This document shows positions 1-64,000 of a DNA stretch of 64,000 bases, one piece after another. The stretch lies in the NCBI GenBank assembly GCA_017454915.1, contig JAFTCC010000028.1, positions 1 through 64,000 on the forward strand, in the 5' to 3' direction. The position numbers and the translations under genes were made by a program. Within the stretch, counting starts at the first letter, position 1. Every line of letters begins with the position of its first letter. The notes below the pieces were generated by a model. The model saw nothing but the letters and a program-made list of their open reading frames with translations. It had not been told where the DNA came from and made no database searches. Origin of the DNA: Paludibacteraceae bacterium. GTDB taxonomy: Bacteria; Bacteroidota; Bacteroidia; Bacteroidales; Paludibacteraceae.

Positions 1-2
1 AA

Positions 3-374
3 ATACTAAATTTCATGATAACGCCTGCCAATGTTGATGACAGGGAACCGCTCAAACAGCACAGGTTTGTCGAGAAGATAGAGGGGAAGCTGTTCGGCGA
101 CAGGGGATATGTCGGCAAAGAGCTTTTCGCGGAACTGTTCGTCTGCGGCATACAACTTGTCACAAAGCTGAAAAAGGGCATGAGAAACATGCTGATGAGC
201 CAGGAAGACAAGATACTCCTCAGGAAAAGGAGCGTCATTGAAAGCGCGAATGACGAACTGAAAAACATGGCGCAAATAGAGCATTCAAGGCATATGAGCA
301 TGGCTAACTTTTTAACCAATATGCTTGCCGCTATTGCCGCATATTGCTATTTCCCTAAAAAAGCCTTCGCGTAA
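3..374 (+). mobile_element. IS982-family transposase, C-terminal part (cut by window edge)
   Basis: The last 123 codons of a transposase whose reading frame is open to the left edge, so the gene starts outside the window. The stretch LFGDRGYVGKELF holds what should be the second catalytic Asp of the DDE triad, and RSVIESANDELKN followed by IEHSRH holds the catalytic Glu in the arrangement typical of IS982-family enzymes. The C-terminal LAAIAAYCYFPKK also fits that family. The enzyme would cut and paste its own IS. The right end of the element is probably within about 70 bases after the stop, but I could not identify the terminal inverted repeat because the left end is not visible. Confidence 0.85.
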
Positions 375-616
375 CATCGTTTTTGACAACGAGGACAAGC
401 AGCTCATGCTTTTCTAATTTCTTATATCGAACTCACGTTAATTTAAATATCCGAAAATCTGCAAAAAATACGGATGTTTGGATTGAAGAAAATTCCTAAA
501 TAATTTGCAAAGTTTTAGGAATTTTATTGCATCTTATGGAACCGTTTTCTGCTGTTTTATGTCAAAAAAATGTGCAAAGTCACAAAAAAATGAAATAAAA
601 ATAGCATTTTTATTGA
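375..616. other. AT-rich spacer between IS end and truncated ATPase
   Basis: No gene seen. It holds a perfect 10-bp inverted repeat (491-500 and 514-523, AATTCCTAAA/TTTAGGAATT) that could be a small hairpin. An in-frame stop at 614-616 closes the ATPase remnant that follows. Part of this spacer must be the IS right end and part the ancient upstream flank of the ATPase gene, but the junction cannot be placed from this sequence alone. Confidence 0.5.
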
Positions 617-1633
617 ATTGTAAAAGACGGGAAGAAGAACTATGTTATATTGGATGAAGTTCAGTTGGTCGATGACTTCGTTAGTGTGCTGCTTAGTATG
701 ACACACAAGCAAAATGTTGAGACGTATGTATCGGGCAGTAACAGCAAGTTCCTGAGCAAAGATGTAGTCACCGAGTTCCGTGGTCGCGGATGGGAGATAC
801 GTGTTCATCCGCTAAGTTTCGTGGAGTACTTCGAGGGTGTTGGAGGCGACTATAGGAAAGCGCTATATGACTATTACCGATATGGAGGTCTGCCTCATGT
901 AGCACTTTTGGCTACAGAGGATGAGAAAAAACAGTATTTGCAATCCGTGTTTGAGACAACATATCTGAAAGATGTAATTGAGCGTAATCACCTACGCAAT
1001 CCAGAGGGAATGCGCAAATTGATACAAGTGCTGGCTTCCTGCATTGGTTCGTGTACCAACCCGAACAACATCGTTAACACCTTTATGTCGGGAGAGAAAC
1101 TGACCATTGCACCGGCAACTATAGAGAACTATTTAGAGCACTTGCAAGATGCTTTTATCATCAGCGAAGCGCAGCGGTACGATGTCAAAGGACGCAAATA
1201 TATCGGTTCTGCATCAAAGTATTACTTTGAAGACTTGGGAATCCGCAATATGCTGATTAACTTTCGCCAGCAGGAAGATACGCATATCATGGAGAACGTT
1301 ATCTATAACGAGTTGTGTCTGCGCGGATGTAGTGTAGATGTAGGTCAGGTAGAGGTCTGGGAAACGACTCCAGAAGGCAAGCGATTACGGAAAAATCTGG
1401 AGGTGGACTTTGTGGTGAATAATCCGCCTCAGAGAATGTATATCCAATCTGCATTTGTACTTCAAGACAGGGAAAAGACAGAGAAAGAACAACGTCCGCT
1501 GGTGAATATCCCGGATCATTTCCGCAAGATTATTATCCTTGGCAATGATTTCCAACGCGGTTGGATTGATGATGAAGGGGTTGAGATTGTGAGCATGGAA
1601 GATTTTCTCCTCAAACCAAACGCTCTTGATTAG
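617..1633 (+). pseudogene. DUF4143-type AAA ATPase, N-terminus missing
   Basis: The frame is open from an in-frame stop at 614-616 and reads straight into a Walker-B-like YVILDEVQ (about 641-664), then the SGSNSKFLS and EFRGRGWEIRVHPLSF signatures of AAA_14/DUF4143 ATP-binding proteins, and ends with the DUF4143 nuclease-like part (NLEVDFVVNN). Full-length members are usually about 400 residues or more and begin with a Walker A P-loop; that part, roughly the first 90 residues, is absent. The only early start codon is a TTG at 650 inside the Walker B strand, which would make no functional ATPase. With an IS982 transposase just upstream, loss by insertion or deletion is the simplest reading. 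These proteins are common and of largely unknown role in Bacteroidales. Confidence 0.8.
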
Positions 1634-1658
1634 CCTCGTCTTTTCGCGACACCGGTTT

Positions 1659-1698
1659 AGTCCATACCTTTGCAACAAAAAATGCAAAAGTATGGACT
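1659..1698 (+). terminator. Hairpin after ATPase remnant, terminator-like
   Basis: Arms 1659-1674 and 1683-1698 pair over 16 bp with one mismatch (AGTCCATAC core), loop of 8, followed by a T-rich run. It lies 26 bases after the ATPase stop, so it probably ends that transcript. The arms are also long enough to be a leftover of a mobile-element end. Confidence 0.5.
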
Positions 1699-2174
1699 TT
1701 TCTTTTTCGACCTCTCTGATGTTGCCAAATTCGGCATCGCCTCAACTGAATCTGCAAGCGGCTTCTGTGTTCGGCTCGCACGAATTTTCCTCTATAGAGC
1801 AACTGCCTAACGCAAAGCATCGGTGGCTTTTGTGCCGGACATCGGCACGGTATTCCGTGAAGACACGAAATATATTTGTGAGCGCATAATTGCCACGTTC
1901 ACAATCGATGGGATGTCACAACTACTAAAATGCGACTTCTATCCCAGGTAGAAGACAGCACTATGTAGTATGAGCTTGCACTGATGTTTATTGCAGAAAT
2001 CAAGGGATAAAAACCTATTTAATATGTTACTTTGTTGCTGTTTTGACTTTTGACCCGATTTTGACCCGATTTTTGAAATCCTCATTTTTGAGGTGATTAT
2101 ATTCGGGCTAAAATCCGCCTAAAATAGGTGCTTTTTTCGCGCGAGCCGACCGTTTAACTCACTGGTTTTCCCTT
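1699..2174. other. Unexplained 0.5-kb region without a recognisable gene
   Basis: No gene I can name. There is an open plus-strand frame from a GTG at 1823 to a stop at 1949-1951 (42 codons, protein-like composition, VAFVPDIGTVFREDTKYICE) that could be a gene fragment. At 2048-2069 an 11-bp unit TTTTGACCCGA is present twice in tandem, preceded by a partial third copy. A small CCTCA/GAGG hairpin follows. Together with the neighbouring IS and tRNA this looks like an eroded insertion site. Confidence 0.4.
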
Positions 2175-2214
2175 AAAAAAACAAAGAGAATACCTTATTG
2201 CTAAAGTATTCTCT
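2175..2214 (-). terminator. Terminator of tRNA-Thr
   Basis: Arms 2185-2196 and 2204-2214 (AGAGAATAC core) form a hairpin just downstream of tRNA-Thr on the minus strand, followed on that strand by a run of T (complement of the A run at 2175-2181). Confidence 0.75.
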
Positions 2215-2217
2215 GTG

Positions 2218-2290
<73 letters not shown>

Positions 2291-2300
2291 AATTTGCTAA

Positions 2301-2318
2301 TTTGCGACTGCAAAGGTA
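2301..2318 (-). promoter_or_regulatory. tRNA-Thr promoter block
   Basis: On the minus strand this reads TACCTTTGCAGTCGCAAA: a Bacteroidota -7 element (TAnnTTTG) plus the start region. The same 18 bases occur exactly upstream of tRNA-Asp at 41864-41881. Confidence 0.7.
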
Positions 2319-2390
2319 CGTACTTTTTTCAAATTACACAATACGTTAGAACGCATTTTATCAAATAAATTGTACGGCTCATTAATTTTG

Positions 2391-2422
2391 TTTGCGTGGG
2401 TGAGAAAAAATGTGTAACTTTG
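2391..2422 (+). promoter_or_regulatory. Promoter of the sprA operon
   Basis: TTTG at 2391-2394, a 20-bp spacer, then TAACTTTG at 2415-2422: a full match to the Bacteroidota primary-sigma consensus. The start of transcription should lie near 2429, giving a leader of about 28 bases to the ATG at 2457. Confidence 0.75.
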
Positions 2423-2456
2423 CGTGATTATTCAGGTTTGAACATTTGAGGCGTTA

Positions 2457-5400
2457 ATGCGTAATTTCTTTCAACTCAATATATTACTTATAGGTCTGTT
2501 GTTTTGTTATGCAGGCGGAATTTTGTGTGCTCAGGAGTCGAGACCAAATCCGTGGGCTGTTAACCTTCCTCCAAAGTTGCAGAAACGTATAGAGGAACGC
2601 CGCAAGGCGCGTGAGGCAGAAAATGCAGCACCGGTTGTGGTAAGCGCTTCGGGCGACACCCTGCCCATGAGGGAAATGCCTGATACAATGGCGGTTAACG
2701 TAAGGCAGTATGAAATCGACAGCTATGATGACCTCACGGCCCCTGCACCGACTGTTGACTTGCATGACCCTGACAATGTTACGACGGAGGTGGAGTATGA
2801 TCCTTCGACGGGTACTTACGTACTCCACACGAGAGTTGGGGATATGGACATCGCCACACCGTTCTCCATGTCGGAAAAAGAATATACGACATATTCAGGG
2901 CGGCAGGCGATGACACGATATTGGCACGAGAAAAATAACACTGGTGAACACGGCAAACCAAAATTCGACATCACCGACATGAAGTTTAACATCGGACCGG
3001 CCGACAAGGTATTCGGCCCCGGTGGAGTGCAAGTCAAACTGCAGGGTTCGGCGGAACTTAAACTTGGCTTCAATCATACATATACTGACAATCCTGCGCT
3101 GACAGAAAGAGCGCGAAAAAGCAATGTGTTCGACTTTGACGCAAAACTGCAACTCAATGTGAACGCAAAAGTCGGTACCAAAGTGGCGTTCAACATGAAC
3201 TACAACACTGAGGCATCGTTTGACTTTGACCAGCAGAACCTTAAACTGGCATACCAAGGCGATGAGGATGAGATAATTAAGGTTATTGAGGCAGGTAATG
3301 TTCAACTGCCGCTCAAGAGCACGCTCATACAGGGAAGCCAGTCGTTGTTCGGCATACGCACCGAGTTGCAGTTTGGTAAACTCAACATTCAAGCCATCGC
3401 CACTCAACAGCGCAGCCAAAGCCAGAGCGTGAACAGCAAGGGCGGTGCGCAGATGACCGACTTTGAAATAAGTGCTAACAGTTATGACGAAAACCGGCAC
3501 TTCTTCCTCGGCTATTTCTTCCGTGACCACTACGACGACTGGATGAAGACCGTTCCCAACGTGGCGTCTGGGGTAGTAATCAAGCGAATCGAAGTTTGGG
3601 TGACGAACAAGCGTGCCAACTATGAGCAAGCCCGTAACATAGTGGCTTTCGTGGATTTGGGCGAGGGTAATGACTATCATATCAGCAACCCTAACTGGCA
3701 TGCCACAACAGCTGGTCCCAACGATATGCAGCCCCGAAATTCCGCTAACAATCTTTACAGTGCCGTTAATAATTCTGGTGTGCGCGACATACAAACCTCA
3801 AACAATGTGTTGGAGCCGTTGTTCGGCGGTCAGCTTGGCGGAACGGAATATGAGAAGATTGAGTCTGCCCGAATGCTTAACAGCGGTGAGTACGTCCTCA
3901 ACAGCAGTTTGGGCTATATTAGTTTGCGTACTGCGCTAAATCCTGACGAGGTGCTTGCTGTCGCATACGAATACACCTACAGGGGACAGACGTATCAAGT
4001 CGGCGAGTTCTCATCGGACGCGGTGGAAGCTCCGCAGGCATTGATACTTAAGATGTTGAAAAACACCACTAATTCGCCATCTGAAACCAAAGGCAAGGGC
4101 ACTTGGGACCTCATGATGAAAAACGTCTATAGCCTTGGGGCATCGCAAATGCAGAGCGACAAATTTGAACTCTACATCATGTATCGTAACGACAGCCTCG
4201 GCACCAGTGTCCAGTATTTGCCAGAAGGTGAAGCCGTACGTGGCAAACAGCTCATCAAAGTGCTTGGCATGGACCGCCTTGACATACACCAGAACCCGAA
4301 TCCCGATGGTAAGTTCGACTATGTGGAAGGTTACACCGTGCAAACCAGCACAGGGCGTATCATTTTCCCGGTATTGGAACCGTTTGGCGAGAACCTCAAG
4401 AAAGCGGTTCGCAATGATGCGGTAGCGCAAAAATTCGTCTATCAGGAATTGTATGACAGCACGCTCGTTATTGCTCAGGAAATGACCGAGAAAGACAAGT
4501 TCACGATTAAAGGTAAGTATAAAGGCACGTCGGGTAATGAAATAAGCCTTAATGCCATGAACGTGCCTCGGGGCTCAGTAAAAGTTACCGCCGGCGGTGC
4601 GACCTTGACCGAAAATGTGGACTACACTGTGGACTACACGATGGGTACGGTGACTATCCTCAACTCTTCAATAATAGAATCGGGCACGCCTGTTAATGTT
4701 ACACTCGAGAACCAATCCACGTTCTCAATGCAGCGCAAAAGTTTGTTCGGAATGCATGCCGAATACACTTTCAACCCCGACTTCAGCATCGGAGCCACAG
4801 TGATGCACCTTAATGAGAAGCCTCTCACCACAAAAGTCAACACAGGAAGTGAACCGCTGTCGAACACAATATGGGGAGCAAACATCAGTTATAAGAAAGA
4901 GTTCCAGTGGTTGAGCAATTTGATTGACAAGATTCCATGGATAACAGCCACTCAGCCGTCGTCATTCTCCATAAATGCAGAAGTGGCGCAGTTGATACCA
5001 GGTCACACAAAGACCGTAAGCAAGGCCGGCGTGGCGTATGTGGATGACTTTGAGAGCACGCAGACGAGCATCGACGTTCACTATCCCAACTATTGGAAAC
5101 TGTCGAGCACGCCGATGTGTGACCTGTTCCCCGAGTCAACTCGCAGCGGAGAAATAGAATACGGCTTCAATCGTGCGCTGCTGTCGTGGTACGCCATCGA
5201 CCAAGTGCTCGTGGTGCCACAAAACAACACACCGTCATATCTCACCAATCTTGACTCGCTCAGCGACCACCGCGTGCGCGTGGTGCTCGAGCAGGAGATA
5301 TTCCCCTACAAGGAAAGCCTCGCAACAGACAACAGCAGGATGTCGGTTCTCAACCTGAGCTATTATCCCACACAGCGCGGACCGTATAACCTTGACACTG

Positions 5401-8400
5401 AAGGCATCAATCCCGATGGCTCACTCATGAACCCTCGCAAACGCTGGGGTGGCATGATGCGAAAACTCGACAATACGGATTTTGAAACTGCCAACATCGA
5501 GTATATAGAGTTCTGGATGATGGATCCGTTCCTCACCAATACCAACCCCAACTATGAGGGCGGAAGCATCTATTTCAACCTCGGTGACGTGAGCGAGGAT
5601 ATACTTAAGGACGGAAAAAAATCGTTTGAGCATGGACTGCCAGCCAACGGCAGCGATGATAATACGGAAAACACATTGTGGGGACGTATGCCTAAGACAT
5701 CGTCAACCGTCATTGCATTCAGCAACGAAAGCGGTGCGCGTCAAAATCAGGACGTGGGACTTGATGGTCTGCCCAACGAGCGAGAATACACATTCTCAAC
5801 CTATGCCGACTATCTTGAGCGTCTGAGGTCGAAAGTTACCGACCCTGCCACTATAGCCAAGTGGAACGATGACGCCTTCTCTCCATTTAATGACCCTGCC
5901 GGCGACAACTACCACTTCTATCGTGGCTCGGACTATGACCGTGAGCGCAAATCAATACTCGAACGCTACAAATACTTCAACGGAACGGAGGGGAACTCTC
6001 CAGCCACAGAAAATTCAGGCGAAAGTTACGGAACAGCCTCAACGCTCGAACCTGATATTGAAGATATTAACAAAGACAACACCGTCAATGAATACGAAAA
6101 ATACTATGAGTATAAAGTTGACATCAGACGCGGGCAGATGGAGGTAGGACAAAACTTCATTACTGACAAAATAACATCGCGAGTTAAACTGAAGAATGGT
6201 CAGACGGTGGAGGTGGATTGGTATCAGTTTAAGATTCCTGTGCGCCAGTACACAAAGCGATATGGCAATATCCGTAACTTCAAGTCTATCCGCTTCATGC
6301 GAATGTACTTGACCGACTTCAGCGAGGAGACTCATCTTCGTCTTGCCACCCTTGACCTTGTCCGCGGTGAATGGCGTGCGTATAACAAGGATCTCATGCC
6401 GGCAGGCAAAACCCCGACCACTCAAGGTACTCTTGACGTGCAGGCTGTCAACTATGAGGAGAACTCTTCAAAGAGCCCTGTTAACTATGTGCTGCCTCCC
6501 GGTATCACGCGACAGACCGACCCCGGACAAGCCCAGATCATACAACAGAACGAGCAGGCTATGGTATTGCGAGTTGGAAATCTTGCGCCGGAGGATGCGA
6601 AAGGTGTGTACAAAAATGCAACTTTCGACATGCGCAACTACAAGAAATTGCAGATGTTTGTGCATGCAGAGAGACTTACTGACGAAGTAACGCCTCAACT
6701 AAACAATGAGGACCTCACCTGCTTCATTCGCTTGGGCTCTGACCTGCAGAACAACTACTATGAATATGAGATACCGCTGTCGCTTACTCCCGCTGGCAAA
6801 TATAGCAATGAGAGTGAGAATGACCGTCGTCTTGTTTGGCCCGACGCAAACTGCTTCGACTTCCCGTTGAGCGTGCTCACGTCCGCAAAACGTCAGCGCA
6901 ATGCCGCAAAAAGAGCCGGGACAGAGGGCGTGTCTAACATAGTGCCTTATATCGTTTATGACGACGCAAATTCGTCGGGCAGCTCCGGCAACAGAATCAC
7001 CGTGATGGGCAATCCTACGCTGGGTGAAGTGCAGCACATCATGATAGGCATCCGCAACCGCAGCAACCAAGTTAAGTCTGGTGAAATATGGGTCAACGAA
7101 CTGCGCCTGTCGGAGTATAACGAAGAAGGCGGTTGGGCTGCAATGGCGAATGCTCAGCTTGCCGTATCCGACATAGGGCAAGTGAATGTGGCAGGACGGC
7201 TCGAAACAGCCGGATATGGTTCAATAGAGAGCAACGTGCTTACAAGAAATATGGAAGACCAGTACCAGATTTCAGTCTCTACGGCACTCGAGGCAGGACG
7301 CCTGTTCCCCGAAAAAGCTAAACTGCAAATACCTCTCTACTACACATATACGAATAATACAAACGCTCCTAAGTACAATCCGCTTGACACTGATGTGGAA
7401 TTGTCTGACGCGCTCGATGAGCTGGAAACCAAACACGAGAAAGACAGCCTGAAGCAATTGTCGCAAACGGTCAGCCAAACTCATAACTTCTCGGCGTCAA
7501 ATGTTAGGGTCAATATCCACAGCAAGAAGAAAAACATGTTCTATGACCCTGCCAACTTCACCATTTCTTATAGCTATGCGCAACAGCTTGACCGTGACCC
7601 TGAAATTCAGAAGGAGCAGGAAATAATACACAACGGGTCAATAAGTTATAGTTACGACTTCAACCCCAAGCCGTGGGAACCGTTCAAAGACAATGATAAA
7701 TTCAACAACCCGCACCTGAAATTCTTCAAGGAATTCAACCTCTACTACCTGCCTCAGTCATGGAGCGTAAGCACTGACATGCGCCGCAGTTTCAGCCAGT
7801 TGCGGATGCGCGAATTTGACATGTCTGGTTCAACAGGTGCCAATGTGGAGAACGCATCGTTCAGCAAAGAGTGGATGTGGAATAGGCAATTCGACATCAA
7901 GTATAATTTGACCAAGAATCTCAAGTTCACCTTGCAGGGCGCAACTAACGCGTCAGTTGATGAGGCCAAATACACGCCCGAGATAATCAAGGAATATGAC
8001 CTTTCGCGTGACTATTTTGACCGTTGGCGCGACACTGTCCGTAGCAGCCTGAGGCATGGCGGTACACCTTATTCCTATCAGCAGGTATTCACAGCATCGT
8101 GGAATGTGCCTCTCAACAGATTCCCCGCTCTTGACTGGATTACTGCTAACGGAACATATAACGGGACATACAACTGGCACTACATAGCCCCACTTGCTGA
8201 CTCAGGCAACGGTACTGTTGACTTGGGTAATGAGGTGTCAAGCTCGAGGACATGGCAGGTGGACGGACAGTTCAACTTTGAGAACCTCTATAACAAATCA
8301 AAATATCTCAAACAAGTTAACCAGAGATTTAGGGTAGGAGGCAACAGCCGCAGTGGACGTCCCGACAGCAAGCGTCCGTTCCAGTCCAAAGAATTTTCTA

Positions 8401-10067
8401 AGACCATTTCGCTTAAGGCTGGAGAACCATTCAGGCTTGACCATCGGCTTAACTCCGAGTCGCTCAACGTTTCGTTCACCCGCAACGGCAAGAAAGTGAA
8501 ACTTGACTATAAACCCGATGGGAAAGGCGGTATCACCATCACCTCGAAGACAGATATGGATGATGTGGAAGTACTTGTTGCCACCCGCGACCCTAATGAG
8601 CGCAGCGCAAGCCAAAAATTCCTTGACGGTGCAGTCCGCTTCCTGATGATGATCCGCAAGGCTCAAATCACTTACAGGGTATCTAACAGCCTTGCTATTG
8701 ACGGCTTCAACTCAACCCCTGTGTTCATGGGACAACAGAAATTGGGTGGTGGTAACATGCTTGCCCCGGGTGTGGACTTTGCCCTCGGCATGTTCGGCAA
8801 GAATTATCTTGAAAAGGCGCAAAAGCGCGGATGGCTGGCTTCGTCAGACTCCATCGCAAAACAGGCATCGGCAGCGAACACCGAGGACTTTAACATTAAG
8901 ATATCTCTCGAACCTATACCGGGTCTGAAGATTGACCTTACAGGTCAACGCTACATAGCCTCTAACGAAGTCATTGACTATATGTATGAGGGCATGCCTT
9001 CTACTTTCACAGGCAGTTATAATATCACGCAGGTTGCAATAGGCACAGCGTTCCAAAAGTTGGGTAAAGCGTCCAATAACTACCATTCCGCAACCTATGA
9101 CCGCTTCCTCGTTTTGCGCGAAAAGATGGCATACCGTTTAGAGAATTCCTATCGCGGCACCCGCTATCCTACAAACGGCTTTATGACAGGCGACGACGCA
9201 AAAGCGTATGCCAGTCAAGAATATGACAGGTCTAACGGAGGTGTGTCGCGTAAGTCTGCCGATGTGCTCGTTCCAGCCTTCCTTGCCGCATACACTGGCC
9301 GGAGCCTTGACAAAGTAGGACGCAACCCGTTCCTGTCACTCAAGCAGATGATGCCTAACTGGAGGGTTACGTACGACGGACTGATGGCAATACCTTGGTT
9401 TAAGAAACACTTCCAATCCGTTACGCTGACGCACGCCTACACCTGCAAGTACAGCGTCGGATCATACACAAGCTACAGCACTTGGGTGCCTGTTATGGGA
9501 GGCAAGGATAAAACGCTTGGCTTTGTGAGGGATGTGCAGACCGGAAAGCCAATACCGTCATCAGCATACGACATCGGCAGCGTAACGATTACCGAGCAGT
9601 TTGCCCCGCTCATCGGACTTAACATGACGCTCAAAAACAGCCTTAGCACCAAGTTTGAATATAAGAAACAACGTACTCTTGCCCTTAACGTAAGCAGCAC
9701 GCAACTCATAGAGAGCTTGAGCGACGAGTTTGTGATTGGAGTAGGGTACACAATTAAGAACCTTTCCATGATAGTGAAGGGCAAGAATAACCGTCAGCGA
9801 AAGGTCAGCAATGACCTCAAGCTTAGTGCCGACTTCGCATATAAGGACATCAAATCCTTGCTTCGCAAAATAGAAGAAGACGTAACGCAAGCCTCTTCAG
9901 GCAACAAGGTGTTCTCAATCAAGATAGCGGCAGACTATGTGCTGTCATCGAAAATCAACCTGCAGGCATACTATGAGCGCCAACAGACCACACCTCTGAT
10001 TTCCACATCATATCCTGTTACAGTATCAGACTTCGGCGTGAGCATAAGACTGATGCTCACCAGATAA
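2457..10067 (+). CDS. sprA: SprA/Sov-type T9SS outer-membrane translocon protein
   Basis: A 2536-residue protein with a signal peptide (cleavage after LCA, about residue 25), then a very long beta-rich body of the SprA/Sov family, which is normally about 2400 residues. SprA is a giant outer-membrane barrel that carries type IX secretion cargo to the cell surface. The first half holds conserved SprA segments such as YVDDFEST and the last residues (VSIRLMLTR) form a typical closing beta-strand. It starts the operon with mtgA 35 bases downstream; a second T9SS-linked gene (gldG) and a protein with a T9SS-like tail follow in the same run. No other core T9SS genes (porK-N, porV) are in the window, so whether the system is complete cannot be told here. 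Start chosen as the first ATG after the promoter, directly at the signal peptide. Confidence 0.93.
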   Translation: MRNFFQLNILLIGLLFCYAGGILCAQESRPNPWAVNLPPKLQKRIEERRKAREAENAAPVVVSASGDTLPMREMPDTMAVNVRQYEIDSYDDLTAPAPTVDLHDPDNVTTEVEYDPSTGTYVLHTRVGDMDIATPFSMSEKEYTTYSGRQAMTRYWHEKNNTGEHGKPKFDITDMKFNIGPADKVFGPGGVQVKLQGSAELKLGFNHTYTDNPALTERARKSNVFDFDAKLQLNVNAKVGTKVAFNMNYNTEASFDFDQQNLKLAYQGDEDEIIKVIEAGNVQLPLKSTLIQGSQSLFGIRTELQFGKLNIQAIATQQRSQSQSVNSKGGAQMTDFEISANSYDENRHFFLGYFFRDHYDDWMKTVPNVASGVVIKRIEVWVTNKRANYEQARNIVAFVDLGEGNDYHISNPNWHATTAGPNDMQPRNSANNLYSAVNNSGVRDIQTSNNVLEPLFGGQLGGTEYEKIESARMLNSGEYVLNSSLGYISLRTALNPDEVLAVAYEYTYRGQTYQVGEFSSDAVEAPQALILKMLKNTTNSPSETKGKGTWDLMMKNVYSLGASQMQSDKFELYIMYRNDSLGTSVQYLPEGEAVRGKQLIKVLGMDRLDIHQNPNPDGKFDYVEGYTVQTSTGRIIFPVLEPFGENLKKAVRNDAVAQKFVYQELYDSTLVIAQEMTEKDKFTIKGKYKGTSGNEISLNAMNVPRGSVKVTAGGATLTENVDYTVDYTMGTVTILNSSIIESGTPVNVTLENQSTFSMQRKSLFGMHAEYTFNPDFSIGATVMHLNEKPLTTKVNTGSEPLSNTIWGANISYKKEFQWLSNLIDKIPWITATQPSSFSINAEVAQLIPGHTKTVSKAGVAYVDDFESTQTSIDVHYPNYWKLSSTPMCDLFPESTRSGEIEYGFNRALLSWYAIDQVLVVPQNNTPSYLTNLDSLSDHRVRVVLEQEIFPYKESLATDNSRMSVLNLSYYPTQRGPYNLDTEGINPDGSLMNPRKRWGGMMRKLDNTDFETANIEYIEFWMMDPFLTNTNPNYEGGSIYFNLGDVSEDILKDGKKSFEHGLPANGSDDNTENTLWGRMPKTSSTVIAFSNESGARQNQDVGLDGLPNEREYTFSTYADYLERLRSKVTDPATIAKWNDDAFSPFNDPAGDNYHFYRGSDYDRERKSILERYKYFNGTEGNSPATENSGESYGTASTLEPDIEDINKDNTVNEYEKYYEYKVDIRRGQMEVGQNFITDKITSRVKLKNGQTVEVDWYQFKIPVRQYTKRYGNIRNFKSIRFMRMYLTDFSEETHLRLATLDLVRGEWRAYNKDLMPAGKTPTTQGTLDVQAVNYEENSSKSPVNYVLPPGITRQTDPGQAQIIQQNEQAMVLRVGNLAPEDAKGVYKNATFDMRNYKKLQMFVHAERLTDEVTPQLNNEDLTCFIRLGSDLQNNYYEYEIPLSLTPAGKYSNESENDRRLVWPDANCFDFPLSVLTSAKRQRNAAKRAGTEGVSNIVPYIVYDDANSSGSSGNRITVMGNPTLGEVQHIMIGIRNRSNQVKSGEIWVNELRLSEYNEEGGWAAMANAQLAVSDIGQVNVAGRLETAGYGSIESNVLTRNMEDQYQISVSTALEAGRLFPEKAKLQIPLYYTYTNNTNAPKYNPLDTDVELSDALDELETKHEKDSLKQLSQTVSQTHNFSASNVRVNIHSKKKNMFYDPANFTISYSYAQQLDRDPEIQKEQEIIHNGSISYSYDFNPKPWEPFKDNDKFNNPHLKFFKEFNLYYLPQSWSVSTDMRRSFSQLRMREFDMSGSTGANVENASFSKEWMWNRQFDIKYNLTKNLKFTLQGATNASVDEAKYTPEIIKEYDLSRDYFDRWRDTVRSSLRHGGTPYSYQQVFTASWNVPLNRFPALDWITANGTYNGTYNWHYIAPLADSGNGTVDLGNEVSSSRTWQVDGQFNFENLYNKSKYLKQVNQRFRVGGNSRSGRPDSKRPFQSKEFSKTISLKAGEPFRLDHRLNSESLNVSFTRNGKKVKLDYKPDGKGGITITSKTDMDDVEVLVATRDPNERSASQKFLDGAVRFLMMIRKAQITYRVSNSLAIDGFNSTPVFMGQQKLGGGNMLAPGVDFALGMFGKNYLEKAQKRGWLASSDSIAKQASAANTEDFNIKISLEPIPGLKIDLTGQRYIASNEVIDYMYEGMPSTFTGSYNITQVAIGTAFQKLGKASNNYHSATYDRFLVLREKMAYRLENSYRGTRYPTNGFMTGDDAKAYASQEYDRSNGGVSRKSADVLVPAFLAAYTGRSLDKVGRNPFLSLKQMMPNWRVTYDGLMAIPWFKKHFQSVTLTHAYTCKYSVGSYTSYSTWVPVMGGKDKTLGFVRDVQTGKPIPSSAYDIGSVTITEQFAPLIGLNMTLKNSLSTKFEYKKQRTLALNVSSTQLIESLSDEFVIGVGYTIKNLSMIVKGKNNRQRKVSNDLKLSADFAYKDIKSLLRKIEEDVTQASSGNKVFSIKIAADYVLSSKINLQAYYERQQTTPLISTSYPVTVSDFGVSIRLMLTR

Positions 10068-10102
10068 GCCTGTACTCCTAAATAAAGATTCATTAACCCG
10101 CA

Positions 10103-10873
10103 ATGAAAAAAAAGTCCGCAAAAAAACATAAACTGCGTTCTGGCATACTCAAGTGGACGTTTTATGTGCTTTTGGGATTGTTCGCTTTCAGCTTATTTAA
10201 TGTGATTCTGCTCAAGTATGTGCCTGTTTACTATACGCCGCTGATGCTTCGCCGCTCGTGGGAGGCTGCTGGCGATGGCAGGACATTGGATTTGCGCAAG
10301 AAATGGATGCCGCTTGAGCAGATTTCTCCTAACCTTGTTCAGGCAGTGGTGGCGGCGGAAGATAACTATTTTCGGGGGCATTATGGTTTTAGCCCTGCCA
10401 GTATCAAAGCCGCTTGGGTCAATAACAAAGCAGGAAAGAAAAGGCGCGGAGGTTCAACAATCAGTCAGCAGTGCGCTAAAAACGTGTTCACTTTTGGCTA
10501 TTCCAACTATTTCCGTAAAGCTGTTGAGGCTTACTATACGATACTTATCGAGTTGGTATGGGGTAAGGAAAGAATAATGGAGGTGTACCTCAATGTGATA
10601 GAAATGGGGGACGGAATTTTTGGCGCGGAAGCGTGTGCGCAGACATATTTCAAAATACCTGCTTCACAACTTACCAAGCGCCAGTCGGCGTTGATAGCAG
10701 TGTGCTTGCCAAGTCCGCGCAGGTTCAGGGTGTCGAACCCGACGACATATTTAATCTCGCGGCAGAAAACGATTGCTAAACTCATGGCGCAAGTTGGCGA
10801 ACAGAAGTTTGACAAGCAGTCGCTCGTTGAAGCGCGGTACAGATATAAGAACAGGAACAAGGACAATAAATAA
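10103..10873 (+). CDS. mtgA: Monofunctional peptidoglycan transglycosylase (GT51)
   Basis: 256 residues: basic N-terminus, one membrane anchor at about 18-38, then a GT51 glycosyltransferase domain facing the periplasm that polymerises lipid II into glycan strands. Key motifs are all there: EDNYF with the catalytic Glu at about 86, RGGSTISQQ at about 115-123, and KERIMEVYLN at about 154-163. There is no transpeptidase domain, so it is MtgA rather than a class A penicillin-binding protein; the length is right for MtgA. It sits 35 bases after sprA and 2 bases before mtaB, so it is cotranscribed. Confidence 0.92.
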   Translation: MKKKSAKKHKLRSGILKWTFYVLLGLFAFSLFNVILLKYVPVYYTPLMLRRSWEAAGDGRTLDLRKKWMPLEQISPNLVQAVVAAEDNYFRGHYGFSPASIKAAWVNNKAGKKRRGGSTISQQCAKNVFTFGYSNYFRKAVEAYYTILIELVWGKERIMEVYLNVIEMGDGIFGAEACAQTYFKIPASQLTKRQSALIAVCLPSPRRFRVSNPTTYLISRQKTIAKLMAQVGEQKFDKQSLVEARYRYKNRNKDNK

Positions 10874-10875
10874 AA

Positions 10876-12141
10876 GTGACATTCTCTTTTCACACATTAG
10901 GCTGTAAACTAAATTTTGCCGAGTCGTCAGACATCTGCCGTCAACTTTGTGAGCGTGGCTTCAATAAAGCGCAAGCAGGCGAAATGGCGGATGTGGTGTT
11001 GCTCAATACCTGTTCTGTTACTGATGTGGCTGACCACAAGGGCCGTCAGGCTATTCACCGTCTGCATAGGCTTCATCCTTCCGCACTATTTGTCGTAACC
11101 GGCTGTTATGCTCAACTTAAACCTGCTGAAGTGGCGTTGATAGACGGTGTTGATCTCGTGCTGGGCGCGGCAGAAAAAGCAGATGCGGCACAGCGCATAG
11201 TTGACATGCTCGGGCACCGTAGCGCCATCCAAGAGCAACGCGCTCCAATCTTCACGTCAGACATTCGCAGTAGTGCAGTTTTTCACCCTGCACGAAGTTT
11301 TGACGACCGCACACGCTGTTTCCTCAAGGTTCAGGACGGATGCGATTATTTCTGCACATACTGCACTATCCCGCTTGCGCGTGGAATAAGCCGCAGCGCA
11401 ACAATAAGCGATACTGTGGATGAAGTGAAAAAGGCAATAGACGAGGGAGCGAAAGAAATCGTTATCACTGGTGTTAATACAGGCGATTTTGGGCGGCGCA
11501 ACGGCGAAAATTTTATGCAACTTCTGCAGGCCATTGACAGTGTTGATGCTGATGTGCGATACCGCATATCAAGTGTCGAGCCCAATCTGCTCACTGACGA
11601 AATAATAGATTTTGTTGCCATGAGCCGACATTTCGCACCGCATTTTCACATACCGCTGCAATCGGGCTCAAATGCAGTACTTAAAATAATGCATCGCCGC
11701 TATACTTCAGAATTGTTTGCGCAAAAAGTAGCTAAAATCCGCTCTGTGTTGCCCTTTGCATTTATAGGTGTTGATGTGATTGTGGGAGTGCGAGGCGAAA
11801 CAGACCAGTATTTTGAAGAATCTCGTAAGTTTATTGAGGGGTTGCCTGTGTCGCAACTTCACGTGTTCACCTATTCTGAACGCACAGGTACGGCAATGCT
11901 TGATATGCCGACTTGCGTGGTGCCTCATGCCGAGCGCAAGCGCAGGAGTGAAATCCTGCATGAAGTGAGCAGTAAAAAACTTGCTGATTTCTATGCCGCC
12001 AATTCCGGATGCAATGCTACAGTGCTTTGGGAGGCAAAACGCGACAAAGGACTCATGGCAGGATTCACCGAGAATTATGTGCGCGTAACACGACCTTACG
12101 ATAAAAAACGTGTCAATACTTTTGAACAGATAACAATCTGA
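10876..12141 (+). CDS. mtaB: tRNA t6A37 methylthiotransferase MtaB
   Basis: 421 residues, GTG start two bases after the mtgA stop. It adds a methylthio group to the t6A base at position 37 of tRNAs reading ANN codons. The N-terminal MTTase domain carries three cluster cysteines (about 10, 46 and 77 in GCKLN, NTCSV and TGCYAQ). The radical-SAM motif CDYFCTYC is at about 156-163. The C-terminal RKRRSEIL and following TRAM-like part fit. Among methylthiotransferases the SFHTLGCKLN start and DGCDYFCTYCTIP resemble MtaB rather than MiaB or RimO. It shares an operon with T9SS genes, most likely by chance of genome order. Confidence 0.9.
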   Translation: MTFSFHTLGCKLNFAESSDICRQLCERGFNKAQAGEMADVVLLNTCSVTDVADHKGRQAIHRLHRLHPSALFVVTGCYAQLKPAEVALIDGVDLVLGAAEKADAAQRIVDMLGHRSAIQEQRAPIFTSDIRSSAVFHPARSFDDRTRCFLKVQDGCDYFCTYCTIPLARGISRSATISDTVDEVKKAIDEGAKEIVITGVNTGDFGRRNGENFMQLLQAIDSVDADVRYRISSVEPNLLTDEIIDFVAMSRHFAPHFHIPLQSGSNAVLKIMHRRYTSELFAQKVAKIRSVLPFAFIGVDVIVGVRGETDQYFEESRKFIEGLPVSQLHVFTYSERTGTAMLDMPTCVVPHAERKRRSEILHEVSSKKLADFYAANSGCNATVLWEAKRDKGLMAGFTENYVRVTRPYDKKRVNTFEQITI

Positions 12142-12149
12142 TTGGGCAG

Positions 12150-13253
12150 ATGAATACGTTTAGGCGAATAGCGTTGCTGTTTGGTTTGGCGGTCGCCATC
12201 TCCGCCAATGCTATTACCCTGCGTTTATTTGCCGACGGAGTGTGTGTGCTGACACGAGAGTATAAAAACGATGCCGTAATAGTGCCTGCAGTTTTTCCGT
12301 CAGCTGCTCTTGAGGCAGACAGCGTGGAGTTTCTCGGGTGGACTGATGTCCCGATGCAGGATGTTAATTCTGAAAGCAAAGTGGCGTATTATGACTATAA
12401 CCGAAGACTGACGGCTGACCTCGACTTGTATGCTGTTTATGCTGTGGTTAAATCTGCTGATAAATCGTTTGCGCTCGTCAAGTCAACAGAAGATTTCAGG
12501 GCAGGTGATTTATATCTTTTCACTGATTTTTCTGCAGCGGATGCTGCTGACAAACACGTTATGAGTGTCAATCAGCAGGGTAAGTTTGGCTTTCTCGCCT
12601 CTAAAGAGCCTGTGAATTTCGAAGGAGATAATCTGGTGCCGCCCTCCGATGCTTTTGTGGCACGATTGACTGATGTCGGTCCCACCGGTCGCTGCCGTTT
12701 TGCACAGCATGGGACAAGCAAGGTTTTTGCACTTAACGATGGTTTGACATCTGCAACATTTCAGTATGTAGGCTGTGCGGACCCCTTGCCTTGGTTAGGA
12801 GAATCGGCGGCAGGCTTATTGTCTTACTTTGACATAAGTGTTTCTGCGGAGTGTTCAGTTAGGATGACGATTAGCGAGAAACCTGAAAACCATATAGCTT
12901 ATGCTGCCCTAAAACGCAATGGCTATACCTACAATGTGTTTCACAACACTTCCTCGTCGGCGGCGCTCTATGTTTACCGTCTTAAGCGTACATTGAGCCG
13001 CATCACGCGCTTTGCGTCACAACCGCCTTTGCCCGACGGCTTGCCCGATGTGAAGTCATCTTCAGTCGTGCGCACAGATGAAGGACTGCTGGTTAAGGCA
13101 AACTCAGGCTCGAGGGTGAGAGTGTTTGACGCATTCGGCAGAACGATAACCGACTGCGTAGTTGACAAAGATGAAATGCATATTAGGCTCAATGTCGGAC
13201 ATGGTGTGTATTTCGTGCTTGTAAACGGCGAATTAAACAAGATAATTCTATGA
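12150..13253 (+). CDS. Secreted protein with T9SS-like C-terminal tail, unknown function
   Basis: 367 residues with a clear signal peptide (MNTFRRIALLFGLAVAISANA, cut near residue 21). I do not recognise the body, which is beta-rich. The last 50 residues read RVRVFDAFGRTITD ... IRLNVGHGVYFVLVNGE ... KIIL, which follows the pattern of a type A T9SS sorting domain (V-x-V-x-x-x-x-G-R ... L-x-x-G-x-Y-x-V ... K). If so it would be exported to the periplasm by Sec and carried out by the SprA machine encoded 2 kb upstream. It begins 8 bases after mtaB and its stop overlaps the gldG start by 4 bases, which points to translational coupling. Being encoded directly with sprA and gldG hints at a surface role, but this is inference. 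Confidence 0.7.
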   Translation: MNTFRRIALLFGLAVAISANAITLRLFADGVCVLTREYKNDAVIVPAVFPSAALEADSVEFLGWTDVPMQDVNSESKVAYYDYNRRLTADLDLYAVYAVVKSADKSFALVKSTEDFRAGDLYLFTDFSAADAADKHVMSVNQQGKFGFLASKEPVNFEGDNLVPPSDAFVARLTDVGPTGRCRFAQHGTSKVFALNDGLTSATFQYVGCADPLPWLGESAAGLLSYFDISVSAECSVRMTISEKPENHIAYAALKRNGYTYNVFHNTSSSAALYVYRLKRTLSRITRFASQPPLPDGLPDVKSSSVVRTDEGLLVKANSGSRVRVFDAFGRTITDCVVDKDEMHIRLNVGHGVYFVLVNGELNKIIL

Positions 13254-14917
13254 CTACTAAAAAGATACTGACATATATTGTCTCTGTGCTATGTCTTGCA
13301 GGCCTGTGTTATTTGCTTACGCTACGCAGTGCGCGCTATGACATGACTGCCGACAAACGTTATAGTCTTAGTCAGCCTACCGAGCGGCTGCTTGGAGGAA
13401 TGACAAAGCCCATAGAGGTAATTATTTATCTTGACGGCGAGCTCAATGCCGGATTTCTTCGGCTTCGTGATGCTACTGCGGATTTGCTTGACGAGATGGA
13501 CGCAGTTTCTGCTCATGGGTTAACGTATAGGTTCCATAATCCGCATGACGTTGCTGACCCGCAACAACACTATCAAGAACTTGCCGCGCGTGGACTTACT
13601 CCAACCGTTATTTACGACAAAGATAAGTCAGGCAACAACCGTCAGATATTGGTTTTCCCGTGGGCGGAGCTAAAATATGGTGGCAAGACAATAGCTGTTT
13701 CGCTACTTAAGAACGTGCGCGGACAGAGTGGTGAGGAAAATCTTAATGCATCAATCGAAACACTTGAATATGAAATAACTGATGCCTTGCGCATGCTTGT
13801 CAAAAAAGGCGTCCGCCATGTTGCGTTTTTAGAGGGGCACGGCGAGCTGCCAGAAGCTTACACTTATGATCTTACGGTGGCTTTGAGCCGTTATTTTCAG
13901 GTTGACCGTGGGGTGCTGCAGCATGACGCATCGGTGCTTGATGGTTTTGAGGCTGTCATCATAGCAGGTCCGAAACAGGCTTTTTCCGAACGCGACAAAT
14001 TTATTATAGACCAATATATTATGCGTGGCGGCAAGGTGCTGTGGATGCTTGATGGTGTCCGTTTCGACTATGCTTCGCTTTCGACCGAAGGTTTGACACC
14101 TGCAATAGCACTTGACCTCAACCTCACCGATATGCTGTTCCACTATGGCATTCGCGTAAATGCCGGTTTGCTGCAAGACGAGCAGTGTCTGCCTGTGCCG
14201 GTCAATGTCGCTCCTCAAGGTCAAAATCCGGATTATCAGCCTATCCCATGGCATTACCAGCCTTTGCTTCTTCCCTCGCCGCTTCATCCGGCATCAAGCC
14301 ACACCACTCAAGTCATTGCCACATTCCCCTCTACACTTGACTTTGTTGGTAGCGGTTCTGATGTGGAAGCTTCGCTTCTGCTTGTTAGCTCTGAAGCCAG
14401 CCGGGTAATTCCAACTCCGGCTAAGGTTGATCTTATGCCGCAGCGCGTTAGCGATGAAGATTTTCCGAAATCATACCTTCCGGTAGGAGCAATGCTCGAA
14501 GGCCAGTTCACGAGTGCATTTTCGCACCGTATTGCGCCAGACAGCATAGTTAATGCCGCGCCATTTGCGCCCAAAAGTGTGAAGACCAAAATGGCAGTGT
14601 TCGCTTGTGGCAGTTTAGCGCGCAATGATGTTGAAAACTCTCAAGTTGTTCCTCTCGGATTTGACCGATATACTCAAACACAGTTTGGCAACCGTGACTT
14701 GTTGCTCAACACCATTCTGTATCTCACCGATGATGCGGGGTGGATACAACTCAGGCAGAAACAGTTCACGTTGCGTCTGCTCAACACTACGGCTGTTAGG
14801 CGAAGCAAGACCATGGTTCAGGCGACGCTGATAGTTGTGCCGGCAGTGCTTCTGTTCATCTTTGGCATTGCTTATAACCTCCTCCGCCGTCCCCGCCGCA
14901 AATCCACTAAAGATTAA
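13250..14917 (+). CDS. gldG: Gliding-motility-associated ABC component GldG
   Basis: 555 residues. N-terminal membrane helix (about 6-25), a large periplasmic part, and a C-terminal helix (about 525-543) followed by a basic tail, the usual GldG plan. Family landmarks include RYDMTADKRYSLS, the GHGELPE segment and the MRGGKVLWMLDG strand. In gliding Bacteroidota GldA (ATPase), GldF (permease) and GldG form an ABC complex; in non-gliding Bacteroidales its role is unclear. The usual neighbour gldF is not here but at 54794. The gene overlaps the preceding stop by 4 bases and is followed by a strong terminator, so it is the last gene of the operon. Confidence 0.88.
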   Translation: MTTKKILTYIVSVLCLAGLCYLLTLRSARYDMTADKRYSLSQPTERLLGGMTKPIEVIIYLDGELNAGFLRLRDATADLLDEMDAVSAHGLTYRFHNPHDVADPQQHYQELAARGLTPTVIYDKDKSGNNRQILVFPWAELKYGGKTIAVSLLKNVRGQSGEENLNASIETLEYEITDALRMLVKKGVRHVAFLEGHGELPEAYTYDLTVALSRYFQVDRGVLQHDASVLDGFEAVIIAGPKQAFSERDKFIIDQYIMRGGKVLWMLDGVRFDYASLSTEGLTPAIALDLNLTDMLFHYGIRVNAGLLQDEQCLPVPVNVAPQGQNPDYQPIPWHYQPLLLPSPLHPASSHTTQVIATFPSTLDFVGSGSDVEASLLLVSSEASRVIPTPAKVDLMPQRVSDEDFPKSYLPVGAMLEGQFTSAFSHRIAPDSIVNAAPFAPKSVKTKMAVFACGSLARNDVENSQVVPLGFDRYTQTQFGNRDLLLNTILYLTDDAGWIQLRQKQFTLRLLNTTAVRRSKTMVQATLIVVPAVLLFIFGIAYNLLRRPRRKSTKD

Positions 14918-15014
14918 ATCCCAAGTTATTCAAGTTATTAAATCTATACTTACTATAGTGGTTATGAACAGTTTTTCAATCGTTAGAAAATAATAAAAGC
15001 GCTGAAAATTAAAT

Positions 15015-15077
15015 TCCGCAACGTTGACTGAAGATTTTTACGTAAATTTTTTCAGTTGACGTTGCGGATTTTTTTTT
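15015..15077 (+). terminator. Terminator of the sprA-gldG operon
   Basis: Arms 15015-15032 and 15051-15068 pair over 18 positions with two mismatches (TCCGCAACGT core), followed by nine T at 15069-15077: a classic intrinsic terminator 97 bases after gldG. Confidence 0.85.
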
Positions 15078-15117
15078 GCAAAGGGATGGCATGCGCCACA
15101 TACAATTTTGGAGTTGA

Positions 15118-16116
15118 TTATTTGAAAGCCTTCATGATTTTGGTGGGGCGGTGGTTATGGAAAGCTCCGAGCGGGTACTGCCCTTCGGCTTCTGGTGCCC
15201 AGTAAAAGACACCCTTGCAATGCCCTTCGCAATCATGCTTTGCGGCATCAATAAGTGCTTTCATAATCCTGTAGCCTTTAAGTGGTTTCTTTGCCTCGAC
15301 GCCTGTTTCCACAATCATGAGTTGGCAGTTGTGCTTTTGCGCAAGCCGGCGTATGTTGCTGCATACGCCTTTTATTGTTTCCCGCCATGTGTTAGTCAAT
15401 TTTGCTTTGCGGTCCCAGTAAGGATATACGCTCATGCCGATGATGTCCCACTTGGCGCCATATTGTTTTAGCCCGTCGAAAATGAAGTCGTATCGTTTTG
15501 CGTCGCAACCGGCGTCAAGGTGCACTATCACTTTAGCGTCAGGGTAAACGCTTTTCACAGCGTCATATCCTGCTTGTGTGAGACCTGCATACTGTTCCAT
15601 GTTGGTTGATGCGCGTCCTGTGTCCCACAGAAATCCGTCGGTTGTTTCATTGCCAACTTGCACCCATTTGACTTCGACACCGTTGTCGCGCAGCAATTGC
15701 AGTGTTTGTTTGGTGTGTTCTGCCAACGCTTGTTTCATCTGTTGGTAGTCCATATTTTTCCATGCCTGTGGGATATTCTGTTTGCCTGGGTCTGCCCACC
15801 AGTCGCTGTAGTGGAAGTCAATCATGATGGCAAGTCCGAGTTTTTGTGCACGTAGTGCCATCTGTAGCACATCATTGGGGCTGCATTTGTCGTCTTTGGG
15901 GTTGACCCACACGCGGTAACGCACTGCGTTGAGTCCCATTTCCTGCGAAAGGGCAGTATATTCGCGCTCTTCGCCGTTAGCGTTATAGAGTTTCCAACCG
16001 CGTGCTTCGAGTTCGGATATGGCGCTTATGTCCGCCCCGAGCCAAAATGGCTCCTGTGCGGCAATGTGCAACCACGTGGCGAGAATAAGAATGACTAAAG
16101 TTGATAATCGTGTCAT
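15118..16116 (-). CDS. GH53 arabinogalactan endo-beta-1,4-galactanase
   Basis: 332 residues with a signal peptide (cleavage near residue 20, HIAA-Q). A GH53 barrel that cuts beta-1,4-galactan side chains of plant pectin. Visible family motifs are FWLGADIS at the start, GLNAVRYRVW, DFHYSDWWADPGKQ, WVQVGNE with the acid/base Glu at about 157, and IVETG with the nucleophile Glu at about 270. The length is normal for the family. No SusC/SusD pair or other glycanases are nearby, so it is not in a polysaccharide utilization locus here. Its ATG overlaps the stop of the upstream helicase gene (TCATG on the plus strand, 16113-16116), suggesting coupled translation with a gene of unrelated function. 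Confidence 0.9.
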   Translation of the reverse strand: MTRLSTLVILILATWLHIAAQEPFWLGADISAISELEARGWKLYNANGEEREYTALSQEMGLNAVRYRVWVNPKDDKCSPNDVLQMALRAQKLGLAIMIDFHYSDWWADPGKQNIPQAWKNMDYQQMKQALAEHTKQTLQLLRDNGVEVKWVQVGNETTDGFLWDTGRASTNMEQYAGLTQAGYDAVKSVYPDAKVIVHLDAGCDAKRYDFIFDGLKQYGAKWDIIGMSVYPYWDRKAKLTNTWRETIKGVCSNIRRLAQKHNCQLMIVETGVEAKKPLKGYRIMKALIDAAKHDCEGHCKGVFYWAPEAEGQYPLGAFHNHRPTKIMKAFK

Positions 16117-19100
16117 GAGTTGTTTTTGTTAAGCGGTGATTTATAGTCTGGCTTTGTTGTGGTATTATCATCTACTGCGTTTTGTGTCTGATTTTTCAAA
16201 TCAGACTTTGTCAGTACTATATTTGCAAGGCAGACAGCATATTCGAGTTCTGAATCATTTGGTTTCCACGCCAATATATAGCTTACCTTAACACTTGTCA
16301 CGACATAGCCTTTTTCTATCCACACGTTTAATTTGTTTTTCCCTGATGCAGAAAGTGCGGCAATGTTAATAGTTTGTTCATTGAGCAAGAAGTCGTTGCT
16401 GTATTGCAGGGTATCGCCACTTCTAAGGCGAAGTATTATGTCCTTTCGTCCGTTGAAGAAACTGAGCCAAACGTCATGCATGCTCAGTGGAATAGATAGT
16501 GAAGAATAATCGGAAGCTTGAGGATTTGTGACAAGATAAAGGCGTTGCTTGGCGCGCGTAAGCCCAACGTAGTAGGCTCGCATGTTATTGATGTCTTTAT
16601 TGTCAGGCACAGATGACATTAGATAAACAGTGTCAAACTCTCGTCCTTTAGCCTTATGGATGGTGCTCACAAATACAGACTGTTCATCAGTCGCAATAAA
16701 GTCTTCTATGTCCGATTCGAAAATGAATTCTCGAATATCGCTGCGATAATATGATTGGTGAGTAGCTTCGAAATCGGAGAAGAAACGGCGCATGACATTT
16801 AGGCAATTGCTTTTGGCGTATTGCTCTAATGTACGTTGTTTTGCCTCATTCCAAATTTCTTTTGGGACAACTGCATCATCGTGGTTGCCAAGTTTATTTA
16901 AGAAATAGCGAACTTCAGCAAGGTTGCCGAATCGAAATCCGCCCATAGATTGCGCCACGGTGACATGCAACCCTCGCTGTTCCAGTTCATAAGCCACCTG
17001 CATGGTCTCTTCGTTTGTGCGAGTTAGTATTGCAGTAGTTCCTTCTATTTTGATGTCTGCATCAAGAAGTGATTTCAGTGTTATTACATCTCCTTCTACA
17101 CCTGTCACTGACTGAATGTTTATGTGCTTCAATCGCCCAGGTATGCGCTGCACAAATTTGTTGGCACATCTGACGATAGCTTTCGCTGACCGATAGTTGT
17201 CAGTCATCTCGTACAGTTGTGCCCCGGACTGAGTGACAAGAGCTTGCATATACTTTGAATCAGAGCCACGGAAGGCATAGATATTCTGGTCGTCATCGCC
17301 CACGGCAATCACTCGCATTTCTTCGTTATACCGCATTAAAGCCTGCACTAATCTAAAATCATCCTTCCCCATATCCTGTGCCTCATCGATGACTAACACA
17401 CTTTTGGCTATTTTTGACGGCTCTACTTCACCCCGTTCTATCATTTCTGCTGCAAGCCTCACCACATCTTTTACCTCATCCAGATTTCCTTGTTTGCCCA
17501 CAATGTCGAAACTATAAGAATGGAATGTCTTGATATCTACATAATGAGCAGCATTGCCAACCAATTCAATGAGTCGTTTTTTGAACTCTGTGGCAGCGGC
17601 GCGCGAGAAAGTCAGCATTAGCAGTTGTTCGTGCTTAACATCCTCAAGCAATAGCAGAGCAGCTAATTTATGTACCAACACCCGTGTTTTGCCGCTTCCA
17701 GGCCCTGCTGTAACCACAATATATTTAGATAATTTGTCTTCTATAATCTCGCGTTGACGCTTGGAGAGATTTCCAAAGAGTTTGTCGTATTTAGCAGGTG
17801 TGATATTTTTGTCAATTTGCGCGCGACGATCTTCCTTGAAATACTTTATGATGAACTTACGGAAGTCCAACATAAAGTAGTCATTGACGAATTGTAATGC
17901 TGCTTGATAGTCGCGGACCATCAAGTTTGCATATTCGCCAACGATGTGTATTTGACGTATGCGCTGCTTATAGAATTCATCCAGCAAGCGATACTGCTCT
18001 TTGCCGTAACGTGTTTTGCGATCTGCTATAAGACCAATCTGCATGGTATTATAGATGACGATGAAGCCACCTTCAATCTTCATCAATTCAGTTTTGGTGA
18101 GGTAGAGTAGCGCTTCTTCGATGTCGGCAATCGTAGGCTGTTGTTTTTCAGCGAACATGGTCTCTTGCCGGTTTGCTATAAATTGCCGGAGAAGTTCAAC
18201 GACGGAGAAATTCACAAGAATCATATCCTTGCTTGGGTCTCGATTGGCACCAAGTGCCTCAACAATATAGCGGCAGATGTCCATACGCCTTTCAAAGTGT
18301 GCCATCGTTACTTCTTGCGATGACTGCAGACGCACGCTTACGCTGTCAGTTGAACTGTGTTCCTGTTTGTGGATATATCCTTTCAGGGATAGAAAATGAA
18401 GCAGCATACGCAGGCGCTTTACAGTAGAATAACTGACCCCTGCCTTGTGTGCCTCTTCATTTAGTTCTTTGTAGTTGATTATCTGTGCTTCTTCTTTGAA
18501 ATGGCACAATAGGAATTTCTCTAACTTCAGGATTATTTCAAGATTGCGTAGAGAGGTACTCCTTGACACCCAAGCTTGCATGTCGCGGCTGTCAGCCAAC
18601 AGACCATCCTGCCTCATTAGGTTAATATTACGTATAACAGTCGCCTTACTCAACCCTAAAATATCGGCTAAATAATCCACGCGGCTCTCTGCTTCTGCGC
18701 CCCTGCCTTCTGCCGTGGCACGTGCGCTAATTAATGATTTAATAATACGCGCGGCTTCCTCACGTGATTTCTCATCGAAGAGGGATGAGACAGTCAGTTT
18801 ATAACGTGCCTCGTCCATGCTTTTCACGGTGATACCTGTCGCAAAAATATGTGGGGAGTTGCTTCCCCGTTGTATGAAACCAGCATCTTCAAGTGCTGCA
18901 ATAGCAGCCTTAACACGCGTTTCGATGTCCTCCACGTCGTCGTCCCAACCAGCTTGACGTGCTATGTCCAATGGCGAGCAACTGACCTTATTTCGTTTTG
19001 CTGTAAGGTCTTTAATCGCCTTCCAGACTTGCTGAATCTCACTTATGCTGAGTTTTGTCTGGTTAAGTAGGATGAAATGCTTGTCAAGGTCACTGTCAGC

Positions 19101-20894
19101 ATATAGCACAAAGCACTCAGCCTGCATTTCAGGGGCTCGCCCTGCACGTCCAGCCTCCTGCACATAGTTTTCTAACGAGTCACTGATATTATAGTGCACA
19201 ACAAGCCCCACGTCTTTCTTGTCAACACCCATTCCGAATGCAGATGTAGCCACAATTACCTGCACATCGCCACTCATAAAAGCATTTTGGTTTTTCACCT
19301 TTTCAGCAGCCTCCATCTTACCATTGAAAGGCAAGGCTCGTATTCCATCACTGACCAGACGCAGAGCCAATTCATGAGTGCGTTTGGTGCGTGCCACATA
19401 AACTATTGTTGGGCAGTTATGACCAAGTATCAGCGAGCGCAACAGGTTGTATTTCTCGTCGGCAGTATCAGCATGAAGCACAGAGTAGCGTAGATTCTTT
19501 CGCTCTGCATTGGCAGCAAACACTTTTAGTTCTAAACCTAACTTAGCTCTGAAGTAGTCGCAAATGTCGCTGATGACTTTTTGTTTAGCAGTGGCGGTAA
19601 AGCATGAGACTGCTATAGGCACATCGAGATGCTTTTTGTTTTGTAAATCGCGAATGAAATCACCAATATACAGATAATCGACGCGAAAATCATGTCCCCA
19701 TGCTGAAAAACAATGAGCTTCGTCAATCACAAAGCGAACGACATTCCTACTAAGCAACAGACGCTCAATCGTTTTACTTCGCAGCATCTCTGGCGCAATA
19801 TAGAGCAGATTGGCAGTTCCGTCAGCGACCTGCTGGATGGCAGTCGCCCGTTCTATTGGGTCGAGTAGGCCGTTGATGGTAACTGCCTCGCTGATGCCGC
19901 GTGCAGCAAGGTTATCTACTTGATCTTTCATGAGTGACTGTAATGGGGAAATCACAACCGTCAATCCGTGCGTGTTTTTTCCTGACATCAGAGCCGGCAG
20001 TTGGAATGTCAGGCTCTTTCCCCCACCTGTTGGGAATATGGTGAGTAATGACTCACCACGAATAGCGGCTTCAACTGCTTGCTGCTGCATAGGGACTCCG
20101 TCAAAGATGCGGAACTCAGAGTAACCGAAAAACTCTTTCAAACCACTGTGAGCATCTAATCGTTGATGACAGTATTCACAATCGTCACATGGCGTATTAC
20201 ACAACAGGTTCATCACATTAACCACTTGTGGGTAATTGCGCAGCACCCAAGCGGGAGTGATAGAGAATATGTCATCTGCACCAATCACCGCCAAGCAGTA
20301 TGCAAGTTCTATCGGATACTGTCTGGCAAGTGTGTCAAAATCAGCATGGTTGCAGACTTTCCCTTCAAACTCTTTCAATATCAATTGTTTCCAGTCAGGT
20401 TGTGTTCTTAAAATTCTATTAAGGAATGATTGCCTCGTTTGTGATGAATACCCAATGTATTTTAAGAAACCGCCAAATTGTTTAGTATTATGCAGCAATT
20501 GATAGTATATTTCCTTTCTATCAACCGACAGTTGATTCCAAGCGGCAATCTCATCGTTCAATAAGTCGCGAGCCTTCATAGAGTCGTTCACTGGGTTATT
20601 CAACTCGTCCACCTGCAACTTGTCGTCTTTCACAAGATGATGATAGGGACGTTTAGGAAACAGTAACGGTGATAGCGGCAACGTGTCAATAATCACAGGA
20701 TTACCCCTCAAAGCGGTGTATTTAAGGTCATGCTCTATGATATTATGTCCGCACACAGTATCGCACACAGACACAAAGGCTTCGAAGTCAACTTTGGAGT
20801 GAGTGTGTAACAAGGCACCATCCTCCCTGACTGCTCCGTAATCAGCGACTTTCTTTGTCTGCGGATTCACCTCCGTATCAATGTATGCTATCAT
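16113..20894 (-). CDS. Exonuclease-like / RecQ / UvrD-type helicase fusion
   Basis: 1593 residues joining three enzymes. Residues 1-120: DnaQ-like exonuclease fold (YIDTEV with a DxE motif; GHNIIEHD), although the last motif reads NDSMKARD without the usual His. Residues about 231-245: a CNTPCDDCEYCH cysteine cluster. Residues about 270-590: a RecQ SF2 helicase (PTGGGKS at about 290, DEAH at about 391, QEAGRAGR). Residues about 600-1000: winged-helix-like linker. Residues about 1050-1460: a UvrD/PcrA SF1 helicase (AGPGSGKT at about 1065, DEAQD at about 1170, GDDDQNIYAFRG at about 1200, STIHKAKGREFD at about 1415, GLTRAKQRLYL at about 1450). The C-terminal 100 residues are a small beta domain. 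Likely a DNA repair, recombination or genome-defence protein acting on the nucleoid. The start is the ATG giving MIAYIDTE at the first strand of the exonuclease. Confidence 0.88.
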   Translation of the reverse strand: MIAYIDTEVNPQTKKVADYGAVREDGALLHTHSKVDFEAFVSVCDTVCGHNIIEHDLKYTALRGNPVIIDTLPLSPLLFPKRPYHHLVKDDKLQVDELNNPVNDSMKARDLLNDEIAAWNQLSVDRKEIYYQLLHNTKQFGGFLKYIGYSSQTRQSFLNRILRTQPDWKQLILKEFEGKVCNHADFDTLARQYPIELAYCLAVIGADDIFSITPAWVLRNYPQVVNVMNLLCNTPCDDCEYCHQRLDAHSGLKEFFGYSEFRIFDGVPMQQQAVEAAIRGESLLTIFPTGGGKSLTFQLPALMSGKNTHGLTVVISPLQSLMKDQVDNLAARGISEAVTINGLLDPIERATAIQQVADGTANLLYIAPEMLRSKTIERLLLSRNVVRFVIDEAHCFSAWGHDFRVDYLYIGDFIRDLQNKKHLDVPIAVSCFTATAKQKVISDICDYFRAKLGLELKVFAANAERKNLRYSVLHADTADEKYNLLRSLILGHNCPTIVYVARTKRTHELALRLVSDGIRALPFNGKMEAAEKVKNQNAFMSGDVQVIVATSAFGMGVDKKDVGLVVHYNISDSLENYVQEAGRAGRAPEMQAECFVLYADSDLDKHFILLNQTKLSISEIQQVWKAIKDLTAKRNKVSCSPLDIARQAGWDDDVEDIETRVKAAIAALEDAGFIQRGSNSPHIFATGITVKSMDEARYKLTVSSLFDEKSREEAARIIKSLISARATAEGRGAEAESRVDYLADILGLSKATVIRNINLMRQDGLLADSRDMQAWVSRSTSLRNLEIILKLEKFLLCHFKEEAQIINYKELNEEAHKAGVSYSTVKRLRMLLHFLSLKGYIHKQEHSSTDSVSVRLQSSQEVTMAHFERRMDICRYIVEALGANRDPSKDMILVNFSVVELLRQFIANRQETMFAEKQQPTIADIEEALLYLTKTELMKIEGGFIVIYNTMQIGLIADRKTRYGKEQYRLLDEFYKQRIRQIHIVGEYANLMVRDYQAALQFVNDYFMLDFRKFIIKYFKEDRRAQIDKNITPAKYDKLFGNLSKRQREIIEDKLSKYIVVTAGPGSGKTRVLVHKLAALLLLEDVKHEQLLMLTFSRAAATEFKKRLIELVGNAAHYVDIKTFHSYSFDIVGKQGNLDEVKDVVRLAAEMIERGEVEPSKIAKSVLVIDEAQDMGKDDFRLVQALMRYNEEMRVIAVGDDDQNIYAFRGSDSKYMQALVTQSGAQLYEMTDNYRSAKAIVRCANKFVQRIPGRLKHINIQSVTGVEGDVITLKSLLDADIKIEGTTAILTRTNEETMQVAYELEQRGLHVTVAQSMGGFRFGNLAEVRYFLNKLGNHDDAVVPKEIWNEAKQRTLEQYAKSNCLNVMRRFFSDFEATHQSYYRSDIREFIFESDIEDFIATDEQSVFVSTIHKAKGREFDTVYLMSSVPDNKDINNMRAYYVGLTRAKQRLYLVTNPQASDYSSLSIPLSMHDVWLSFFNGRKDIILRLRSGDTLQYSNDFLLNEQTINIAALSASGKNKLNVWIEKGYVVTSVKVSYILAWKPNDSELEYAVCLANIVLTKSDLKNQTQNAVDDNTTTKPDYKSPLNKNNS

Positions 20895-21230
20895 CTGTTA
20901 TTTTTCAAAATATTAGGTGATTTTGTCGCATATTATGAAAATTTATCTACAAAGATACGAATATTTTTCTAATGAGGTATATTTGTTTGCTGCTTTGGTG
21001 GGGCTTTAGGCATTGCTCAAAATTGACAAAATGCAGTTTCATTTCTCGGGTGTGGCATGCGATAGATTGCCTCCGAACTTTTATGTGTATGTTGGTGGGG
21101 TGGGGCTATACTTAGGGAAATGTTAGCATTGAAGATTAGCAAGTCATGTGTGTATGTATGTATGTGTGTGTTTGTGTTTGTGTCTGTTGTTGTTACGTGT
21201 TGCAAAGTAGCTCGGGATTTTCGGGCACTA
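20895..21230. other. Spacer between dnaA and helicase with TG-rich tract
   Basis: No gene seen. At about 21146-21200 the plus strand is a run of TG and TATG steps (TGTGTGTATGTATGTATG and TGTTTGTGTTTGTG), a low-complexity tract 30 bases downstream of the dnaA stop. One TTATCTACA (20942-20950) differs from a DnaA box by one base; a single site is not evidence of an origin. Confidence 0.5.
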
Positions 21231-22610
21231 TTATTTTTTCTTTATTTGCTTTTCGAGCAGCGTTACCGTTTGCTTGTAGTTTTTGTCCACAGCCATGAGG
21301 TCGTCAACTACTTTGCATGCATGGAGCACAGTCGCATGGTCGCGGTTGCCTATAGTTCTGCCAATTTCGGTTACAGAACTGTTGGTGAGCCTTTTTGCCA
21401 AATACATAGCTATCTGACGCGCTTGGCACACATCGCGTTTGCGGCTTGTTGTTCTAACCTCTTCGCGCTCTATGTGGAAATTGTTGCATACGCAGTCAAG
21501 GACGTGCTCAACAGAGATGACTCTTGGCTGAATTTTAGTTATTCTGCCCACGACTTGTTTTGCCAGTTCGATGTCAATAGGCGCGTCGGTGATTGCGGAG
21601 TGCGCCATCATAGACACGAGCACACCCTCAAGGTCGCGGATATTGTCTGTTACGTTTTCGGCTATAAAATCGACCACGTCGTCCGTAACTTCCATTCCGT
21701 CGCGCTCTATCCTCCATTTGAGTATGCTTTTGCGCAGTTCAAAATCGGGTTGCTGAATTTCGGCAAGCAGCCCCCAGTTGAAGCGTGTGAGCAGGCGTTC
21801 TTCCAGTCCTTGTATTTCCATTGGGGGGCGGTCGCAGGTCAGTATAAGCTGCTTACCGAGCTGGTGGAGGTGATTGAAGATGTGGAAGAATGTGTTTTGT
21901 GTAGCAGTTTTTCCGGCGAGGTCATGCACGTCGTCGAGAATGAGCAGGTCTATTGTCTGATAAAATCCCAAGAAGTCATCGCGCGTGTTTTCCCTTGTGG
22001 CGGTTGTATATTGTGTCATGAAGGTGTTTGTCGTGAGATATAGCACCCTCATGTTAGGGAAATTGGCTTTTGCTTGCAGACCGATGGCGTTGGCGAGGTG
22101 TGTTTTACCGCAGCCAGAATGTCCGTATATGAACAATGGGTTGTATGCTGTCTGACCGGGTTTCTTGGCTATGGCTAAGCCTGCCATGCGCGCGAGTTTA
22201 TTACCGGTGCCCTCAACAAAACTGTTGAAAGAATATGAGCCGTTGAGCTGCGGGTCGATTGGCGGGATGTCGTCTTGCGTCTGATAGGGGTTGACGTATC
22301 TGCGTTTTTTAAGTTGTTCGTCGCCAGGCTGTTTTTTGCTGGTCATGCTTGTGCTTTCGTCGGCGATGGCGATTTTGTAGCGCAGTTGTGTGTTTTTGCC
22401 GAAGACGGTGTAGATGGCTTTTGCCAGTTCGTGGATGAAGTTCTGCTCGATGTGTTCGATGTAGTAGTTTGATGGCATTTGCAGTAACAAATTGCCATCG
22501 TTGTATTCCAATGCCACAACAGGTGCGAACCATTTTTCATAGTCCGCACCACTTATTTGCTTGCTAATCAGAAGCAAGCATTTTTGCCATTGTTCTGTTA
22601 TTTGGGGCAT
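21231..22610 (-). CDS. dnaA: Chromosomal replication initiator DnaA
   Basis: 459 residues from the ATG at 22610 (MPQITEQWQKC), which matches the normal DnaA N-terminus; an in-frame ATG 26 codons earlier would add residues (MKKNSNRHFYNCK) not seen in the family. Domain I at 1-80, a linker, then the AAA+ domain with Walker A GHSGCGKTH at about 163-171 and Walker B LLILDDVHD at about 222-230, and domain IV with the DnaA-box-binding signature RDHATVLHA at about 423-431. It binds the origin and opens it for replication. Neighbours are unrelated and no cluster of DnaA boxes was seen on either side, so oriC is not placed here. Confidence 0.95.
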   Translation of the reverse strand: MPQITEQWQKCLLLISKQISGADYEKWFAPVVALEYNDGNLLLQMPSNYYIEHIEQNFIHELAKAIYTVFGKNTQLRYKIAIADESTSMTSKKQPGDEQLKKRRYVNPYQTQDDIPPIDPQLNGSYSFNSFVEGTGNKLARMAGLAIAKKPGQTAYNPLFIYGHSGCGKTHLANAIGLQAKANFPNMRVLYLTTNTFMTQYTTATRENTRDDFLGFYQTIDLLILDDVHDLAGKTATQNTFFHIFNHLHQLGKQLILTCDRPPMEIQGLEERLLTRFNWGLLAEIQQPDFELRKSILKWRIERDGMEVTDDVVDFIAENVTDNIRDLEGVLVSMMAHSAITDAPIDIELAKQVVGRITKIQPRVISVEHVLDCVCNNFHIEREEVRTTSRKRDVCQARQIAMYLAKRLTNSSVTEIGRTIGNRDHATVLHACKVVDDLMAVDKNYKQTVTLLEKQIKKK

Positions 22611-23040
22611 TGAAGTTGTGACGAAAGTGAATGCAAATTTCGTAAAAATTTTGCAATTATAAAAGTGTCTGTTACTATTTTTTTTCAATAAATTTCATGT
22701 TTGCCAATGCCCGTTTTTTAATATGTTTATTAGCAAAGAGTTTGGCTTTTTTTTCTGCACCGTGTCATTTCATTTAGTCATTTAAGGATTTAATTATTTA
22801 TGGATTAAAGTTAGTCAATGTTGGAAAAGTAATCACAGATATGCCAGTTATGCGGTTATGTACTCGAAAATCGCTATGGTGTAACTTATATCCCTTAACT
22901 CCATAGAGAATAGTGATTTAATCCTCTAATAGATACTAAGGTCTATTTTGCAAATTAAGAAATGTTTGTTTTATATTGTCTGATTGAGCGCTTGCCTTGT
23001 GTGGTGCCGGCTTTTTGTTGTTGACATGGCTACCGTGGCT
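22611..23040. other. AT-rich region upstream of dnaA
   Basis: 430 bases without a recognisable gene on either strand. The part next to dnaA is very T-rich and should hold the dnaA promoter on the minus strand. I saw no cluster of DnaA boxes (TTATCCACA or close) that would mark oriC. Confidence 0.5.
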
Positions 23041-23043
23041 TAA

Positions 23044-23280
23044 ATACTGGCGCAAGAAAATGCCCGCGGTGAGCGTAGTGTGCTGAGCATCAACCGCACG
23101 CTGTTGCGCAGCATGGTGCTGTTAGACCTTGCCCTGTCAGCTCCCGTGGACCCGCTGTTGCAATATCTTACTGACATTATTACGCTCAAGGATCCGCTTG
23201 AAGGAAGCCGTGTCTGCGGCTCACGTCGTGACTGGGCCGGTCTTCCCGACAGCAAGTGTTTATATACGATAGGGGTTTAA
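23044..23280 (+). pseudogene. Unrecognised open frame, possible gene remnant
   Basis: Plus-strand frame opening after a stop at 23041-23043 and ending at 23278-23280, 78 codons (AQENARGERSVLSINRTLL ... DWAGLPDSKCLYTIGV). There is no ATG near the beginning; the first usual start is the GTG at 23080. The amino-acid composition is protein-like and the frame is open, whereas the opposite strand reads as an arginine/serine-rich shadow. Its stop abuts the stop of the minus-strand cysteine-rich protein gene. I do not recognise it. It may be the tail of a lost gene or an undescribed small protein. Confidence 0.35.
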
Positions 23281-23466
23281 TTATTTGCAGCAGCAGTTGC
23301 CGCTGTTCTTGCAGTGTTTTTTGTTGCATTCGTCTTTGAGTTGGCATGCCGCGCACTGGGCATCATCGGCAGGTTTGCTGATGCCAAGCAGATTTCTTAT
23401 TACCCGCCATGCGACATATCCGCCAACGGCTGCAATAATGATATATGTGATTATTTCCTGAAGCAA
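23281..23466 (-). CDS. FeoB-associated cysteine-rich membrane protein
   Basis: 61 residues: one membrane helix (about 5-22, IITYIIIAAVGGYVAW), then a cysteine-rich tail CAACQLKDECNKKHCKNSGNCCCK. This is the plan of the small proteins that follow feoB in many Bacteroidota and Firmicutes (FeoB_associated family), thought to assist ferrous iron uptake. It begins 52 bases after the feoB stop on the same strand, so it is cotranscribed. The start is a TTG: no ATG or GTG exists in frame after the upstream stop, and MLQEIITYIII fits the family start. Confidence 0.8.
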   Translation of the reverse strand: MLQEIITYIIIAAVGGYVAWRVIRNLLGISKPADDAQCAACQLKDECNKKHCKNSGNCCCK

Positions 23467-23517
23467 GACGATGTTATGACTTATAATGATTTGTGTCTAT
23501 CTGTATGCCGTTTTTTT

Positions 23518-25824
23518 CTACACGATGAGGCTTCCGATTTGGAACACGAGGAATGCGGATATCCAAGCGAGCAGTGTAGTGTAGATTACAGTGAACCACA
23601 TCCATTTTCTTCCAGCCTCTCGCCTGATGGCGGTTACTGCGGCTATGCACGGGAAGTAGAGTAGTATGAACACCATGAACACTAGCGCGGTGAGCGGTGT
23701 GAACGGCAAGGAGTTGGGGTATAGCACACTGAGCGATGACACAACAACTTCTTTGGCTGCAATGCCCGTTATGAGGCTCACGCCCATTTCCCACTCCAGT
23801 CCGAGTGGCTTAAACACAGGCGACATGGCATGTCCGAGTTGTCCGATGTAACTGTTTTCGGCCGCCTGCGCTTCTGTCATGCCTTCAATTGGGCGCGGGA
23901 AGTAGCCCAAAGCCCAAATGATGATGCTGGCAAACAATATAATGGTTCCCATCTTCTGCAGGTACTGCACCGATTTGTCCCACATGTGTATTAGTGTATT
24001 ACGCACAGTGGGGAAGCGGTAAGGCGGCAGTTCCATAACAAATTGGTCATCGGCGTCTTTAAATGATATGCGTTTAATGATGACGGATGTGATGATAGCC
24101 ACGATAATGCCGAGCAGGTAAATGCCGAGCAGTACGAGCGCTTTGTGTGATGGGAAGAACATGGGTATGAGCAACATATAGACTGGCAGTCGTGCTGAGC
24201 AGCTCATGAATGGTATCGTGATGATGGTCAGTATGCGGTCTTTGGTGTTCTGCAGTGTTCGCGTGGCCATTATTGCCGGCACTCCGCAGCCGAAGCCGAT
24301 GAGGTATGGAATGAATGACTTGCCGTGCAGTCCGATTTTGTGCATGAGTTTGTCCATGATGAATGCCGCGCGTGCCATATAGCCAGTGTCTTCGAGCAGT
24401 GAGATGAAGAAGAACAGTATGAGTATGTTGGGCAGGAAGACGAGCACGCCACCCACGCCGGCTATGATGCCGTCAACTATGAGGTCGCGCAGCATGCCGT
24501 CGGGCATGACGTTGCACACTGTTTCCCCGAGCCATGCCACTCCGTTTTCAATCCATGCTTGTGGGTATTCGCCGAGTGTGAATGTACACTCAAACATTAG
24601 CCAAAGGAAAATGATGAGAATTGGAAATCCGAGCCAACGGTTGGTCAACACAGTGTCGAGCGCATAACCAAGTTGCCTGCGGTCTTGGTCGTTGGAGTGG
24701 GTTAGAGTTTCGTGCAACGCGCCGCGTATGAAGCCGTATTTTGCGTCAGATATGATTGTTTGTATGTCGGTCTTAAATTCATTCTCAAGCATTTGCCTCT
24801 GCTCTTGGGCAACTGCGATTATGTCATTGTAGTTGGCAGCTTCCTTGAGCAGTTGATTTGTGACGCTGTCGTTTTGTAGCGCTTCGATGGCCAAGTAACG
24901 GCTGTGGTAGAGAATTCGTAGTTGTTCGTTTTTGTCTATTTTGCTTTTCACTTCTTGTATGGCGCTCTCTATCTCGTGTCCGTAGTTGATGTGTATGTGC
25001 TTTGACACGGCTTCTTGCTTTTCGTAGAGAGTGACGATAGCCTCGAGCACGTCAGAAATGCCTTCGCCTGTTGATGAGATGGTCGGTATGATAGGAAATC
25101 CGAGCATTTGTTGCAGTGCCTGCACGTCAAGTTCGTCGCCCGAGCGCTTTAGTTCGTCAAACATGTTGAGCGCCATGACGATGGGTAGGCTTTGGTCGAT
25201 AAGTTGTGTGGTAAGCAGCAGGTTTCGTTCGAGGTTGCCGGAGTCCACGATGTTGAGCACGAGGTCTGGTTTTTGCTCTGTGATGTACTGCCTGACGTAC
25301 CGCTCTTCGGGCGTGTAGTCGGTCAGCGAATATGTTCCTGGCAGGTCCACGAGGTTGATGGTGTATCCGCGGTGGTGAAATATGCCGATTTTTGCGTCAA
25401 CTGTGACTCCCGAATAGTTGCCTACTTTTTCGCGTAGTCCAGTCGCATGGTTGAAAAAGGATGTTTTTCCGCAGTTAGGGTTTCCGACGAGTGCGACTGT
25501 GATGTCGTGTGTCCGCTGGCTGATTTCTTTTTCGATGTGCTCTTCAAAGGTCTGCGGGGCTTCGATGTCGTCGTGGGCGTCTTCGTTCATTGATACCACT
25601 TCAATGTTTTTTGCCTCACTTCGTCTTAGGCTGACGTGGCTTCCCATGATGCGGTATTCGATAGGGTCCATCAGCGGTGCGTTTTTCAGTACGCTGACTT
25701 TTTCTCCACGCACGAATCCCATTTCAAGGATTCGGTGCCTGAAGCCTCCATATCCGTGTACTTTTATTATCGTGCAGTCGCTGCCTTCGGGCATGTCCGC
25801 CAGTGTTATTATTTGCTCGTCCAT
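23518..25824 (-). CDS. feoB: Ferrous iron transporter, FeoA-FeoB fusion
   Basis: 768 residues. Residues 1-78 are a FeoA-like SH3 domain (GFRHRILEMGFVRG), fused to FeoB: a GTPase with G1 GNPNCGKTS at about 114-122, G3 DLPGTYSL at about 160-167, a helical spacer, and a polytopic membrane part with the two Gate domains (GFGCGVPAIMATR is the first-gate signature) and a C-terminal GIAAKEVVVSSLSVLY segment. It moves Fe2+ across the inner membrane. The fused form is standard in Bacteroidales. A cysteine-rich accessory gene follows. Start chosen as the ATG that begins the FeoA domain. Confidence 0.95.
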   Translation of the reverse strand: MDEQIITLADMPEGSDCTIIKVHGYGGFRHRILEMGFVRGEKVSVLKNAPLMDPIEYRIMGSHVSLRRSEAKNIEVVSMNEDAHDDIEAPQTFEEHIEKEISQRTHDITVALVGNPNCGKTSFFNHATGLREKVGNYSGVTVDAKIGIFHHRGYTINLVDLPGTYSLTDYTPEERYVRQYITEQKPDLVLNIVDSGNLERNLLLTTQLIDQSLPIVMALNMFDELKRSGDELDVQALQQMLGFPIIPTISSTGEGISDVLEAIVTLYEKQEAVSKHIHINYGHEIESAIQEVKSKIDKNEQLRILYHSRYLAIEALQNDSVTNQLLKEAANYNDIIAVAQEQRQMLENEFKTDIQTIISDAKYGFIRGALHETLTHSNDQDRRQLGYALDTVLTNRWLGFPILIIFLWLMFECTFTLGEYPQAWIENGVAWLGETVCNVMPDGMLRDLIVDGIIAGVGGVLVFLPNILILFFFISLLEDTGYMARAAFIMDKLMHKIGLHGKSFIPYLIGFGCGVPAIMATRTLQNTKDRILTIITIPFMSCSARLPVYMLLIPMFFPSHKALVLLGIYLLGIIVAIITSVIIKRISFKDADDQFVMELPPYRFPTVRNTLIHMWDKSVQYLQKMGTIILFASIIIWALGYFPRPIEGMTEAQAAENSYIGQLGHAMSPVFKPLGLEWEMGVSLITGIAAKEVVVSSLSVLYPNSLPFTPLTALVFMVFILLYFPCIAAVTAIRREAGRKWMWFTVIYTTLLAWISAFLVFQIGSLIV

Positions 25825-25920
25825 TTATTGTCTAATTATTGTTGCAAAATTGCAAAATAATTGCGAATTATGCAATCCCCATTATTTATGAGGCGCATTC
25901 TTTTTTTGTCAATTCAAACG

Positions 25921-25948
25921 GCACGGACACGCTCATGCGTGTCCGTGC
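25921..25948 (-). terminator. Hairpin between pepD and feoB
   Basis: Perfect 12-bp arms GCACGGACACGC/GCGTGTCCGTGC (25921-25932 and 25937-25948) with a 4-base loop, 40 bases after the pepD stop on the minus strand. No immediate T-run, so termination may be partial. Confidence 0.65.
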
Positions 25949-25988
25949 TCTGTAATCCGCTTTGCGTGCGGTATTGATGGTCGGAAAG

Positions 25989-27449
25989 TTATTTTGCCAG
26001 TTCTTCGAGCGTTGATGTGATGAATTGCCAGAAACGCTGGACAGTAGCGATGTTAACTTTTTCAGACGGGCTGTGCGGGTGAAGGATTGTGGGGCCGCAT
26101 GATATCATGTCCATGCCCGGGTAGTTGCGTCCTATGATGCCGCACTCAAGCCCTGCGTGTATGATAGAAACTTTAGGCTCTTTGCCGAACAACCGCGCGT
26201 AAACGCTTTTCATCGTGTTCATGATTGGCGACTGCAGGTTGGGTTTCCATCCAGGGTAACTGCCGGTAAACTCAACTTTGGCTCCAGCCAATCTGAAGAT
26301 GCTTTCAATCATTGAGGCAAGTTCTTCTTTGCGACTCTCAACGGAGCTGCGTGTTAGGCATTGCAGTTTTATGCTTGAGCCATCGGAATGTATTTTGGCG
26401 AGGTTGTTTGATGTTTCTACAATGTCGGGGACTTCAGGTATTACCCTGAACACTCCGTGCGGGCATGCTGTAACGGCGTTGATAAGGTCGTCCTGTATCT
26501 CTTCCGGAATGAGCCCTGACGGAGCAGGTGTGGTTTCAGCGGTGAGTGTGATATTGTCTTCCACGCCTTGGTATTCTTTGTTGAACAGTTGCTGGAATTC
26601 TTCAGCGAGACGTTTGATGTCGTCCGCTCCGTCTCGAGGCACGGTGATGACGGCGGTGCAGTCGAATGGTATAGCGTTCCTCAGTGAGCCTCCGTTGATG
26701 CTTGCCAGACGTGCTTCGTAGTTTTCCACAGCTTCTTTTAGGAACCTGAACATGAGTTTGTTAGCGTTAGCGCGCTGCAGGTGTATGTCGCATCCGGAAT
26801 GCCCGCCGTGAAGTCCTGCGATGTGAATTTTGAGCGCAGTGTCGCCTTCTGGAACGTCGGCCTCAAAGTAACGGAACGTGATGTTTCCGTCGATGCCGCC
26901 TGCGCACCCTACGCAGAGTTCTCCTTCGGTTTCGGAGTCAAGGTTGAGTAGTATCGAACCTTTGAGCCATCCTCCTTGTAGGTCGAATGCTCCGTACATT
27001 CCTGTTTCTTCATCAATGGTGAAGAGGGCTTCCAATGGCGGATGTTTGAGGCTTTTGTCTGCCAAGATTGCCATTGCAGTCGCAACTCCGATGCCATTGT
27101 CTGCTCCGAGTGTGGTACGGTCTGCGCTGACCCATTCGCCGTCTTCAGTGACGTGTGCTTCTATTGCGTCGCGCTCAAAGTCAAATTCTTTGCCTGTAGC
27201 TTTTTGCGGCACCATGTCCATGTGCCCTTGCAGTATCACTCCCGGGAGATGTTCGCATCCTGGGCTTGCTGGCTTGCGTATCAGCACATTGCCTATTTTG
27301 TCCTGGAGGGTTTCCAAGCCGAGGCTGCGGCCATATTCAACAAGCATTTTTGCTATTTCTTCACGTTTGCCCGACGGACGCGGAACGCGCGTGATGGAAT
27401 AAAAACAATTCCATAGCGCGGAGGGCTCTAATGTTCTAATGTCGTTCAT
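25989..27449 (-). CDS. pepD: Aminoacyl-histidine dipeptidase PepD
   Basis: 486 residues of the M20 metallopeptidase family. Visible metal-site motifs are LQGHMDMVPQ, GADNGIGVATAMAILAD and DEETGMYGAFDL; near the C-terminus the HAGLECGIIGRNYPGMDMIS and GPTILHPHSPSE stretches give further zinc ligands. The central LHGGHSGCDIHLQRANAN is the dimerisation/lid signature of PepD. Cytosolic, cleaves Xaa-His dipeptides such as carnosine. The length is normal for the family. It is a single gene divergent from the porin operon. Confidence 0.93.
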   Translation of the reverse strand: MNDIRTLEPSALWNCFYSITRVPRPSGKREEIAKMLVEYGRSLGLETLQDKIGNVLIRKPASPGCEHLPGVILQGHMDMVPQKATGKEFDFERDAIEAHVTEDGEWVSADRTTLGADNGIGVATAMAILADKSLKHPPLEALFTIDEETGMYGAFDLQGGWLKGSILLNLDSETEGELCVGCAGGIDGNITFRYFEADVPEGDTALKIHIAGLHGGHSGCDIHLQRANANKLMFRFLKEAVENYEARLASINGGSLRNAIPFDCTAVITVPRDGADDIKRLAEEFQQLFNKEYQGVEDNITLTAETTPAPSGLIPEEIQDDLINAVTACPHGVFRVIPEVPDIVETSNNLAKIHSDGSSIKLQCLTRSSVESRKEELASMIESIFRLAGAKVEFTGSYPGWKPNLQSPIMNTMKSVYARLFGKEPKVSIIHAGLECGIIGRNYPGMDMISCGPTILHPHSPSEKVNIATVQRFWQFITSTLEELAK

Positions 27450-27797
27450 TCCAATTTTTCTTTTTGTGGTTTTCGTAATTTACCGCTGCGAAGTTACGAA
27501 ATAATTTTGAAACTCGGAAACCCAGTGTGTCTTTTTTTGTGCTGTAATGCCAATGCGGAAAACGCTGTAGGCGGTTCTGTCTGATGTCGGCGTGCGAGAG
27601 TTTGTTGACAGACGTGTCTTATGTTGTAATGTTTTGTCATGTTGTGGCTTATTATGTGTTTAAGGAGTCCTTAACTATTGATACAGAAGTGATACAGAAG
27701 AGCGCTTCTGATAGGTGTTACTAAACCAGAAACGATGTTGATTTATTACTGAAAAGGCTTCAAATACCTAATTAATGGGACGCAAGTGGCACGAAAT
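27450..27797. other. Divergent intergenic region pepD / barrel gene
   Basis: About 350 bases without a gene; AT-rich. It must hold the minus-strand pepD promoter. At 27674-27695 a near-repeat of TGATACAGAAG occurs twice back to back (direct repeat). The right end carries the palindrome and promoter listed separately. Confidence 0.5.
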
Positions 27798-27813
27798 TAA
27801 CTAAAATTAGTTA
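27798..27813. promoter_or_regulatory. Palindromic operator candidate of the iron-related operon
   Basis: TAACTAA-AA-TTAGTTA, a perfect 7-bp inverted repeat ending one base before the -33 TTG of the promoter at 27814. The position is that of a repressor or activator site. The sequence is not one I know for Fur or another regulator. Confidence 0.5.
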
Positions 27814-27844
27814 TTGTTGTTTTTGTGCTGTTCTACTAATTTTG
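27814..27844 (+). promoter_or_regulatory. Promoter of the barrel/imelysin operon
   Basis: TTG at 27814-27816, a 20-bp spacer and TAATTTTG at 27837-27844 (TAnnTTTG consensus). Leader of about 16 bases to the ATG at 27867. Confidence 0.7.
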
Positions 27845-27866
27845 CAGCGTAAAATTGTAGCAAAAA

Positions 27867-29306
27867 ATGAACAGAAAGATTATATTGTTGTTTTGTCTTG
27901 TGATATCATGCGGTATGATTTGTGGTCAAGACACTGTCCGTGTTGACGCTGTAAGCGGTGCGAGCAGGGTAGATGCGACTTCTGGCGCTTCAAAGGTTAA
28001 CACAGAGGTGCGGCAGAAGCCAAAGTATCGTTTTATGGATCATTTCACTATCGGTGGGTATGGCGAGGCAGTGATGACGCGTAACTTTTTTAGTAATAAT
28101 TATTTTCGCTATTCGCAGCCTGATAAGCACAAGGGAGAGCAATATGGCGTTTTTGATCTTCCGCACGTCGTAATCAATTTGGGTTATGATTTTGGCCGCG
28201 GCTGGTCGGTAGGCATGGAGATTGAGTATGAGCACGGCGGCACCGAGAGCGCAGTGGAGATAGAGGAAGAAGAGGGCGGAGAGTATGAGAGTGAGATAGA
28301 GCGCGGCGGCGAGGTTGCGCTTGAGCAGTTCTGGATACAGAAGACGTTTAATCCGTATGTGAGCATCCGCGGTGGCATGATAATAGTCCCTGTCGGCGGC
28401 ACCAACGCTCACCATGAGCCTAACCAGTTCTTTGGTGTTTACCGTCCTGAGGGCGAGAACACAATTTTGCCTTGCACGTGGCATGAGGTTGGCTTGAGTG
28501 TGTGGGGCTCGTGGGGCCGTAAACTTGATTGGCATTATAATGTGATGTTTTTGCCTGGCTTGGATAGCGACCGCTTCAATAGTAAGGGTTGGATACACGG
28601 TGGCTCGGGTTCTCCGTATGAGTTCAAGCTGGCAACAGCATACGCGGCGGCGCTTAGGATTGACAACACGTCGGTTCCGGGACTTAGGCTGTCGCTAAGC
28701 GGATATGCCGGTAACAGCTTCCAGAATACATTGAAGCAGACCAAGGACACGAAATATGAGAAGACTAAGGGCACGCTCTACATCGGCTCGTTTGACTTCA
28801 AGTATGATGACCATAACGTTATAGTACGTGGTAGTGCGACTTACGGGCATCTTGAGGATTCGGAGCAAATCACGGCATGGAACAGGGCGATGCGCAAGGA
28901 CTCTCCGTCGCCTAAAGAGCCGGTGGCCAGCGATGCGTATGCGCTCGGCATAGAGGCTGGTTATGATTTCTTTAATTTTAACCCTAAACTGGCAGCACAT
29001 AACCAGAAGTTTTATGTGTTCGCTCGCTATGATATTTATGACTCGATGTATAAGATGGCAGCAAACCAGACGCCAGTAGATTGGTGCGGCCGTCAGCGTG
29101 TGGCATGCGGCATTAACTACTTTCCGATGAAGGAAATTGCGGTTAAGGCGGAGTTCGCATACGGTTTTTTCAGGCATAGCAGTCAACATCAAGACTATAA
29201 TAATGAGCCAAGCATTTCGATGGGTATAACATACTGCGGCTTGTTCAACAAGGCAAAACTTGAAGAATGGAGGTCAAGGCGCGAGGCACGTCGTCAGAAT
29301 AGATAA
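27867..29306 (+). CDS. Outer-membrane beta-barrel (porin-like) protein
   Basis: 479 residues; signal peptide (cleavage near GMICG-Q, about residue 20), then a linker with a twice-repeated VDAxSGAS unit, and a run of amphipathic beta-strands ending without a terminal aromatic. Segments such as FTIGGYGEAVMT, PHVVINLGYDFGRGWSVGMEIEYEHGG (two parts) and the final strands SMGITYCGLF resemble porins of the phosphate-selective/OprO-like type seen in Bacteroidota. One loop near residues 132-152 is very acidic (EIEEEEGGEYESEIE). It heads an operon with imelysin and a di-heme protein, so it may admit an iron or other metal complex; that substrate is inferred from context only. Confidence 0.75.
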   Translation: MNRKIILLFCLVISCGMICGQDTVRVDAVSGASRVDATSGASKVNTEVRQKPKYRFMDHFTIGGYGEAVMTRNFFSNNYFRYSQPDKHKGEQYGVFDLPHVVINLGYDFGRGWSVGMEIEYEHGGTESAVEIEEEEGGEYESEIERGGEVALEQFWIQKTFNPYVSIRGGMIIVPVGGTNAHHEPNQFFGVYRPEGENTILPCTWHEVGLSVWGSWGRKLDWHYNVMFLPGLDSDRFNSKGWIHGGSGSPYEFKLATAYAAALRIDNTSVPGLRLSLSGYAGNSFQNTLKQTKDTKYEKTKGTLYIGSFDFKYDDHNVIVRGSATYGHLEDSEQITAWNRAMRKDSPSPKEPVASDAYALGIEAGYDFFNFNPKLAAHNQKFYVFARYDIYDSMYKMAANQTPVDWCGRQRVACGINYFPMKEIAVKAEFAYGFFRHSSQHQDYNNEPSISMGITYCGLFNKAKLEEWRSRREARRQNR

Positions 29307-29330
29307 TCTAAACACTAATTACTATAAAAA

Positions 29331-30551
29331 ATGAAATCATTACTTAACAAATCGTTGTTTGCTTGCCTTATTATGGCAGCAACTTTTAGTTTCACATCGT
29401 GCAAGGACGACAAAAATGATCTGTGGACTGGTGATGATGACAATGCCGACCGTAATTATATTGAGTCGCCATACGCATTGAACTCTGTGAAGGATTTTGC
29501 GGACAATATCCGCTCAATAGAGAATGTTTATACAGGCAAGGGTCTTGACGGCACGGTTAATGCCTCAATATCAGACTACATCAAGGCTTATAACCCGTCG
29601 CTTGACCAGCAGGTTCGCGCTGCGATTGCTAATTCGATTGCTAAAATTGAGGCTATTAAGGAACCGTTTTACAGCACGGCACGCGGTGGTGACACCCAGA
29701 CTGCGATTGATGCGGTGAATGTGTTGGAAGGTCTATTGTCGGGCGAGGTGCATGAGTCTCTGACGAGCGGCAATGTAGCTAACAAGGATGCTTTGCTCGA
29801 GGCTGCAATGGAGCCTTATGTCAACAAGGTTGTCATCCCTACCTACAAGGGTATGGCTGAAGAGGCATACAAACTCTCTGAACTTTGCACTGCAATACTG
29901 GAGAAATATGATGCCAAAACTCTGTCGGAGAGCGACATAAAGGCAGCCTGCGATGTATGGCTTGCATCACGCGAATACTGGGAGAAGTCTGAGGCATTCC
30001 TGTTCGGGCCTGCGGCAGAGCACAATATTGACCCTCACATTGACTCTTGGCCGCTGGCAAAGACCAAACTTGAAATCATGCTTGCAAATGCGGACCAAAT
30101 GGCTGTTATTGAGGCTCAAGGCGGCGAGTATGTCGGCTCATTCCTCGGCTACGGCTTGCTCGGCTACCACGCTGTTGAATACATGATATTCCAATTGTCA
30201 GCTGATGGTAAGACATCTTTGACTCACAGCACCGAATATAAGAGCCGTGCGGAGTTGGTTTATCTCGCTGCCGTGGCAGAGGACTTGCGCAACCAGGCTA
30301 TTTATCTCTATGCTTGTTGGGTAGGTCAGGACAACATTCCGTCGGAGTGGGCAGCCATACTTGAGGATGCAGAACTCGGCTCTGCTGACATGACTCGCGG
30401 ATATGCATACAACTTCGTTAACGCTGGTAAGGCTGGCAGCATATTTGTGAACGCCCAGCAAGCGGCAGAAGAAATAATAAACGGCTGTGCTGACATTGCT
30501 GACGAAGTGGCGAACACCAAGATGGGCACCCCTCATGGCGCTAAAGACTAA
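29331..30551 (+). CDS. Imelysin (M75-family) lipoprotein
   Basis: 406 residues; lipoprotein signal with Cys at 24 (FTSC). The rest is the helical imelysin fold: IDSWP at about 237-241 and the GxHxxE signature GYHAVE at about 279-284 with His 280 and Glu 283. Imelysins and the related EfeO are periplasmic or surface proteins linked to iron uptake; despite the name no peptidase activity is established for most. It lies 24 bases after the barrel gene and before a di-heme protein, an arrangement that supports a role in iron handling. The lipid anchor would place it in the outer membrane. Confidence 0.9.
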   Translation: MKSLLNKSLFACLIMAATFSFTSCKDDKNDLWTGDDDNADRNYIESPYALNSVKDFADNIRSIENVYTGKGLDGTVNASISDYIKAYNPSLDQQVRAAIANSIAKIEAIKEPFYSTARGGDTQTAIDAVNVLEGLLSGEVHESLTSGNVANKDALLEAAMEPYVNKVVIPTYKGMAEEAYKLSELCTAILEKYDAKTLSESDIKAACDVWLASREYWEKSEAFLFGPAAEHNIDPHIDSWPLAKTKLEIMLANADQMAVIEAQGGEYVGSFLGYGLLGYHAVEYMIFQLSADGKTSLTHSTEYKSRAELVYLAAVAEDLRNQAIYLYACWVGQDNIPSEWAAILEDAELGSADMTRGYAYNFVNAGKAGSIFVNAQQAAEEIINGCADIADEVANTKMGTPHGAKD

Positions 30552-30648
30552 TTGTCAGTAAAAACTGTCTTGCCAAGAGTGTATTTCGTTGTGAGGCAAA
30601 CTTATAATGCCCATTATAAAATCAATAAAACTAAATAGTGTAAAAGAT

Positions 30649-32301
30649 ATGAATGTCAAATCATTAACCATTTTTTCGCTTATGGCTGTGGCTTTGTGCT
30701 TATCTTCGTGTAAAGATGATGATAAGGTAACAGACAGCCCTGATAGTGGTTTCCACGGTCCGGAAGGCATGCCAGAGTGGTTCTACGCCGGCGGCAAATT
30801 GGGCACCTCATACCTGTTCACGCAGAGTGCTTTTGAGCAGCCCACAGTGCCAGTAGAACAAAACTTCTATTACTCTTTCAAGCGTGGCGAAGCCTTGTTT
30901 GAAAAGCCCTTTATGGATGAGCCTGGCGGAGTTCGCGGCGGTCTTGGTCCTGTCTATGTGCGCTCGTCGTGCCAACACTGCCACCCGTCGTACAGTCATG
31001 GTCAGAGCGTTGAAGCTGGGCAGTATAAAACCACGTACATCGGCAACGGCACCCTGCTTGTCGTTTATAACCCTGAAACTAATGCTTACGTAATATGGCT
31101 CGCTGGTATGCCCCAGCTTCATGCTACCTATCCGTTTAAGGCTCCGCTTGACGAGAGCAAAATTACAGTAACATGGACTACCATTCCGGGTGAGTTTCCT
31201 GATGGTGAGAAGTATGAACTGCAATACCCGACAGTAACCATGCCGCGCGAAGCAGTGTATGCATACAACCAAGGTACGCTCACAGCAGAGCAAATGGGTA
31301 ACTACGATGTGCTGTTAGAGAGCACGATAGGAATTTTCGGCACAGGATTGCTTGACGCAATTCCCGAGGACTCGATTATAGAGCAGTGGCGTCGCGAGGA
31401 AGGTCACACCAAAAATGGACTCAACACCGCATATTTCGAGAACGGCCAGTGGAAAGGCTATTATGCTAACAAACTTCAGGGCAACGGCACTCCTTATGTC
31501 CGCCGTTTCACTTATGCCATGTCGCGCGGTCCACTGCAGGACGGTGCTGGTGCCAACGCCATCTGGAACATTACCAATGTTACGCGTTCTGACAGACGCT
31601 ACCACTATCTTGACCTTGACGGTAAAGTATATGCTACGGCGGCATCAAAAGACCCGGAGGTTCAGGCTGGTTTTGCTGACTACATAGCATTGTTCGACCC
31701 TAACAACGAACATCCCGAATGGCGAACCGCCGATGTAGAGGCTAATATTTACAACTATCTGACCTCGAAGGAGCTGCCAATAGAAATGACAGATCAGGAA
31801 TATACCGACCTAATGGTATGGCATCGTGGTCTGGCAGTTCCGGCTGTGCGTAACCACGACGATCCGCAAGTGCTGCGCGGCAAGGAACTCTTTTCTCAAA
31901 TCGGCTGCGACAAATGCCACAGACCATCGTGGACAACTGGTGACGACCATGTGCAAGACCCGAACCTGTTCTTCAAGAACGCTGACAAGCAGCTGCCGCG
32001 CTATCCTAATCAGAAGATATGGCCGTATACCGACATGGTGCAGCACAAGCTTCACATGAAGAACGATATCCGCACCGGCTGGTGCCGCACAACTCCGTTG
32101 TGGGGTCGCGGATTGCACCAGAAAGTTACCGGTGACCCGTCTGCGGCAAGGCTGCATGACACTCGTGCAAGAAATGCTTTGGAGGCAATAATGTGGCACG
32201 GATACTCAACAGAGTCGGACGCCTACGAGTGTATTGAACTCTTTAAGCAACTGCCGTCAGCAGACCGTAAAGCCATCTGCGCATTTGTTGATGCAATCTA
32301 A
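30649..32301 (+). CDS. Di-heme oxidoreductase (DUF1111 / thiol oxidoreductase-like) lipoprotein
   Basis: 550 residues from the ATG at 30649, which starts a lipoprotein signal (LCLSSC, Cys 21); an in-frame ATG 14 codons earlier would spoil the signal. Two c-type heme sites are visible, CQHCH at about 108-112 and CDKCH at about 420-424, as in the di-heme oxidoreductase family (DUF1111, MauG-like relatives). The GTGLLDAIPE and GLGPVYV segments are family landmarks. It would sit in the periplasm or on the outer membrane and pass electrons or oxidise a bound metal or thiol; the substrate is unknown. It lies between imelysin and CcsBA, the latter able to attach its hemes. Confidence 0.88.
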   Translation: MNVKSLTIFSLMAVALCLSSCKDDDKVTDSPDSGFHGPEGMPEWFYAGGKLGTSYLFTQSAFEQPTVPVEQNFYYSFKRGEALFEKPFMDEPGGVRGGLGPVYVRSSCQHCHPSYSHGQSVEAGQYKTTYIGNGTLLVVYNPETNAYVIWLAGMPQLHATYPFKAPLDESKITVTWTTIPGEFPDGEKYELQYPTVTMPREAVYAYNQGTLTAEQMGNYDVLLESTIGIFGTGLLDAIPEDSIIEQWRREEGHTKNGLNTAYFENGQWKGYYANKLQGNGTPYVRRFTYAMSRGPLQDGAGANAIWNITNVTRSDRRYHYLDLDGKVYATAASKDPEVQAGFADYIALFDPNNEHPEWRTADVEANIYNYLTSKELPIEMTDQEYTDLMVWHRGLAVPAVRNHDDPQVLRGKELFSQIGCDKCHRPSWTTGDDHVQDPNLFFKNADKQLPRYPNQKIWPYTDMVQHKLHMKNDIRTGWCRTTPLWGRGLHQKVTGDPSAARLHDTRARNALEAIMWHGYSTESDAYECIELFKQLPSADRKAICAFVDAI

Positions 32302-32319
32302 ATAATCTCATGGTTGGCT

Positions 32320-32352
32320 AAAATGCGGAACAGCTTTGCTGCCCCGCATTTT
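32320..32352 (+). terminator. Intercistronic hairpin before ccsBA
   Basis: Arms AAAATGCGG (32320-32328) and CCGCATTTT (32344-32352), loop of 15, followed by GGTTTTC. Probably a partial terminator or mRNA 3'-end that lowers ccsBA expression relative to the upstream genes. Confidence 0.5.
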
Positions 32353-32379
32353 GGTTTTCTATTCTGCTCATGTTGAAAT

Positions 32380-34629
32380 ATGAAAAAACTTTCCTTTTCT
32401 TTGCTCGGCTCACTTGTTGTGGTGCTTATCGTGGCAAGTTTCATTGAAAAACTATATGGTTCAGATGTCGCAAGCCGATATGTTTACACAGCCCCTTACA
32501 CCATTGGTCTGTGGGCAGCGGCAGTCATTAGCGCACTTGTCTATATTGTGAAAGTGCGCGCCTATAGGCAATTAGCAACATTTGTGCTACATTTTTCATT
32601 CGCTGTTATCCTGCTCGGGGCCATGATTACTCATATCTGGGGCGAGCAGGGCACGCTACACCTTAGGCAAGGGCATGTAGAAAACTCTTTTAGGGTAGGC
32701 GACGCTGATGCTGCACTGCCTTTTGAGGTGTCGCTTGTGGATTTCCAGACGGAGTACTACCCGGGCACACGGGCGCCGATGGATTTCTTGAGCAGGATAA
32801 GGATAGATGACCATGGCGTGAGCGACACGGCGGTGGTATCGATGAACCACATAGCCACTCATCGGCACTATCGTTTCTATCAGTCGGGCTTTGACTCGGA
32901 TATGCTCGGTGCCACTCTTTCGGTTAGCCACGACCCTGCGGGCATTGCTGTGACATATTGCGGCTATGCTATGCTGCTGTTGTCTATGTTGACATTCTTT
33001 TTCCAGAAGAGAACTCACTTCCGCTCAATATGGCGAAAGACGTTTGTGATGACAGCACTGCTGACGCTGTTTGCCGCCCCGGGCATGGCACAGACCGACA
33101 CGACATACCGTCATCCGGGGCTGATAGCCAGTGGGCAGGATGTTGAACCGTCTGGCGGAACCAATGCTCCAAAAGCATTGCAAAGAGGTCTCGCCAAGTC
33201 GTTCGGCAACCTCTACGTGTACTATAACGACCGAGTATGCCCGCTTTCAACCCTTGCCCGCGATTTCACTCTAAAACTTTATGGCAAAACGTATTACAAG
33301 GGACTGACGCCAGAACAGGTGCTTACAGGGTGGCTGTTCTATTATGATGAATGGAAGCGTGAACCGATGGTGAAAATCAAAGGTGGTGAAGTGCGGCGCA
33401 AATTAGGTGTGCAAGGCAAGTACGCTTCACTAGAAGACTTCGTGGCGGGTGGCAAATATAAGCTCGAAGATTTGTTATCGGCCAACGACAAGAACGCCCG
33501 TGCAGCTGACGAGAAGTTTAATTTGATAAGTATGGTCAGCATGGGCACGTTGTTCAAAATATACCCGTGCTCCACTCAGGCTCAGCCTCAGCTGACGTGG
33601 TATTCATGGGTGGACCGTTTGCCTGCTGACGTTGATTATGAGCAGTGGAACGTTATCAAAAATTCAATGAACGAAGTCGCTTACGACATTTTGCAGGGGC
33701 ACAATGTGGCGGCAGACAAAATGCTTCGCAATCTTCGTCGCTATCAGCGTCAACATGCAGGCGCGGCTAACTTGCCCACCGACCAACGTATTCGCGCCGA
33801 ACAGTTTTACTACCGCCATGAGTTTACTAAGCCGCTTGCTATGTTGTGCGCCACTCTCGGGTTGCTGCTGTTCTTGCTCTACGTGGTGCTTTTGAGCAGA
33901 GGCATTGAGCGCCCGATGTGGTTGAGGATATGTACAGCTGTGGTTCTTGCCGCTGTGTTTGTTGTGCTCACGGTATATCTTTCGCTGCGTGCCTATATCA
34001 GCGGTCATGCACCTATGTCCAACGGTCATGAAACCATGCAGTTCCTCGCATGGTGTACCGCATTTGCCGGACTTGTAATGGAACGCAGGGTTTACATGGC
34101 GTTGCCGTCGAGTATTCTCGTATGCGGCATGACGCTAATGGTGTCAATGATGAGCGCAGCTAATCCGCAGATTACCAATCTTATGCCAGTGCTGCAGTCG
34201 CCGTTGTTGAGTGTGCATGTGGCAGTGATAATGTTGTCTTATTCACTGCTTGCGCTGATTATGCTCAATGGCGTCGCTGCTGTCGCAATGCGTTTGTCAG
34301 GCGGTGATGCGGACGGTGAAAAGTCTGCTAAACTTGCCGATATTAGTCGCCTCATGCTTTACCCGGCGGTGTTCTGTCTTGCGGCAGGAATTTTTGTCGG
34401 AGCTGTGTGGGCTAACATCTCGTGGGGACGCTATTGGGGTTGGGACCCCAAAGAGGTATGGGCGTTGATAACGATGCTTGTGTATGCATTCCCGCTACAT
34501 TCCAACTCGTTGTCCATCTTCCGCAAACCTATGTTTTTCCACGTCTATGTCATGCTCGCGTTCCTTAGCGTGCTGTTCACCTATTTCGGCGTCAACTTCC
34601 TGCTCGGCGGCATGCATAGTTATGCGTGA
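32380..34629 (+). CDS. ccsBA: Cytochrome c synthase CcsBA (ResB-CcsA fusion)
   Basis: 749 residues. N-terminal ResB/CcsB-like part with membrane helices (about 5-22, 40-60, 65-85 and 185-205) and a large periplasmic loop, then a CcsA-like part with about seven helices. The heme-handling WWD signature appears as WGRYWGWDPKEVW at about 682-694, and conserved histidines occur in SNGHETM and LLSVHVAV. The fused enzyme carries heme across the membrane and joins it to CxxCH motifs of periplasmic cytochromes (system II). The only CxxCH protein in the window is the di-heme lipoprotein encoded 78 bases upstream, its likely client. Ends 4 bases before the convergent higA stop. Confidence 0.93.
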   Translation: MKKLSFSLLGSLVVVLIVASFIEKLYGSDVASRYVYTAPYTIGLWAAAVISALVYIVKVRAYRQLATFVLHFSFAVILLGAMITHIWGEQGTLHLRQGHVENSFRVGDADAALPFEVSLVDFQTEYYPGTRAPMDFLSRIRIDDHGVSDTAVVSMNHIATHRHYRFYQSGFDSDMLGATLSVSHDPAGIAVTYCGYAMLLLSMLTFFFQKRTHFRSIWRKTFVMTALLTLFAAPGMAQTDTTYRHPGLIASGQDVEPSGGTNAPKALQRGLAKSFGNLYVYYNDRVCPLSTLARDFTLKLYGKTYYKGLTPEQVLTGWLFYYDEWKREPMVKIKGGEVRRKLGVQGKYASLEDFVAGGKYKLEDLLSANDKNARAADEKFNLISMVSMGTLFKIYPCSTQAQPQLTWYSWVDRLPADVDYEQWNVIKNSMNEVAYDILQGHNVAADKMLRNLRRYQRQHAGAANLPTDQRIRAEQFYYRHEFTKPLAMLCATLGLLLFLLYVVLLSRGIERPMWLRICTAVVLAAVFVVLTVYLSLRAYISGHAPMSNGHETMQFLAWCTAFAGLVMERRVYMALPSSILVCGMTLMVSMMSAANPQITNLMPVLQSPLLSVHVAVIMLSYSLLALIMLNGVAAVAMRLSGGDADGEKSAKLADISRLMLYPAVFCLAAGIFVGAVWANISWGRYWGWDPKEVWALITMLVYAFPLHSNSLSIFRKPMFFHVYVMLAFLSVLFTYFGVNFLLGGMHSYA

Positions 34630-34633
34630 GGAT

Positions 34634-35005
34634 TCATAATCCCAGCACCACATCAGGCGCTATATTGAGTTTTATGCATATCTTGCGTGCAAGGGAAAGG
34701 CTCGGTTCTATCTTTCCGTGCATAATCTCGCTCATTCTTGGTGCGCTGATGCCAAGCAACTCGGCAATTCCTTTTTGCGATAACCCCATTTCGTACATAC
34801 GGAGCCGGAGGACAGAAATCAATGATGGTTTTTCTATGGGATAGTGTTCGTCCTCATAGTCTGCCACGAGTTCCGAAAGCAGGCTCAGCTCAATATTTTC
34901 GGCACTATCTTCACTGATACTGTCTTCCCACGTATAAGGTAGCAATTCGTTAATCCGATTCATTGCTGCCTCATATTCCTTTTCTGTTTTAATTTTTGCT
35001 GCCAT
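34634..35005 (-). CDS. higA: HigA-type antitoxin, HTH regulator
   Basis: 123 residues. The first 70 are acidic and helical, the remainder is an XRE/HigA-like helix-turn-helix (MGLSQKGIAELLGISAPRMSEI at about 74-95, in two parts). It follows the HigB toxin gene with a 12-base gap, the toxin-first order of HigBA modules. The antitoxin binds and neutralises the toxin, and represses the shared promoter, where a 9-bp inverted repeat is visible (35315-35343). The long N-terminal extension is normal for the Bacteroidales form. Confidence 0.88.
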   Translation of the reverse strand: MAAKIKTEKEYEAAMNRINELLPYTWEDSISEDSAENIELSLLSELVADYEDEHYPIEKPSLISVLRLRMYEMGLSQKGIAELLGISAPRMSEIMHGKIEPSLSLARKICIKLNIAPDVVLGL

Positions 35006-35017
35006 AGGTTGGTTTAG

Positions 35018-35314
35018 TTATATGTTTTTTATGTCCGCTATTCTGTCATATTCTGCATGCGTGCCGACGAAACGGGTATATACGTGCATAGGAGAAAACT
35101 TTATTACTACAACTAATCTGAAATCATTCCCCTTTATGTTAAAAACGTAGTGCTGATTTCCGGCATAGTCAACAGAGTTAAAAGTGTTGCGGATATCAGA
35201 TAGATTATGCCACTCGGCATTGTTGGTCTTGTTATACCATTCTTCAAGCGCATCTTTCGCTTGAGGATGTTCTGAATAGTATGTTATAAGTGTTTTGCGT
35301 GAAATAACTCTCAT
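35018..35314 (-). CDS. higB: HigB-type mRNA interferase toxin
   Basis: 98 residues of the HigB_toxin family: MRVISRKTLITYYSEHP at the start, a central WHNLSDIRNTFNSVDYAG and the core strands YVFNIKGNDFRLVVVIKF, ending with the FVGTHAEYDRI motif (His and Tyr near the active site). The toxin cuts mRNA on the ribosome when the antitoxin is lost. First gene of the module; its ATG lies just inside the operator palindrome, with a leader of about 18 bases. Confidence 0.9.
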   Translation of the reverse strand: MRVISRKTLITYYSEHPQAKDALEEWYNKTNNAEWHNLSDIRNTFNSVDYAGNQHYVFNIKGNDFRLVVVIKFSPMHVYTRFVGTHAEYDRIADIKNI

Positions 35315-35345
35315 ACTTTGTGGTATATTTTATGCCACAAAGTTA
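35315..35345 (-). promoter_or_regulatory. higBA promoter and operator
   Basis: The -7 element TAACTTTG is at 35345-35338 on the minus strand, with a TTTTG 19 bp further upstream. A perfect inverted repeat ACTTTGTGG/CCACAAAGT (35315-35323 and 35335-35343) overlaps the -7 element and reaches the higB ATG: a well-placed site for HigA autorepression. Confidence 0.75.
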
Positions 35346-35398
35346 TGTATTATTTTCCAAATAACAAAATATTGTTACATCATTTGTAATTTGTTTTT

Positions 35399-35440
35399 AA
35401 AAAAACTTATGTAAAGGTTGCTATTTTAGTTTTTTGTATT
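35399..35440. repeat. 42-bp direct repeat, copy 1
   Basis: Identical over 42 bases to 37255-37296 (seven A, then CTTATGTAAAGGTTGC and onward to GTATT); similarity continues weakly into a TTTGCA about 6 bases later. It carries GGTTG at a -33-like distance from the following TTTTTTTG, so it looks like a plus-strand promoter. The two copies flank the two unknown envelope-protein genes. Confidence 0.85.
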
Positions 35441-35471
35441 TTTTTTGCACAAAAAAAAGGATATGAATTTA

Positions 35472-35610
35472 TTGCTGTCCGGTAAAATTGCTATCTTTGC
35501 ACATGTTACTAAGGTTTTATGGTAAAAACAAAGGTAACAAAAAAGGCTGAAACCCAAGAGAGGGCTTCAGCCTAATTTTATAGCGAGAAAAAAGTTTTAC
35601 CGGACAGCAA
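35472..35610. mobile_element. MITE-like element, 139 bp
   Basis: Perfect 16-bp terminal inverted repeats TTGCTGTCCGGTAAAA (35472-35487) and TTTTACCGGACAGCAA (35595-35610) bound 107 bases that contain a promoter-like TATCTTTG (about 35492) and a terminator-like hairpin AGGCTGAA/TTCAGCCT. No coding capacity. The CTGTCCGGTAAA end resembles ends of Bacteroidales insertion sequences as far as I recall, so this is probably a non-autonomous derivative; the parent family is not proven. No clear target duplication could be read in the AT-rich flanks. Confidence 0.65.
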
Positions 35611-35658
35611 AAATACAGTATATGGATTTTTAGAGCTATACAGCAGTCGAGGAAAATG

Positions 35659-36216
35659 TTATTTATTTCTGACTATAACATCAATCACATTTTCCTCGCC
35701 ATCTCTCAATTTTTGTATGGTTAATGTGCACGTGTCACCAATCAGTAGCGGCTTGCCATGTACACTAGCACCGATGTCGTTTGGATTAGAAGGCTGTTGC
35801 TGTACTTTTGAGCCCAGAACTTCATTTCTTATTTGCTCCATAGCTGGCGTGCTGTTGTATATTTCCCGTTTTACAAGTTCCTTGCCCTGAATCAATCTGT
35901 CTTCGCGGTCCATATATTCCGTAACTGCGTATTCTCTTGGGAAAAGAGTAGAGTCTTTTTGTTCTGCGCTTTTGAATTCAAATGACACACTTTCCACAAT
36001 TCCGTTTCGAGTAAAAAGACTGGCATCCGTAAACACGCAGGTGACTGTATATGGCTCGCCTACAGGTTGCCTTTCTCTAACTGTAAAATAACTGGCAGTA
36101 GCAATAAAACCGATGATTATGGCAGCCATCACGCCTGCTAAGATGAAACGTTTTTTGCGTGGCATACCTTTACTAATGGCGTTGCCAATGCGATTACCTA
36201 AAAGACCTTCATTCAT
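35659..36216 (-). CDS. Membrane-anchored protein of unknown function
   Basis: 185 residues: a short cytoplasmic start ending in basic MPRKKRF, one membrane helix (about 26-46, ILAGVMAAIIIGFIATASYF), and an extracytoplasmic domain of about 135 residues rich in beta-strand (YTVTCVFTDASLF; GDTCTLTIQKLRDG). I do not recognise it. It follows, by 86 bases and on the same strand, the cysteine-rich protein gene and the two probably share a transcript. Both lie between the two copies of a 42-bp repeat, next to a MITE, so this pair may be a recent acquisition. Confidence 0.65.
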   Translation of the reverse strand: MNEGLLGNRIGNAISKGMPRKKRFILAGVMAAIIIGFIATASYFTVRERQPVGEPYTVTCVFTDASLFTRNGIVESVSFEFKSAEQKDSTLFPREYAVTEYMDREDRLIQGKELVKREIYNSTPAMEQIRNEVLGSKVQQQPSNPNDIGASVHGKPLLIGDTCTLTIQKLRDGEENVIDVIVRNK

Positions 36217-36302
36217 AATCCTTATTTTTTTGATAAATTAATTTGACTATTTAGTTGAAAGAGTGTGTGTTACAAATGGCGATTGTTCAAACGCACGTTC
36301 CC

Positions 36303-37055
36303 TTATATTCGTCCTGAACCTCCGCATCTGCCGCATTTGCCATTACCGCCGGGGCATAAAGCGCAGCGGGCAGGCTCGCTGCCATATTTACTTGTGAACC
36401 ATCCTTTGCCGTTACATTGCGTGCAGGTGCCTGTGCCATTGCATGTAGGGCAAAGTTTTGAACTAGACCCTGATGAGTATGATGATGACGGCGAGTAATG
36501 TTCAACGTTAGGTACGGCAACTTGTGTCTGATAGGTTTCGAAGTGATACACACGCCCATTATCGTCGTGCTGTTTGTTACATCTGCCTGAGCCGTAGCAT
36601 ATAAAACAAGGAAATGTGAACATACCTGAATAAACTTTACCGCTTCCACTGCAACCCGTGCAGACCCCTCCTGTTTTATTGCAGGGGCAGATATAGCTGG
36701 TCTGATGAACCCACGTACCGCTTAAATCGGTCCACCATATATCTGCTCTACCATCATTAAAATTATCTCCGAATAATAATAACCTGTTATTGCTGTCGCA
36801 CTTATATACCGAAGTCCTATTGTCATGTGGAATTTCAACATAATATGAACCATCATTATAGAACGTTATTGTCCTGTCTCCGACATTTTCTACGTGGTCT
36901 ACTGTCAGCCCTTGTCCTATTACATGTGTGCAGACAGCGGGAAACATTATCATAGCACACACTATTAGTGATTTCAAAAGAAATGAGGCTTTTGCTGCTC
37001 TTTTGAAGAATTCGCATCGCGGCGATAATTCTTGCTGTTTGTTTTCTTTTTTCAT
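36303..37055 (-). CDS. Envelope protein with DnaJ-like cysteine repeats
   Basis: 250 residues; basic start, a hydrophobic segment at about 25-48 (signal or anchor), a beta-rich part with FYNDGSYYVEIP, and then from about residue 123 to the end a series of CxxC units, several as CxxCxGxG (CTGCSGSG, CFICYGSG, CPTCNGTG, CTQCNGKG, CGRCGGSG), as in the zinc-binding region of DnaJ. A serine/tyrosine-rich linker splits them into two groups. Zinc-ribbon repeats of this kind normally act in the cytoplasm; a predicted extracytoplasmic location is unusual. Function unknown; it could bind metal or misfolded protein. Confidence 0.7.
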   Translation of the reverse strand: MKKENKQQELSPRCEFFKRAAKASFLLKSLIVCAMIMFPAVCTHVIGQGLTVDHVENVGDRTITFYNDGSYYVEIPHDNRTSVYKCDSNNRLLLFGDNFNDGRADIWWTDLSGTWVHQTSYICPCNKTGGVCTGCSGSGKVYSGMFTFPCFICYGSGRCNKQHDDNGRVYHFETYQTQVAVPNVEHYSPSSSYSSGSSSKLCPTCNGTGTCTQCNGKGWFTSKYGSEPARCALCPGGNGKCGRCGGSGRI

Positions 37056-37254
37056 GACGTTATAAATTTTTGTGTGGGTTGTGTAGCTGATGAAAAAAAT
37101 GCCATTAGAGTCCAGTTAAAATTAGGAACAAGTGAGATATTAATCACGTAGCCCGGAAGTGTACCCAGGAGTGTGTTTGTGTTTTCTTTGTATAGATGTG
37201 CAAAAATAGTAATTTCTCTTTAATCTGCCAAATTAAGTCACTTCTTTGCAAATT
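37056..37254. other. Intergenic region upstream of cysteine-rich protein
   Basis: AT-rich, no gene; should hold the minus-strand promoter of the 36303-37055 gene. Several TTTGCA and TTTGC words are present but no unambiguous TTG-spacer-TAnnTTTG pair on the minus strand was read. Confidence 0.4.
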
Positions 37255-37296
37255 AAAAAAACTTATGTAAAGGTTGCTATTTTAGTTTTTTGTATT
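37255..37296. repeat. 42-bp direct repeat, copy 2, with promoter
   Basis: Identical to 35399-35440. Here the downstream end reads into TATCTTTG (37295-37302 region), which with the TTG in GGTTG about 19-20 bp upstream makes a good plus-strand promoter. It points toward the structured RNA that begins about 90 bases later. Confidence 0.85.
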
Positions 37297-37357
37297 ATCT
37301 TTGCAAAAAAAAAATTTTTAATTAATTTTTATGCCTATGTAAAAAGTCAAAAATTTC

Positions 37358-37389
37358 TTTTGCACAACATAAAGGTAGCGTTATCTTTA
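37358..37389 (+). promoter_or_regulatory. Promoter of the structured RNA
   Basis: TTTTG at 37358-37362, 19-bp spacer, TATCTTTA at 37382-37389. Transcription should start near 37395, exactly at the foot of the long hairpin. Confidence 0.65.
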
Positions 37390-37394
37390 GTTCT

Positions 37395-37546
37395 CACTTT
37401 CTAAAAATCGGCAAATTTTAACAAGGTGATGAGAAGTAAAGTTAGACGCTCACTCGTTTGAGTGGGCTTTACTTCGTAAAATTCATCACCAGAGGTGTTT
37501 GCCGATACCTTAGAAAGTGGATTAAAAAAGTTTAGTCCACTTTTTT
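37395..37546 (+). ncRNA. Long-hairpin small RNA (6S-like candidate) or attenuating leader
   Basis: A nested hairpin of about 125 nt: stems 37395-37404/37510-37519 (CACTTTCTAA/TTAGAAAGTG), 37407-37415/37498-37506 (ATCGGCAAA/TTTGCCGAT), 37425-37432/37483-37490 (GGTGATGA/TCATCACC), 37434-37441/37467-37474 (AAGTAAAG/CTTTACTT) and a CACTC/GAGTG tip, separated by internal loops. It is followed by an intrinsic terminator, AGTGGA/TCCACT (37516-37521, 37536-37541) and a T run to 37546. Own promoter, a single extended hairpin with internal bubbles, and a terminator are what a 6S RNA would show; the known Bacteroidota 6S family (6S-Flavo) is the first model to test. Alternatively it is the leader of the gene at 37635: no promoter was seen between, and AGTCC of the terminator can pair instead with GGACT at 37565-37569. 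Confidence 0.65.
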
Positions 37547-37634
37547 GTGCCTCGTCAACCAACGGACTACAAAACTTCAAATTAAGAAAATTTTTAACCG
37601 ATGGTCGATGGGATATAAGTGACCAACAAACAAA

Positions 37635-38138
37635 ATGAAAAAACTAATGCTTACAATCACATTTATGTTTGCCGCCATCATGATGGCAAGCGCGGAAATC
37701 ACAGATGCTCAAATCCAGGAGAGCAAAGACAGAGTAGAGAAAATCCGTGAAATCAAATCCAATCTTGAAAATGCCTCAACAGGCAACGCTACTGTTGATG
37801 GTTTCAAGGACAAGGCGGTAGAAACATGTGAAGAAGTCATCCAAAGCGGTGAAAAAATGGCGGAACTTTATGAGGCTATGAACTCAGGTAAGAATGTTCT
37901 CAACGAGGTTATGGCACTCAGCACGCAACTAATAGAAGAAGGCAAGAAAGCCGCAGAAATGGGTAAAATGGCAGAACCTGCGGCCAAGGCCATCAAAGAA
38001 ATCAAGAACCCCAAAGCTTTGATTAGTGCAAAGAAAATCATTACAGGAGCCACCGATGCCAGCACACAGACTATCAAAGAGATAGCCTTCCAAGTGCAAC
38101 TTGTTAAAGAAATGGTTGACGTTCTGAAAAGCAGATAA
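37635..38138 (+). CDS. Small helical secreted protein, unknown function
   Basis: 167 residues; signal peptide (MKKLMLTITFMFAAIMMASA, cut near residue 20), then an almost wholly helical, lysine/glutamate-rich chain (KSNLENASTGN, EEGKKAAEMGKMAEPAAKAI) with coiled-coil character and a single Cys (ETCEE). Probably periplasmic. I do not recognise the family. It lies 88 bases after the terminator of the structured RNA and has no promoter of its own that I can see, so it may depend on read-through from that unit. Confidence 0.7.
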   Translation: MKKLMLTITFMFAAIMMASAEITDAQIQESKDRVEKIREIKSNLENASTGNATVDGFKDKAVETCEEVIQSGEKMAELYEAMNSGKNVLNEVMALSTQLIEEGKKAAEMGKMAEPAAKAIKEIKNPKALISAKKIITGATDASTQTIKEIAFQVQLVKEMVDVLKSR

Positions 38139-38161
38139 TCCGTGGTATTCATTCCTTTCAG

Positions 38162-38182
38162 AGCCTGCAAAATCGGCAGGCT
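38162..38182. terminator. Weak hairpin between convergent genes
   Basis: AGCCTGC/GCAGGCT arms (38162-38168, 38176-38182) 23 bases after the stop at 38138. No real T-run; a weak terminator at best. Confidence 0.4.
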
Positions 38183-38282
38183 TTGGAAGGATCTTTAGCG
38201 CTCTCTCTACAAATACAGATGAACCATAAAATTACGCCCAGTGTATAATTTTTCTTGTGGAAAATCCTACCGAGCGTAAAAT

Positions 38283-38726
38283 TCACAGCAGTTGGGCGGC
38301 GTGGTTTTTGGTATCGACTTTGTCGATGATGCGTTCAAGTATGCCTTGTTCGTTGAATATGAATGTCTTGCGCAGTGTTCCCATGCTTGTTTTGCCGTAG
38401 AGTTTCTTCTCTCCCCAAGCCCCGAAAGCCTGCAACATGGCGGTTGTGGGGTCGCTCAAGAGTGGGAACGGCAGGTCGTATTTTGCCTTAAAACGCTGGT
38501 GTGAGGCTTGCGAGTCTTTGCTTACACCATACACTTTGTAGCCCTGTGCAAGAAATGAATGATAGTTGTCGCGCAAGTTACAAGCCTCGGCAGTGCAGCC
38601 AGGTGTTGAATCCTTGGGGTAGAAATAAATTACTGTCTTGTGGCCGAGCATGTCGGCGCGTTTCACGGTGTTGCCAGCATCGTCGATAACCTCAAAGTCC
38701 GGCATCATGTCTCCAATTTTCAGCAT
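38283..38726 (-). CDS. bcp: Thioredoxin-dependent thiol peroxidase (peroxiredoxin Q)
   Basis: 147 residues from the ATG giving MLKIGDMMPDFEV, the usual peroxiredoxin start; an upstream in-frame ATG (38768) lies within the end of rimM. The peroxidatic Cys is in STPGCTAEAC (about residue 44) with the second Cys at 49, the spacing of atypical 2-Cys PrxQ/BCP. It reduces hydrogen peroxide and lipid peroxides in the cytoplasm with electrons from thioredoxin. It follows rimM by 19 bases and is the last gene of the dnaG-rimM-bcp run. Confidence 0.93.
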   Translation of the reverse strand: MLKIGDMMPDFEVIDDAGNTVKRADMLGHKTVIYFYPKDSTPGCTAEACNLRDNYHSFLAQGYKVYGVSKDSQASHQRFKAKYDLPFPLLSDPTTAMLQAFGAWGEKKLYGKTSMGTLRKTFIFNEQGILERIIDKVDTKNHAAQLL

Positions 38727-38745
38727 ACTATATTTACAATTTACG

Positions 38746-39276
38746 TTATTTTTCTTTACTCCATTCAATTATCTCGTCAGGGAAGTGTGTGAGCACAATT
38801 TGCTTGTCATCGTCTATTGTTGTGATGAAGTCGTCGTGGAGGGGTAGGGTGTGCCCGCTGTCGGTCATGACGATGATGTTGGCAGTGCTGTCGTCAATAT
38901 TGGTTATCTCGCCGAATGAACCGGCTTTGTCGTCAATGAGTTTGTATCCTTTCAGGCTGTCATTTCCGGCCTTAAGTCCTGCGCGCTCGGCGTCTTTCTT
39001 GAGCAGCCATGCAGTCTTTCCGGAGAAAAAATCAGCTTCGTTGTTGTCGTTTATGTCTTCAATCTTAATGAGCGCGTCAGTGTCGTCGAGCCATTCGAGC
39101 GATTCGAGGGCAAATGGCACGTATGTCCCCTCGATGTCGAAAAACATGAAGGCATCTAGCTCAAACAAAGCGTCCGCGTCAAAATCGGCGAGTGACATCC
39201 GCACCAGCCCTTTGATGCCATGAGGCTTGAGCGCCCTGCCGCAGGCTATGAAATCCGTTTTCTGAAATATGTTCAT
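38746..39276 (-). CDS. rimM: 16S rRNA processing protein RimM
   Basis: 176 residues from the ATG at 39276 (MNIFQKTDFIACGRALKPHGIKG), which matches the family start; the frame is open further upstream into the end of dnaG but without family likeness. RimM N-terminal barrel with the GRALKPHGIKGLVRM signature, then the PRC-barrel half (LKGYKLIDDKAGSFGEI). It helps mature the head of the 30S subunit. Located 90 bases after dnaG and 19 before bcp; the usual partners trmD and rplS are not here. Confidence 0.9.
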   Translation of the reverse strand: MNIFQKTDFIACGRALKPHGIKGLVRMSLADFDADALFELDAFMFFDIEGTYVPFALESLEWLDDTDALIKIEDINDNNEADFFSGKTAWLLKKDAERAGLKAGNDSLKGYKLIDDKAGSFGEITNIDDSTANIIVMTDSGHTLPLHDDFITTIDDDKQIVLTHFPDEIIEWSKEK

Positions 39277-39365
39277 ATAATTAGTTGAAAGGCAAATTAT
39301 TGGACGAATTGACAATTTACTGTTTATTGCTGTTTTACGTTTTATTTGCAGGAAACCTAATGTAT

Positions 39366-41438
39366 TTAGATCACCCAGTTGAGATTCATTCTTATGTCCC
39401 TTTCTTTGTCGCGGAGCACGTCGTCCCATCGCCATAGCATGACGATTTCTTCGGCAATAGCAGCAAGTCTGTCTTTTATTGCCCGTACGTCGGGGGTATC
39501 AGCCTCTTTGGTGTCATAAAGCATCCCGTTAAGAGTGTTTTGCTCTTCATAGAGTTGTTGGATTTGGTTTTGCCCTCTTTTCCTTTCGTATGCCACGTAT
39601 CGGCACAAGTATTCTTTGAGGTAGTTAGGCAGTTTTTCTGGCGCGACTTCATACTCCTTGTGCCCTGACTGTACCATTGTGTTTTCCGATATGCTGATTT
39701 TGTTGTAGAGTCCGCTTGGCGTGTCCCTCTCAAACATCAAATTAATCACCTCATTTCGAATGTCTTCATCGGGGTGACTTCTGAAAAAGTGCATAGTGCT
39801 GAAGCCGTCCTCATCGTGGTGTAGGCGGTATTCGTCCACTATCCGCTTGTAGATTATCGTTATGAAGTTAACTTTCCATTGTTTTAGTCCTTCGAGCAAG
39901 TATTCTCCGCACGTTACTTTCTTGCCGTCATTTTTGGTGTATAGTGTTTCGTCACCGTGCCTGACGAGGCATTTTGTCAGCATTTCTTCGCTGCGCTGCA
40001 TTTCGCGCACGTCAGTTAGAGTTTGCTTTGGAAGCTCGTTAGATGCTAAATTATTCTCATTCTCGCGCTGTGCACGCTCAAGCTCACGTTTCTGTCTGTC
40101 TAACTCGTCCAACTTCTCTTGCGTGTTGAGGTGTTCGACAGCCCCACTGAAAATTCTCTGCTCCACATTGAGCTTGTCGGCATATTTTTTTGCATACACG
40201 CTTCTTGTGAGCGGGTCGGCAATGCAGGATATAGTTTCGGTTATGGCTTTGATGGCAGCGATGCGCTTGTCAATGTCTTCTCCTGCGTCCGCAAACAATG
40301 TGTTGACGAGATAGTCGATGCCGTTGACAGGCTGCTCGTTGAAGTATTTTTCAAAGTATTCCGAGTCGTGCTTTTGCGAGAAACTATCAGGGTCATCGTT
40401 GTCTGGCAGGCATAGTGCCTTGACTTTCATGCCGGCTTTGAGCAGCATATTAATGCCTCGCTGTGTGGCGTGAATGCCTGCCGCGTCTCCGTCGTATATC
40501 ACCACAATGTTTTTTGTCAGCCGGCTTATTAGTTGAATTTGTTCTTCGGTGAGCGATGTTCCGGAACTCGCCACAACGTTTTCCACTCCTGACTGGTGAG
40601 ACGACATCACGTCCAAATATCCCTCTACGAGATATACTTTGTCATTTTTTCGTATAGAGTTAAGTGCTTGATAGATGCCATAAAGGTGCTCTTTTTTGTG
40701 ATAAACCTCGCTGTCTGGCGAATTGACGTATTTTGCGAGCTTTTTGTCTTTGTTCTCAACCATAATACGTCCGCCGAATGCTACCACTTGCCCTGACCTG
40801 TTTTGGGTAGGGAACATGATACGTGCCTTGAAGCGGTCGTAGAGTTGTCCTGTTTGTTCGTTTTTCAATGTCAGCCCTGTTCGTATCAGGAATTCTTCTT
40901 GGAATCCCGCTTTGAGTGCGGCATCGGTGAATGCACTGCCTTTTTTTGGACAATAGCCGATATGGAAGTCGCGTACATTCTTCTCGCTCATTCCGCGCTT
41001 GCCGATGATGTAACTCAATCCTATGGAACGCCCTTCGTCAGTTTCCCACAGTTGCTGCTCAAACCATTTCATGGCGAACTCATTGAGCACCAGCATGCTC
41101 TCGCGGTCGCTCTGTATGCGTTTTTCTTCAGGCGTCATTTCACGCTCCTCAACCTTGATTCCGTACATCTCTCCCAGTTTGCGTACGGCACTCGGATAGT
41201 CAAGTTTCTCAAGTTCTTTGATGAACGTTATCGAGTCGCCCCCCTTGCCGCATCCGAAGCATTTGAATATGCCCTTTTGCGGCGCAACGCTGAACGAGGG
41301 TGTTTTCTCATCGTGGAATGGACACAATCCCCATAGGTTAGCACCTTTGCGGCGTAATGTAACATATCTGCCCACAACGTCTTCGATTTGTGCCGCGTCA
41401 AGTATCCGCTCTATTGTTTCCCGTTTAATTCCTGCCAT
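39366..41438 (-). CDS. dnaG: DNA primase DnaG
   Basis: 690 residues from the ATG giving MAGIKRETIERIL; an ATG 14 codons earlier is unlikely. N-terminal CHC2 zinc finger (Cys39, His42, Cys60, Cys63 in CPFH and CFGCG), catalytic core with the TOPRIM motifs VYLVEGYLDVMS and VVIYDGDAAG, then a helicase-binding C-terminal region of about 250 residues. Makes RNA primers for replication. First gene of a run with rimM and bcp. A TACCTTTG -7 element lies at 41508-41501 on the minus strand, giving a leader of about 55 bases. Confidence 0.95.
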   Translation of the reverse strand: MAGIKRETIERILDAAQIEDVVGRYVTLRRKGANLWGLCPFHDEKTPSFSVAPQKGIFKCFGCGKGGDSITFIKELEKLDYPSAVRKLGEMYGIKVEEREMTPEEKRIQSDRESMLVLNEFAMKWFEQQLWETDEGRSIGLSYIIGKRGMSEKNVRDFHIGYCPKKGSAFTDAALKAGFQEEFLIRTGLTLKNEQTGQLYDRFKARIMFPTQNRSGQVVAFGGRIMVENKDKKLAKYVNSPDSEVYHKKEHLYGIYQALNSIRKNDKVYLVEGYLDVMSSHQSGVENVVASSGTSLTEEQIQLISRLTKNIVVIYDGDAAGIHATQRGINMLLKAGMKVKALCLPDNDDPDSFSQKHDSEYFEKYFNEQPVNGIDYLVNTLFADAGEDIDKRIAAIKAITETISCIADPLTRSVYAKKYADKLNVEQRIFSGAVEHLNTQEKLDELDRQKRELERAQRENENNLASNELPKQTLTDVREMQRSEEMLTKCLVRHGDETLYTKNDGKKVTCGEYLLEGLKQWKVNFITIIYKRIVDEYRLHHDEDGFSTMHFFRSHPDEDIRNEVINLMFERDTPSGLYNKISISENTMVQSGHKEYEVAPEKLPNYLKEYLCRYVAYERKRGQNQIQQLYEEQNTLNGMLYDTKEADTPDVRAIKDRLAAIAEEIVMLWRWDDVLRDKERDIRMNLNWVI

Positions 41439-41500
41439 GATGTTTGTTGCAATGTGCGTTCGTGATTTTTGTGTCAACAACGTTAAATCTTACCTATTTG

Positions 41501-41508
41501 CAAAGGTA
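41501..41508 (-). promoter_or_regulatory. dnaG promoter -7 element
   Basis: TACCTTTG on the minus strand; a TTG occurs about 21 bp upstream. It is placed between tRNA-Ser terminator and dnaG. Confidence 0.55.
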
Positions 41509-41548
41509 ACAAAATAATTTGAACAATCATAGTTGTGATTGTAAAAAA

Positions 41549-41574
41549 CAAAGAGCAACAATTGTTGCTCTTTG
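41549..41574. terminator. Terminator after tRNA-Ser
   Basis: A perfect 26-bp palindrome with AAAGAGCAACAA/TTGTTGCTCTTT arms, followed by T runs on both strands (TTTTTT on the minus strand). It ends tRNA-Ser transcription 9 bases downstream of the gene. Confidence 0.85.
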
Positions 41575-41582
41575 CCTTTTTG

Positions 41583-41669
41583 CGGAAGGAGGGGGATTCG
41601 AACCCCCGGTACGGAAACCCGTACGTCAGTTTAGCAAACTGGTGGTTTAAGCCACTCACCCATCCTTCC
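41583..41669 (-). tRNA. tRNA-Ser (anticodon GCT)
   Basis: 87 nt on the minus strand. Acceptor stem GGAAGGA/TCCTTCC with discriminator G, anticodon loop TTGCTAA giving GCT (reads AGC/AGT), a long variable arm (GTACGGGTTTCCGTAC) typical of serine tRNAs, and a T-arm GGGGGTTCGAATCCCCC. CCA is not encoded. Confidence 0.95.
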
Positions 41670-41742
41670 TTTTCGGAAAACCGAATGCCTTAACACTGTG
41701 TCTGGACAACCGATGCCGTTGAAGACATTTTATGTCCTTCGG

Positions 41743-41777
41743 AAAAAAAACAACCCAATCTACTCGAGTGGGCTGTT
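41743..41777 (-). terminator. Terminator of tRNA-Asp
   Basis: Arms 41749-41757 and 41769-41777 (AACA-CCCA/TGGG-TGTT, one G-T) with eight T on the minus strand after the hairpin (A run 41743-41750). It separates tRNA-Asp from tRNA-Ser. Confidence 0.75.
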
Positions 41778-41780
41778 TTG

Positions 41781-41854
41781 CGGTGCGGACGAGACTCGAA
41801 CTCGCGACCCCCGGCGTGACAGGCCGATATTCTAACCAACTGAACTACCGCACC
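41781..41854 (-). tRNA. tRNA-Asp (anticodon GTC)
   Basis: 74 nt on the minus strand. Acceptor GGTGCGG/CCGCACC with discriminator G, D-arm with GGTT, anticodon loop CTGTCAC giving GTC (GAC/GAT), T-arm GCGAGTTCGAGTCTCGT. The 18-bp promoter block shared with tRNA-Thr lies 9 bases upstream. Confidence 0.95.
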
Positions 41855-41863
41855 AGTTTCCTT

Positions 41864-41881
41864 TTTGCGACTGCAAAGGTA
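41864..41881 (-). promoter_or_regulatory. tRNA-Asp promoter block
   Basis: Minus strand TACCTTTGCAGTCGCAAA, identical to 2301-2318 upstream of tRNA-Thr: -7 element plus initiation region. Confidence 0.7.
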
Positions 41882-41971
41882 GGATTATTTTTTTATTCCA
41901 CCAAACATTTTTAACATTTTTTTGATTTTTTTTATTCTTTTAAGTTTTTTCACATTATTTAACACGAAAAA

Positions 41972-42002
41972 TTGCCGTAGTAATTTATTTTTATTATCTT
42001 TG
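41972..42002 (+). promoter_or_regulatory. Promoter of the DUF4359-like gene
   Basis: TTG at 41972-41974, 20-bp spacer, TATCTTTG at 41995-42002. Leader of about 12 bases to the ATG at 42021. Confidence 0.7.
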
Positions 42003-42020
42003 CCACTAAATGGTGTTGCT

Positions 42021-42371
42021 ATGAAAAAAACTACTCTAATAGTGTGCGCAGCCGCAATCTCAATTCTGCTGCTACTTTTTCTCACGTGCCCTGACAAAAT
42101 CGCCCACAAAGACGCGATAAAGCACGTCGTGCTCAACTATACGCTCGGCGACGATAACACGGGGCTGGGTGGCGCTTTGGGCAGTATGTTTGTGGGCACT
42201 GCCGCCGACATTTATCTTGAGAGCAATTTGATATATCACAACTATTTGATATTTAGCACATGCGAGTTGCCAGCTACGGAAAGCGACAAGACTGTGTCGT
42301 ATGGCGTGTGCAACAAAATTTTCACTTTTGACGAAGATGACATAGGTAATGCGATATCCAATGCGAAATAA
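42021..42371 (+). CDS. DUF4359-like membrane-anchored protein
   Basis: 116 residues from the ATG at 42021 (MKKTTLIVCAAAISILLLLF), downstream of a clear promoter; an earlier in-frame start at 41922 lies upstream of that promoter and is rejected. One hydrophobic segment (about 5-22), then a TCPDKIAHKDAIKHVV stretch and a small domain with FVGTAADIYLESNLIYHNYLIFS and YGVCNKIFTF, which resembles the DUF4359 family of small envelope proteins. No known function. It ends 31 bases before the mutase gene and may be cotranscribed with it. Confidence 0.65.
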   Translation: MKKTTLIVCAAAISILLLLFLTCPDKIAHKDAIKHVVLNYTLGDDNTGLGGALGSMFVGTAADIYLESNLIYHNYLIFSTCELPATESDKTVSYGVCNKIFTFDEDDIGNAISNAK

Positions 42372-42402
42372 ATATGAATCATTAACCACATAAACACAAA
42401 AC

Positions 42403-44193
42403 ATGGAAAACGAACTTTTGCAACAAGTTATGCGCACAGCGCAATCGTGGCTTGACGGCAACTATGACGCCGAAACCAAAGCCGCAGTAAAGAAAATGAT
42501 GGAAGCTGAGGACAAAACCGAACTTATCGATGCTTTCTACCGCACGCTTGAATTCGGCACCGGCGGTTTGCGCGGAATCATGGGCCCTGGCACCAACCGC
42601 ATGAACAAGTACATCGTGGCATGCGCGACACAAGGCTATGCCAACTACTTGCTGAAGGTGCAGCGCGAAAATGGTTTCGACCACGTTCAGAACGGACGCG
42701 TGGCTGTAGTTGTAGGCCATGACTGCCGCAACAATGGTCGTATGTTTGCCGAAACTGTGGCAGACGTGTTCTCTGCCAATGGCATCAAAGTCTATCTTTT
42801 TGAGAGCCTACGCCCCACACCTGAGGTTAGCTTTGCAATCAGGCACCTGAAATGTCAAGGCGGCGTGAATGTTACCGCATCTCACAACCCTCGTGAGTAC
42901 AACGGATACAAGGCTTATTGGGAAGACGGCTCACAAGTGCTGCAGCCGCATGACCAAGGCATCATCGACGAAGTTAACAAAGTGCGCGTTGAGGATGTGA
43001 AATGGCAGGGAAACAAAGACTTGATTGAGATAATCGGTGGTGAGATGGACTACGACTACATGATGGCAGTCAAGACTGTCATGATAGACCAAGACACCAT
43101 CCTTCGTCAGAAAGACCTTAACATTGTCTATACGCCCATGCACGGTGCTGGTCGTCAGATTGTGCCGATGTGCCTGCGCAGCTGGGGTTTCCAAAACATT
43201 CACGTTGTGCCGGAACAAATGGTTATAGACGGCAATTTCCCGACAGTCGTTTCGCCTAACCCCGAAAATGCAGAGGCAATGACGATGGGTATGGCATTAG
43301 GCTCAAAACTTGGTGCCGACCTCGTGATAGCTTCTGATCCTGATGCCGACCGTATCGCTATCGTGTGCAGGAACGACAAGGGCGAATGGGTTATCATCAA
43401 CGGCAACCAGACCAACATCATATATCACTACTACATCATTAACAACATGAAGCGTCTGGGCAAACTTCGCCCCGAACACTATCTTGTGAAAACCATCGTT
43501 ACCAGCGAGCTCATACGCAAGATAGCAGACCGCCAAGGTGTTACACTGACCGACGAGTACACAGGCTTTAAGTGGATAGCCAATCGTATCCGCATGTGGG
43601 AAGGAAGCCGCAAATACCTCGGCGGTGGCGAAGAGAGCTTCGGTTTCTTGCCATACGATGCTGTTCGCGACAAATGCTCACCGTCGTCAATATGCCTCAT
43701 TTGTGAGATTGCCGCATACGCCAAAGACAACGGAATGACGCTTTACGATTATCTGCTCAAGATTTATGAGGACTATGGCTTCCAACGTGAAACTACGATT
43801 AACGTCGTGCGTCCAGGCAAGACAGGCGCAGATGAAATTCAAGCCATGATGAAAAACTACCGTGAAAATCCGCCAATGGAAATTGACGGCGAAAAGGTAG
43901 TGCGCGTAAAGGATTTCAAACAGCTCAAAGAATGTGAACTCAAGGATGGCAAGTGGATTGAGAAACCGATAGAAATGGCGCTCAACGCAACGTCTAACGT
44001 TCTGCAATTCTTCACAGAAGGCGGATTGAAAGTCAGTGTTCGTCCTTCTGGCACAGAACCCAAAATCAAGTTCTACTTCGAGATACCAGTGGCAACAGAA
44101 CCCGGCAAACCATTTACCGGCGCAGACTATGAACGCTGCACGGCAGCCGCCGAAGCACGCGTGCCGGCTATCAAAAAGGCACTCGGCCTCTAA
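42403..44193 (+). CDS. Phospho-sugar mutase (phosphoglucomutase/phosphomannomutase)
   Basis: 596 residues of the alpha-D-phosphohexomutase superfamily, with the length of the PgcA-like branch. Catalytic serine loop TASHNPREYNG (Ser near 160), metal loop DPDADRIAI (near 312-320), sugar-binding loop GGGEESFGF (near 407) and phosphate-binding loop RPSGTEPKIKFY (near 547). Interconverts hexose 1- and 6-phosphates in the cytoplasm, feeding glycan precursor supply; which hexose cannot be told from sequence alone. A weak hairpin follows at 44217-44256. Confidence 0.92.
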   Translation: MENELLQQVMRTAQSWLDGNYDAETKAAVKKMMEAEDKTELIDAFYRTLEFGTGGLRGIMGPGTNRMNKYIVACATQGYANYLLKVQRENGFDHVQNGRVAVVVGHDCRNNGRMFAETVADVFSANGIKVYLFESLRPTPEVSFAIRHLKCQGGVNVTASHNPREYNGYKAYWEDGSQVLQPHDQGIIDEVNKVRVEDVKWQGNKDLIEIIGGEMDYDYMMAVKTVMIDQDTILRQKDLNIVYTPMHGAGRQIVPMCLRSWGFQNIHVVPEQMVIDGNFPTVVSPNPENAEAMTMGMALGSKLGADLVIASDPDADRIAIVCRNDKGEWVIINGNQTNIIYHYYIINNMKRLGKLRPEHYLVKTIVTSELIRKIADRQGVTLTDEYTGFKWIANRIRMWEGSRKYLGGGEESFGFLPYDAVRDKCSPSSICLICEIAAYAKDNGMTLYDYLLKIYEDYGFQRETTINVVRPGKTGADEIQAMMKNYRENPPMEIDGEKVVRVKDFKQLKECELKDGKWIEKPIEMALNATSNVLQFFTEGGLKVSVRPSGTEPKIKFYFEIPVATEPGKPFTGADYERCTAAAEARVPAIKKALGL

Positions 44194-44216
44194 CACTTGT
44201 TCAACTCTATTTTTTA

Positions 44217-44256
44217 CTAAGCAGAGTCATGGCATTTGTGCTGTGGCTCTGTTTAG
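44217..44256 (+). terminator. Hairpin after the mutase gene
   Basis: Fourteen consecutive pairs including G-U between 44217-44230 and 44243-44256 (CTAAGCAGAG / CTCTGTTTAG), short T stretch after. Probable terminator 23 bases after the stop. Confidence 0.55.
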
Positions 44257-44408
44257 TTGTAGCAAATGGCAGTTTGCGGTTCGTCACTATAATGATATGG
44301 AGTAGTAGAAATTTGTAATATGTGTTGCGGAAAAAATATACCACCTCACGGCTTAGAATCTGACGATTGGCAGTTTTGTTAGTTGAAATAAAGAAAAACG
44401 GGCTTTTC

Positions 44409-44439
44409 TTTGTATTTCCCTTGTTTATTCGTAACTTTG
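44409..44439 (+). promoter_or_regulatory. Promoter of the ABC-F / aryl-polyene operon
   Basis: TTTG at 44409-44412, 19-bp spacer, TAACTTTG at 44432-44439: consensus. The ABC-F ATG follows only 4 bases after the -7 element, so the transcript should start at or within a base or two of the start codon (leaderless). All genes to 53368 are spaced 0-60 bases apart and may be read from here. Confidence 0.7.
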
Positions 44440-44443
44440 CACT

Positions 44444-46417
44444 ATGATTTCAATAGAGGGTCTGACAGTCGAGTTTTCCGCCACGCCGTTGCTTGACCAT
44501 ATCAGTTTTCTCCTTAACGATAAGGAGAAAGTTGCTTTGGTGGGTAAAAACGGTGCGGGTAAATCGACGATGCTGAAAATCATAGCCGGTGTGGAGCGTC
44601 CCACGGCGGGCAATGTCGTGATGTCGCCCGACACTACAATTGGCTATTTGCCGCAGCACATGATTCATAACGATGGCACGACTGTAATGGAGGAAGCCAT
44701 GAAAGCTTTTGATGCTGTGGCGGATGTGAATAGAAGGATAGACAGCCTCAACCGGCAAATTGCTGATCGCACTGATTATGAAAGCAAAGAGTACATGGCT
44801 TTGATTGACGCGCTGTCGCACCAAACTGAATTGTTGAACATCATGGATGCCGGTAACCGTGAGGGTGATGCCGAGCGTACCCTTGCCGGACTGGGTTTCG
44901 TACGCAGCGACTTCAATAGGCAGTGCAGCGAGTTTTCAGGCGGTTGGCGCATGCGCATAGAACTTGCCAAGATACTGCTTCGCCGCCCCGATGTGCTGTT
45001 GCTTGACGAACCTACCAACCATCTTGATATAGAGTCGATACAATGGCTTGAGCGCTTTTTGATGCAGTCGCCGAGTTCGGTACTGCTTGTCAGTCACGAC
45101 CGTGCTTTTCTTGACAATGTAACTTCGCGCACTATAGAAATCTCGCTTGGCAAAATATATGACTATAACGTGAGTTATAGCCAATTCCGCGAGTTGCGCA
45201 AGGAACGTCATGACCAGCAGGTGCGTGCCTACCAGAACCAGCAGAAGATGATAGCTGACACAGAGGCTTTCATTGAGCGTTTCAGATACAAGGCAACCAA
45301 GGCTGTTCAGGTGCAGAGCCGCATCAAGCAACTTGATAAGTTGGAACGGCTTGAGGTTGACCTTGAGGACACCGCACGCTTGCGCCTGCGTTTTCAGCCA
45401 GCACCGCGGTCGGGTGATTTCCCGCTTGTGATAGATGACTTGGAAAAACATTACGTCACCGGCAACAATGGCGAAACATGGACAATAAGCCACGTCAACA
45501 TGACGCTGCGCCGTGGTGATAAAGTAGCTTTCGTCGGCAAAAACGGCGCGGGCAAGTCAACGCTCGTGAAGTGTATCATGAACCAGATACAAGATTACAG
45601 CGGCACATTGCGCGTCGGACATAATGTAACCATCGGTTATTTTGCCCAAAACCAAGCGTCGCTGCTTGATGAGAACCTGACGGTGTTTGAAACGATAGAC
45701 CATGTGGCGACAGGTGACATACGGCTAAAAATCCGTGATATTCTCGGGGCGTTCATGTTTGGCGGTGAAGCCTCAGACAAGAAAGTCAAGGTGCTTTCGG
45801 GCGGTGAGCGGAGCCGGCTCGCCATGATACGACTGCTCTTGCAGCCTGTCAACCTACTGATACTTGACGAGCCTACCAATCACCTTGATATGCCGAGCAA
45901 GGACGTGCTTAAGGATGCTATACGCGATTTTACAGGCACGGTGATTGTGGTGAGCCATGACCGCGAATTTTTGGATGGAATTGTAGATAGAGTTTATGAA
46001 TTCAGTGGCGGCACGGTGCGTGAGCATATTGGCGGCATTTATGACTATTTACGCAGCCGGAACATAGAAAATCTTGACCAGTTGACAGGGGTTAAAGGCA
46101 TGGAGAAAAAGGACAAGACTACTGAAACTGGCGGCAAGAACACCGAGACGACGTCAAATAAACAGCAGTATGAGGCCCGCAAAGAGCAGCAGAGGCAGAT
46201 AGCCAAAGCGGAACGGGAGGTGGCTAAGAAGGAGCAGGAGGTGGCGGCAACGGAGAAATTGCTGGCAGAACTCGAGCAACAGCTTACTACACCGCAACAA
46301 GGTGATGACATACAGAAAATTACACAACGTTATTCTGATGCTAAAGTTGAACTTGAACACAGAATGTACGAATGGGAAATCCTTTCAGAACAACTTGAAG
46401 AACTTAAAAATAACTAA
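44444..46417 (+). CDS. ABC-F family ATPase (ribosome-associated type)
   Basis: 657 residues with two ABC ATPase cassettes and no membrane part. Cassette 1: Walker A GKNGAGKST at about 34-42, signature SGGWRMR, Walker B LLLDEPTNHLD. Cassette 2: Walker A GKNGAGKST near 364, LSGGERSRLA, LILDEPTNHLD. The cassettes are joined by a helical P-site-tRNA-interaction-motif linker, and the last 90 residues are a lysine/glutamate-rich coiled coil (ending in a Uup-like arm). Such proteins act on the ribosome. It begins right behind a promoter and ends 12 bases before the ammonia-lyase gene, although it has no obvious tie to polyene synthesis. Confidence 0.92.
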   Translation: MISIEGLTVEFSATPLLDHISFLLNDKEKVALVGKNGAGKSTMLKIIAGVERPTAGNVVMSPDTTIGYLPQHMIHNDGTTVMEEAMKAFDAVADVNRRIDSLNRQIADRTDYESKEYMALIDALSHQTELLNIMDAGNREGDAERTLAGLGFVRSDFNRQCSEFSGGWRMRIELAKILLRRPDVLLLDEPTNHLDIESIQWLERFLMQSPSSVLLVSHDRAFLDNVTSRTIEISLGKIYDYNVSYSQFRELRKERHDQQVRAYQNQQKMIADTEAFIERFRYKATKAVQVQSRIKQLDKLERLEVDLEDTARLRLRFQPAPRSGDFPLVIDDLEKHYVTGNNGETWTISHVNMTLRRGDKVAFVGKNGAGKSTLVKCIMNQIQDYSGTLRVGHNVTIGYFAQNQASLLDENLTVFETIDHVATGDIRLKIRDILGAFMFGGEASDKKVKVLSGGERSRLAMIRLLLQPVNLLILDEPTNHLDMPSKDVLKDAIRDFTGTVIVVSHDREFLDGIVDRVYEFSGGTVREHIGGIYDYLRSRNIENLDQLTGVKGMEKKDKTTETGGKNTETTSNKQQYEARKEQQRQIAKAEREVAKKEQEVAATEKLLAELEQQLTTPQQGDDIQKITQRYSDAKVELEHRMYEWEILSEQLEELKNN

Positions 46418-46429
46418 AAATACAATATT

Positions 46430-47941
46430 GTGATTTTTGATTTTCAGCATATAACGCCCGTGCTGACAGGTGATGAGCAGATAAGGCTTGACGATGAACA
46501 GCGTGGAAGAATAACTCGCAGTTTTGATTTTCTCAAGATTTTTGCACGCAACAAAGTCATATACGGCATCAACACGGGGTTCGGTCCAATGGCGCAATGG
46601 AGGATTGACGACAGGTATTTGCATGACTTGCAATATAATATCATACGTTCTCACAGCACAGGAGCTGGCAGACCTCTTGACCGAATGTATGTACGTGCAT
46701 CAATGATAGCTCGTCTTGGCTCCATAGCCTGCGGCTATTCAGGCATAGACCCCAAAGCTGCAGACTTGTTGCAAGAGTTTATCAACCAAGATATTACTCC
46801 TTTTGTGCCAGAGCATGGCAGTGTCGGAGCAAGCGGCGACCTTGTGCAGTTGGCTCACATAGCACTGTGTCTTATAGGCGAAGGTGAGGTCCTGTATAAA
46901 GGGGAATGGCGTCCTACAGCTCAAGTGTTGGAAGAGTGTGGGCTGCAGCCGCTTACGATTTCTTTGCGCGAAGGGCTGTCCCTTACCAACGGCACGTCGG
47001 TCATGACTGGTATAAGTTTCGTTAATATACTTCATGCGCGCAACTTGCTTGACTTGGCTATTGTGGCTTCGGTCTGGATTAACGAAATTTCAGAGTCGTA
47101 TGACGATATGATGTCCGAAACACTTAATGGTGCTCGTCCTCATCCCGGGCAACTTTATGTGGCAGACAGAATGCGCCATCTTGCCCGTGGCAGCCGCAGG
47201 TTGCCAAAACGCGAACATGAGTTTTATGAAACCACGCACACTGAGCTGGTGTTTGAGCATAAAGTGCAGCCTTATTATTCGCTTCGCTGTACGCCACAAA
47301 TTCTTGGACCGATTTATGACACTATAGAATATGCGGCTCAGGTCATAGAGTGTGAGTTTAATTCGGCTTCAGACAATCCCATTGTGGATGTTCAGACAGC
47401 CAATGTATATCATGGCGGAAACTTTCATGGCGACTACATCTCGCTTGAGGCAGACAAGATAAAGATCGCGATGACAAGGCTCGTGATGACGGCCGAGCGC
47501 CAACTTAATTATTTGATGCACGATCGCATCAATGGTATCCTGCCGCCATTCCTCAACATGGGAAAACTCGGGCTGAATTATGGAATGCAAGCCTGTCAGT
47601 TCACGGCAACGTCCACCACGGCAGAATGTCAAACACTGTCAATGCCCAACTATGTACATAGTATTCCTAACAACAATGACAATCAGGACATAGTGTCGAT
47701 GGGCACAAATAGCGCATTGCTGTGCGCACGTGTAATAGACAATGCCTATCAGGTGATGGCAATACTGTATATGGCTTTGGCTCAAGCTACCGATTGCTTG
47801 AATATCTTGGATTTGCTGTCGCCCGTTACGCAGGAGGCTTATGGCAGTGTGCGTGTGCTTGCCGACCCGATAGTTGCCGATCGTGCCCACTACCGCGACA
47901 TTGAGTGCGTCATCGAGTGGATGAAAAACAACAAGTTATGA
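46430..47941 (+). CDS. HAL/PAL/TAL-family ammonia-lyase, probable tyrosine ammonia-lyase
   Basis: 503 residues, GTG start. The MIO cofactor triad is A134-S135-G136 in GSVGASGDLVQLAH. The NKVIYGINTGFGPMAQ, LQYNIIRSHSTGAG, VYHGGNFHGDYISLE and VHSIPNNNDNQDIVSMGTN stretches resemble, as I recall it, the tyrosine ammonia-lyase of Flavobacterium johnsoniae from a flexirubin cluster. It would release ammonia from tyrosine to give 4-coumarate, the aryl starter. The Ser-His in the selectivity position is also found in histidine ammonia-lyases, so substrate is not fixed by sequence; but no other hut genes are near, while ketosynthase and acyl carrier genes follow. Stop lies 3 bases before the next ATG. 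Confidence 0.85.
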   Translation: MIFDFQHITPVLTGDEQIRLDDEQRGRITRSFDFLKIFARNKVIYGINTGFGPMAQWRIDDRYLHDLQYNIIRSHSTGAGRPLDRMYVRASMIARLGSIACGYSGIDPKAADLLQEFINQDITPFVPEHGSVGASGDLVQLAHIALCLIGEGEVLYKGEWRPTAQVLEECGLQPLTISLREGLSLTNGTSVMTGISFVNILHARNLLDLAIVASVWINEISESYDDMMSETLNGARPHPGQLYVADRMRHLARGSRRLPKREHEFYETTHTELVFEHKVQPYYSLRCTPQILGPIYDTIEYAAQVIECEFNSASDNPIVDVQTANVYHGGNFHGDYISLEADKIKIAMTRLVMTAERQLNYLMHDRINGILPPFLNMGKLGLNYGMQACQFTATSTTAECQTLSMPNYVHSIPNNNDNQDIVSMGTNSALLCARVIDNAYQVMAILYMALAQATDCLNILDLLSPVTQEAYGSVRVLADPIVADRAHYRDIECVIEWMKNNKL

Positions 47942-47944
47942 TTT

Positions 47945-48838
47945 ATGACGGATCGCCAATGGACAGGAAAAACTGATGGCACACCATGGATGCTTCGCTC
48001 ATTGGTATGGCTCCTTAAGCGCTTTGACGTGCGTCTTCTTTATGCCGTGATGTCTGTCGTGGTGATTTTCTACATAATTTTTCGTCCGAGCGGCACGAAA
48101 GCGCAATACATACTTTTCAGACACAGGCTTAAGTGGTCATTCTTGCGCTCTTGTATTGGGGTGTATAAAAACCACTATATGTTCGGACAGGTCATTCTCG
48201 ACCGTTTTGCGTCCTATGCCGGCAGAGAATACAAGATAGTAACCGATGGAATGGAGATTATGGAACAATGGATGAGTGATGAAGATGGCTTTGTGGTGAT
48301 TTCATCGCATGTGGGGAACCACGAGATGGCGGGTTATAGTGTCCGGCGGCACAGCAAGCCAATGTATGCGCTTGCGTTTGGCGGCGAAAAACAAATGGTT
48401 ACAGATTATAGACGGCAAATGTTTGAGGCGGCAAATATTAACCTATTCACGCTCAACGATGACATGAGCCATGTATTTCTTATTCATGACGCGCTGTCTA
48501 AAGGAGCGGTGGTAACATTGTTCGGAGACCGTATTTTCGGGTCTGAAAAGACTATAACTGCCAAGGTGTTGGGTGTTGACGCTTTTTTGCCCGCAGGTCC
48601 TTTTGCGGTGAGCGTTGCTGAACGCAAAAAAGTTCTGATGATGTTCGTGATGAAAGAGCGGTGGAACACGTATCATATTATTTGTAAACCCTTGGTTAAC
48701 AGTCTGCAAAAATATAGCGGCAATAAGAAGCAGAAGATGCAGGAACTTGCTGACAATTATGCTGACACTCTTGCTGATATAGTGAGCCAATATCCGACCC
48801 AATGGTTTCATTATTACAACTTTTGGCAGGCTGAATAA
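47945..48838 (+). CDS. LpxL/HtrB-like lysophospholipid acyltransferase
   Basis: 297 residues; basic start, a hydrophobic segment at about 30-48 (LLYAVMSVVVIFYIIF), then an acyltransferase domain with the HxxxxE active-site motif in SSHVGNHEMA (His near 122) and the FGDRIFG motif. In aryl-polyene clusters such enzymes are thought to link the polyene to a lipid or dialkylglycerol carrier at the inner membrane, the likely role here given the neighbours. It could also be a lipid A late acyltransferase, but the tight spacing (3 bases after the lyase) favours the pathway role. Confidence 0.82.
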   Translation: MTDRQWTGKTDGTPWMLRSLVWLLKRFDVRLLYAVMSVVVIFYIIFRPSGTKAQYILFRHRLKWSFLRSCIGVYKNHYMFGQVILDRFASYAGREYKIVTDGMEIMEQWMSDEDGFVVISSHVGNHEMAGYSVRRHSKPMYALAFGGEKQMVTDYRRQMFEAANINLFTLNDDMSHVFLIHDALSKGAVVTLFGDRIFGSEKTITAKVLGVDAFLPAGPFAVSVAERKKVLMMFVMKERWNTYHIICKPLVNSLQKYSGNKKQKMQELADNYADTLADIVSQYPTQWFHYYNFWQAE

Positions 48839-48899
48839 TTGTTTAACAGACTATCATATCGAAAATTATCTCTCCATATTACCTCAGCAGCCGCCATTT

Positions 48900-49250
48900 G
48901 TGTTTGTTGACAGTGTTCTTGCGTCGGATAATGCCAGCGCCACTACGTGTTTTTGTGTGTTGGCAGGTCATCCGCTTGTAGACAAAATGGGGCTTACCGA
49001 AGGTGGTCTGCTTGAAAATATGGCGCAAACTTCAGTTTTTATAGGTGTTGACGATATCTCGCATGCCGCGCCAAAACACGGCATGGTTGCGGCGGTGTTG
49101 ACAATGGAAATCATGAGGCGTCCGGCTCAAGGAGAAGAGGTTTTGACGACAGCCACAGTAGTGGAACAGGCGATGGGAATAAAGAAAATAGAAGCCTCGG
49201 TAAGTGTTTCAGGAGAAATTATCGCATCTGCGACTTTCAAAGTAGTATGA
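48900..49250 (+). CDS. 3-hydroxyacyl-ACP dehydratase (hotdog fold)
   Basis: 116 residues from the GTG at 48900, but the true start is probably earlier: the upstream in-frame codons read YHIENYLSILPQQPPFVFVD, which is the usual N-terminus of FabZ/ApeP-like hotdog dehydratases, and no ATG, GTG or TTG exists in frame there (only CTG at 48831, which overlaps the preceding stop). The remaining fold has LAGHPLVDKMG with the catalytic His and GGLLENMAQT with the catalytic Glu. It would remove water from the beta-hydroxyacyl-ACP in each polyene extension cycle. The stop overlaps the next ATG by 4 bases. Confidence 0.8.
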   Translation: MFVDSVLASDNASATTCFCVLAGHPLVDKMGLTEGGLLENMAQTSVFIGVDDISHAAPKHGMVAAVLTMEIMRRPAQGEEVLTTATVVEQAMGIKKIEASVSVSGEIIASATFKVV

Positions 49251-50332
49251 TAACAGCTATAGGTGATAACTGCATAACTCCGTTGGGACAGACCACATCA
49301 GAGAATGTTGCCGGCGTGCTTAGTGGTGCAAGTGCCTTGCGCCAGTGTAAGTGGGGATGTGCGGCTGCGTTTGCTTCTGAAATCAATCCTATTGAGGGTC
49401 TTAACCGTTTCGAGACATTGTGTGTCAGGAGCATTGACGATGCTGTTGCAAGCAGTAGTATTGGCATTGACACAAATTCTCCCAACGTGCGCTTCGTCCT
49501 CTCAAGCACCAAAGGTGACATAGAACATCTTGGAACAACAGAGTTCAGGACGCTAATTGAGTCGGCGCAACTTATTACCCGGCATTTTGGTAATCCTAAT
49601 GTTCCTCTTGTGGTGAGCAATGCCTGCACGTCTGGAGTGTGCGCACTCATCTATGCTATGCGTTTGTTGACTTCAGGCGAGTGGGGCGATAGTAATGCGC
49701 CTAAGTATGTTGTTGTCACCGGGGCAGACTTAATGAGCGAATTTGTGGTGTCGGGTTTTGGTTCATTCAAGGCATTGTCCGACGAACCTTGCCGCCCCTT
49801 TGATGCTGCCCGCAAGGGACTTAATCTTGGCGAGGCCGCGGCAACATTAATTCTGACCGATGCCGAAATCTCTGGCTGGCATCTTTTGTCAGGCTCAATT
49901 CATAATGACGCGAATCACATATCCGGTCCGAGCCGCAGCGGCGAAGGAAGTTTCAGGTGCCTCAATGATGTGCTCAACGGTTATGACATAAGCAAGTTGG
50001 CGTTGGTATGCTGTCATGGCACGGCAACAAACTACAACGACGAGATGGAGTCTATTGCCTTGCACCGTGCCGCGCTTGACGCGCTACCAGTTAATAGTCT
50101 GAAGCCCTATTTCGGACATACTCTTGGGGCGGCAGGTGTGTTGGAAACGGTGGTTAGCATTCATGCGCTTGAACAAGGGCTTATTCCTGCAACTGTAGGA
50201 TATGTTAATCAGGGCACAACATTCGCCATGAACGTGAGCGGGCAGACGCGCACAGCGAATCAGATGGCTTTCGTGAAACTAATTTCGGGCTTTGGCGGTA
50301 CTAACGCAGCAGTTTTGTTTGAAAAATCGTGA
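49247..50332 (+). CDS. Beta-ketoacyl-ACP synthase (KS), polyene cluster type
   Basis: 361 residues with a full ketosynthase triad: Cys127 in SNACTSG, His257 in CCHGTAT and His291 in GHTLGAAG. Condenses malonyl-ACP onto the growing polyene. Smaller than FabF (about 410), as for cluster-specific ketosynthases. Overlaps the genes on both sides by 4 bases, so translation is coupled with the dehydratase upstream and the half-domain protein downstream. Confidence 0.88.
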   Translation: MITAIGDNCITPLGQTTSENVAGVLSGASALRQCKWGCAAAFASEINPIEGLNRFETLCVRSIDDAVASSSIGIDTNSPNVRFVLSSTKGDIEHLGTTEFRTLIESAQLITRHFGNPNVPLVVSNACTSGVCALIYAMRLLTSGEWGDSNAPKYVVVTGADLMSEFVVSGFGSFKALSDEPCRPFDAARKGLNLGEAAATLILTDAEISGWHLLSGSIHNDANHISGPSRSGEGSFRCLNDVLNGYDISKLALVCCHGTATNYNDEMESIALHRAALDALPVNSLKPYFGHTLGAAGVLETVVSIHALEQGLIPATVGYVNQGTTFAMNVSGQTRTANQMAFVKLISGFGGTNAAVLFEKS

Positions 50333-50886
50333 ACGAATTGAGTGTGCACATAGAATCATCGGGCAGAGTTACTTTATGCGGCGAAAATGTCGCAGTAAGC
50401 CTCAATGGCAGACAAATGCTCGTTGAACTATACCGCAATCATGTTGGCGATTATCCTAAGTTTTTCAAAATGGATACTATGTCGCGGCTGGCGTTTATAG
50501 CCTCCGAATTGCTGCTTAACAAAGAGGAGGGCAGATTTGAAGAGCGTGATGATCGTGCAGTGATTTTCGGCGGTGTGACAGATTGCACTGTGCAGGATGA
50601 GGCATACAGGTTGTCGTATTGCGATAAAGACAATTATTTCCCGAGCCCGGCATTGTTCGTTTACACGTTGCCTAACATAGCGTCAGGCGAAGTTGCAATA
50701 AGAAACCGCTATTTGGGCGAAACGATGTATTTTGCGGCAGTGGACGAAGCTGAATTTGAAAAACTGTGCAGGGCAGCATTGTGCGGACGAACACACTCGG
50801 TACTTGCCGCATGGATTGAGGTAAAGTCTGCTGACAATTTCAGCTGTTCGATGAAAGTGATGCATTCACAGCACAACAACGCATAA
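50329..50886 (+). CDS. Half-ketosynthase (ketoacyl-synt_2-like) protein without active Cys
   Basis: 185 residues, GTG start overlapping the KS stop by 4 bases. It resembles only the N-terminal half of a thiolase-fold ketosynthase: MDTMSRLAFIASELLL, IFGGVTDC and PSPALFVYTLPNIASGE, but the position of the nucleophilic Cys reads YLGETMYF, so it cannot condense. Small proteins of this type (PF13723-like) occur in aryl-polyene clusters beside true KS enzymes and may act as a chain-length or docking partner. That role is inferred. Confidence 0.75.
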   Translation: MNELSVHIESSGRVTLCGENVAVSLNGRQMLVELYRNHVGDYPKFFKMDTMSRLAFIASELLLNKEEGRFEERDDRAVIFGGVTDCTVQDEAYRLSYCDKDNYFPSPALFVYTLPNIASGEVAIRNRYLGETMYFAAVDEAEFEKLCRAALCGRTHSVLAAWIEVKSADNFSCSMKVMHSQHNNA

Positions 50887-50918
50887 AACTTTAACTACTA
50901 ACTCTAACCACATACCCT

Positions 50919-51176
50919 ATGGAAGACTTAAAATTGATGTTAAAACAGCAGATTATCGAGGCATTGAACCTCGAGGACATGAGCCCGTCTGACATAATCG
51001 ACGATGAACCATTGTTTGGCTCCGGACTTGGACTTGATAGTATAGATGCTCTGGAACTCATAGTATTGCTTGAAAAACATTACGGCATAAAACTTGCCGA
51101 TCCAAAAGAGGGAAAGCAGATATTTCGCTCAATAAACGTGATGGCGGATTACGTGGCTTCTCACCGCACTAAATGA
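50919..51176 (+). CDS. Acyl carrier protein
   Basis: 85 residues, acidic and helical, with the phosphopantetheine attachment serine at about 41 in LGLDSIDALELIV. It carries the growing polyene chain for the neighbouring KS, dehydratase and acyltransferase. A cluster-specific copy: the fatty-acid ACP of the cell would normally lie beside fabF. The gene has a 32-base gap before it and overlaps the next start by 4 bases. Confidence 0.92.
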   Translation: MEDLKLMLKQQIIEALNLEDMSPSDIIDDEPLFGSGLGLDSIDALELIVLLEKHYGIKLADPKEGKQIFRSINVMADYVASHRTK

Positions 51177-52897
51177 ACATTGCGATAACCGGATATGGCA
51201 TAGTCAGTGCCCTTGGCGTAGGTCGAGAGGCTACCCTTGATGCCTTGTCGCACGGCCGCGGCGGGGTGGGCAGGATGCGTATTCTCAAATCCGCGCACTG
51301 CGATTTGCCAGTTGGCGAGGTACCGCTGACAGATGCTGAACTTGCAGACATTGCAGGTGTGCCGTGCATTGATGTGCCCCGCAGCACATTGCTCGGCATA
51401 GTGGCGGCGAAGGAAGCATTGCAGAATGCCCGCGTTTCGGATGTCTGCGAAATGGCTTTTATTTCGGGTACGACTGTCGGTGGAATGGATGTTACGGAAC
51501 GGTTATGGAACAAATGTGATGACGCGGCAGTGTGCAAGACAATAGCCCAGAAGCATAGCGCGGATAGTTGTACGCGTGACATTTCTGACGCCCTTGGTAA
51601 GTTCGGGTTCATGACAACGATTTCAACAGCTTGTTCATCTGCCCTCAATGCGATAATTTATGGAGCAGACCTGATTCGCACACGCCGTTTTCGCCGCGTA
51701 CTTGTTGGCGGCACAGAGGCATTGACACTTTTCCACTTGAATGGTTTCAATAGTTTGCGGATTCTTGATAGCGCGCTTTGCCGTCCGTTTGATGAGTCGC
51801 GCAATGGGCTTAATCTTGGAGAGGGCGCTGCATATTTAGTGATTGAAGATGAAGATAGCGCATTAGACAGGAATGTGCCCGTTCTTGCTTACATAGGCGG
51901 TTATGCCAACTGCTGCGACGCATTTCACCAGACGGCCACGTCAGACGACGCTGTAGGACCATCAATGGCAATGTCAAAGGCATTGCAATGTGCTGGAATA
52001 GCTCCATGCGATGTGGACTACATCAATACCCATGGCACAGGCACGCCTAATAACGACCAAACGGAATTGACTGCAGTCCACAATGTTTTTGGCAATGCGG
52101 TGCCACCGTTCTCATCCACAAAATGCTTTACGGGACACACGACATCCGCGTCCGGTTCTATAGAAACAGTTATTTGCCTTCTTACAATGGAAAGTCAAAC
52201 GGCATTTGCGAATTTCAGTGCCAAACAACCGATTGAAGGGTCAAATTCATTGGTGCTGGCGAAAGCGTATAATCGTGCGGATGTGGTTATGTGCAATTCG
52301 TTTGGTTTTGGAGGCAACGACTCCTCTCTCATCCTGTCACGCTATGCGCTTGCTCATAATGATGAGCCATGTTTGGAACTGGCTCTACAAACTTTTGCAG
52401 AGTCGTGTGAAAATCCTGATGAGTGCAAGCAGTTCTTAGGGCCGATGCAGGTGCGGCGCATGACTCCTCAGATGCGATGTGTGGTAGCGGCGGTGCATAA
52501 ATCGCTGCGAAAGGCTGGAATTGATAAACCAGATGCGATAATCGCACAGACAAAGTGGGGATGTAAACATAATTCACTGATATTCCTTAACGATATGCTC
52601 AACAATGCTGAGCAAGAACTGTCGCCAACGCCGTTTATGCAGTCCACACACAATACTGTCGCTTCGCAAATTGCCATTATGCTTGGCTGTCATGGCTACA
52701 ACAGCACTATCGTGCCCGATATGGCATATCCCCATGCTGCAGATACTGATGCTGTGATGCTGTTGCAGACTGGTGTGGCGCGCAGCGTGCTGCTCATAGA
52801 CTTTGAAGAACCTGACATAGAGTGGGATGCCATGCTTGAGAAGGCGGGTGCTGAAATAAAACACATGGCTAATGCCACAATCATCATGATAGAATAG
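51173..52897 (+). CDS. KS with C-terminal half-KS domain
   Basis: 574 residues. Residues 1-395: a complete ketosynthase with Cys154 (STACSSALN), His287 (INTHGTGTPNND) and His322 (GHTTSASG). Residues about 400-570: an extra domain (MTPQMRCVVAAVHKSL, TKWGCKHNSL, SPTPFMQSTHNTVASQIAI) that repeats the plan of the 185-residue half-KS protein two genes upstream and again lacks a catalytic Cys. The cluster thus has two KS / half-KS pairs, one as separate proteins and one fused. Its UAG stop is followed without any gap by the ATG of the LolA-like gene in the same frame. Confidence 0.85.
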   Translation: MNIAITGYGIVSALGVGREATLDALSHGRGGVGRMRILKSAHCDLPVGEVPLTDAELADIAGVPCIDVPRSTLLGIVAAKEALQNARVSDVCEMAFISGTTVGGMDVTERLWNKCDDAAVCKTIAQKHSADSCTRDISDALGKFGFMTTISTACSSALNAIIYGADLIRTRRFRRVLVGGTEALTLFHLNGFNSLRILDSALCRPFDESRNGLNLGEGAAYLVIEDEDSALDRNVPVLAYIGGYANCCDAFHQTATSDDAVGPSMAMSKALQCAGIAPCDVDYINTHGTGTPNNDQTELTAVHNVFGNAVPPFSSTKCFTGHTTSASGSIETVICLLTMESQTAFANFSAKQPIEGSNSLVLAKAYNRADVVMCNSFGFGGNDSSLILSRYALAHNDEPCLELALQTFAESCENPDECKQFLGPMQVRRMTPQMRCVVAAVHKSLRKAGIDKPDAIIAQTKWGCKHNSLIFLNDMLNNAEQELSPTPFMQSTHNTVASQIAIMLGCHGYNSTIVPDMAYPHAADTDAVMLLQTGVARSVLLIDFEEPDIEWDAMLEKAGAEIKHMANATIIMIE

Positions 52898-53368
52898 ATG
52901 CTTAAGTGCCTGTTCATATTGTTGCAGATAAATGTAATTGGTAGTCTGACCGCTGATTTCCGTCAGGTAAAGACTTCCGAATTGCTTGTGAAACCGCAGG
53001 TTAGCACCGGCAGACTTGCCTATCGTGCGCCTAACTACCTGAGGTGGGAATATGTTTCACCATCTCCGCTGGTGTGGGAAGTCAACGGACAACAGAGCAA
53101 TGCCAATAAAAATGTGACAAGGCTTGTTAATGTGATTTTGCAGACGATAAACGGAACAAATTTTCAAAGCAATCAGCAGTTTGATGTGAACAATGTGGAC
53201 AAGAATGTGTATGTCATGCATCCTAAAATTCGCGAAATGAAACGTTTTTTCACTTCAATAACTGTTACGCTTAACGCCGCAACCCACATAGCGGAAAAAG
53301 TGGAAATTGAAGAAGTGGGCGGAGGAAACACTACACTGACATTCTCAAACGTCCATGCGGATAAATAA
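52898..53368 (+). CDS. LolA-like lipoprotein carrier protein
   Basis: 156 residues of the LolA fold: LTADFRQVKTSELLVKP and GRLAYRAPNYLRWEYVSPSP are diagnostic, and the beta half-barrel runs to the end. LolA-like proteins in aryl-polyene clusters are thought to ferry the pigment lipid to the outer membrane. The gene starts one codon after the KS stop, in frame, and the N-terminus is short (MLKCLFILLQINVIG before LTADF), so the signal peptide is minimal or the first helix doubles as one; ordinary LolA is about 200 residues. Last gene of the run on this strand. Confidence 0.82.
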   Translation: MLKCLFILLQINVIGSLTADFRQVKTSELLVKPQVSTGRLAYRAPNYLRWEYVSPSPLVWEVNGQQSNANKNVTRLVNVILQTINGTNFQSNQQFDVNNVDKNVYVMHPKIREMKRFFTSITVTLNAATHIAEKVEIEEVGGGNTTLTFSNVHADK

Positions 53369-53456
53369 TCGTTTGTTCGTTAAGTCCGAAACGGTCATTA
53401 GACCGGCCGTGGATGTAGATTAGTAAAATTAGTTTTTAGGTCTTATCATCCCAAAC

Positions 53457-54689
53457 TTAATACCTATAACCGAATCCCCATTCGATGCATTCGGCCTTTT
53501 GCAGGTGTGTTTTTAATGCAACAGACACGATGATGTGTTTGTTGATGCAGAATTTAGCTACCGCCCGTGTGTAGAACCACCCGTCTTGATGGTTGCTTGG
53601 GTCGGAATATGAGTAGAACATGCCTCTTTTTAGAGGTTTACCACCATTGGCTTCAACAGCGGCATAGGGTTCAAGGTTTTTTATGTTGTCGTACAGGTAA
53701 ATGCCTGCGTGTATTCCTGCCGAAAAACGTCCGAAAACAAATTCGGGCTGAAGCGATAGTCCAAGCCTAACTTTGTTTTTGAAGTCGTTGCTTTCGATAT
53801 ACGTCTTCTTGTATGACGTTGTGTGCTCCCCTGAACCGGCGTTGACAGCGCCATAAACACCATCGTAGAAAGCGTCAGCTCCCAGTCCAAGGCGGAAAAT
53901 ACGGCAAGGTTGATAAAATGCGGCAACACTGAGCGATGCTATGCCGTAATTTTTACGGTCTTGATAATAAAGTTGCCTCACACCGCCGGCGGCTATTATT
54001 TCAAAGGTCCATGTCCGATAATCTTTGGGCAAGTCCGGACGCTTTTCTGGTGCCTCATAATTGTCGTGGTTTGGCTGGTAGCGCAGTCCCAGTTCACCCG
54101 AAAAGATGTTTATTCCGCCATTTGGAGCCATGATAGAACCATTTGACAGGTGTTTCCAGCCGCCTGCCAAGTCAATAGTGAAACCATCCTTTATTGGAAA
54201 TTCAAGTCCTATGAGAGCCGAAAAATAAGCGTTAAGCACAGAACCGAAAGTCTCATTAGCGTCCTTTGGCATCTCTTTCCACCGCCGTTCATCGCTGATG
54301 GTGTTGCTGTAGCGTTTAGTGACAAAACCAATTCCCACACCTGGCCGCAGAGTAAGACGGAAATGCGGAACATCGGCGAGCGGTATGTTAAGATAAGGGT
54401 AAAGCGTTATGGCTTGTCCAAGTTTACTGTTCTGACCGAAATCCATAAATCCCGCTGCAACACCGATTGAGGTATTGTTCCACGTCTGTTGCCACGGCAT
54501 TCTGCCGGTGGGAAGAAATTCAACACCTATTTCTCCGCCAGCCATAGGCCCGTGTTTGCCAAGCTTGCTGATAGCCTCAACATTCATTATGTAGCCTGTT
54601 TGGGCACTGAAGCGGATTGCTATCGGCAGGCACAGAGCATTGACGGTAAAGAAGACCAGACATGCGATGGTGGCAAAAAGTCGTGGCAT
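53457..54689 (-). CDS. Acyloxyacyl hydrolase / PagL-like outer-membrane protein
   Basis: 410 residues from the ATG at 54689, chosen because a -7 element (TAAATTTG, 54727-54720) overlaps the more upstream ATG at 54722; the one at 54713 would be leaderless. Signal peptide MPRLFATIACLVFFTVNALC, then a beta-barrel with the GWKHLSNGS motif recalling the His-x-Asn-x-Ser region of PagL lipid A deacylases, and a second barrel-like half of about 200 residues. Family members remove acyl chains from lipid A. Divergent from gldF, convergent with the LolA-like gene. Confidence 0.72.
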   Translation of the reverse strand: MPRLFATIACLVFFTVNALCLPIAIRFSAQTGYIMNVEAISKLGKHGPMAGGEIGVEFLPTGRMPWQQTWNNTSIGVAAGFMDFGQNSKLGQAITLYPYLNIPLADVPHFRLTLRPGVGIGFVTKRYSNTISDERRWKEMPKDANETFGSVLNAYFSALIGLEFPIKDGFTIDLAGGWKHLSNGSIMAPNGGINIFSGELGLRYQPNHDNYEAPEKRPDLPKDYRTWTFEIIAAGGVRQLYYQDRKNYGIASLSVAAFYQPCRIFRLGLGADAFYDGVYGAVNAGSGEHTTSYKKTYIESNDFKNKVRLGLSLQPEFVFGRFSAGIHAGIYLYDNIKNLEPYAAVEANGGKPLKRGMFYSYSDPSNHQDGWFYTRAVAKFCINKHIIVSVALKTHLQKAECIEWGFGYRY

Positions 54690-54719
54690 AGTATTGTTTT
54701 GATTGATGTTCATGCTGTG

Positions 54720-54727
54720 CAAATTTA
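54720..54727 (-). promoter_or_regulatory. Promoter -7 element of the PagL-like gene
   Basis: TAAATTTG on the minus strand; start of transcription near 54713 and ATG at 54689. Confidence 0.5.
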
Positions 54728-54771
54728 GCGTTTTTTCGTTAATAAATCAGTGTAATCATCTAAAAAATCAC

Positions 54772-54779
54772 TACCTTTG
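54772..54779 (+). promoter_or_regulatory. Promoter -7 element of gldF
   Basis: TACCTTTG, 14 bases before the gldF ATG, giving a leader of about 8 bases. No good -33 TTG seen at the expected distance. Confidence 0.5.
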
Positions 54780-54793
54780 CACAAAAAATTGGT

Positions 54794-55522
54794 ATGTTCA
54801 CAATCTATCGCCACGAGATAAGGTCTTATTTTTCAACTCCAACCGGCTACATAGCCGTAGGTCTCTACTTGCTTGCCGTTTGGTTGTTTATGTGGGTCAT
54901 TCCGGGTTCATATAACGTGTTCGACAATGGATATGCCCAGTTTGACGGCTTGTTCTCGCTTTCGCCTTGGCTTTTTATGTTGCTGTGCCCTGCGCTGACG
55001 ATGCGTTTGATAGCCGAAGAAAGACAGTCGCGCACTTGGGATTTGCTATTGACCCGTCCGCTGTCGGTTCGTCAGATAGTGTTCGGCAAATTCCTTGCCT
55101 CATGGTCAGTATGCCTCATTGCGTTGCTGCCCAATGTTTTGTCATATTTTGCGGTGTCGTATCTTGCTCAACCGCAGGGTAATGTTGATGGCGGCGCATT
55201 TGTTGGCGGTATGATAGGGCTTGCGGCGTTAGCTGCTGTCAACTGCTCGGTAGGATTATTCGCCTCCTCGCTCACCAAAAGCCAAATAGTTGCGTTTATC
55301 TTGGCTGCAGCGCTCTGCTTCACTCTTTTTTACGGCTTTGATCTGGTTTGCTCTTTTTTTGACACGGGGTCTTTCCTCAGCCAATTGGCAGGCATGGGGT
55401 TCCACGAACATTACAAATCTATTAGCCGTGGTGTGATAGTGGGAGGGGATATGCTCTATTTCCTGCTACTTACGTTATTTTTCTGCGTGCTTACGGTTTG
55501 GCAGGCTAACAGGAGAAGTTAA
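54794..55522 (+). CDS. gldF: Gliding-motility-associated ABC permease GldF
   Basis: 242 residues, ABC-2 type permease with about six membrane helices (first two near 20-38 and 58-75) and the family sequence MFTIYRHEIRSYFSTPTGY followed by ERQSRTWDLLLTRPLS. It would form the membrane channel with GldA and GldG. In most Bacteroidota it lies directly before gldG; here gldG is 40 kb away at 13250. Single gene with its own promoter, divergent from the PagL-like gene. Confidence 0.88.
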   Translation: MFTIYRHEIRSYFSTPTGYIAVGLYLLAVWLFMWVIPGSYNVFDNGYAQFDGLFSLSPWLFMLLCPALTMRLIAEERQSRTWDLLLTRPLSVRQIVFGKFLASWSVCLIALLPNVLSYFAVSYLAQPQGNVDGGAFVGGMIGLAALAAVNCSVGLFASSLTKSQIVAFILAAALCFTLFYGFDLVCSFFDTGSFLSQLAGMGFHEHYKSISRGVIVGGDMLYFLLLTLFFCVLTVWQANRRS

Positions 55523-55748
55523 TAGGGCGATTTTTATAGTATTAGGTACCTGTTGACGTGGTATATAACCAGCCTGGCGCGGTTAGTCCACAAATGATAG
55601 AAAATATTTTTTATGGTTGACATGCGAGTTTGGAATACTTTTTTCAGCATTTGTGCTAAAAGCTCCAAAACTATGAAGATTTATTACAAAAAATAAAGAA
55701 AAATAAAAAAAAAACCGCATAAAATTTTATCAATCAAATAAAAAGCAG

Positions 55749-55756
55749 TATATTTG
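55749..55756 (+). promoter_or_regulatory. HU gene promoter -7 element
   Basis: TATATTTG, 57 bases before the HU ATG in a very AT-rich region (A runs at 55690-55720 may act as an UP-like element). Confidence 0.5.
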
Positions 55757-55813
55757 CAGTCCCAAACGCAAAACGCGTTCTTATTAACCGAAAAAATAAA
55801 TATAAAATCAATC

Positions 55814-56104
55814 ATGACAAAAGCAGAAATCGTTAGCGAAATCGCTAAAGGCACCGGCATTGAAAAGGCCGAGGTACTCCGTGTAGTGGAGTCGTTTATG
55901 GAAGTTGTGAAATCAAACATGGCAGCCGGTGAGGAGGTTTATCTCCGTGGTTTTGGCAGCTTTATACTGAAGACCCGTGCTGAAAAAACAGCTCGCAATA
56001 TCACCAAGGGCACAAGCCTTATCATTCCAGAACACTCTATTCCGGCTTTCAAACCTGCCAAAGTGTTCAGCGAGCAAATCAAAAACGTAAAGAAAGCAAA
56101 ATAA
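55814..56104 (+). CDS. hup: HU-family nucleoid protein
   Basis: 96 residues from the ATG giving MTKAEIVSEIAKGTGIEKAEV; a longer frame from 55754 overlaps the promoter and is rejected. HU/IHF fold with the EEVYLRGFGSFILKTRAEKTARN loop region (beta-arms) and the conserved IPEHSIPAFKPAKVF at the end. Bends and compacts DNA. Followed after 32 bases by a tiny basic protein gene and then rne. Confidence 0.93.
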   Translation: MTKAEIVSEIAKGTGIEKAEVLRVVESFMEVVKSNMAAGEEVYLRGFGSFILKTRAEKTARNITKGTSLIIPEHSIPAFKPAKVFSEQIKNVKKAK

Positions 56105-56136
56105 ATCATAATTAACCACTTAATTTTTGTACGAAT

Positions 56137-56226
56137 ATGCCAAACGGAAAAAAGCATAAACGTCATAAGATGTCTACCCACAAGCGTAAAAAACGTCTTC
56201 GCAAGAATCGTCATAAGAAGAAATAA
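56137..56226 (+). CDS. 29-residue basic ribosomal-type protein (AURKAIP1/COX24, bS22/mS38-like)
   Basis: Twenty-nine codons, MPNGKKHKRHKMSTHKRKKR then LRKNRHKKK, about two thirds Lys, Arg and His. Small basic proteins of this pattern in Bacteroidota are, as I recall, annotated as AURKAIP1/COX24-domain proteins, related to mitochondrial mS38 and actinobacterial bS22 in the small ribosomal subunit. It is 32 bases after HU and ends before a terminator at 56283, so it is probably cotranscribed with HU. Too short for automatic calling. Confidence 0.72.
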   Translation: MPNGKKHKRHKMSTHKRKKRLRKNRHKKK

Positions 56227-56282
56227 GCGCATAGGGACAAAGACATTTTAGTGTTTATCAATCAAAACAATTACTTAAAACA

Positions 56283-56333
56283 AAACTTGGAGGGGGGTAT
56301 CTTTAATTTTTGTGCCGCCCTCAAGTTTTTTTT
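56283..56333 (+). terminator. Terminator before rne
   Basis: Arms around 56283-56298 and 56313-56328 (AAACTTG-AGGG / CCCTCAAGTTT, one bulge) followed by a run of T to 56333. Ends the HU/small basic protein transcript; no clear separate promoter for rne was found after it. Confidence 0.7.
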
Positions 56334-56381
56334 AACCCGAACCCCAATCGCAGATTAGGGTTATTAAACTTACATCAATTT

Positions 56382-58901
56382 ATGAAGAGCGAACTTATTG
56401 TTGATGTAAGAAAGGAGGAAGTAGAAATCGCACTTTTGGAGGATGGTCGCCTTCAGGAGTTTAGTAAAGACCAAATAGCCCAGCAGTACTCTGTTGGCGA
56501 CATTTATTACGGGCGAGTGAAGAAAGTGTTACCCGCCCTTAATGCTGTGTTTGTTGACGTAGGGTATGGCAAAGAGGCTTTCCTGCATTATTATGACCTT
56601 GGCAGTGATTTCCGCACGATGAACTACTATGTTCGGCAAGTCGTAAGCAACCGCAAAAAGTTTCCGGACATCAGCGAGGTCAAACGTCAGCCGTTGACAG
56701 GCAAGGACGGTCAAATTGGTGACGTGCTCAAGACCGGCGACGAAGTACTTGTGCAAATCATTAAAGAGCCAATATCGACCAAAGGCCCACGTCTGTCGGC
56801 CGAAATATCTTTTGCCGGACGATATATGGTGTTGCTGCCATTTGGCGACAATGTCTCTGTTTCCACCAAAATAAAGAGGTCAAGCGAGCGTAGCCGTCTG
56901 CGTCAGGCCATTATGCGCTTCAAACCCGAAGGTTTCGGTGTGATTGTGAGGACGGTGGCTGAAGACAAAACGCCAGAAGAATTAGAAACGGAATTCGACC
57001 ATCTGCTTGACCGTTGGTACGAGGCAATGCGCCACTTGCAGCTGACATCATCACAGGTGCCTCAACGTGTATCACAGGAAATGGATCGCACGATGAGCAT
57101 CGTCAGGGATATACTTAACCCGAGCTTTGACCACATTTATATCAACGACTTGTCTTGTTATCAAGAGGTTAAAGAGTATGTTAAAGTCATTGCGCCCGAG
57201 CGTGCTGATATTGTTTCTCACTACGTTGACACGATGCCCATCTTTGACAAATTCGGTGTTACGAGGCAGTTGAAGTCGGGTATGGGGCGCACGGTGAGTT
57301 GCAAAAACGGTGCTTACTTGATTATTGACCATACCGAGGCACTGCATGTTATTGACGTCAACAGCGGCGCGCGCAACAGAAATGAGTCAGATCAAGAGCA
57401 GAATGCCTTTGATGTGAATATAGCGGCGGCTGAAGAAATAGTTCACCAACTGCGGTTACGCGACATGGGAGGCATCATTGTCATCGACTTCATAGATATG
57501 CACACCGCAGAGCATAAGCAACAGCTTTATGACTATGTGAAAGACTTGATGAGTAATGACCGCGCGCGTCATAATGTGTTGCCGCTCAGCAAGTTTGGAC
57601 TTATGCAAATCACACGTCAAAGAGTTAGGCCGGTTGTGGACATCGTCATGAAAGACAAATGCCCGACTTGTCATGGAACCGGTAAAGTGGACACTTCGGT
57701 ATTTATCACTGACGAAATAGAGCAAAAAATAGCCCTGATATCTGAAACGTTGAAACATGAAGTCGTGCTTTATGTGCATCCGTTTGTAGAAGCTTACATT
57801 ACCAAAGGACTTTTCTTCAGTTCGCTCAAGTGGAAGTGGAAACGCAAATATGGTCCCATTACTATTGTTCCGAGCGAGCGGCTTGGCTATCTTGAGTATA
57901 AGTTTTGTGACCGCGGCGGTAGTGAGATAAACCTCGAAATGCTGCAGCACAAACCCGAAGACGACTATCTTGACGATATTGAAGAGATAGATGATGTGCA
58001 AAAACCATCGGCAAAAGACAATAAAGACAGCAATTCTCAACAGTCGGCAGCACCTAATGCCACAACTTCAAAAAAGAAGAAAAAGAAACGTAAGAAAAAG
58101 AAGTCTGCTTCTGAAGTTGATGACATAAATGCTTTGCCAAATGGAGTTGAGCAACTGGCAGATGACGTAGAGCAGGGTAGTAAACAAAACGAGGATGAGA
58201 TTGCGGCAAAGGCAGAGCAAGAAGTTTCAACCCAACAGAATGCTGTTGAGATGAAAGATGCTCAATCCGCCAGTGCCGCTCCGGTCAAAGCCGAACCAGA
58301 GACAAAGGAGATGACAGCGTCAACTGAACTTGCCGTTGAGCAGCCGTCAAAACCTGCCTCGAAGCGGAAAAGAACAAAGAAAACCGCTAAATCAGATGAC
58401 CTTGCGGCAAATATAGTGGCGGAAGAAAGCATTACTCCAGAAGTGAGTGTGGTGCCATCAAAGCCCAAGCGCACAGTGCGCAAAAAAAGTGCAGAACTCT
58501 CCAAAGAGGATGTCAAAGAAGCTCAAGACAATGTAAAAGACAACGTTGTTGAGCAGGCTATTTTGGACGAGAAAAACGAAAGTGCAACTCCTGCCAAACA
58601 AAAGCAGGTTGCAGCAAAGAAGCGCACTACTCGCAAGAAAGCGGCAGAATCAGAACCAGAGCTTAATCTTGACGTTAAACCTGATGAGGTTAAAAAGACA
58701 AAGAAAACAACATCTAAGTCTTCCACAGCCAAGAAGTCAAATGCTAAAACCGCTTCCAAGTCCAAAAAGACAACCACTGCCGTTACAGACGTTGCAGAGG
58801 TTGCCAAAGAGGAGTCAACGCCAAAACGTAAGCGCGCGACATCTAAGACAGCCAAAGCCAAATCAACAAAATCTCAAACCAACACTGAAACTAAAGAATA
58901 A
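56382..58901 (+). CDS. rng: Ribonuclease E/G with long charged C-terminal tail
   Basis: 839 residues from the ATG giving MKSELIVDVRKEEVEIALLE; an upstream ATG-like start lies inside the terminator. Residues 1-530 are a complete RNase E/G core: S1 domain (GDIYYGRVKKVLPALNAVFVDVG, in two parts), catalytic aspartates in VIDVNSGARN (about 324) and IVIDFIDM (about 365), and the zinc-link CPTCHGTG (about 426). Residues about 540-839 form a low-complexity tail rich in Lys, Ala, Glu and Thr (e.g. KKKKKRKKKKSASEVDD, KKTTSKSSTAKK). Family members in this phylum are often near 520 residues. The tail may bind RNA or partner proteins, as in RNase E. Confidence 0.93.
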   Translation: MKSELIVDVRKEEVEIALLEDGRLQEFSKDQIAQQYSVGDIYYGRVKKVLPALNAVFVDVGYGKEAFLHYYDLGSDFRTMNYYVRQVVSNRKKFPDISEVKRQPLTGKDGQIGDVLKTGDEVLVQIIKEPISTKGPRLSAEISFAGRYMVLLPFGDNVSVSTKIKRSSERSRLRQAIMRFKPEGFGVIVRTVAEDKTPEELETEFDHLLDRWYEAMRHLQLTSSQVPQRVSQEMDRTMSIVRDILNPSFDHIYINDLSCYQEVKEYVKVIAPERADIVSHYVDTMPIFDKFGVTRQLKSGMGRTVSCKNGAYLIIDHTEALHVIDVNSGARNRNESDQEQNAFDVNIAAAEEIVHQLRLRDMGGIIVIDFIDMHTAEHKQQLYDYVKDLMSNDRARHNVLPLSKFGLMQITRQRVRPVVDIVMKDKCPTCHGTGKVDTSVFITDEIEQKIALISETLKHEVVLYVHPFVEAYITKGLFFSSLKWKWKRKYGPITIVPSERLGYLEYKFCDRGGSEINLEMLQHKPEDDYLDDIEEIDDVQKPSAKDNKDSNSQQSAAPNATTSKKKKKKRKKKKSASEVDDINALPNGVEQLADDVEQGSKQNEDEIAAKAEQEVSTQQNAVEMKDAQSASAAPVKAEPETKEMTASTELAVEQPSKPASKRKRTKKTAKSDDLAANIVAEESITPEVSVVPSKPKRTVRKKSAELSKEDVKEAQDNVKDNVVEQAILDEKNESATPAKQKQVAAKKRTTRKKAAESEPELNLDVKPDEVKKTKKTTSKSSTAKKSNAKTASKSKKTTTAVTDVAEVAKEESTPKRKRATSKTAKAKSTKSQTNTETKE

Positions 58902-58946
58902 TCACCACTGGGTCATAGATTTTTATTTCAGTGCCGATAATTATTA

Positions 58947-58992
58947 ACCAATCAGCAGGCGTCTTACAAATGGAAGACGCCTGCTGATTGGT
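58947..58992. terminator. Bidirectional terminator rne / yitT-like
   Basis: A perfect 19-bp stem (ACCAATCAGCAGGCGTCTT and its complement, 58947-58965 and 58974-58992) with an 8-base loop between convergent genes; T stretches on the plus side. Confidence 0.8.
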
Positions 58993-59017
58993 TTTGTAGA
59001 GATTGACCGCAAATGAT

Positions 59018-59896
59018 TTATCCCATCGGGTTGAATCCTTGTCCATATACGCCGGCAGCTTCGGACTGGCTGACGAAGGCGTTAGGGTCAATGCGTTTCA
59101 CTATTTGGAAAATTTTTGTTGACTCGCCTTTGCGGGCAAGCACACACACGACTTTCATTGGTTGTTTGCTGTACCAGCCCGTGCCGTCAAGCACAGTAAC
59201 TCCACGAGGGACTTCGGTCATAATGGCGTTTGCTATCAGGTCATATTTTTGGCTGAATATGAGGAACTGTACCGATTGCCTCATACCATTTACGACAACG
59301 TCCACCGTATATGCTGACACAGTCATCAGCACAAGACCATAGACAATGGTTGTCAGGTCGCCAGTGGGTAGAAAATATGAAGAGCCAATGATTACGCAGT
59401 CGCAGTAGAGAAGCGAGCGTCCGAGTGATACGTCACGGTGATACTTGTTGACTATCATCGCAATGATGTCAGTTCCTCCGCTGCTGCCGTTGTTGAGGAA
59501 GACGATGCCTATTCCTATGCCGCACATAATACCACCGACTACGCAAGCGAGAAAATGGTCGTTAAGCGGCACTAATGGCGCGTCCCATGTGGGCAGCACG
59601 GCGAGCCATATAGTAAGGCACGTGACGCCCCAAATGGTTCTTATGCTAAATTCAAGTCCGAGAGTTTTTATTGCCAGCAGTAGTAGAATCAGGTTGACGC
59701 CGCCATACGTAACCGCCATCGGCACGGTGCCATTGGTGGCGTATTCAACGATAGCCGCGACGCCTGTTGCTCCGCCGCCCACCATCTTGTGCTGCAAGAG
59801 CATAGTCTTCCATGCGCAGGCATAGATGAGCAAACCCAGCGAAATCATTAGATATTCGCGTATTTCACGCAGATGTTTTTTGAAAAAACTTGCCAT
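59018..59896 (-). CDS. YitT-family (DUF161/DUF2179) membrane protein
   Basis: 292 residues from the ATG giving MASFFKKHLREIREYLM. About six membrane helices in the first 200 residues (e.g. GGGATGVAAIVEY, GIMCGIGIGIVFLNNGSSGGTD) followed by the cytosolic DUF2179 domain (RGVTVLDGTGWYSKQPMKVV, then VSQSEAAGVYGQGF). The function of these integral inner-membrane proteins is not established; transport of an unknown substrate is suspected. Starts 2 bases after the rfbB stop on the same strand, so the two are cotranscribed. Confidence 0.88.
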   Translation of the reverse strand: MASFFKKHLREIREYLMISLGLLIYACAWKTMLLQHKMVGGGATGVAAIVEYATNGTVPMAVTYGGVNLILLLLAIKTLGLEFSIRTIWGVTCLTIWLAVLPTWDAPLVPLNDHFLACVVGGIMCGIGIGIVFLNNGSSGGTDIIAMIVNKYHRDVSLGRSLLYCDCVIIGSSYFLPTGDLTTIVYGLVLMTVSAYTVDVVVNGMRQSVQFLIFSQKYDLIANAIMTEVPRGVTVLDGTGWYSKQPMKVVCVLARKGESTKIFQIVKRIDPNAFVSQSEAAGVYGQGFNPMG

Positions 59897-59898
59897 GG

Positions 59899-60996
59899 TC
59901 AACGATTAGCGTACATGCTTTCGTAGTATTTCTCGTATTCGCCCGATGTGATTCGGTCCATCCACTCTTGGTTGTCAAGATACCAGCGAACTGTCTTTTC
60001 GATGCCTTCTTCAAACTGCAGGCTTGGTTCCCAACCCAACTCGTTTTTCAGTTTTGTGGAGTCGATGGCATATCTCAGGTCGTGGCCGGCGCGGTCAGTA
60101 ACGTATGTTATCAGATGCTCGCTGTGCCCTTCAGGATTGCCAAGCAGTTTGTCCACAGTCTTGATGATTACCTTGATAAGGTCGATGTTGCGCCACTCGT
60201 TGAAGCCGCCGATGTTGTAAGTGTCGGCTATTTTGCCTTTGTGAAAAATGAGGTCTATAGCCCGCGCATGGTCTTCTACATAAAGCCAGTCGCGCACATT
60301 CTCGCCTTTGCCATACACAGGCAGCGGTTTGCCGTGGCGTATGTTATTGATGAACAGGGGTATGAGTTTCTCGGGGAACTGGTATGGTCCATAGTTGTTT
60401 GAGCAGTTAGTGACAATAGTGGGCAGTTCATAAGTGTCGTGGAATGCGCGCACGAAATGGTCGCTCGAGGCTTTTGACGCACTATACGGACTGTGTGGTT
60501 GGTACTTGGTCTGTTCGGTGAAGAACCCGCCGCCCATTTCAAGCGCACCATACACTTCGTCTGTTGAGATGTGGTAAAAGCGTTTGCCTGGGTATTTTTC
60601 TGTTCCCAGTCCGATAGCTTGTGCCTTATTGCTTTCGAGTTTTGAGTCCCAATATGTTTTTGCGGCATTAAGCATCGTAAGCGTGCCCATGACGTTGGTG
60701 CGTGCGAATGCCATCGGGTCTTTTATCGAGCGGTCCACATGGCTTTCGGCGGCAAGGTGGATTACGCCGTCTATGTCGTATTTGCGCATAACGCCAAGCA
60801 CACCGTCGTAGTCGGTTATGTCAACACGCTCAAAATGGTAGTTGGGTTTGTTCTCAATGTCACGCAGGTTCTCGAGGTTGCCGGCGTATGTAAGAACATC
60901 AAGGTTGACAATTTGATATTCAGGATATTTGTTTACGAAAAGGCGGACAACATGCGAGCCTATGAATCCCGCTCCGCCAGTTATTAAAATGTTCAT
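59899..60996 (-). CDS. rfbB: dTDP-glucose 4,6-dehydratase RfbB
   Basis: 365 residues, extended short-chain dehydrogenase. NAD-binding GGAGFIG at residues 7-13, the TDE motif at 145-147 with catalytic Asp-Glu, and the active-site Tyr171 and Lys175 in YSASKASSDH. It converts dTDP-glucose to dTDP-4-keto-6-deoxyglucose for rhamnose or other deoxysugars of surface glycans. The usual partners rfbA, rfbC and rfbD are not adjacent; it is followed by the unrelated yitT-like gene. Start is the first ATG at the Rossmann fold. Confidence 0.94.
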   Translation of the reverse strand: MNILITGGAGFIGSHVVRLFVNKYPEYQIVNLDVLTYAGNLENLRDIENKPNYHFERVDITDYDGVLGVMRKYDIDGVIHLAAESHVDRSIKDPMAFARTNVMGTLTMLNAAKTYWDSKLESNKAQAIGLGTEKYPGKRFYHISTDEVYGALEMGGGFFTEQTKYQPHSPYSASKASSDHFVRAFHDTYELPTIVTNCSNNYGPYQFPEKLIPLFINNIRHGKPLPVYGKGENVRDWLYVEDHARAIDLIFHKGKIADTYNIGGFNEWRNIDLIKVIIKTVDKLLGNPEGHSEHLITYVTDRAGHDLRYAIDSTKLKNELGWEPSLQFEEGIEKTVRWYLDNQEWMDRITSGEYEKYYESMYANR

Positions 60997-61139
60997 AATA
61001 ATTTGCTTACTATTTGATAATGTGTGATTTACAATTTACTTGTTCGTGGATTTGCTTATTTTTACGTTGTTACATAGCATAGCGGTTCAAATAGCAATAT
61101 GACCAAAAAATAGTTAAATTGTAAATGAATAAATGATAA

Positions 61140-61997
61140 TCACTTCACAGCTTTGAAACTCATGTCGAGGCTTTTGATGGAGTGGGTGAGCGCTCCGACA
61201 GAGACGAAGTCCACGCCGCACAGAGCGTAGTCGCGTATTGTGTCAATCGTGATGCCTCCTGAAGATTCCGTTTCAAATCGTCCTCCAATCATTTCAACGG
61301 CTTTCTTGGTATCCGCCACACTGAAGTTATCGAGCATGATGCGGTCAACACCGCCGTGGTCGAGCACCTGCTGCAGTTCGTCGAAGTTGCGCACTTCGAT
61401 TTCTATTTTCAGGTTTTTGCCTTTCTCGCGGCAGTAGTTACGCGCGCGGTCAATGGCGTTGACGATGCCTCCTGCAAAGTCCACATGGTTGTCTTTGAGC
61501 AGTATCATGTCGAACAAACCGATGCGGTGGTTGGTGCCTCCCCCAATTCTAACAGCCATTTTCTCCAGCATTCGCATGCCCGGTGTGGTTTTTCGGGTGT
61601 CAAGTACGCGCGTGTTTGTGCCCTTGAGGCGTTCCATGTAGCGGTGGGCAGTGGTGGCTACGCCGCTCATGCGCTGCATAACGTTGAGCATAAGGCGCTC
61701 GGTCTGCAGCAGGCTCAACGTTTTGCCAGTAACGCGGAACACAATATCACCCGGGCGGACATGTGTGCCGTCTTTTATCAGCACTTCAACTTTCAGAGTA
61801 GGGTCGAACTGGCGAAATATCTCTTGTGCTACTTCCACACCGGCGACGATGCCCTCTTCTTTGATTATGAGTTGTGAGGTGCCAGTGGCGTCGGCAGATA
61901 TGCAGCTAAGCGATGTGTGGTCGCCGTCGCCTATGTCTTCAGCAAACCACAGCGGTATGTACTTTCTGTAATCCAGATTGTCAAAATTGTTTTCCAT
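61140..61997 (-). CDS. nadC: Nicotinate-nucleotide pyrophosphorylase (carboxylating)
   Basis: 285 residues from the ATG giving MENNFDNLDYRKY, or 291 from an ATG 18 bases earlier. Conserved NadC features: AEDIGDGDHTSLS at the start, ERLMLNVMQRMSGVAT, DTRKTTPGMRMLEKMAVRIGGG (two parts) with the substrate-binding Arg and Lys, and ESSGGITIDTI. Makes nicotinate mononucleotide from quinolinate and PRPP in NAD synthesis. nadA and nadB are not near. A minus-strand TAACTTTG (62146-62139) with a TTG 20 bp upstream gives a long leader of about 130 nt. Confidence 0.94.
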   Translation of the reverse strand: MENNFDNLDYRKYIPLWFAEDIGDGDHTSLSCISADATGTSQLIIKEEGIVAGVEVAQEIFRQFDPTLKVEVLIKDGTHVRPGDIVFRVTGKTLSLLQTERLMLNVMQRMSGVATTAHRYMERLKGTNTRVLDTRKTTPGMRMLEKMAVRIGGGTNHRIGLFDMILLKDNHVDFAGGIVNAIDRARNYCREKGKNLKIEIEVRNFDELQQVLDHGGVDRIMLDNFSVADTKKAVEMIGGRFETESSGGITIDTIRDYALCGVDFVSVGALTHSIKSLDMSFKAVK

Positions 61998-62015
61998 ATC
62001 TTTTGTTTTTATCAT

Positions 62016-62342
62016 TTAATGCTAATTTGAAGCGAATTCCATGCTCATTCGTTGCTGATTTGTTTTTTTGTCGGAATGCACGCCTATTCTGTCTTTTTCC
62101 AATATCTCTGCCATACCCACGGCAACGATAACATGATGCAAAGTTACTAATTTTTCGGGACTTGCACAATATGCCGTTGACATTCGTTTAACCCTAATGC
62201 GCTTTTTCTACATTCGCTTGGCATGTGTCGTTATTATCAATGGAAGATAATGAGATAGAGTATAGCTGCTATGCTGTGCTTATTTTATTTTCTTTGATTG
62301 TAAATAAAAATAGTAGGATGCGCGGCAATACTGATGTGTTGT
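62016..62342. other. Intergenic region nadC / MMPL gene
   Basis: 327 bases without a gene. Right part is AT-rich. The nadC promoter (62139-62146 plus upstream TTG) is the only signal I can read with confidence. A hairpin or riboswitch in the 130-nt nadC leader was looked for by eye and not recognised. Confidence 0.5.
62139..62146 (-). promoter_or_regulatory. nadC promoter -7 element
   Basis: TAACTTTG on the minus strand with TTG 20 bp further upstream; long leader to the nadC start. Confidence 0.6.
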
Positions 62343-64000
62343 TTACTTTTCCGTATAGGTGTTGGTTAAACGGTTGCGAATTGTGTGGTATATGCTGAAT
62401 AGTGCTGGCGGGACGATGAATGCCATGAGAACAACTGATGACATTCCGATGAGTGTGACGGCTCCGAGCGAGAACATGGCAGGGTGCTTGGCAAGCACGA
62501 GCACGCCGATGCCGAGCAGCATGACTATGGCAGAAAATAGTATCTCGCGCCTATATTGCGGCAGTATGCGCTTACCTGTTTCACGCTCATAAATCAACCC
62601 TTCGACTACGAATATAGTGTAGTCATCGCCCTGCCCGAAAATAAAGGTGGCAAGTATGATGTTGACTACGTTGAACTGTAGTCCGAAGATGTGCATCAGA
62701 CCGAAAATCCAGCACCATGACAGTGCCATAGGCAAGAATGCGATAATGGCATACCAAAATCGTCGGAAAGACAACCACAGGAACACGAATACTATTATTG
62801 AGCATACCAGTCCGAGATAGTTGAAGTTGTCGGCGAGTGAGTTGGCGATGCGGCCGTTGAGGCTTGCAATGTCAAAACTGCCAGGGTATTGTGCTTTAAT
62901 TTTTTCAAGTTCTTGCGGTGATACTTCTATTCGATCCACAATGGTGAAGCGGCTTGCGGCGCTTGTCTGGTTTACGGTGAAATATCCTCTGAACATGTTT
63001 TCTGCCATTGGGCTAAAGAAATCCCAGTCTTGGACGTCAAACCGCTTGTCGAGCAAATTGCGAAAACGGTCTGTCGTGGCAGGTGTCAGGCCTTTCGCGG
63101 TAGCATTTGCTGTTAGTTGCCGCAGTGTAACATCTCCCTTTGCGCTCCAATAGTCATTCCAAAGCTTAATTCTCCGCCGTTGTTCTTCGGGGTCAGGCAG
63201 GTAATGTGTTATGCTCCGGACAGTGATCGAGTCAGGATATTTAGCGGCGTGCGCTGCAATTGATGCGTCTTGCCATGTCGAGCCTGAATAGGGTATGAAA
63301 ACTTTGACGGAGGTAGTGTCAACCATGTTGTTCCGCTCAAAAAAGCGGAAGTCGGCGCGCTGCCTTTCGGTCATGTAGTTGATGTTGCTCAAATTGCAGT
63401 CGAAATTAAGCCCGTGGCCTAAATATGCCATAGCCCCTGAGGCGGTTAGCACAATAGCGAGAATTATGCTCCATTGTTTGGCGCTTAGTTTCAACACGTT
63501 GTTGCTTTCCGCAGTGCCGTTTGACGTTTCGTGGTGCTGTTTCATCAGTTGTGGTAACACTATTGTAGTAAACATAATAGTGCCAATCAGCATGGCAGTA
63601 GCAAAAATGCCGAGGTCACGCATGGCAATCGCTTGCAGTGGCAGAAGTGCGATAAATGCGCCTACAGTTGTGATATTGCCAATCACCAGCGGGCTGATTT
63701 CCTCTTGCAGATTCTGTCGTGTGTCGTGGGCGTTGTGGCTGTGTAAAATGAGGTGAAGCGGATAGTTGACGGCGATGCCGATAATTGTGGAGCCGATGCC
63801 AACAATGATGAGAGATGAAGTCCCGCTTATGAATCCCAATGCCGCCATGCCGCAAAGCCACCCGAATGCCGTTGCAAGCAAGATGAGCGCAATGCCTTTT
63901 TTCTGTCGGCGGAAAACCGACAGCATCAAGATGGTTATGAGCACAGCTGACAGGCAAAGTGCCATGGTGCTGTCTTGTTTGATTTGCCGAGCGTTTTGCA
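62343..64000 (-). CDS. MMPL/RND-type exporter, aryl-polyene cluster type (cut by window edge)
   Basis: About 552 residues visible; the frame stays open through the right edge (codons before the ATG at 63965 read QNARQIKQDST), so the gene starts outside. Two sets of membrane helices, one before residue 155 and one from about residue 365, flank a periplasmic domain of about 200 residues (NINYMTERQRADFRFF, DRIEVSPQELEKIKAQYPG). The GQGDDYTIFVVEGLIYE segment is the TM4 signature with paired Asp of MMPL proteins. Exporters of this type accompany LolA-like and ketosynthase genes in aryl-polyene/flexirubin clusters, so it likely moves the pigment lipid; the rest of the cluster probably lies beyond the edge. 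Confidence 0.82.
   Translation of the reverse strand, partial: QNARQIKQDSTMALCLSAVLITILMLSVFRRQKKGIALILLATAFGWLCGMAALGFISGTSSLIIVGIGSTIIGIAVNYPLHLILHSHNAHDTRQNLQEEISPLVIGNITTVGAFIALLPLQAIAMRDLGIFATAMLIGTIMFTTIVLPQLMKQHHETSNGTAESNNVLKLSAKQWSIILAIVLTASGAMAYLGHGLNFDCNLSNINYMTERQRADFRFFERNNMVDTTSVKVFIPYSGSTWQDASIAAHAAKYPDSITVRSITHYLPDPEEQRRRIKLWNDYWSAKGDVTLRQLTANATAKGLTPATTDRFRNLLDKRFDVQDWDFFSPMAENMFRGYFTVNQTSAASRFTIVDRIEVSPQELEKIKAQYPGSFDIASLNGRIANSLADNFNYLGLVCSIIVFVFLWLSFRRFWYAIIAFLPMALSWCWIFGLMHIFGLQFNVVNIILATFIFGQGDDYTIFVVEGLIYERETGKRILPQYRREILFSAIVMLLGIGVLVLAKHPAMFSLGAVTLIGMSSVVLMAFIVPPALFSIYHTIRNRLTNTYTEK

Follow-up and report, generated by a model that had tools for sequence, protein, structure and literature searches.

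In the classical layout of a transcription attenuator, consecutive segments of the leader RNA can pair as 1:2, 2:3 or 3:4. In Bacteroidota, structured 5' transcribed regions have been described in Flavobacterium psychrophilum, among them Flavo-1 (RF01705); some of these work by leader-peptide attenuation and many have no Rfam match (PMC9723704). Furthermore, Fremin and Bhatt (2021; PMC8040213) reported a list of 3161 palindromic candidate RNAs with predicted terminators, mostly from Bacteroidetes.

Here, we describe an interrupted hairpin found in a stretch of 64,000 nt from a Paludibacteraceae bacterium (contig JAFTCC010000028.1, positions 1 to 64,000; hereafter the window, whose features lie on the forward strand unless stated otherwise). 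The hairpin is a non-chance structure and a member of an RNA family that has no Rfam match and occurs across Bacteroidota. The evidence tips, with some reserve, towards a 5' leader RNA that attenuates transcription in cis, and this leader is probably an on/off attenuator rather than a stand-alone small RNA.

The long hairpin and its family

The interrupted hairpin at 37392-37521 has a minimum free energy (MFE) of -57.7 kcal/mol, compared with -30.1 +/- 3.9 kcal/mol for 200 dinucleotide shuffles (z -7.1), none of which equalled it. This long hairpin, termed state I, is built from the stems P1 (37395-37404 with 37510-37519), P2 (37407-37416 with 37497-37506) and P3/P4 (37425-37452 with 37459-37490), and two alignments of its copies contain changes on both sides at 18 of 27 and 22 of 34 pairs, respectively. 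The long interrupted hairpin that the first-pass annotation had drawn at 37395-37519 is therefore real, and its stems do covary across copies, a check which that annotation had itself proposed. The T run that it had placed behind the hairpin, as part of an intrinsic terminator, is present at 37541-37546, and the complementarity that it had noted between AGTCC and GGACT holds, with GGACT at 37564-37568, one base away from the position then given. The structure drawn was, however, half of the picture: the second, mutually exclusive fold of both halves was missed, and the mini-ORF at 37331-37342, the eight other copies in the genome and the consistent position before genes were likewise absent. 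An outer stem, P0, can form between GCACAA (37362-37367) and TTGTGC (37545-37550), with weak support in the family.

A DNA search among 60 relatives returned 14 convincing copies, including two further ones in the window's own genome, and a covariance model made from nine copies was used for wider searches. With this model, nine matches at E < 0.002 were obtained in the window's own genome, and the element was present in 142 of 200 genomes and 26 of 33 genera of the same taxonomic family, where single genomes contain as many as 14 copies. Wider draws gave 101 carriers among 295 genomes at the level of the order and 40 among 392 at that of the phylum. Named carriers include Paraprevotella clara, Alistipes sp. 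dk3624, A. muris, Sunxiuqinia indica, Pedobacter mendelii and a Sphingobacterium; the copy in P. clara YIT 11840 lies on NZ_JH376583.1 (L094:6143-6306). Some pairs of copies (e.g., at the loci L008/L013, L024/L026 and L127/L150) are 91-97% identical within the element and sit in unrelated flanks, which shows that the element has been dispersed as a unit. The plasmid and phage collections gave no DNA match to it; one IMG/VR viral contig carries a copy (L213:12314-12484), located upstream of a 190-aa protein without signal peptide.

Rfam has nothing at gathering level at the window locus, where only meaningless matches appear up to E = 10, and a scan of 39 family loci with Rfam 15 gave none over threshold; neither Flavo-1 (RF01705) nor any other Rfam model matches the element in the genome, the window or the scanned homologues. 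Neither Rfam 15 nor the open papers that were searched contain a description of the family.

Two mutually exclusive folds

Each half of the long hairpin can close on itself. In the 5' half, segment a (37377-37400; conserved AGCGTTA(t)CTTT..TTCTCA) pairs with segment b (37423-37452; GATGAGAAGTAAAGTTAGACGCTCA..) to form the hairpin H1 (37377-37450), which continues inwards with 37396-37400 paired to 37423-37427 and 37404-37408 to 37415-37419. In the 3' half, segment c (37461-37474) pairs with segment d (37528-37541), and together with inner helices this gives H2 (37461-37541), which is followed directly by the U run (37541-37546) and thus resembles an intrinsic terminator. Segment b has either a as its partner, in H1, or c, in the long hairpin. 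When folded alone, the 5' half reaches a mean z of -3.0 and the 3' half of -3.6 over 150 distinct copies, and the folding into half-hairpins is also seen in highly diverged copies, such as that of Sphingobacterium.

Since the spacing varies between copies, the two folds were examined by an alignment-free swap test, in which the pairing energy of matched segments is compared with that of partners exchanged among 179 non-redundant copies. The resulting z values are -21.5 for a:b, -29.9 for c:d, -30.0 for b:c, -88 for P1-P3 and -12.7 for the middle of H1, whereas the control combinations a:c, b:d, P1-5:P3-3 and P3-5:P1-3 lie between -2.7 and +0.8; these unpredicted combinations stay near 0, so that the test is also controlled for relatedness. 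Weaker values were obtained for the outer stem P0 (-4.1) and for the pairing of d (AGTCC, 37534-37538) with the complementary segment e, the GGACT at 37564-37568 (-7.6, versus -0.4 for a region 400 nt further on). A listing of pair types illustrates the matched changes, with C-G, T-A, G-C and A-T as alternatives among copies at positions 15-21 of segment a. Selection thus acts on the long hairpin as well as on H1 and H2, because matched changes are kept in a:b, c:d, b:c and P1-P3 while the controls remain near 0.

Other approaches were less informative. RNAalifold on sequence-conserved alignments of the halves gave one-sided changes only, and consensus folding of the halves in MAFFT alignments gave invariant cores without changes on both sides; the differing spacing makes such alignments uninformative, which is why the partner swap was preferred. 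Two further helices were considered: a:d as a conserved outer helix was rejected (swap z +2.6), and the inner H2 helix, P3-3':P1-3', received no support (z +3.8) in a split that was crude.

The U run that closes the c:d helix, defined as at least six T in 9 nt, is found in 187 of 212 copies. Of 179 copies whose MFE fold of state I was computed, 148 leave d unpaired or bound to the distant 5' end, so that the long hairpin would serve as antiterminator. A local hairpin that uses d forms in 44 of the 179, the window copy included, and can coexist with the long hairpin; in the window it lies at 37516-37541 (GTGGATTAAA/TTTAGTCCAC, -12.6 kcal/mol) and is special to the window's subfamily. A terminator is therefore possible in both states of the window copy, and it is in exactly this copy that the switch is least clear. 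State I exceeds H1 plus H2 in stability by about 15 kcal/mol on average, and prefix folding of the window copy shifts to state I before H2 is complete, so that termination at H2 must be brought about by kinetics, by a factor or ligand, or by stabilisation of H1.

Promoter, mini-ORF and downstream genes

A perfect Bacteroidota-type promoter sequence, TTG-N19-TATCTTTG, is located at 37274-37303, with TTG at 37274-37276, a 19-nt spacer and TATCTTTG at 37296-37303, and transcription is predicted to begin near 37310. Across the family, 129 of 171 copies have a TAnnTTTG in the 15-130 nt before the element, versus 13.6 in shuffles, and 66 have the bipartite TTG-N18-22-TAnnTTTG, versus 1.6. The first-pass annotation had placed the transcription start at 37395, on the strength of a box TTTTG-19-TATCTTTA (37358-37389) that lies 80 nt further downstream; this box overlaps RNA segment a, in its conserved GCGTTA(g/t/a)CTT part, and TAnnTTTG is found at that position in only 14 of 212 copies, so that a promoter there was rejected. 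Some elements appear to have no promoter of their own, since a same-strand ORF ends at most 120 nt upstream in 30 of 171 copies and since, at the locus L284, the two genes that flank the element have diverged relatives in other genomes that stand side by side with no element between them.

Between the promoter and segment a, the window carries a mini-ORF, ATG CCT ATG TAA (37331-37342; also ATG TAA at 37337-37342). At -60 to -22, 99 of 149 copies have an ATG whose reading frame is closed by a stop within three codons, versus 27 in shuffles (maximum 41 in 200 trials), with none, one or two codons between ATG and stop in 95 of these 99; of 157 ATGs, 126 have a stop in their own frame, compared with 26 and 38 for the two remaining frames. 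Copies differ in their stop codon (TAA, TAG, TGA), which favours translation of the mini-ORF. A role as sensor is a guess, because about a third of the copies lack the mini-ORF and because it sits about 30 nt before segment a, where a ribosome would not cover a. Copies without mini-ORF (L223, L226, L268, L269, L270) often have in its place a short, perfect hairpin directly behind the promoter, upstream of segment a.

The element is consistently placed in front of genes: a same-strand ORF starts at most 150 nt downstream in 101 of 126 copies, compared with 26 of 126 on the other side and with 27% of random positions, and the median distance from the end of the element to the start codon is 60 nt. 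About 75% of the downstream proteins have a signal-peptide-like hydrophobic N-terminus by a crude hydrophobicity test; the products include lipoproteins, BACON and beta-barrel proteins, as well as small HTH and LytTR proteins, and in other classes TonB/SusC-type receptors begin about 200-600 nt downstream. In the window, the gene served by the leader (37635-38138) encodes a 167-aa protein with an N-terminal signal peptide recognised by eye (MKKLMLTITFMFAAIMMASA-EITDAQ...) and no Pfam family. A search for empty sites through the proteins of the downstream genes found no clean one, only diverged (43% identical) relatives free of the element, because the downstream genes are accessory and diverged.

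The surroundings of the copies hold several other regularities. The divergent neighbour of the window copy (36303-37055, reverse strand) encodes a protein rich in Cys, and its N-terminus, MKKENKQQELSPRCEFFKRAAKA, is matched by that of the product encoded downstream of L053, a further copy of the element in this genome (MKKENKQEELQSRREFFKSAAKAALPVIG...); the mature part of the L053 product is Cys/Gly-rich, and the two look like exported Cys-rich peptides of one family that share a leader. Further away, the adjacent small ORFs at 34634-35314 (reverse strand) resemble, by eye, a HigB-type toxin (98 aa) and an XRE/HigA-type antitoxin (123 aa). A second conserved motif, approximately CCGAAAAnCCGA..AGAGTAGGCA, is found 20-50 nt before start codons in the 5' UTRs of L009, L012, L033, L288 and L292, and also precedes genes without the hairpin element. 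In other classes, in the leaders of SusC-type receptors (L245, L247, L252, L254, L261), an TTGCCTATGNNNTAA mini-ORF is found downstream of the element, and a further hairpin of the form CCTCT...AGAGG..TAGCTAA, approximately, before the gene. Finally, HTH proteins of about 70-80 aa with the pattern R-[TS]-V-x-W-L-A-[KR]-Q are encoded directly downstream in distant genomes (L006, L059, L114, L170, L222).

A predicted attenuator, its alternatives and known systems

The family, the two folds and their maintenance, the U run, the enrichment of promoter and mini-ORF and the orientation are all computed, and three properties of an attenuator are found together: a same-strand gene downstream, two exclusive folds that are both maintained, and a terminator hairpin directly on a U run. 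Position, alternative folds and U run favour what the first-pass annotation had offered as its third reading, a leader or attenuator of the small secreted protein at 37635. In the mechanism that we propose, RNA polymerase would start from the promoter at 37274-37303 and pass the mini-ORF, after which the 5' half would be transcribed and could shut as H1 (a:b). The 3' half could then shut as H2 (c:d) directly on the U run, and transcription would end. Alternatively, b would take c, H1 would open and the long hairpin of state I would form, leaving d without its terminator partner and allowing the polymerase to continue into the gene of the exported protein. Termination would then be regulated, with H1 as a possible sensor and with the mini-ORF, through a ribosome, or a factor choosing between the two states. 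The d:e pairing is located beyond the U run and attenuation does not need it; lying past the U run, it would act, if at all, in read-through mRNA.

More tentatively, and with chances that we place well below even, these leaders may constitute a phylum-wide, multicopy class of attenuators that couples many genes for exported proteins (lipoproteins, secreted proteins, TonB receptors) in each cell to one common signal. This signal would be sensed by way of a two-codon ORF and an RNA switch based on strand exchange, the long hairpin being made of two halves that are complete hairpins in themselves. If so, a sizeable share of gut and environmental Bacteroidota would have one unrecognised switch, in as many as 14 copies per genome, before genes for surface and secreted proteins, those with which Bacteroidota meet their host and their neighbours. 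It would also give a concrete handle on the co-regulation of exported proteins in a phylum with few known leader RNAs, namely a single RNA family whose two-state fold can be tested, with a minimal leader ORF and known segments to mutate.

Among the alternatives, a stand-alone or 5'-UTR-derived small RNA appears rather unlikely. Such an RNA would end by default at the U run and act in trans as a stable molecule of 200 nt, for example by pairing with other copies, and the downstream gene would be expressed only through read-through or from another promoter. The strict position and orientation before genes, with a median of 60 nt to the start codon, do not agree with this, nor do the same-strand genes that end within 120 nt upstream in 30 of 171 copies, and maintained a:b and c:d alternatives would be superfluous for a static RNA; on the other hand, the very stable fold (z -7.1), the U run in 187 of 212 copies, the extra local terminator of the window's subfamily and the about nine copies whose shared segments could pair mutually would all suit it. 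A stand-alone RNA that starts at 37395 and has its own promoter had been the headline of the first-pass annotation, and it is disfavoured by the nine copies in the genome, by the likely promoter further upstream and by the same-strand genes that the copies lead.

It is improbable that the element is instead a MITE- or REP-like mobile or repeat element of nested inverted repeats, kept in 5' regions, whose RNA folds are by-products of DNA palindromes. Its many copies, the pairs that are 91-97% identical in unrelated flanks, the partly covarying outer stem P0, which resembles terminal repeats, and matches near contig ends in fragmented genomes are what such an element would give, whereas the orientation bias (101 versus 26 of 126), the promoter and mini-ORF enriched at set positions and the U run on one side only are not; moreover, copies are far diverged and yet have matched changes, and neither a transposase nor a precise empty site was found. 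A multi-copy mobile inverted repeat was the outcome that the first-pass annotation had regarded as fatal to a structured RNA: the hairpin is indeed dispersed in many copies, yet its stems covary. Dispersal and regulatory function are compatible and not mutually exclusive. Guide-like pairs had also raised bridge-RNA, retron, attC and IS200/605 elements, which were dropped as no enzyme is consistently a neighbour in the copies that were read.

We give scarcely more than a slight chance to a translational regulator, in which the long hairpin and d:e would control the access of ribosomes to the start codon or protect the 5' end from nucleases, with termination unregulated. H2 and the U run closely match a terminator, and the element ends on average about 60 nt before the start codon, which it does not include; what speaks for this reading is that d:e covaries weakly (z -7.6), with e past the U run and sensible only in read-through mRNA, and that the mini-ORF suggests the involvement of ribosomes. 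A 6S RNA homologue, the type named first by the annotation together with a check against Rfam models, is excluded, since its long interrupted hairpin and 6S-like size are set against no match at 37200-37700 up to E = 10, another 6S-Flavo-like locus in the genome and a multicopy leader position.

The attenuator leader can now be set beside the described systems. With 6S-Flavo (RF01685) it shares a long interrupted hairpin of similar size and differs in the lack of a match, the copy number and the leader position; the 6S-Flavo-like locus of the same genome (C63:58602-58716) scores 50.1 bits, under the gathering score of 85, so that the Rfam model seems to miss the 6S RNA of the host's clade. The named examples of PMC8040213 are 80-132 bp long and lie near other genes, and the full list of 3161 is outside the comparison, so an independent earlier detection is possible. 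The leaders of F. psychrophilum are likewise structured 5' leaders of Bacteroidota, and the family may include one of the 64 unnamed ones (PMC9723704), which lie outside the comparison; Flavo-1 (RF01705) differs, as it has no match here. The closest likeness in layout is to the leader-peptide attenuators of trp and his operons, which also have a leader ORF, segments pairing as 1:2, 2:3 and 3:4 with the last pair directly on a U run, and a place in the 5' UTR of the regulated gene; the segments a-b-c-d, which are complementary as a:b, b:c and c:d, follow this attenuator layout. As judged from sequence, the predicted leader would thus be of a known kind, whereas the family, its use in many copies across the phylum before exported proteins, and its build as a hairpin of two hairpins are not known to us. 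In contrast to trp and his, the leader ORF encodes 1-3 residues without amino-acid codon bias and is missing in about a third of the copies, the genes are mostly for exported proteins and not for amino-acid pathways, H1, H2 and the antiterminator each measure some 20 bp or more, and one family is present in many copies.
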